Shown here piece by piece: positions 1-18,800 of a stretch of DNA of 18,800 bases (the first letter of the stretch is position 1; each line of letters begins with the position of its first letter). The notes beneath the pieces were generated by a model. That model searched no databases and was not told the origin of the DNA. It worked only from the letters and a program-made list of their open reading frames with translations. The translations under genes were made by a program, and so were the position numbers. The stretch spans positions 1 through 18,800 of the forward strand of contig CALDOH010000044.1 in the NCBI GenBank assembly GCA_937912185.1, given 5' to 3'. The stretch comes from an uncultured bacterium. GTDB lineage: Bacteria > Patescibacteriota > Patescibacteriia > UBA1558 > GWA2-36-10.

Positions 1-337
1 ACACTACCTTAGCCAATTTTGCCATGATTTCTTCCAATTTATCTTCTTCTGACTCTTTTAGGTCCTCAGTAATCATATTTTCCAACTCATTTTCTTCTTC
101 CTTCATCAGATTTTTCCAGGCGACCTTATCACCCTTCTTTATAATTTCCTTTTTTTCCTCAAAACTTACCAACAATTTTTCCATTAATTCCTGATCATCT
201 CCGAATGAAGTTCCTGTTTGTATCTCAAACTTTCTAAGGGTCATCATTATAACCTTAGAATATTTTGCCTTTTCTGTCTTAGATAAGTCAGATTTATAAA
301 TCAATGTCAGTACTTCTTCAACAATTTTATTAACCAT
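1..337 (-). CDS. Hypothetical protein, C-terminus cut by window edge
   Basis: An open frame begins with ATG at 337 and reads without a stop to the window edge, giving about 112 residues starting MVNKIVEEVLTLIYKSD. The visible part is very rich in Glu and Lys and looks wholly helical. I see no membrane segment, signal peptide or recognisable domain. It lies 29 bases behind the stop of the 394-aa gene on the same strand and is probably the third gene of that operon. No Shine-Dalgarno sequence precedes the ATG, as for most AT-rich genes here. I do not recognise the family. Confidence 0.7.
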   Translation of the reverse strand, partial: MVNKIVEEVLTLIYKSDLSKTEKAKYSKVIMMTLRKFEIQTGTSFGDDQELMEKLLVSFEEKKEIIKKGDKVAWKNLMKEEENELENMITEDLKESEEDKLEEIMAKLAKVV

Positions 338-366
338 AATTAATATGCTATATATTAAATCTTCAT

Positions 367-1551
367 TTAAGCAATCCCGTTTTTGTTGCACAATGCGGCA
401 ACTGCCCCATAATCTTTTTCATACAAAAGTTGTTTAGCTTTGTCCCGCGTCTTTCCTTCTGGTAGCAAAGCTATTGTATCAAAAATTTTCCTTTCCAATT
501 TATTGAACTCTGCAGATTGTTGTGAATATGACAATTCAAGGCCATGATAACCCTCAAGTTCGCGTGCACGCATAATTTCTTGCGCATCGAATAAATCAGA
601 TATCCTACCACTGGCCATGGCCTTTTCATATATATTGGCATAGATACTATCGCCATTGTTTTTTAATTCACTTTTGTCAGTGTACAAAACTTTCAATTCT
701 TGAAAGTTTTCTGACATCTCGTCTTTTTGTGCATCGCTAAGTTCCCCTCCTGGCAGTTCACCTTCTGGGATTGGCATATTTATTTTTCCTTCAATAAGGG
801 TAGTAAGTTCTGCTATCTTCTCATTTCTGTCATCAGCCTTTGCCAAGTCATCCTCATTGAGGTCAATCAGCTCTTGTTTATCCTCCCCTTTAAAATCTAC
901 TCCGTCAGCATTTCGTAAAACACTGTACAGAGCATCCATGTCATTTTTGTTCTCCAGTTTAGAACGAGCCAACATAAGATCTCTCACATTACCACTCTCT
1001 TTAGCAATGTCAAACATGCCGTCTATCACATCATTTTGGTATCTATCAGAAGTAATATCATCATTCTCATCAGCAGCTACATAATACTCTCGCTCCAAAT
1101 CATACATCATATCAGATGATGCTATATAGCCTGCTTGTATTTGCTCATTTCGTATCACATCCATAGCCTCTAATAAGGCTACCGTTCTTGAGTCAATTTT
1201 TGGTGGTGGTTCTTCGTCTCCATCCCCACCCTCATTGCCATCTGGATTATCAGGTGTCGCGACCACTGCACCCTCAAATTGCGCTGCTATACCAGCCATG
1301 ACTGTCAGAGCAAGCCCAGCATGAATAAAGGCCAAGGCTTTTTTTCTTCCTTTTTCTGTCTTTGGCCGAAATTTATCCATAACATTATTCAATTTTATCC
1401 ACTCTCCATTTTCTTCAAACAACCTATCTTCATCCAGCTCATCTTCTGGATCAAAAGATGGCTTTTCCCATTCTCCTGTCTCTGCTGCTCTTGCTATTTC
1501 ATCTAGGTCCATTTTTTCTTCAGGTGGATTGTCGTTCTTAAAAAATTTCAT
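367..1551 (-). CDS. Hypothetical single-pass membrane protein, 394 aa
   Basis: Residues 1-70 are charged and acidic. One hydrophobic helix lies at about 71-91 (core AGLALTVMAGIAA). A Gly/Asp/Pro-rich linker follows at 98-118, then a mostly helical C-terminal domain. With Lys/Arg before the helix, the C-terminal domain is probably outside the cell (inference). Two stretches resemble each other, about 176-199 (with AKESGNVRDLMLA) and 303-327 (with AMASGRISDLFDA), which suggests an internal helical repeat. The start overlaps the stop of the upstream deoxyribosyltransferase-like gene as ATGA, so the two are probably translationally coupled. I do not recognise the family and assign no function. 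Confidence 0.8.
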   Translation of the reverse strand: MKFFKNDNPPEEKMDLDEIARAAETGEWEKPSFDPEDELDEDRLFEENGEWIKLNNVMDKFRPKTEKGRKKALAFIHAGLALTVMAGIAAQFEGAVVATPDNPDGNEGGDGDEEPPPKIDSRTVALLEAMDVIRNEQIQAGYIASSDMMYDLEREYYVAADENDDITSDRYQNDVIDGMFDIAKESGNVRDLMLARSKLENKNDMDALYSVLRNADGVDFKGEDKQELIDLNEDDLAKADDRNEKIAELTTLIEGKINMPIPEGELPGGELSDAQKDEMSENFQELKVLYTDKSELKNNGDSIYANIYEKAMASGRISDLFDAQEIMRARELEGYHGLELSYSQQSAEFNKLERKIFDTIALLPEGKTRDKAKQLLYEKDYGAVAALCNKNGIA

Positions 1552-1982
1552 AATTTTAATTTACTTAAATCTTTATTTATAACATTAGGCTGCATAGCTT
1601 CCAGTTCATCACGGTAAGGCATGTCCGGAATAATATCCCACAAAAATATTTTTTTATTATTAACATATGCAAAGCCCATCTCCAAAAAAGTGTTGCCGCC
1701 AATATATCCAGGAATTCCTTTTTTATCATAATTCAAAACTAAAATAGCGTCTGAAGATTCAATCTTTTTATAATGATTAACAATAGAATTATTTTTTATA
1801 ACTCTGTCAGCTGCCGCTTTGGTGCCTTTTTCTGAATCTATTTCTCCTTGATCAAAAATACCAGCTAAAATTTTAGCGGTGCTGGCAGGCAACAAAACCT
1901 CGTGACCTAAATTATTTAATTTTTCAGCAATACCTCCCATGTCTTTGGAGAATGCCAAGCTACCACAAATTGTTATTTTCAC
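1548..1982 (-). CDS. Nucleoside 2-deoxyribosyltransferase-like protein
   Basis: This 144-aa protein has a Rossmann-like layout. The N-terminal strand KITICGS comes first, a strand with SSDAILVLNYD lies mid-protein, and GGNTFLEMGFAYVNNKKIFL follows. In the nucleoside 2-deoxyribosyltransferase superfamily, an acidic residue in the motif equivalent to FLEMGFA (Glu here) is the usual catalytic nucleophile, so an N-glycosidic cleavage or transfer on a nucleotide is plausible. The substrate cannot be read from sequence. The start is GTG at 1982; its first G is the last G of a GGGG run in a repeated motif (CTAACGGGG), and no normally spaced SD exists. Starting later would remove the conserved first strand. 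The stop overlaps the next gene's ATG (ATGA). Confidence 0.75.
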   Translation of the reverse strand: MKITICGSLAFSKDMGGIAEKLNNLGHEVLLPASTAKILAGIFDQGEIDSEKGTKAAADRVIKNNSIVNHYKKIESSDAILVLNYDKKGIPGYIGGNTFLEMGFAYVNNKKIFLWDIIPDMPYRDELEAMQPNVINKDLSKLKL

Positions 1983-2109
1983 CCCGTTAGAAATTAATTA
2001 TTAATTTTCGCTTGCCCCATTAGAGTAAAAGTGTAAAAATTTCTAACGTGGCTCATAAATTAAAGATACTACAAAACCCACACAAAATAAAGACCATCCC
2101 CATTAGAAG
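1982..2109 (-). repeat. Cluster of TTCTAAYGGGG-type repeats
   Basis: Three copies of a (T/A)(T/C)TCTAAYGGGG-like motif lie on the minus strand at 1982-1993, 2015-2025 and 2098-2109. A related copy ending in GTGG is on the plus strand at about 2040-2051. The copy at 1982 supplies the bases up to the GTG start of the downstream gene, and the copy at 2098 forms the loop of a terminator. The role is unknown. Confidence 0.6.
1985..2048. repeat. Inverted repeat, 11-bp arms
   Basis: The arms CGTTAGAAATT (1985-1995) and AATTTCTAACG (2038-2048) are exact inverse complements separated by 42 bases. The element could be a small palindromic intergenic repeat or a long-range hairpin in the leader of the deoxyribosyltransferase-like gene. 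No target-site duplication is evident. Confidence 0.65.
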
Positions 2110-2124
2110 TGAGGATGGTCTTTT
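2089..2124. terminator. Bidirectional intrinsic terminator after khpA
   Basis: A perfect 11-bp stem (AAAGACCATCC at 2089-2099 with its complement at 2113-2123) has a 13-base loop. A/T flanks give a short U tract in either direction. It lies just behind the stop of khpA and separates rpsP-khpA from the operon at 367-1982. Confidence 0.75.
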
Positions 2125-2142
2125 GATATTGAATTTAGATGT

Positions 2143-2466
2143 TTATAATTTTAGATCGTCAACATCAGTGTCGATTGTTTCTACCTTTGGTGCTTCTTCT
2201 CTTGGAGTTGAAGCCTGGCCTTCTTTTTCTGGTTCATAGACCTTCAAATTGACATAAGAATTGTTCTTGTTGCCAATAATGCGTAGAAGGGTTCGTAGAG
2301 AACGAGCAGTTTGACCTTGCTTACCAATGATCTTGCCCATTTCCTCTGGGTTGACCTTTAGGGTCAAGAGGACTCCTCTTTCGTCGATGTTACGTTCGAC
2401 AACTACATCTTCTGGCTTGTCGACTAATTCTTTTACAATCGTTTCTAAAAATTCTTTGTCTTGCAT
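2143..2466 (-). CDS. khpA: KH-domain RNA-binding protein KhpA
   Basis: This 107-aa protein is one KH domain with the GxxG loop at residues 48-51 (IIGKQG), then TARSLRTLLRIIG and a short charged tail. Small KH proteins of the KhpA/YlqC family bind RNA; in Gram-positive bacteria KhpA pairs with KhpB and affects cell elongation and small-RNA metabolism (established for the family). The gene sits 90 bases behind rpsP, the usual rpsP-khpA arrangement, and is probably co-transcribed from the rpsP promoter. The spacer contains only a weak AAAGAAA before ATG. A general RNA-binding protein is of interest next to the small RNAs elsewhere in the window, but no link is shown. Confidence 0.92.
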   Translation of the reverse strand: MQDKEFLETIVKELVDKPEDVVVERNIDERGVLLTLKVNPEEMGKIIGKQGQTARSLRTLLRIIGNKNNSYVNLKVYEPEKEGQASTPREEAPKVETIDTDVDDLKL

Positions 2467-2556
2467 TTTCTTTATTGGTTAATGATTTTCTATTGTCTAA
2501 AAGGATCAAGATTTACTGTAAAAAGTATATAATTATTTTTTAAGAACGTCAACAAT

Positions 2557-2991
2557 TTATTTTTCCTCTGGCTTTTCCTCGCTCTTTTCTTCAGCCTTAG
2601 GCTCTTCTTTGACTTCCTCTGGCTTATCTTCAACTGGAGCTTCTTCAGCCACTGGTTTTTCTTCAGCCTTGGTTTTTTCCTCTTCAGCTTTGACTTTCTT
2701 GCCTTCCATCTTGGCTTTTCGTTTATTGCTGATTCTGACTGATCTCTTCTTGTCACCCTCAACAACACCTTCTTTCACAAGCAAATTGTGGACTGACTCT
2801 GAACCTTGAGCGCCGTTATCCAACCAATGTTTGATACGGTCAGTTTTCAAAACAGCCTCTTTATTATGAGGATTATAGGTACCCAAAATCTCTAGGTGGT
2901 TACCATAGGTATCTTTAGTTTTTTCAGAAACAACTAGTCTATAAATAGCCAATTTTTTTCTGCCAACTCTTTGCAATCTAATAGCTAACAT
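2557..2991 (-). CDS. rpsP: 30S ribosomal protein S16 (bS16), extended tail
   Basis: The first ~78 residues are a standard bS16 (MLAIRLQRVGRKK at the start, then LVVSE and GTYNPHNKE), a protein of the 30S body needed for small-subunit assembly. From about residue 100 to 144 a low-complexity tail of Glu, Lys, Pro and Ala repeats roughly doubles the usual length of about 80-90. Similar tails are common on S16 in candidate-phylum genomes and are probably disordered (inference). The ATG at 2991 has no SD upstream. The promoter at 3036-3064 would give a leader of about 38 nt. The protein is followed by khpA. Confidence 0.95.
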   Translation of the reverse strand: MLAIRLQRVGRKKLAIYRLVVSEKTKDTYGNHLEILGTYNPHNKEAVLKTDRIKHWLDNGAQGSESVHNLLVKEGVVEGDKKRSVRISNKRKAKMEGKKVKAEEEKTKAEEKPVAEEAPVEDKPEEVKEEPKAEEKSEEKPEEK

Positions 2992-3035
2992 TTACAATAT
3001 TATCCTTAATAATTAAAAGTTTATTATCGGGCTGA

Positions 3036-3064
3036 ATCTTACTATATTAGCCGTATTTTGTCAA
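3036..3064 (-). promoter_or_regulatory. rpsP promoter, TTGACA / 17 bp / TAAGAT
   Basis: On the minus strand TTGACA (3064-3059) is followed after exactly 17 bases by TAAGAT (3041-3036). The predicted start is near 3029, about 38 nt before the rpsP ATG. Confidence 0.75.
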
Positions 3065-3083
3065 CGGCCAAATCAATCTGCCC

Positions 3084-3113
3084 TAGACTTGTCCTAGATT
3101 AAAGATGTATAAT
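3084..3113 (+). promoter_or_regulatory. Possible promoter for the dehydrogenase gene
   Basis: TATAAT at 3108-3113 is a perfect -10 box. The best -35 is TAGACT at 3084-3089 with an 18-base spacer, weaker than other promoters in the window. It is the only good -10 between the divergent genes that faces the dehydrogenase. Confidence 0.4.
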
Positions 3114-3148
3114 GAAGACCAATATAAAATAATTAACACTCACTAACA

Positions 3149-3988
3149 ATGGAAAATAATCTAAAAATTGGTTTTATTGGCCAAGGCTGGATAGGTAAAA
3201 ACTATGCCGATGATTTTGAAAACAGGGGCCATGACATCATCAGATACGACCTAGACACTTACCCTGACAATAAAGATAAAATCAAGGACTGCGATATTGT
3301 TTTAATCGCTGTACCCACACCAACTACACCAGAAGGCTTTGATCATAGTATTGTCGATGAAGTATTAAATCTAGTTGGCAAGCACAAAATAGCCGTTATC
3401 AAATCAACCGTCCAAGTAGGCACCACCAAAGCCTTGCAAGAAAAACATCCAAATATTTTTGTTATGCACTCTCCTGAATTTTTGACTGAAAAGACTGCTG
3501 CTCAAGATGCCCAAAATCCACATAGAAATATTTTGGGTATTACCAATATAGATGATAAAGAGCTTTACCAAAAAGCCGAAACAGTTTTATCTGTTCTGGC
3601 TAAAGCACCCTACAATAAAATAGTCCAAGTCGAAAATGCCGAGATGATAAAGTATGGTGGCAATTGTTGGTTTTATGTAAAAGTTGTATTTATGAATATA
3701 CTTTATGACTTGGTAGAAAAAAACGGTCTAGACTATGAAGTCATCAAAGAATGCATGGCTCACGACCTAAGGATTGGACCAACCCATCTAGACGTTGTCC
3801 ATCAAGGTGGTCGCGGAGCTGGCGGTCATTGTTTTATCAAAGACTTTGAAGCTTTTATCAATATGCTAGAAGCAAAAAATCTAAGTGAACAAAAAAAAGT
3901 CTGCGAAGAAATACGAGACATCAATCTAAAATATCTCCGAGACTCTGGAAAAAATCCAGACCTAGTTCGAGGAGTTTACGGAAAATAA
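3149..3988 (+). CDS. UDP-glucose/GDP-mannose dehydrogenase family, lacking C-terminal domain
   Basis: The 279-aa protein has the N-terminal NAD-binding Rossmann domain (GFIGQGWIG at 8-16, VPTPTT at 55-60) and the central dimerisation/catalytic domain. That domain carries Lys168, Asn172 and Lys178 in a KxxxNxxxxxK pattern, and Cys228 in GGHCFIKD, matching the catalytic Cys of the family's GGSCFPKD-type motif. Family enzymes oxidise a nucleotide sugar twice to the uronic acid for capsule or glycan synthesis and are usually about 420-450 aa. The C-terminal nucleotide-sugar-binding domain (about 130 residues) is absent: the frame ends cleanly at 3988 before a terminator. It may act on another substrate or with a partner. 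A standalone gene without SD. Confidence 0.85.
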   Translation: MENNLKIGFIGQGWIGKNYADDFENRGHDIIRYDLDTYPDNKDKIKDCDIVLIAVPTPTTPEGFDHSIVDEVLNLVGKHKIAVIKSTVQVGTTKALQEKHPNIFVMHSPEFLTEKTAAQDAQNPHRNILGITNIDDKELYQKAETVLSVLAKAPYNKIVQVENAEMIKYGGNCWFYVKVVFMNILYDLVEKNGLDYEVIKECMAHDLRIGPTHLDVVHQGGRGAGGHCFIKDFEAFINMLEAKNLSEQKKVCEEIRDINLKYLRDSGKNPDLVRGVYGK

Positions 3989-4008
3989 AATTTATATAAA
4001 ATAAAACT

Positions 4009-4034
4009 CCCGTCGATTACTCGACGGGTTTTTT
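4009..4034. terminator. Terminator, 8-bp stem
   Basis: CCCGTCGA (4009-4016) pairs with TCGACGGG (4021-4028) around a 4-base loop. Six T follow on the plus strand and an AT-rich tract follows on the minus strand. It serves the dehydrogenase gene on the plus strand and probably also the convergent 69-aa gene. Confidence 0.85.
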
Positions 4035-4044
4035 GCTGCCCGGA

Positions 4045-4254
4045 TTACTCCAGAGCTGCGATGTCCCCTATAGGTACAAAGATGGGCTTGCCTTGAATCG
4101 GGACTACCCGAAACACTTCATCACCCTGCGAGTAGCTAGTCACTCGCTCGACCCTGATCAAGGTACCGTCCTTGGTCTTGATGTTGGGGAAGCTATCTAC
4201 ATCTCCCACCAACGCTTCAATGATTTGACCCTTGTCCAAGTTCGACTTCGTCAT
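4045..4254 (-). CDS. Small GC-rich hypothetical protein, 69 aa
   Basis: The protein has no signal peptide, membrane helix or cysteine. From residue 24 it alternates strand-like segments (TLIRVERV, EVFRVVPI, PIFVPIGDI), so a small beta-barrel is plausible but unproven. A strong SD, GGAGG, lies four bases before the ATG, unlike the AT-rich core genes nearby. The codons are also more GC-rich. The gene has its own promoter (4359-4387), a leader of about 98 nt and a terminator, so it is a complete monocistronic unit. Its C-terminal pattern (PIGDIAALE) resembles that of the adjacent 98-aa protein (SLSTIKSLE), which suggests distant kinship. Function unknown. Confidence 0.75.
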   Translation of the reverse strand: MTKSNLDKGQIIEALVGDVDSFPNIKTKDGTLIRVERVTSYSQGDEVFRVVPIQGKPIFVPIGDIAALE

Positions 4255-4287
4255 CGTTCCTCCGTGCTGCTTTTGGTGTTGCTGAAT

Positions 4288-4316
4288 CGAAGCTACTAAC
4301 TTGCAAGCACCTCCTT
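4288..4316 (-). promoter_or_regulatory. Leader motif shared with the neighbouring small gene
   Basis: The leader reads AAGGAGGTGCTT, a spacer, then TTAGT and CTTCG. The leader of the next small gene (4783-4806) has AAGGGAGGTACTT, ATTAGT and CTTCG in the same order. It lies over 30 bases before the start codon, so it is not the SD used by this gene. CAAGC/GCTTG could form a 5-bp hairpin presenting AGGAGG in its loop. Confidence 0.4.
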
Positions 4317-4358
4317 GTGGCTTGAGTCGGGGAATACTACTAGAAAGATCGTCTGATC

Positions 4359-4387
4359 AGCTTAAGATTAAATACCCTCTTTGTCAA
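4359..4387 (-). promoter_or_regulatory. Promoter of the 69-aa gene, TTGACA / 17 bp / TAAGCT
   Basis: TTGACA (4387-4382) and TAAGCT (4364-4359) are 17 bases apart. The -10 box matches the consensus only at its three most conserved positions. The -35 box starts directly behind the U tract of the upstream gene's terminator. The same -10 context, TTAAGCTGA, recurs at the promoter of the membrane-protein pair (15253-15282). Confidence 0.55.
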
Positions 4388-4420
4388 ACAAAAAATAAAA
4401 AACCTGCACTATGTACAGGT
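4388..4420 (-). terminator. Terminator of the 98-aa gene
   Basis: On the minus strand ACCTGTAC (4420-4413) pairs with GTGCAGGT (4409-4402), one wobble pair, loop ATA, followed by TTTTTTA. It ends where the next promoter begins. Confidence 0.8.
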
Positions 4421-4448
4421 ATGGCGAGACTAGTGAGCTAGCGCCGCT

Positions 4449-4745
4449 CTAAGCAGCGCAATCATCTCCACTGGGAAGCGGCTTGATCTTCTCGGCGAAA
4501 GACGCCTCGACCTCGAGGGACTTGATTGTGGAAAGCGACACCGGGCGTCGCTTGCCCCTGGAGTCCCTGATGACCACCTCGCTGGCATTGAAAGCCTCGA
4601 CGGACCGAACCACGATCGGCTGCTTGTCATGCGGCTGGACGGTGAGAACCGCACCAGCCTTCTTGAAGATGCTACGATAGCCGTGATAGCGTGCCCGCTT
4701 AGCGGTGATGGTGACAGGTTTCGAGATCTGAGAAGAGTTCGACAT
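4449..4745 (-). CDS. Small GC-rich basic hypothetical protein, 98 aa
   Basis: The start is set at ATG 4745. GGAAGGAAG precedes it by six bases, and the promoter at 4853-4881 predicts transcription from about 4846, so the longer frame opening at 4847 would have no leader. The protein starts MSNSSQISKPVTITAKRARY. It has a basic N-terminal part, then strand-like segments (GAVLTVQP, PIVVRSVEAF, EVVIRDSRG, RPVSLSTIKSLEVE), and ends in DDCAA. A small beta-barrel that contacts nucleic acid is conceivable, but I do not recognise a family. It is GC-rich compared with smc next door and has its own promoter and terminator. Distant resemblance to the 69-aa neighbour is limited to the last strands. Confidence 0.75.
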   Translation of the reverse strand: MSNSSQISKPVTITAKRARYHGYRSIFKKAGAVLTVQPHDKQPIVVRSVEAFNASEVVIRDSRGKRRPVSLSTIKSLEVEASFAEKIKPLPSGDDCAA

Positions 4746-4782
4746 GCGCGGCTTCCTTCCGCTAGGGTAAAGATTGGTCAGA

Positions 4783-4806
4783 CGAAGACTAATAAGTACC
4801 TCCCTT
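4783..4806 (-). promoter_or_regulatory. Leader motif shared with the 69-aa gene
   Basis: AAGGGAGGTACTT, ATTAGT and CTTCG occur in order in the ~100-nt leader of the 98-aa gene, matching the element at 4288-4316. It is about 40 bases before the start codon. This could be a shared leader structure or a short untranslated decoy SD. Confidence 0.4.
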
Positions 4807-4852
4807 CGGGTTGAATGAACGTTGCCGTCACTAAGGACGGACAACAATATTT

Positions 4853-4881
4853 ATCATATGAACTTTCCTATTTCTTGTCAA
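4853..4881 (-). promoter_or_regulatory. Promoter of the 98-aa gene, TTGACA / 17 bp / TATGAT
   Basis: TTGACA (4881-4876) and TATGAT (4858-4853) are separated by exactly 17 bases, a near-consensus sigma70-type promoter. It starts a few bases behind the smc terminator. Confidence 0.85.
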
Positions 4882-4884
4882 TAA

Positions 4885-4913
4885 TCAAAAAAACCGCCAA
4901 TAGGCGATTTTTT
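4885..4913. terminator. smc terminator
   Basis: ACCGCC (4893-4898) pairs with GGCGAT (4903-4908, one wobble) around AATA. A runs precede and T runs follow, so it can act in both directions; on the minus strand it ends smc. Confidence 0.75.
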
Positions 4914-4937
4914 AATTATTTGGTCAACACAAGATAA

Positions 4938-7514
4938 TTAGGCAGCTATTTCATCAGCTTCTTCAAAATTCATTGAAAGTAACTTAGAAACACTGTCGTC
5001 TCCCATAGTCACGCCATAGATAATTCTAGCCTGGTGCATAGTAGCACGATTGTGCGTAATACCGATAAATTGAGTTCTATCGGACAATTCTTCCAATATC
5101 TCCACAAAGCGAATAGAGTTGGCCTCATCTAAAGCCGCATCTACTTCATCTAGCACCACAAAAGGAGCTGGGTTGTTGGCGATAATAGCGCAGACCAGAG
5201 CAATAGAAGTCAGCGCTTTCTCACCACCAGAGAGCATATTGATACTAGTTACTCTTTTGCCTGGAGGCACAGCCTTAATCTCAATGCCGTATTGTTTTTT
5301 GATCTTTACGTCCTGTTCATCATCCTCATCATCCTCATCACCTTCTTCATCACTACCAACATTAGCACTTATTTCTTTTATTTCTTTAATGTCCAAAATA
5401 AGTTCTGACTTACCACCATTAAACAATTTCTTAAAATATTTATCAAAAAGCTTATTGATGTTTTTGAAGGATTGATCAAATTGACTAGAGATTGTTTCTT
5501 CTAAGTCTTTGATGATTTTTTCTAGCTGAGAGATTGCATGCTCAAGATCACTAGTTTGCTCTGCCAAGAAATCGTGACGCTCTTTGACTTCTTTGTATTC
5601 TTCTAAAACCGCTTCATCAATACCCCCAATAATACTAAGTTGGTTTTTTAGATTAACAATTTTTTCTTTAACCGAAGAGGTGTTAATCTCGTCTACTTCT
5701 TTAAGTTCTAATTTGGGAAACTCTTCAGCAATTTCTTTTTGTAATTCCTCTTGTCTTGTTTCCAAACGAGCCAAATCGACTTTAACATCGTTGAGCTGAT
5801 TATTTTTTATATTAAATTCAGCCTGGATATGTCGAAAAGCTTTTTGGGCTTCGACCAAAGATTGTTTTTTCTCTTCCTCGGCTTGATTAAAGGCCCTAAC
5901 GTCTTCTTCAATAGTCTGAATGCTTTTTTCTTTTATCTCAATTTCTTTATGGAGCTGATCAAGCTTATCTTTTTGTTCACCAGCATCAACCTGACCTTCG
6001 TTGTTCTTTTTTTCAGACTCCAGTTTACTAAGCTCAACCTGACCTTTTCTTATATCGGTCTCAATACTGCCAAGTTCATTTTTTAAAACCGCTACCCTGG
6101 TTCTAGCCTCACTTATTTCTGAAACTAGATTGTCTTTGGTGCTAAGCAATTTATTAAAGTCTTCTTGCCAGTGGTTATCCTTTTTCTTTTCTGGACTGGC
6201 TATTTTTTTCTTTAAATTAGCAATTTCCTCAGTAATTTCAGTACAAATCTGACGAAGACTAGCGATCGTTTCTAGGCTATCTAATTGGTCTAAACTATTT
6301 TTGAAGTCTTCTTGTCTATTAAATATTCTTTCCAAATCAATTGCTAGATCATCTATTGAAACATCCCCATTTCCGTTCAAAAGCTTTTCCTCGAGACTAC
6401 TAAAATCTGCTAAGACACCTTCGCGTCTTTTTTCCAAAGCGTCTAAATCATCCTGAGATGACTTGAGCTGATTTTGTTTTTCCTTAAACTCCACTTCGCT
6501 TTCAGCAATTGCTTCTTTGATATTGGTAATCTGTTTTTTGAGCCAAACCAAATCACTACGACCACTAGCGGCCAACTTGAGATCAGCCTGACCTTCTAGA
6601 ATAGTTTTTTCTTTAAGTAGATTATTGAGTTCACCTTGCTTTTGACTTAATTTTTCTTGCAACAATTCGAAATTTTCTTGACGAGAAGAAGATCTTTCTT
6701 CTTTTTCTAATTCAGTCTGTAATTCGATCAATTTTTGGTTGTGATCTGATACCTCTGCCTGTAACACATCGTGTTGTTTTCTGACAGAAGACAAATTTTT
6801 ATTTGCACTATTAGTCAAAAAACTATAATAGCTAGTTTGTAATTCAAATAACTCTGTTTGTATTTTTTCTCGCTTCTCGAGCTTACCAACCTGCCGAGTC
6901 AAACTACGAAGACGTGGTGATAGCTCGGCTAAAATCTGATTGGTCTGCTCTAAATTATTTTTAGCGTTAGTTAATTTATTGACTGACTGATTTTTTTTGA
7001 TCTGAAATTGTCTAACACCAGTAGCTTCGTCAAAAAATTCTTTACGCTCAGCAGAAGAAGATGTAAGGATGGTGTCAATCATGCCCTGACCAATAACACT
7101 GTAGGTTTTCTGACCAAAGTTTGCCTTAGCTAAAAGAATCTGCACATCAAACAAACGAACCTTATTGTTGTTGATTAAATATTCACTTTCACCGTTACGA
7201 TCAATTTTACGAGTAACTATAATCTGCTCAAAATCAACCTCTGCTTGTTTATCTTCGTTGTTGAGATAAAGGTCGACTTGAGCAAAACCGAGGCGGCTTT
7301 TTTTGTCAGAACCAGAAAAAATAACATCCTCAGCCTTCTTACCTCGAAGTGTTTTGACGCTTTGTTCACCCAAAACCCAACGAACAGCATCAGCAATATT
7401 AGACTTACCAGAACCATTTGGCCCAACGATAGCTGTCAGCTGACGATTAAAAACCAACTCCGCTGGGTTGGCAAATGATTTAAAGCCTTGAATCTCTAAT
7501 TTTTCTAGATACAT
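4938..7514 (-). CDS. smc: SMC-family ATPase, short form without visible hinge
   Basis: The 858-aa protein begins [14 protein letters not shown], with Walker [10 protein letters not shown] at 31-39. The C-terminal head has the ABC signature LSGGEKA near 760 and Walker [14 protein letters not shown] near 785, with an acidic insert ([12 protein letters not shown]) shortly before. Between the heads lie two long coiled-coil regions. SMC proteins dimerise at a globular hinge, close ATP-driven rings and organise the chromosome; bacterial ones are about 1150-1200 aa. Here I see no hinge sequence between the arms, only short breaks such as [12 protein letters not shown] (about 380-390) and [11 protein letters not shown] (about 445). 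Heads are intact, so it should still bind and hydrolyse ATP, but dimerisation must differ. A shortened SMC-like or RecN-like role is possible. Confidence 0.88.
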
Positions 7515-7557
7515 AAACCCTGCACTTTTTACAAAAATTTATATTTATAGCTATTAT

Positions 7558-7577
7558 CCCGCAACAAAAGGTGCGGG
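7558..7577. other. Hairpin in the smc upstream region
   Basis: CCCGCA (7558-7563) pairs with TGCGGG (7572-7577) with an 8-base loop. It has no T run on either side, so it is not a clear terminator; it probably lies in the smc leader. I found no convincing -35/-10 pair for smc in 7515-7620. Confidence 0.4.
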
Positions 7578-7648
7578 GTAAATAAAAATAATGCCTTAAT
7601 AGACGGTAGTATTTTAGCATATTTCTCCCTAAAAATAAACTAAGACTA

Positions 7649-7677
7649 TTGACAATATATATAAAATATGCTATGAT
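7649..7677 (+). promoter_or_regulatory. Promoter of secreted-protein gene, TTGACA / 17 bp / TATGAT
   Basis: TTGACA (7649-7654), 17 bases, TATGAT (7672-7677). The start should be near 7684, giving a leader of about 100 nt for the gene at 7783. Confidence 0.85.
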
Positions 7678-7710
7678 ATTATATTAATCGCGGCCCTTTT
7701 AAACCCCAAC

Positions 7711-7726
7711 CCTAGAAATTTCTAGG
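7711..7726 (+). other. Perfect 16-bp palindrome in the leader
   Basis: CCTAGAAATTTCTAGG is a perfect palindrome inside the ~100-nt leader of the secreted-protein gene. As RNA it can form only a small hairpin; as DNA it could be a dimeric protein's site downstream of the start. Confidence 0.45.
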
Positions 7727-7782
7727 CAGTACCTAGTTAGCTTGCGTTCCAGCCTCAACCATTTCCATGGAGGAAGAGACTC

Positions 7783-8445
7783 ATGAAGACCCTGAAACTG
7801 ATCGCCGTGTTGATCGCCATCCTCGTTCCCGTGTTCGCGCAGGCCCAGGAATACCTGAGCAGCGAGATCTACCCGCAGGGCCCCCTGTTCATCGCCGCCG
7901 GCTTCAGCCAGGACAACGGCCTGAAGGTCGACACCTGGACCAACGTCGGTTCCGAGATCGGCACCACTGTCGGTGCGAACTTCAGCAGCCCGCTGGACCA
8001 CATCGATTACCTCAAGCTCGGCTTTGGTCCGAGCATCATGACCGTCTGCAACGAGACCTGGATCGCCGCCGAAGAGCGCCTGCTCTCCAACGAGACCCAG
8101 GACATCGGTTACCTGAACTTCGACATCGGCTTCGGCCTCACCGTCGGATCGACCAAGATCAACAGCTACACCATGTGGCAGAATTCGCAGCACGACAGCA
8201 TCGACGACTTCTGGTTCTCCCGGAACACCGTCGCCTTCGGCGACAGCCCCATCGGCATCTTCGGCCACATGAAGAAGGCCGGCGACAATCCGCTGGAGCC
8301 CTTCTGGGGCGCCTACTACAACCTGGGCAGCTTCGGCCCCGTCGCTTCCAGTCAACTGGTACTGACCTTCAACCTGGCTCCCCAGGACAAGTCCGACGGC
8401 AGCGCCGCCGACAAGATCTGGACTGCCTGGATCCTCAACTTCTAG
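7783..8445 (+). CDS. GC-rich secreted hypothetical protein, 220 aa
   Basis: Residues 1-22 are a clear Sec signal peptide: MKTLKL, a hydrophobic core, then AQA as the likely cleavage site before QEY. The mature ~198 residues alternate hydrophobic and polar with many Gly, Asn and aromatics (GFSQDNGLKVDTWTNVG, YLNFDIGFGLTVG, FWGAYYNLGSFGP) and end in WILNF. This beta-rich pattern recalls small outer-membrane-barrel-like proteins, but no family is recognised. GC content and codons are far above neighbouring genes. GGAGG lies nine bases before the ATG. The gene has its own promoter and strong terminator, so it is an autonomous unit and a candidate for recent transfer, though the same traits recur in other accessory genes here. 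Confidence 0.85.
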   Translation: MKTLKLIAVLIAILVPVFAQAQEYLSSEIYPQGPLFIAAGFSQDNGLKVDTWTNVGSEIGTTVGANFSSPLDHIDYLKLGFGPSIMTVCNETWIAAEERLLSNETQDIGYLNFDIGFGLTVGSTKINSYTMWQNSQHDSIDDFWFSRNTVAFGDSPIGIFGHMKKAGDNPLEPFWGAYYNLGSFGPVASSQLVLTFNLAPQDKSDGSAADKIWTAWILNF

Positions 8446-8454
8446 GACAACATC

Positions 8455-8471
8455 TAGGCCGCACCGGCCTA
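8455..8471 (+). other. Hairpin behind the secreted-protein gene
   Basis: TAGGCC and GGCCTA form a 6-bp stem with a 5-base loop just behind the stop. It lacks its own T run and directly precedes the real terminator. Confidence 0.5.
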
Positions 8472-8472
8472 T

Positions 8473-8507
8473 GGCCCGCTGGATATTCCGGCGGGCCGCT
8501 TTTTTTT
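8473..8507 (+). terminator. Strong intrinsic terminator
   Basis: A 10-bp stem (8473-8482 with 8488-8497, one wobble) with loop ATATT is followed by GC and eight T. It ends the secreted-protein transcript and meets the oppositely oriented small-RNA terminator within a few bases. Confidence 0.9.
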
Positions 8508-8541
8508 GGACAAAGAAAAAAAGACACCGGAGTGTCTCGAG
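8508..8541. repeat. 34-base terminator repeat, copy 1
   Basis: Matches 8712-8745 at 32 of 34 positions (differences at positions 4 and 14). It contains the terminator hairpin and the following CTCGAG of small RNA 1. Confidence 0.85.
8512..8537 (-). terminator. Terminator of small RNA 1
   Basis: On the minus strand AGACAC (8537-8532) pairs with GTGTCT (8527-8522) around TCCG, followed by a T-rich tract broken by one C. Confidence 0.85.
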
Positions 8542-8664
8542 GGGGCAACAGCATCAAATGCTAACGGTAGTGGATCGGTGGCGTTAGGCGCTACCCATAA
8601 GAGAACGGTGATGAGGGGGTAGTTTTGGTGGTGTTGCTGGAAAGGTCGAATCGAATTGATTGAT
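8512..8664 (-). ncRNA. Small RNA 1 (C-rich)
   Basis: A promoter (8671-8699) and a terminator (8512-8537) define a minus-strand transcript of about 153 nt, starting ATCAATCAATTCG. The body is C-rich and G-poor in its first half, with CACCACC and CUACCCCCUCAUCACC (UACCCCC at 8621-8615). Short stems are possible (GCAACA with UGUUGC; AGCAU with AUGCU). The only ATG in the body opens a 4-codon frame, so it is unlikely to be an mRNA. UACCCCC is complementary to GGGGGUA in the ribosome-binding region of the FabH-like gene (18216). The same terminator hairpin is found in small RNA 2. I infer a regulatory RNA; the target is a guess. Confidence 0.75.
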
Positions 8665-8670
8665 GAATAT

Positions 8671-8699
8671 ATATTAGCAAAAAAATAATTGCCCGTCAA
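8671..8699 (-). promoter_or_regulatory. Promoter of small RNA 1, TTGACG / 17 bp / TAATAT
   Basis: TTGACG (8699-8694), exactly 17 bases, TAATAT (8676-8671), then six bases before the conserved ATCAA. Confidence 0.85.
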
Positions 8700-8711
8700 T
8701 ACCATAACTGT

Positions 8712-8745
8712 GGATAAAGAAAAAGAGACACCGGAGTGTCTCGAG
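8712..8745. repeat. 34-base terminator repeat, copy 2
   Basis: 32 of 34 bases match 8508-8541; it contains the terminator of small RNA 2. The duplication covers the terminators, while the RNA bodies upstream differ. Confidence 0.85.
8716..8742 (-). terminator. Terminator of small RNA 2
   Basis: GAGACAC (8742-8736) pairs with GTGTCTC (8731-8725) around TCCG, followed by TTTTTCTTT. Confidence 0.9.
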
Positions 8746-8850
8746 CTGAGGCAGAATCATCAAATATAGATGTAGAAAGGAGGGAGGGGCGAGGTTGTCA
8801 TGTTATATGAGATGATTCTGTTGGGAAAGAGCAAAAGCGTTGCTTTTGAT
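8716..8850 (-). ncRNA. Small RNA 2, displays a 16S-tail-like anti-SD loop
   Basis: The transcript runs about 135 nt from a start near 8850 (ATCAAAAG) to the terminator. A 5' hairpin (CAAAAGC, loop AAC, GCTTTTG) comes first. Then a perfect 10-bp stem, CAGAATCATC (8820-8811) with GATGATTCTG (8761-8752), closes a 49-nt loop. Within the loop, C-rich sequence runs into CCUCCCUCCUUUCU; CCUCCUUUCU (8783-8774) matches the usual bacterial 16S rRNA 3' tail that pairs with SD sequences. The RNA could bind SDs of target mRNAs or mimic the 16S tail. No credible ORF lies on this strand. The structure, not just the composition, argues that the loop is meant to be exposed. Confidence 0.8.
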
Positions 8851-8856
8851 GCTTTT

Positions 8857-8885
8857 ATAATATCACTAAAAACAAAGTTAGTCAA
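8857..8885 (-). promoter_or_regulatory. Promoter of small RNA 2, TTGACT / 17 bp / TATTAT
   Basis: TTGACT (8885-8880), exactly 17 bases, TATTAT (8862-8857), then six bases before ATCAA. Confidence 0.88.
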
Positions 8886-8904
8886 ATGGAGTCAAAAATG
8901 AAGA

Positions 8905-8930
8905 TAAAAAAAATCCTACCTAGGTAGGAT
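8905..8930 (-). terminator. Terminator of small RNA 3
   Basis: The palindrome ATCCTAC-CTAG-GTAGGAT (8930-8913) is followed by eight T on the minus strand. It probably also ends the rpmF-nusB-rnc transcript. Confidence 0.9.
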
Positions 8931-9059
8931 GCACGCGGAGGTGGACCAGGACGGAACGGTTGGGGTGAAGGAATGGTTCAGGTGGTTCGGACAGCGCCGG
9001 GCGGAGGAGGTCTTGGTTTGGTGCGTGTGTTGTAGAAGCTGAAGGTGCGTTTACTTGAT
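8905..9059 (-). ncRNA. Small RNA 3, strongly C-rich
   Basis: The promoter at 9066-9094 and terminator at 8905-8930 define about 155 nt starting ATCAAGTAAACGCACC. The body is C-rich and G-poor and looks little structured apart from CACGC with GCGTG and GACC with GGTC pairings. It holds two anti-SD-like segments, CCUCCUCC (9010-9003) and CACCUCC (8943-8937), plus AUUCCUUC. These are complementary over about seven bases to the SD of the 56-aa membrane-protein gene (GGAGGAG), to GGAGGUG in the 69-aa gene's leader and to GAAGGAA before the 98-aa gene. It begins directly behind rnc, which has no terminator of its own, so the RNA may also arise from the rnc 3' end. Confidence 0.78.
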
Positions 9060-9065
9060 GAATCT

Positions 9066-9094
9066 ATAATATCACCGATAAAAACACCTGTCAA
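9066..9094 (-). promoter_or_regulatory. Promoter of small RNA 3, TTGACA / 17 bp / TATTAT
   Basis: TTGACA (9094-9089), 17 bases, TATTAT (9071-9066), six bases, ATCAA. The -35 box lies four bases behind the rnc stop codon. Confidence 0.9.
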
Positions 9095-9098
9095 TATC

Positions 9099-9791
9099 TT
9101 ACCATTTTTTCATTATCAAGGCGCTTTCAGCTGCTTTTGTCTGCGCTTCTTGTTTACTATACCCTTCGCCTTTAGCAATTAAATCTTTTTCTAAATAAAC
9201 GCCTACTACAAACTTTTTATTGTGGTCAGGTCCAGACTCAGATAAAACTTTATAACGAGGCGTAACTCCAGAAAGCTCCTGTGCTTTTTCCTGAAAATTG
9301 CTTTTAGCGTCTATATAGGTACCATCTTTTATTATTTTATCAAGATGACTCACTAGGTTCTTTTCTATAAATTTCTGCGCAGCCTCATAACCCTTGTCTA
9401 AGTAGATAGCGCCGGTAACCGCCTCAAAAGCATTGGCTAAAATATACTGCCGTGCTTTTTTATTCTTATCTTTAGACTCACCATGAGACAAATACAAGAA
9501 TTCATAAATACCTAGGTCTTCAGCAATAGAAGCCAACTGTTCACCGTTGACCAAAGAAGAGCGCCAGTTAGTCAAAACGCCTTCGGCTTCACTATAATTT
9601 TTATACAAATAATCAGTCACGATCAACTCCAAAACTGCATCCCCTAAAAACTCTAGACGTTCATTGTGGTCTAGAGGAAAATCTTTGTGCTCATTGAGAT
9701 ATGATCTATGGACCAGAGAGCTCTTAAGTATGTCTATTTTTTTAAACTTAACACCAATTATTTTCTCTAGTGTGCTGAGATTATTTTTCAT
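9099..9791 (-). CDS. rnc: Ribonuclease III
   Basis: The 230-aa protein carries the RNase III signature HNERLEFLGDAVLELI at about 42-57, with the metal-binding Glu and Asp, and a C-terminal double-stranded RNA-binding domain at about 160-230 (NFQEKAQEL at its start, then KAAESALIMKKW). It cleaves double-stranded RNA in rRNA precursors and in sRNA-mRNA duplexes. Length is normal. Its ATG overlaps the end of the nusB-nudix gene by 11 bases, so the two are coupled. No terminator separates its stop from the promoter of small RNA 3, so its mRNA should run to the terminator at 8905. This links rnc physically to the small-RNA cluster. Confidence 0.95.
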   Translation of the reverse strand: MKNNLSTLEKIIGVKFKKIDILKSSLVHRSYLNEHKDFPLDHNERLEFLGDAVLELIVTDYLYKNYSEAEGVLTNWRSSLVNGEQLASIAEDLGIYEFLYLSHGESKDKNKKARQYILANAFEAVTGAIYLDKGYEAAQKFIEKNLVSHLDKIIKDGTYIDAKSNFQEKAQELSGVTPRYKVLSESGPDHNKKFVVGVYLEKDLIAKGEGYSKQEAQTKAAESALIMKKW

Positions 9792-10656
9792 TTTTCTGCA
9801 GAGCTAATTTTTCTAATCCTTTTTTAAAAATATCTTTAGCGTTGTCATAATCCAACCTATCAATCGCTTCGTGTAGAGAAAACCATTGAACATCTTGCAA
9901 TTCACTAACGTCTGGCACGGTCAATTTCTGGTCTTTGGCTTCAACTAAAAAATATTTGATCAACTTGCGATATGGTTTTTCGCCTGGCTTATGTACCTTT
10001 ACTTCAGTTTCACCAAGATAACCATGCTCTGTCAATTTCTTGAGTCCGGTTTCCTCGCTCAACTCACGTAAAGCGGCAACCTCAAGTTTTTCATTACCAT
10101 CAACCTTACCTTTAGGAAAAGTCCACTTATCGTAAGCATCTTTTATTAAAACAAAGTAGTACCCATCGTCAGCTTGGCGATAAATTACTCCACCAGCAGA
10201 TACTTCTTTAATACCCTGACTGGCTAGGGTCTGTTTTTCACCCTTCTTCATCATCTCTTTATAAATACTGCCCAGGACACCATTAACAAACTTGCCACTA
10301 GAGTCACCACCAAAAGCCTTGGCTAGCTCAATTGCTTCATTGATAGCAACTTTAGGAGGAATTTCTTCAGACATCTTAAGCTCGTAAATACCCATGCGCA
10401 GAACATTGCGATCGGTCATGGTAATTTGGTCGAGCGGCCACTCTGGAGCAAACTTAATAATCATTTGATCAATTTTTTTCTGATTTTTACTCACCCCTTC
10501 GGCCAAAGCCAAAGAAAATCCCTGATCATCAAAGTCAGGGGCAAATTCCTTGTGGTTATGCTCAACAATTTTTACAATATCTTTCTTGCCTTTGTTAAAA
10601 TCATGCTCATAGAGAGCCTGTAAAACCAATGTTCGAGCTAAATGTCTATTAGCCAT
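9781..10656 (-). CDS. nusB: NusB-Nudix hydrolase fusion
   Basis: Residues 1-137 are NusB (RHLARTLVLQALYEHDF at the start; KVAINEAIELAKAFG and KFVNGVLGS near the end), the antitermination factor that binds boxA RNA with S10. Residues 150-285 form a Nudix domain; the Nudix box occupies 183-205 with G183, E189 and the core REL-SEETGL, all required positions present. Nudix enzymes hydrolyse nucleoside diphosphates linked to another moiety; the start SAGGVIYR and PKGK resemble the MutT/Ap4A hydrolase group. The reading frame is continuous over both domains, with a linker of about 12 residues, so this is a true fusion. It follows rpmF (7 bases apart) and overlaps rnc. Confidence 0.93.
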   Translation of the reverse strand: MANRHLARTLVLQALYEHDFNKGKKDIVKIVEHNHKEFAPDFDDQGFSLALAEGVSKNQKKIDQMIIKFAPEWPLDQITMTDRNVLRMGIYELKMSEEIPPKVAINEAIELAKAFGGDSSGKFVNGVLGSIYKEMMKKGEKQTLASQGIKEVSAGGVIYRQADDGYYFVLIKDAYDKWTFPKGKVDGNEKLEVAALRELSEETGLKKLTEHGYLGETEVKVHKPGEKPYRKLIKYFLVEAKDQKLTVPDVSELQDVQWFSLHEAIDRLDYDNAKDIFKKGLEKLALQKNEK

Positions 10657-10663
10657 GCTAATT

Positions 10664-10834
10664 TTAGTTTACTTTTTTCTTGCCTTTATAATAACCACAT
10701 TTGGAACAAGCTCTGTGTGGTTGTAGAGAGACACCGCAGTTAGAGCACTTGACCAAAGCTGGTTTTTTTAAAGCAAAATGAGAAGCACGTCTTTTACCTT
10801 GAGACTTAGTTCTCTTTTTTGTAGGAGTTCCCAT
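10664..10834 (-). CDS. rpmF: 50S ribosomal protein L32 (bL32)
   Basis: The 56-aa protein starts MGTPTKKRTKSQGKRRASH, the standard bL32 beginning, and has a zinc-ribbon pair CSNC and CSKC. The start at 10834 is chosen over an upstream frame from 10945 because the upstream part is not bL32-like and because promoters at 10862-10890 and 10917-10945 lie inside that extension. No SD is present. It heads an operon with nusB-nudix and rnc, all RNA or ribosome functions. Confidence 0.95.
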   Translation of the reverse strand: MGTPTKKRTKSQGKRRASHFALKKPALVKCSNCGVSLQPHRACSKCGYYKGKKKVN

Positions 10835-10861
10835 AATTTTTAAGTTAAATAAGTGCTTCTG

Positions 10862-10890
10862 ATAATAGCTTAAATAAGTGTTATAGTCAA
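10862..10890 (-). promoter_or_regulatory. rpmF proximal promoter, TTGACT / 17 bp / TATTAT
   Basis: TTGACT (10890-10885), 17 bases, TATTAT (10867-10862); predicted leader of about 20 nt. Confidence 0.75.
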
Positions 10891-10916
10891 GACAAAAAGC
10901 CTTGGAATCTGGCCTA

Positions 10917-10945
10917 ATTATAGCATATTTCAATGACCTTGACAA
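10917..10945 (-). promoter_or_regulatory. rpmF distal promoter, TTGTCA / 17 bp / TATAAT
   Basis: TTGTCA (10945-10940), 17 bases, TATAAT (10922-10917). Its -35 box overlaps the -35 box of the divergent ncRNA promoter on the opposite strand. Confidence 0.75.
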
Positions 10946-10967
10946 GACAAAAATTATGTGCTATTAT
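10939..10967 (+). promoter_or_regulatory. ncRNA promoter, TTGACA / 17 bp / TATTAT
   Basis: TTGACA (10939-10944), 17 bases, TATTAT (10962-10967). It shares five positions of its -35 with the divergent rpmF promoter, so the two should compete for polymerase. Confidence 0.88.
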
Positions 10968-10973
10968 ACATAG

Positions 10974-11166
10974 TTACTGGGACATAAGATGTCTATAAAT
11001 AAATGCCTTTAGACAACTGTGTCCACGACAAGCATGGGGATCATTTTTCAGATCAAATTCGGCTCCGGCTCAATTTCTTCGAGAAATGATTTTCTTGGGC
11101 ACAGTTGTTTGAAGGTATAAAATACAAATAAATAATAAAAAAACCTCCCGTCAGCGGGAGGTTTTT
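10974..11166 (+). ncRNA. Structured RNA, 6S RNA-like candidate
   Basis: A promoter and a terminator define a transcript of about 190 nt with no ORF. A small hairpin (GACAT-AAG-ATGTC, 10981-10993) comes first. Then 11006-11024 pairs with 11097-11115 over 19 consecutive positions (a few wobbles). Above it is an asymmetric internal loop, 15 bases (11025-11039) against 6 (11091-11096). A 10-bp stem (11040-11049 with 11081-11090) and a C/G-rich apical part follow. A long rod with a central bubble is the architecture of 6S RNA, which holds sigma70-RNA polymerase in stationary phase. Sequence alone does not prove this. It lacks the conserved SRP RNA core. Confidence 0.7.
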
Positions 11167-11167
11167 T
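11141..11167. terminator. Bidirectional terminator, ncRNA and VanW gene
   Basis: AAACCTCCCG (11141-11150) pairs with CGGGAGGTTT (11155-11164) around TCAG, with T runs on both strands. It ends the plus-strand RNA and the convergent VanW operon. Confidence 0.92.
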
Positions 11168-11191
11168 TATTATTTATCTAATTATAGCTAT

Positions 11192-13054
11192 CTAACTAGC
11201 CTCATCTTCTGGTGGAGTCGAACTAGCATTTTCAGCTGCCAACTCCTCCTCTGTTACTCCCAAAAGGCAGACCTCCTGCCAAGGAATATAGTGACTATAA
11301 AAAGTTTCTTCACGTGTCTCTCTACCATCAGCATAGGCAACCGTATAATCAAACTTGGCATCAGCGCCGTTGTGAGCTCGTTCGGTGCATTTTCTTTGAC
11401 CAACAGCCAGCTCGGTTGTTTTTATAATTCTAGCCGGAGGCGGAGATACAATATTATAAATCACGGGATAGGTTGTGCTAGCGACTCTATTGTCAGACGT
11501 ACCCCAGAAATCAAAATATAAAGTATTACCGTCAATCCTAGTTTTAATTAAAATATATTTTTCAGTATCGTTTTTAAACTTGAAATCTGGCCAGGGATTA
11601 TAAATAGTGGCATCTGTGCCAGCTGGTTCATAATAGGAAACACGATATGAGTGGTTACGACGTTCAGTAATATCTAAGCCTGTGCTTAAAGCTGCCCTAA
11701 AAACAGTCGTGCCAATCTGGCAAAGACCACCACCATATTCAGGAATGGTCTTATCCCCCTTTATGACCAATTCTTGCAAATAGCCATGCTCACCATCAAT
11801 CTCTCCCAAAGACTTTACCAAAGAAAACTCTTGACCTGGCTCGATCAACAAACCATCCAGGGTATCTGCCCCCACATTAATATTGTGAATCCTATTTGGA
11901 GGACTACCAGAAAAATCAGAGACACCAGTGCCCAATATTTCTACTATACCTAAATCATTTACATCTTGAGTAGCTACTTGTGGCTCGATTATATTAACAG
12001 ATAATTCCACTTCTAATTCGCCAGAAATCATCAGGGTTGTATTTATAGCTGCTAGGCTTTGTTCAATATCTATACTCTGACCAGCCTGGCTTTGAATAAA
12101 CTCTGAAACCTTACCATCCTCCAGTTTAAACTTAGCATCTTGAACTGGCTTTTCAATCTTAGCTTTTATGCCAATCTCTTCTAAATAAGTGTTTAATTTC
12201 TCCTTGTCTATTTTTGTGCTATAAGTATTATCACTATTTATGCCTAATTTGAGCCAATTACGCCAAGCGTCATTAGGAATATTCCAGTCGTTTTCCAGAT
12301 ACGTTATATAAAAATCACCCCTGTTAGTTATAGACAAAATCTCATTTTCCTTTGATTTTATTAGCCCCTCTGTAACTTGAGGTTGAGCCTCAATAGTATC
12401 TAATTTTATTTCACCCGCTGATAAATCTTCAATCAAAAACTGAGTACTATCAATTGCTTGTTTATAAGAAAGAGTCTGACCGGCTTGTTCAGGGATAATT
12501 TTTAATTCATTGTTAGCGTCAAAATAAAACTCTGCTTCTACTTTTTCGCTCAAAACATCAATAAAGCTGTCCTCTAAAATCTGACCATGTTGCTGTCTGT
12601 CCCAAGAATACAAAACCGGAAAATTTTCACCAAACGAAATTACTTTTATTTTACTAAATAGCGATCCTAGACTTTGATTGTTTTGAAAGGCTAAAACCTG
12701 CCCCAAACTTTTATCAATATCCCAATAGACAATTGAATATGATGCGTCAGAAGCTCCTAGCGCCGAAACCGTCGGATAAATAGTAACTGTTTTCAAATCG
12801 CTTTTGTAAGCAAAACCTTCTCCATTGACCTGATCAATTCTACTTTGCAGTTTATCACGAGCCTGCTCATAACTAAGTCCACCTATATCTATACCCGCTA
12901 CCGATACTCCCTTGATAAAAGAATTCGCGTAAGTGGTATTGATGGTGGCACTAGTAACTAGAATCAAAATTATAACAACAATAAAAACAGTCATTAAAAT
13001 CAATGACCATTTAGCAACTCCGATAACTTTTTTATCTGAAAAAATTGATTTCAT
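11192..13054 (-). CDS. VanW-family cell-surface protein
   Basis: The 620-aa protein has one membrane helix at about 15-37. Putative peptidoglycan-binding modules of the YoaR type follow (VSVAGIDIGGLSYEQA near 50-65 and a second module to about 380). The VanW domain lies at about 385-520 (PGQEFSLVKSLG, then GGGLCQIGTTVFRAAL near 445 and NHSYRVSYYEPAGTDATIY). A G5-like tail ends in YIPWQEVCLLG. Such proteins are anchored in the membrane and face the wall; the VanW domain's activity is not settled. The gene is one base behind the 73-aa gene and is the last of the hsp20 operon. Confidence 0.9.
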   Translation of the reverse strand: MKSIFSDKKVIGVAKWSLILMTVFIVVIILILVTSATINTTYANSFIKGVSVAGIDIGGLSYEQARDKLQSRIDQVNGEGFAYKSDLKTVTIYPTVSALGASDASYSIVYWDIDKSLGQVLAFQNNQSLGSLFSKIKVISFGENFPVLYSWDRQQHGQILEDSFIDVLSEKVEAEFYFDANNELKIIPEQAGQTLSYKQAIDSTQFLIEDLSAGEIKLDTIEAQPQVTEGLIKSKENEILSITNRGDFYITYLENDWNIPNDAWRNWLKLGINSDNTYSTKIDKEKLNTYLEEIGIKAKIEKPVQDAKFKLEDGKVSEFIQSQAGQSIDIEQSLAAINTTLMISGELEVELSVNIIEPQVATQDVNDLGIVEILGTGVSDFSGSPPNRIHNINVGADTLDGLLIEPGQEFSLVKSLGEIDGEHGYLQELVIKGDKTIPEYGGGLCQIGTTVFRAALSTGLDITERRNHSYRVSYYEPAGTDATIYNPWPDFKFKNDTEKYILIKTRIDGNTLYFDFWGTSDNRVASTTYPVIYNIVSPPPARIIKTTELAVGQRKCTERAHNGADAKFDYTVAYADGRETREETFYSHYIPWQEVCLLGVTEEELAAENASSTPPEDEAS

Positions 13055-13055
13055 T

Positions 13056-13277
13056 TTATTCTGTGTGTTCGTCTAACAATTCGTTAAGTAGCTTTTTTTG
13101 ATCATCAACCGAAGAATTCGGCTGGTAGTCTAAATTTAAATACAAACCTTTCTCTTTGTCGTCTAAACCTTCAAGTAAAAAATCTGCCAATACAACTTCG
13201 GCACCATTTTCGGTACAAAGAATGACCTTGCCATCCTCTTGTTTGCTAAAGGATAATTTTAAATTCTTTATTAACAT
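13056..13277 (-). CDS. Small hypothetical protein, 73 aa
   Basis: The protein begins MLIKNLKLSFSKQEDGKVI. An N-terminal beta-rich half is followed by acidic helical sequence ending LLNELLDEHTE. It has no membrane segment or cysteine cluster. It sits between hsp20 (2 bases upstream) and the VanW gene (1 base downstream), so it is certainly translated in the same operon. I do not recognise the family. Confidence 0.8.
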   Translation of the reverse strand: MLIKNLKLSFSKQEDGKVILCTENGAEVVLADFLLEGLDDKEKGLYLNLDYQPNSSVDDQKKLLNELLDEHTE

Positions 13278-13279
13278 AA

Positions 13280-13720
13280 TTAATTTTCATCTTCAACTTC
13301 AATACTGACGTCCTTTCTCTTGGCCTTGGGTAGAGAGATGGTTAAAACACCATTCTTGATAGTTGCTTTAATCTTTTCCTCCTGTACCTCTACTGGCAAT
13401 ATAATAGAGCGAGAAAAACTACCCCAATAACACTCCTGATAAAAATAGTCTTCTTCTTCAATCGTCAAATCTTTTTTGCGTTTACCTCGAATGGTTATCA
13501 TGTCGTTGTCAAAAGTAATGTCAATATCATCTGGCTCTACTCCGGCAATAGTAGACTTGACTATTATATGACTATCGTCTTGATAAACATCAACTGATAA
13601 CTGCCCCTCTTCTTCTAGGTCACCTTCATAGGCATCTTCATACTCATCTGCGGCCTCTTCTTCGATTGGCTCAATTTCTTTTACCTCTTCTTTATTTTTT
13701 TTGTTTTTCTTTTTTGACAT
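13280..13720 (-). CDS. Small heat-shock protein, Hsp20/alpha-crystallin
   Basis: This 146-aa protein has a Lys/Glu-rich N-terminal tail (1-38), then the alpha-crystallin domain at about 39-140: LSVDVYQDDSHIIVKSTIAG, then DIDITFDNDMITIRG, and the conserved IKNGVLTISLPKA. Hsp20 proteins form oligomers that hold unfolding proteins without ATP. The very short, charged N-terminal arm is unlike the hydrophobic arm of most relatives. It is the first gene of an operon with a sigma70-type promoter at 13754-13782; I see no CIRCE element. Confidence 0.93.
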   Translation of the reverse strand: MSKKKNKKNKEEVKEIEPIEEEAADEYEDAYEGDLEEEGQLSVDVYQDDSHIIVKSTIAGVEPDDIDITFDNDMITIRGKRKKDLTIEEEDYFYQECYWGSFSRSIILPVEVQEEKIKATIKNGVLTISLPKAKRKDVSIEVEDEN

Positions 13721-13753
13721 GTTTTTCTTTTTTGACTTATAAAAAGCACTTAT

Positions 13754-13782
13754 ATTATATGTTTTCTTGGTCAGTTTGTAAA
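13754..13782 (-). promoter_or_regulatory. hsp20 promoter, TTTACA / 17 bp / TATAAT
   Basis: TTTACA (13782-13777), 17 bases, TATAAT (13759-13754). It lies back to back with the tRNA-Leu promoter. Confidence 0.85.
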
Positions 13783-13790
13783 GATTAGAG

Positions 13791-13819
13791 TTGACTTTTC
13801 AAAGAAAATTGTGTATAAA
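13791..13819 (+). promoter_or_regulatory. tRNA-Leu operon promoter, TTGACT / 17 bp / TATAAA
   Basis: TTGACT (13791-13796), 17 bases, TATAAA (13814-13819); the start would be about 14 bases before the mature tRNA. Confidence 0.85.
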
Positions 13820-13839
13820 TACAGACGCTACTTTTTCAA

Positions 13840-13924
13840 GCCGGAGTGGTGAAATTGGTAGACACGCTTGGTTTAGGACCAAGTGCCTTCGGGCGTGGAG
13901 GTTCAAGTCCTCTCTCCGGTACCA
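13840..13924 (+). tRNA. tRNA-Leu (anticodon TAG)
   Basis: The acceptor arm GCCGGAG pairs with CTCCGGT, followed by A and an encoded CCA. The anticodon arm is CTTGG-TTTAGGA-CCAAG with anticodon TAG. A long variable arm (TGCCTTCGGGCG) marks class II, and GGTTCAAGTCC is the T arm. Confidence 0.97.
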
Positions 13925-13940
13925 TTTATATAAAAACAAA

Positions 13941-14447
13941 ATGTATATCTTCATATTAATCCTTCTTTTTCTAATCTTATTTAGCTTTTTCTATTCAGTT
14001 ATAAGGGCCATCTCTTGGGTACCGATGTGGAGCAAAGATTTAGAAAGATTCTTGAATCTAGCAAACATACAGACTGGACAAAAAGTTTATGATCTAGGCT
14101 GTGGTGACGGCAAATTACTGTTTGCTGCTGCCAAATATGGTGCCAAAGCCGAGGGCTTTGAAATATCTCTCCTACCCTACATCATTGCCAAGGTGCGACA
14201 GATATTTGATAAGACAAAAATCACAGTAAAGTTTAGAGACTTCTGGTTGATCAACTTATCTGACGCCGATGTAGTTTTCTTTTTCTTGATTCCCCGCATC
14301 TATCCTAAACTCAAGAAAAAATTACAAAAAGAATTAAAACTAGGCGCAAAGGTAATCGCTTACGTTTGGCCCTTTGAAGACTGGGAACCAGACCAAGTAG
14401 ACAAAGTCAAGAACAGACCAGCCATGTATCTTTATACAATTAAATAA
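13941..14447 (+). CDS. Membrane-anchored SAM-dependent methyltransferase
   Basis: The true start is ATG 13941; the frame open from 13791 runs through tRNA-Leu. The 168-aa protein starts with a membrane helix (about 1-22, MYIFILILLFLILFSFFYSV). Motif I, VYDLGCGDG, is at 49-57, and an acidic residue in EGFEIS (about 71-76) should hold the ribose of SAM. A DVVFFFLIP strand corresponds to motif IV, and YVWPFEDWEP follows. Substrate unknown. The gene lies between two tRNAs, with its stop directly adjoining tRNA-Val, so tRNA processing should cut its mRNA at the stop codon. No SD. A membrane-tethered methyltransferase of this length is a common unassigned CPR type (inference). Confidence 0.85.
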   Translation: MYIFILILLFLILFSFFYSVIRAISWVPMWSKDLERFLNLANIQTGQKVYDLGCGDGKLLFAAAKYGAKAEGFEISLLPYIIAKVRQIFDKTKITVKFRDFWLINLSDADVVFFFLIPRIYPKLKKKLQKELKLGAKVIAYVWPFEDWEPDQVDKVKNRPAMYLYTIK

Positions 14448-14524
14448 GGGTGTATAGCTCAGTTGGTTAGAGCGCTACATTGACATTGTAGAGGTCGGAG
14501 ATTCGAGTTCTCCTACACCCACCA
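14448..14524 (+). tRNA. tRNA-Val (anticodon GAC)
   Basis: GGGTGTA pairs with TACACCC, then A and encoded CCA. The anticodon arm is CTACA-TTGACAT-TGTAG with anticodon GAC. AGCTCAGTTGGTTAGAGC is a standard D arm. The first base directly follows the methyltransferase stop codon. Confidence 0.97.
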
Positions 14525-14528
14525 TTTT

Positions 14529-14558
14529 AAAAACAATCCGGAAAAGAGATTGTTTTTT
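14529..14558 (+). terminator. Terminator of the tRNA operon
   Basis: AAAAACAATC (14529-14538) pairs with GATTGTTTTT (14548-14557) around a 9-base loop; the T run is at 14553-14558. Confidence 0.8.
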
Positions 14559-14560
14559 AA

Positions 14561-14592
14561 CTAAAGAAAAAACCCACCATATTTCAGACGGG
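14561..14592 (-). terminator. Terminator of the membrane-protein pair
   Basis: On the minus strand CCCGTC (14592-14587) pairs with GGTGGG (14578-14573, two wobbles) around an 8-base loop, followed by TTTTTTCTTT. Confidence 0.65.
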
Positions 14593-14602
14593 CAAATTTG
14601 AA

Positions 14603-15031
14603 TCAAACATCAATCCTACGTTGGTGGCGAACTTTACCGGCGTGGTCCCAAAGGACTAAGTAAAGATGCTTACCTTTGTGGCCAAGGCCAATATAGTTAC
14701 AGGGGTTAAGCTCTAGGTCTTTGGGCGGCGTTAATTCCTTTTCCTCGTTACAAAGAATCACTCTGACCAGATGGTCTTGAGCAAAGGGACTTTGTAGGCA
14801 AGGCGCCACCTCATTGAGCACCTCAACTAGAGCCCTGGTATCAACCGGGACACTTTTTATTTGAGGACTCCCCCGAGCCAAAAGACACACTTGCCGAACT
14901 TGTCTTTCCATCTGGATGTTTTTTTTCCAAGAATCCCAAGCATAGAGAGCTATGGCTATTGCTATGAGGGAAAGTACGATTACGGCAGATATGTTTGCCC
15001 AGAGCTGCTTGTCAAAGACTTTGGACCACAT
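14603..15031 (-). CDS. Hypothetical single-pass membrane protein, 142 aa
   Basis: The protein starts MWSKVFDKQLWANIS, with one membrane helix at about 13-32. After it come WKKNIQMERQVRQVCLLARG and a ~90-residue domain, which contains three further Cys residues, a CNYIGLGHKG segment, and LYLVLWDHAG before RRIDV. The Cys residues could form disulfides if this domain is outside (inference). Its ATG overlaps the stop of the 56-aa gene as TAATG, so translation is coupled. The pair has one promoter and one terminator and is GC-richer than the flanking hydrolase gene. Family not recognised. Confidence 0.8.
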   Translation of the reverse strand: MWSKVFDKQLWANISAVIVLSLIAIAIALYAWDSWKKNIQMERQVRQVCLLARGSPQIKSVPVDTRALVEVLNEVAPCLQSPFAQDHLVRVILCNEEKELTPPKDLELNPCNYIGLGHKGKHLYLVLWDHAGKVRHQRRIDV

Positions 15032-15201
15032 TAGTCTTCAACAACTCGTTGGGTGTTCTGGCTATTGCCAATGTTGAGTAGAGGCTTACCCTCTTGCTTA
15101 ACTTTGACCACACAAATAACCAAAATGGCCACCAAGACAAAGACAACAACCCATTCGATGGGGTGAATTGCCGGCTGTTTCGGACATTTTGACTTATTCA
15201 T
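15031..15201 (-). CDS. Small single-pass membrane protein, 56 aa
   Basis: A short gene: ATG 15201 is preceded by AAGGAGGA, one of the best SD sequences in the window. The protein begins MNKSKCPKQPAIHPIEW, followed by a membrane helix (WVVVFVLVAILVVCVVKV, about 17-34) and a polar tail ending TQRVVED. Its stop overlaps the next gene's ATG (TAATG). The two proteins share a one-helix, tail-out plan and probably work together in the membrane. Its leader carries ATTCATCAATCAA, also found at the start of small RNA 1. Function unknown. Confidence 0.82.
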   Translation of the reverse strand: MNKSKCPKQPAIHPIEWVVVFVLVAILVICVVKVKQEGKPLLNIGNSQNTQRVVED

Positions 15202-15252
15202 GTCTCCTCCTTGATTGATGAATGATGGTTAAAGGGACGCGAGAATATTGTC

Positions 15253-15282
15253 AGCTTAACAATATTTTTTCTTGGCTGTCAA
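15253..15282 (-). promoter_or_regulatory. Promoter of the membrane-protein pair
   Basis: TTGACA (15282-15277) abuts the stop codon of the hydrolase gene; TAAGCT (15258-15253) follows after 18 bases. The -10 is flanked by an inverted repeat (TATTGT and ACAATA), which could be an operator. Confidence 0.55.
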
Positions 15283-16008
15283 TTATATCTTCCTTCGTCT
15301 AACTCTCTTAGCTGAAAATCCCTGCATATTTGTATAAGATTTTTCATAAAGCAAAAACGGGTAAGTGCCTAAAGATTTAACTAGCTTAAAATTTTTAGCC
15401 CCCGCTGGTATAACTACCCCCATACCAATTTTCTGGTCAACATAAAACACCCTTCTGTCTCGGGGACTATTTTTGTCTCCAGTCAATAATTTTAAAACCA
15501 TACTTATTACTTCTTCAAGCGCTCCTATCTCTGTAGCATATTGAAAATTAAATTCTAAGGATACCCCTCCGCTGATCTGATTTATCAAAGAATACTTAGC
15601 CATTTCTCTATCCATAAAAACTACCTCTTCACTAGAACAAAGATTAATTATATTTTTGATCTTTTGATCCAGTTTGGCTATTATTGGTGTAACTTTAAGC
15701 TCAGAAGTAGTGGTGTGAATGTCTAAAACATATTCTGAATTTTTTATCTCTAACATCAAACTGCTAGCTAAACGCTCTTCATGGTTACCATTTGATTTGC
15801 CAGGAAAACAACGATTCAAATCACTATCAATAAATCTTTTTTTTGCCGCCAATGCTTCTTCGTTGGCCAAAATTATTTTTAACCCAGGGTATTGTTCTAT
15901 CCTTTTTTTAAAATAACCAAAAACATCCAAACCAAATGTTTCGTCACCATGCAAACAACAAACAATAGTTAAAATATTTTTTCTCTCACTATTTTCTATT
16001 ACCTTCAT
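15283..16008 (-). CDS. Succinylglutamate desuccinylase/aspartoacylase-family hydrolase
   Basis: This 241-aa protein has the zinc-ligand motif HGDET (His20, Glu23), then DLNRCFPG (63-70) with the substrate-binding Asn and Arg, and DIHTT with the third ligand His98. These are the marks of the AstE/AspA branch of the carboxypeptidase-like M14 fold, which removes acyl groups from N-acyl amino acids. A SLEFNF segment further on may supply the catalytic Glu. The specific substrate cannot be read. There is no SD. It lies 60 bases behind the GNAT gene and may be co-transcribed with it: an acetyltransferase next to a deacylase is a suggestive pairing. Confidence 0.85.
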   Translation of the reverse strand: MKVIENSERKNILTIVCCLHGDETFGLDVFGYFKKRIEQYPGLKIILANEEALAAKKRFIDSDLNRCFPGKSNGNHEERLASSLMLEIKNSEYVLDIHTTTSELKVTPIIAKLDQKIKNIINLCSSEEVVFMDREMAKYSLINQISGGVSLEFNFQYATEIGALEEVISMVLKLLTGDKNSPRDRRVFYVDQKIGMGVVIPAGAKNFKLVKSLGTYPFLLYEKSYTNMQGFSAKRVRRRKI

Positions 16009-16032
16009 AATTTTTTATTAATAGTTTTTTTA

Positions 16033-16064
16033 CCGGCCCACTGCGTTCCATCGCAGTGGGCCGG
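16033..16064. other. Perfect 13-bp hairpin between GNAT and hydrolase genes
   Basis: CCGGCCCACTGCG (16033-16045) pairs fully with 16052-16064 around a 6-base loop. T follow it only on the plus strand, which has no gene here. On the coding strand it is flanked by A runs, so it is not a normal terminator. It could protect or space the GNAT mRNA end. Confidence 0.7.
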
Positions 16065-16068
16065 CTTT

Positions 16069-16656
16069 TTAGAACTCTCCGTAGCAAACTACCGCATCGC
16101 CACGATCAAAATCACAAATACTGTCCCACCACTTCTGTAACGGGCGGTTACGGTGGGTTGGTTTTTGACCGTAGAGCGGGCCGCCATAAAAAGCCCTAAT
16201 AATTTTTGACTTGTCCTCATAAGACACAAAGGGTGGGCTACCCAACGCACCAATCCAGCTAGCGTGGTCATAATAACCAAGCCTACCTTTGGGATTAGGA
16301 TACCAAAAGTGGCAAAGTTTATTACCAACAGACCACATCCTAAGGGATTGTGTACGCAACATCAGTTTTTTGGCACCAGTCTCTTCTCTGGCCATGCCAA
16401 TAACTTTGGCTGCCACACCTTGACCTTGGACATCTGGCCGCAGAATAATTCCCGCTAAATAAAGCGTTTCATGATCTGCCATATTAAAAATAGCAAAACC
16501 AGCTAAGCTTACACCATCAAAGATGGTGTAAACGCTTCCTTCAGCCAAATGCTGGGCAACGTCTTCGTAGACCTCTTGTGAGTAGGTCTTGGTGAAAGCT
16601 GCTGCTGCCACTCGAGCCGCTTCAATCGTTGAGGGTGTCGACTTGTAAATGAACAT
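16069..16656 (-). CDS. GNAT-family N-acetyltransferase, 195 aa
   Basis: The GNAT acetyl-CoA motif is clear: LYLAGIILRPDVQGQG, with the R/QxxGxG loop at about 73-80, then VAAKVIGMA and LMLRTQS. N-terminal FTKTYSQEVYEDV and YTIFDGVSLAGFAIF fit the standard fold. The C-terminal ~90 residues (with HFWYPNPKGRLGYYDH) are less typical and aromatic-rich. The substrate is unknown. AGGAG lies six bases before the ATG. An intrinsic terminator hairpin with an alternative pairing partner sits in its leader (16689-16751), so expression may be set by attenuation or readthrough from the trpR-like gene. Confidence 0.87.
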   Translation of the reverse strand: MFIYKSTPSTIEAARVAAAAFTKTYSQEVYEDVAQHLAEGSVYTIFDGVSLAGFAIFNMADHETLYLAGIILRPDVQGQGVAAKVIGMAREETGAKKLMLRTQSLRMWSVGNKLCHFWYPNPKGRLGYYDHASWIGALGSPPFVSYEDKSKIIRAFYGGPLYGQKPTHRNRPLQKWWDSICDFDRGDAVVCYGEF

Positions 16657-16688
16657 TTTTCTCTCCTAACTTGATTTTTGACCACAAC

Positions 16689-16751
16689 AAAAAAACCGCC
16701 CGAAACCGGCGGTAAGTGTGTATTTATAAAATACAAAAAAACTTTACCACC
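16689..16751 (-). promoter_or_regulatory. Putative attenuator in the GNAT leader
   Basis: Terminator: ACCGCC (16713-16708) pairs with GGCGGT (16700-16695), then seven T. Alternative: GGTGGTAAAG (16751-16742) pairs with CTTACCGCC (16716-16708), one wobble and one bulged A, which uses up the terminator's 5' arm. The two folds exclude each other. The signal that would choose between them is unknown. It may simply be the terminator of the trpR-like gene. Confidence 0.45.
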
Positions 16752-16792
16752 AGATTCAGACGGTCAAAAGCCAAGTTGAATTTTTAACTATT

Positions 16793-17041
16793 TTATACAT
16801 TTTTAAATTTATTCATTTTTAATTCTTTTGAGCCCCGAGTAACAGTGGCAATACCAACACCCAGTTTCTGAGCAATCTCATGTTGAGGTACGCCTTGCTT
16901 GAGCAGCTTGATAATCTCCAAACGACGCGGAATTGCCTCGAGCTCCTGTGGACTCAAAAGCCCGTGTAAAAACTCCTGCATTTCCTTTTCGCTCTTTATT
17001 AAAAAGAGTTGTTTAGCTAATTTCTTGAAATACTCATTCAT
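16793..17041 (-). CDS. TrpR/YerC-family transcriptional regulator
   Basis: The 82-aa protein is all helical, with LLSPQELEAIPRRLEII (family core) and a helix-turn-helix at about 52-72 (HEIAQKLGVGIATVTRGSK). This fits the TrpR/YerC-YecD family. It need not respond to tryptophan; YerC-type members have other or unknown ligands. Its promoter -10 box lies inside a 28-base inverted repeat (17046-17073), so self-repression is likely. The leader is only about 15 nt, without SD. Downstream on the same strand are the possible attenuator and the GNAT gene. Confidence 0.9.
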   Translation of the reverse strand: MNEYFKKLAKQLFLIKSEKEMQEFLHGLLSPQELEAIPRRLEIIKLLKQGVPQHEIAQKLGVGIATVTRGSKELKMNKFKNV

Positions 17042-17045
17042 AATT

Positions 17046-17073
17046 TATACTATTACGCTAGTATAATAGTATA
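17046..17073. promoter_or_regulatory. Probable operator, 10-bp inverted repeat
   Basis: TATACTATTA (17046-17055) and TAATAGTATA (17064-17073) are exact inverse complements separated by CGCTAGTA. The element covers the -10 box and start site of the trpR-like gene, the place for an autorepressor. The CTAG in the spacer recalls trp operators. Confidence 0.7.
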
Positions 17074-17091
17074 AGACTCAAAAACTGTCAA
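17063..17091 (-). promoter_or_regulatory. trpR-like promoter, TTGACA / 17 bp / TATTAT
   Basis: TTGACA (17091-17086), 17 bases, TATTAT (17068-17063), overlapping the operator. Confidence 0.88.
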
Positions 17092-17109
17092 GTATAAAAA
17101 CTTTTATAT

Positions 17110-17138
17110 AAAAAATCCCGCTAAACAAAGTCAGCGGG
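17110..17138 (-). terminator. Terminator of the FabH-like gene
   Basis: CCCGCT (17138-17133) pairs with AGCGGG (17122-17117) around a 10-base loop, followed by ATTTTTT. Confidence 0.8.
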
Positions 17139-17157
17139 CTTGTAGTGCTCATAGGCT

Positions 17158-18216
17158 CTACATACGGAAACCGTAATTGAAAATGGCCAAACCAGACCCA
17201 AAAGTGGTTACTACCACCAACTCTCCAGGCTTGATAACGCCCTCATCAATCTTGTGAGATATGATCGAGCCAGTAGAAGCTCCAGAGGTGTTGCCGGTGA
17301 AGGAAACATTCTGCTGCATCTGCTCACGTCTGAGCTCAGGCCAAGCCTTCTGCAACTTACGCAACAAAAGATCCAAGGTCTTACCAGAAGGCTGATGAGG
17401 AACCAGGTGTTTGATGTCAGCCGGATCAATACCAGCCTCAGCAACGGCCTTGATCAAGTGAGCAGAAGCCACATTGCCGACGAACTTATGAACCGCCAAT
17501 CCGTCTTGGAAAAACCCTGTAGTTTCATCCTTGACCACCTTGCCGAGGTTGCCATCAAAAGGCAGACAGTCGCCTTCAAAAAAGACAAAGGAGTCTCCGT
17601 CACCAGCGACCAAAAGCACCGCAAAAGCTCCATCACCAAAGAGGTTGGCACCTCGCCAGTTGTCGGCATTGGTCAAGGTAGTAGCCTTTTCGGCACAAAC
17701 CACCAAAACACGTTGACAGGCTCCAGACCGAATCATGGCCCAACCATTGAAGATAGCCGCTGCACCGACCGGACAAGCTTCAGCTAAGTCCCAACAGGCT
17801 GCTCGCGCACTCTCATCACCCAGAGACAACTTGACGTGGTCCGCCAGACTAGGATAGCCCGGACCTGTGTTGGTCCCACCGATGATGAGATCCAGTTGAG
17901 CTGGAGATACCACAGCCTTTTCCAGACAGTCCTTGGCAGCTATGGCTGCCAACTCACTGGTGGATCCGTCAAAGAAGATCCTCTTTTCGATGCCGGTCTG
18001 AGTACTCCACTTACGTGCCGTAGCTGCAATAGCTTCAGCCGAATCGTGGTCCATCGGACCAAGTAGCTCTCGACGACCAGCCTCAGACATCTTCTGGCGA
18101 ATGAAATCTTCTTGAGTGAGTACAGAGAAACGAGAATCATTGGGAGTATAAGCGCTCCCCCAAGCTTTGATCTGGCAATCAACCAGACTAGGTACGTTCT
18201 GGACATTAACAAACAT
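17158..18216 (-). CDS. FabH-like 3-oxoacyl-ACP synthase III family enzyme
   Basis: The 352-aa protein has the thiolase-fold Cys-His-Asn triad: Cys148 (AEACPVGAAA), His274 (VPHQPSGKTLD) and Asn309 (FTGNTSGAST). NLFGDGAFAVLL and GSGLAIFNYG are also typical. FabH condenses acetyl-CoA with malonyl-ACP to start fatty acids; relatives make other beta-ketoacyl or ester products. It is slightly longer than FabH (~320) through an N-terminal extension and an insert near 75. No acyl carrier protein or other fab gene is in the window, and most CPR lack the pathway, so the substrate is uncertain. GC-rich, own promoter, terminator at 17110-17138. GGGGGT seven to eight bases before ATG serves as SD. Confidence 0.9.
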   Translation of the reverse strand: MFVNVQNVPSLVDCQIKAWGSAYTPNDSRFSVLTQEDFIRQKMSEAGRRELLGPMDHDSAEAIAATARKWSTQTGIEKRIFFDGSTSELAAIAAKDCLEKAVVSPAQLDLIIGGTNTGPGYPSLADHVKLSLGDESARAACWDLAEACPVGAAAIFNGWAMIRSGACQRVLVVCAEKATTLTNADNWRGANLFGDGAFAVLLVAGDGDSFVFFEGDCLPFDGNLGKVVKDETTGFFQDGLAVHKFVGNVASAHLIKAVAEAGIDPADIKHLVPHQPSGKTLDLLLRKLQKAWPELRREQMQQNVSFTGNTSGASTGSIISHKIDEGVIKPGELVVVTTFGSGLAIFNYGFRM

Positions 18217-18220
18217 CAGC

Positions 18221-18253
18221 TTACCCCCATTGGGTTAGTGTGAAAGGACTCAT
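18221..18253 (-). CDS. Possible 10-codon leader peptide
   Basis: In the leader of the FabH-like gene, ATG 18253 opens MSPFTLTQWG and stops at 18221, four bases before the main ATG. The stop overlaps the GGGGGT SD region, so its translation could couple to or block the main gene. It has no SD of its own, and chance is not excluded. Confidence 0.3.
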   Translation of the reverse strand: MSPFTLTQWG

Positions 18254-18279
18254 CGTGAATTTATTTCTACAACTAATCC

Positions 18280-18308
18280 ATACTATAGGACGATAGCCAT
18301 CTGGTCAA
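18280..18308 (-). promoter_or_regulatory. Promoter of the FabH-like gene, TTGACC / 17 bp / TAGTAT
   Basis: TTGACC (18308-18303), 17 bases, TAGTAT (18285-18280). The -35 box contains the stop codon of the upstream gene. Confidence 0.75.
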
Positions 18309-18800
18309 CCTTTGATCTTCTTTTTTAAAAAATAAACTAGCCCTACTATAAAGCTAGCTCCTAATAAAAATATTAAAATTTTTCTAATGCTATTCTTTCT
18401 GCTTGTAACTATTACTTCATTGGTGCTGGTGCTAATTTCTGTGGTCTCTATTTGGTCTTCTATCTTTTCTCCTAAAACCTCTTGTGATACCCAAACATCC
18501 TCAATTCTAAAAGGCTCCAACTTAAAACCATTGTCTGTGTCTGACAAAATACCGCTAGCTATTACTTCGCTACCCTTTTTTATTTCCAAATCACTGGTAG
18601 AAAAAGTAGTGTATATTCTTAGGCTATATTCCTCTTCGGCTTCACTAGCCAAATAAATATTTTTGCCACTTTTCTTTACTACCATACCCCTAACCGCCAC
18701 CAAACCACCAAGAGAGTCTTCATCGAGATCATCTACTTCTATTATTTCTACTTGAGGCAACTCGAGTTTCATATCATTCAACACTACATCTTCTGCTGAT
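18305..18800 (-). CDS. C-terminal part of an OB-fold membrane protein
   Basis: The frame is open at the window edge and reads SAEDVVLNDMKLELPQVE at its visible start, so the GTG at 18784 is probably internal. Residues corresponding to GGLVAVRGMVVKKSGKNIYL, then SLRIYTT and EVIASGILSDTDNGFKLEP, form an OB-fold-like barrel. A Thr/Ser/Glu linker follows, then a C-terminal membrane helix (ILIFLLGASFIVGLVYFL) and KKKIKG. This is the usual end of large secreted CPR proteins that carry lamin-tail or OB domains and are tethered by the C-terminus. The rest and the function lie outside the window. Confidence 0.75.
   Translation of the reverse strand, partial: SAEDVVLNDMKLELPQVEIIEVDDLDEDSLGGLVAVRGMVVKKSGKNIYLASEAEEEYSLRIYTTFSTSDLEIKKGSEVIASGILSDTDNGFKLEPFRIEDVWVSQEVLGEKIEDQIETTEISTSTNEVIVTSRKNSIRKILIFLLGASFIVGLVYFLKKKIKG

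Follow-up and report, generated by a model that had tools for sequence, protein, structure and literature searches.

What is encoded in the gap behind the ribonuclease III gene of this CPR bacterium, where three promoters and three terminators follow one another on the minus strand? The DNA analyzed here, a single contig of 18,800 nucleotides hereafter called the window, belongs to an 866-kb draft genome (G000) of 163 contigs and 89% completeness. The original prediction for this locus had proposed a family of small regulatory RNAs (sRNAs), perhaps targeting Shine-Dalgarno (SD) sequences. Our best reading, held with moderate confidence, is that the gap carries three adjacent candidate genes for trans-acting base-pairing sRNAs, each with its own promoter and terminator.

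Genomic setting of the locus

The predicted CPR origin agrees with the gene set of the window (rnc, NusB-NUDIX, SMC and VanW) and with the Parcubacteria names among the nearest named relatives. The ribonuclease III gene rnc (9099..9791, minus strand) lies directly upstream of unit 1, and the gap between it and the smc-like gene (4938..7514, minus strand) is a syntenic RNA locus. Two further genes of the window may be mentioned: at 9781-10656 (minus strand) a NUDIX domain is fused to NusB, and the KH-domain protein at 2143-2466 resembles KhpA, with NCBIfam matches below the cut-off.

Past unit 3, a converging gene (7783-8445, plus strand) encodes an orphan protein that looks secreted; smc comes next. 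The orphan gene is GC-rich in an AT-rich genome and has a GGAGG leader. Its product matches no Pfam family and has one match in the protein collection, with 100% identity over the full length. Reading the loci by eye, we found relatives of this gene at the equivalent place in G001 and G002, which are the two other genomes of the same genus, and in G012. As smc lies downstream on the same strand, the units could in principle form a leader or attenuator of that gene. This is extremely improbable, since the terminator of unit 3 lies about 1 kb before smc and the converging gene stands between them.

Three units with related promoters and starts

The unit 1 promoter (TTGACA-17-TATTAT, 9066..9094, read 9094-9066) begins 4 nt past the rnc stop codon, while those of unit 2 (TTGACT-17-TATTAT, 8857..8885, read 8885-8857) and unit 3 (TTGACG-17-TAATAT, 8671..8699, read 8699-8671) are intergenic; all three are on the minus strand. 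Six bases past each −10 box stands ATCAA (9059-9055, 8850-8846 and 8664-8660), and each unit ends in an intrinsic terminator, with stems at 8930-8913, 8742-8725 and 8538-8521. Every element of the predicted succession of promoter, ATCAA, C-rich body and terminator was thus recovered for all three units; counted from ATCAA through the terminator stem, units 1 to 3 measure 147, 126 and 144 nt (originally given as about 135-155 nt).

A genome-wide search for units of promoter plus ATCAA gave three matches, all at this locus, with the pattern TTGACN-17-TANTAT-6-ATCAA as well as with the looser TTGACN-17-TANNAT-5..7-ATCA; the reversed control of the former and the control of the latter gave none. 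The similarity extends beyond the boxes. Over the spacer and 11 downstream positions, 28 in all, pairs of units share 17, 18 and 16 bases, compared with a mean of 8.2 and a maximum of 16, reached by 2 pairs only, among 378 pairs from 28 other TTGAC-17 promoters in a 123-kb sample of the source genome. The bodies are C-rich and G-poor: for the first 130 nt of units 1, 2 and 3, C-minus-G amounts to 0.29, 0.20 and 0.23, values that 0.1, 1.0 and 0.4% of the window's minus-strand positions reach, with the locus counted in. Composition and start are shared, as had been claimed.

Unit 2 has a conserved helix around a variable, G-poor loop

The unit 2 RNA (8718..8850, minus strand) is predicted to form a 7-bp hairpin (8848-8832), a 10-bp long-range closing helix (8820-8811/8761-8752) and the terminator stem at 8742-8725. 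The loop enclosed by the helix (8810-8762) contains 2 G in 49 nt. Unit 2 recurs in all three genomes of the genus. In G001 it is accompanied by unit 1, the two being separated by another RNA of ~310 nt, and G002 has unit 2 alone. Between genome pairs, the 5′ part including the left arm is identical at 39-44 of 46 positions and the right arm at 11 of 11, but the loop at just 18-26 of 51; the yardstick, rnc third positions of the same pairs, is 50-54% identity. The loop is divergent yet keeps 2 G per 49-51 nt in each of the three genomes. The fold is more stable than shuffled sequences in all three (z −4.5 to −5.8), and by eye the terminator in G001 has a compensated change from an A-U to a G-C pair. 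A model of unit 2 (R1), searched against 36 genomes of the order, matches 3, which belong to the same genus and are its training genomes, and a search of viral contigs with the unit 2 pattern gave no match.

Units 2 and 3 as diverged partial duplicates

The unit 3 RNA (8513..8664, minus strand) has an interrupted closing helix that starts with GCAACA (8637-8632) pairing with TGTTGC (8550-8545), followed by the terminator stem at 8538-8521. In the fold read by eye this helix occupies the place of the unit 2 helix, with two pairs compensated and two broken. Unit 3 scores z −2.8 against shuffles, between units 1 and 2, and its closing helix lies within the range of shuffled sequences, 4 of 30 of which matched it. 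We saw no homologue of unit 3.

Run over the window with filters off, R1 did not find unit 3; the evidence that units 2 and 3 are kin therefore comes from promoter, terminator and arm. The 35-nt terminator blocks of unit 2 (8711..8745) and unit 3 (8507..8541), both on the minus strand, are 94% identical, and a 16-nt stretch of the right arm is common to both with 81% identity. Together with the promoter blocks, these terminator blocks and this one arm stretch make up the direct repeats of the locus. Judged by these elements, units 2 and 3 are diverged, partial duplicates in tandem. All three units can be read as siblings by promoter and start, units 2 and 3 also by terminator and arm; at the level of sequence, the locus holds several sibling copies with their own promoters and terminators.

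Could the units encode small peptides instead? Unit 2 contains an open frame (LLFPNRII...) that measures 24, 25 and 26 codons in the three homologues, the length difference being a multiple of three, and a 78-codon ORF (8469-8705) overlaps unit 3. However, the start codon of the unit 2 frame varies (TTG, TTG, ATG) with no SD before it, and the peptide is conserved only in the part that doubles as a helix arm. The 78-codon ORF begins upstream of the unit 3 promoter and crosses the unit 3 terminator, and units 1 and 3 have no listed internal sense frame of at least 15 codons. Small-peptide genes are accordingly very improbable, and the bodies have no credible ORF, as originally stated: no frame shows a conserved start and SD across homologues. 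Base-pairing sRNAs remain the preferred reading.

Unit 1 resembles a 3′-UTR sRNA of rnc

The unit 1 RNA (8905..9059, minus strand) has a C-rich body without a strong fold and a homologue in G001; it is thus present in two of the three genomes of the genus (G000 and G001). It contains two ACCTCC sites (9011-9006 and 8942-8937, minus strand) and 5-bp arms at 9027-9023/8936-8932 (minus strand). Its fold is no better than that of shuffled sequences (z −0.1 for the whole, +1.65 for the body), and analysis of the two copies, here and in G001, gave z +0.4 and −1.4.

Our scan found no terminator between rnc and unit 1; the first one after rnc is that of unit 1 (8930). As no other was found, the unit 1 terminator probably also ends the rnc mRNA. 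Type I 3′-UTR sRNAs have their own promoter at the 3′ end of an mRNA and share its terminator. In its sequence features unit 1 has both, and it is probably a 3′-UTR-type sRNA of rnc. This design fits unit 1 only; units 2 and 3 are each headed by their own intergenic promoter.

A model of unit 1 (R3) matched both training loci and gave some match at E up to 1 in 14 of 21 genomes. The best match outside the training loci had E 0.0013, and none of the weak matches listed lies at the rnc gap. C-rich, G-poor first units with a promoter directly past rnc also occur in G007 and G012, related to unit 1 by position only.

The gap behind rnc holds RNA-like units in most of the family genomes read

The family set comprises 21 genomes including G000, and the gap was read in 19 of them; G006, with no rnc match, and G018, which ends inside rnc, were dropped. 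Over the 9087 nt of these gaps taken as non-coding, strict promoters number 24 in sense and 2 in antisense direction, or 2.6 versus 0.2 per kb; the background in the 123-kb sample of the source genome is 0.16 per kb and strand. Terminators are likewise distributed unevenly (28 sense, 8 antisense), some of them being rnc's own; the scan found none in the gaps of G004 and G015. Strict sense promoters occur in 15 of the 19 genomes and RNA-like units, read by eye, also in 15, with 14 genomes in common. Three of the promoters, namely the third in G007, the second in G015 and the one in G008, probably belong to an ORF. ATC[AG] stands at most 14 nt from the −10 box in 13 of the 24 promoters, a count made without a control.

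From 15 genomes we drew 24 units, with none from G008, G010, G013 and G014. Unit boundaries and gap extents were set by eye, some after helices had been seen, and the 24 units do not correspond one-to-one to the 24 promoters: for instance, the G017 unit and unit 2 of G001 have no strict promoter. In 17 of the 24 units, none of 30 shuffles equalled the best helix enclosing 40 nt or more, and in one more unit 1 of 30 did so. In the other six, units 1 and 3 of the source genome among them, this helix was ordinary (4 to 20 of 30 shuffles).

The motif UGAGUCGC is common to six of the 24 units (G001, G005, G007, G012, G016 and G017). In an unbiased ranking, TGAGTCGC was the top 8-mer, found in six units from five of nine genera (expected 0.04 genera), and no 8-mer reached five genera in any of 200 shuffled sets. 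ACACCTCC occurs in four of nine genera, which is borderline because some 8-mer reached four genera in 8 of 200 shuffled sets. The G001 locus (L024, ~2284-2633) combines a promoter with the RNA of ~310 nt, which has two closed domains, the second carrying UGAGUCGC and ACACCTCC.

MAFFT misaligned the UGAGUCGC domain when given seven sequences, so we chose four in which the motif aligned and left G003, G016 and G017 out of the covariation count. This four-sequence alignment gives a closing helix of 10 pairs with every lettered cell paired, and 6 of the pairs show compensatory changes; sliding the same alignment left 29-58% paired. This covariation indicates that the locus encodes real RNAs in the relatives. 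Searched with stricter filters against 91 genomes, a model of the domain (R2) matches just the four on which it was trained. G016 and G017, both assigned by eye, escape it, and G000 gives no match.

The evidence so far bears on a plainer alternative, namely that the units are untranslated tails with spare promoters, a functionless rnc 3′ UTR accompanied by duplicated terminators. Unit 1 does lie directly past rnc with no other terminator found, unit 3 has no homologue that we saw, and units are quickly gained and lost. But the promoter enrichment is restricted to one strand, the unit 2 arms are conserved above rnc third positions and the UGAGUCGC RNA of the relatives shows compensatory changes, which makes this explanation improbable. 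The rnc-smc gap turns over fast, and other family members hold other RNA units there.

Outside the family the evidence is thinner: 68 of 80 named rnc loci lack a strict promoter and 12 (including L046) have one. These loci were scanned to smc or to the next 90-codon ORF, a stretch that was often short, and all but L046 seem too distant to belong to the family. One of the 12, the Moranbacterium locus L052, has a TTGACA promoter 8 nt past the rnc stop and a terminator-like end (~3696-3935). L052 looks like another instance, and the locus may thus predate the family.

C-rich segments as candidate anti-SD seeds

CCTCC is over-represented in unit 1 (3 versus 0.85 expected) and unit 2 (2 versus 0.38 expected) of the source genome. 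It is absent from unit 3 and from both unit 2 homologues, and is not enriched in the unit 1 homologue (1 versus 1.26 expected). Over the 24 family units, ACCTCC occurs 9 times versus 2.2 expected, a count that none of 500 shuffles reached; this motif was first noticed on 14 chosen units and then tested on all 24. Units 2 and 3 of the source genome lack it.

Potential SD sites are few in this organism, whose anti-SD sequence we presume. SD-like 4-mers precede 13 of 85 genes in the source genome and are just as frequent (13 of 85) in control sequence lying farther upstream; SD-like 5-mers precede 8 genes versus 3 in the upstream control (85 each). Even with starts chosen to favor an SD, 30 of 113 genes have at least 4 SD bases. 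Two patterns for the 3′ end of 16S rRNA each gave no match in the 21 family genomes, where this stretch may be masked.

As a possible target we considered the secreted-protein gene, which has a good SD. In duplex rankings against 109 start regions, which were those of G000 in every ranking, it came 27th, 28th and 17th for units 1 to 3. With the RNAs of G001 and G002 it ranked 1 of 109 for unit 1 of G001, and 48 and 20 for unit 2. We rejected this candidate because the ranks are inconsistent across units and genomes.

Hfq (PF17209) was found in none of the 21 family genomes, most of which are drafts, and in 5 of 14 controls.

Overall, the proposed sRNA family stands as three predicted non-coding sRNA genes in a sibling cluster, marked by their promoters, the duplicated terminator, homologues of units 1 and 2 and helix arms. 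The SD targeting that was proposed with it is supported in part: CCTCC in units 1 and 2 and the family-wide enrichment of ACCTCC speak for it, whereas unit 3 and the unit 2 homologues lack the motif and SD sites are rare.

Comparison with known RNAs

Rfam searches of the window, this locus, the G001 locus and 18 family loci detected two tRNAs and otherwise gave matches that stayed below the family cut-offs. No sRNA family was at gathering score in the window, and with permissive filters the locus gave three other families at E 0.6-6.9 only. No family thus reached its cut-off for the three units, and this includes LhrC, which we take to be an Rfam family.

The closest parallel is found in Listeria. 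The LhrC1-5 sRNAs are multicopy and G-poor, with UCCC stretches in loops or single-stranded parts; through these C-rich stretches they pair with a G-rich sequence at the Shine-Dalgarno site, and UCCC is described as typical of those sRNAs in low-GC bacteria that prevent initiation of translation (PMC4132741). Our units resemble them in having several sibling copies, a low G content and C-rich segments. They differ in that the bodies of units 1 and 3 of the source genome contain no UCCC, the three bodies are strongly unlike each other, unit 2 has a long-range helix round a G-poor loop, and the host is a CPR bacterium with few SD sites. TIGR arrays, also present in CPR bacteria, are dual-repeat arrays that give 36-nt guide RNAs (PMC12045711). 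They share with our locus the tandem encoding of small RNAs in CPR genomes, whereas here there are three separate promoter-terminator genes.

The main rival to antisense action is binding of the RNAs to a protein or to the ribosome, as a decoy or scaffold, by way of conserved helices or loops. Helix and 5′ hairpin of unit 2 are conserved in sequence beyond what pairing alone requires, while the loop sequence is free, and UGAGUCGC, common to units of six relatives, lies inside a closed domain in four. As stand-alone RNAs with a closing helix, the units also resemble 6S RNA (RF00013). The 6S covariance model detected none in the 21 family genomes, mostly drafts (controls 5 of 14, 4 of them over the cut-off), so the units may have a 6S-like role. 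The design of 6S RNA includes a strong apical stem, which the unit 2 loop lacks, and the loops stay C-rich and G-poor, which suits pairing. We consider protein binding unlikely, and antisense action in trans likely; its SD part is uncertain.

No description of regulatory sRNAs of Patescibacteria was among the best literature matches listed, which were mainly open-access, and a recent paper on patescibacterial biology (PMC11665869) contains none of the six RNA terms looked for. Rfam and these matches agree with the original claim that such a cluster had not been described. Sibling sRNAs with C-rich seeds are a known kind; these RNAs and such a locus were not among the literature matches listed and may tentatively be taken as additions to it.

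Proposed mechanism and implications

If the units are base-pairing sRNAs, each would yield an RNA of ~125-155 nt, running from its own promoter to its intrinsic terminator. A helix, or plain scarcity of G, would hold a C-rich segment single-stranded, which is backed by conservation for unit 2 and which we infer for units 1 and 3. This segment would serve as an antisense seed acting in trans on G-rich mRNA sites, often near translation starts, and the pairing would work without Hfq.

A more far-reaching reading is speculative, and we give it a small chance. The rnc-smc gap might be a dedicated, fast-evolving RNA locus of this CPR family that goes on generating RNAs of a new architectural class, in which a long-range helix closes a G-poor loop or a UGAGUCGC domain is present, often with the anti-SD-like ACCUCC. 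Such RNAs could be the main Hfq-free post-transcriptional regulators where protein regulators are few, picking out the minority of mRNAs with a real SD. The syntenic spot past RNase III gives coordinates to examine in existing metatranscriptomes. It makes testable whether antisense RNAs regulate genes in bacteria with no detected Hfq and weak Shine-Dalgarno use.
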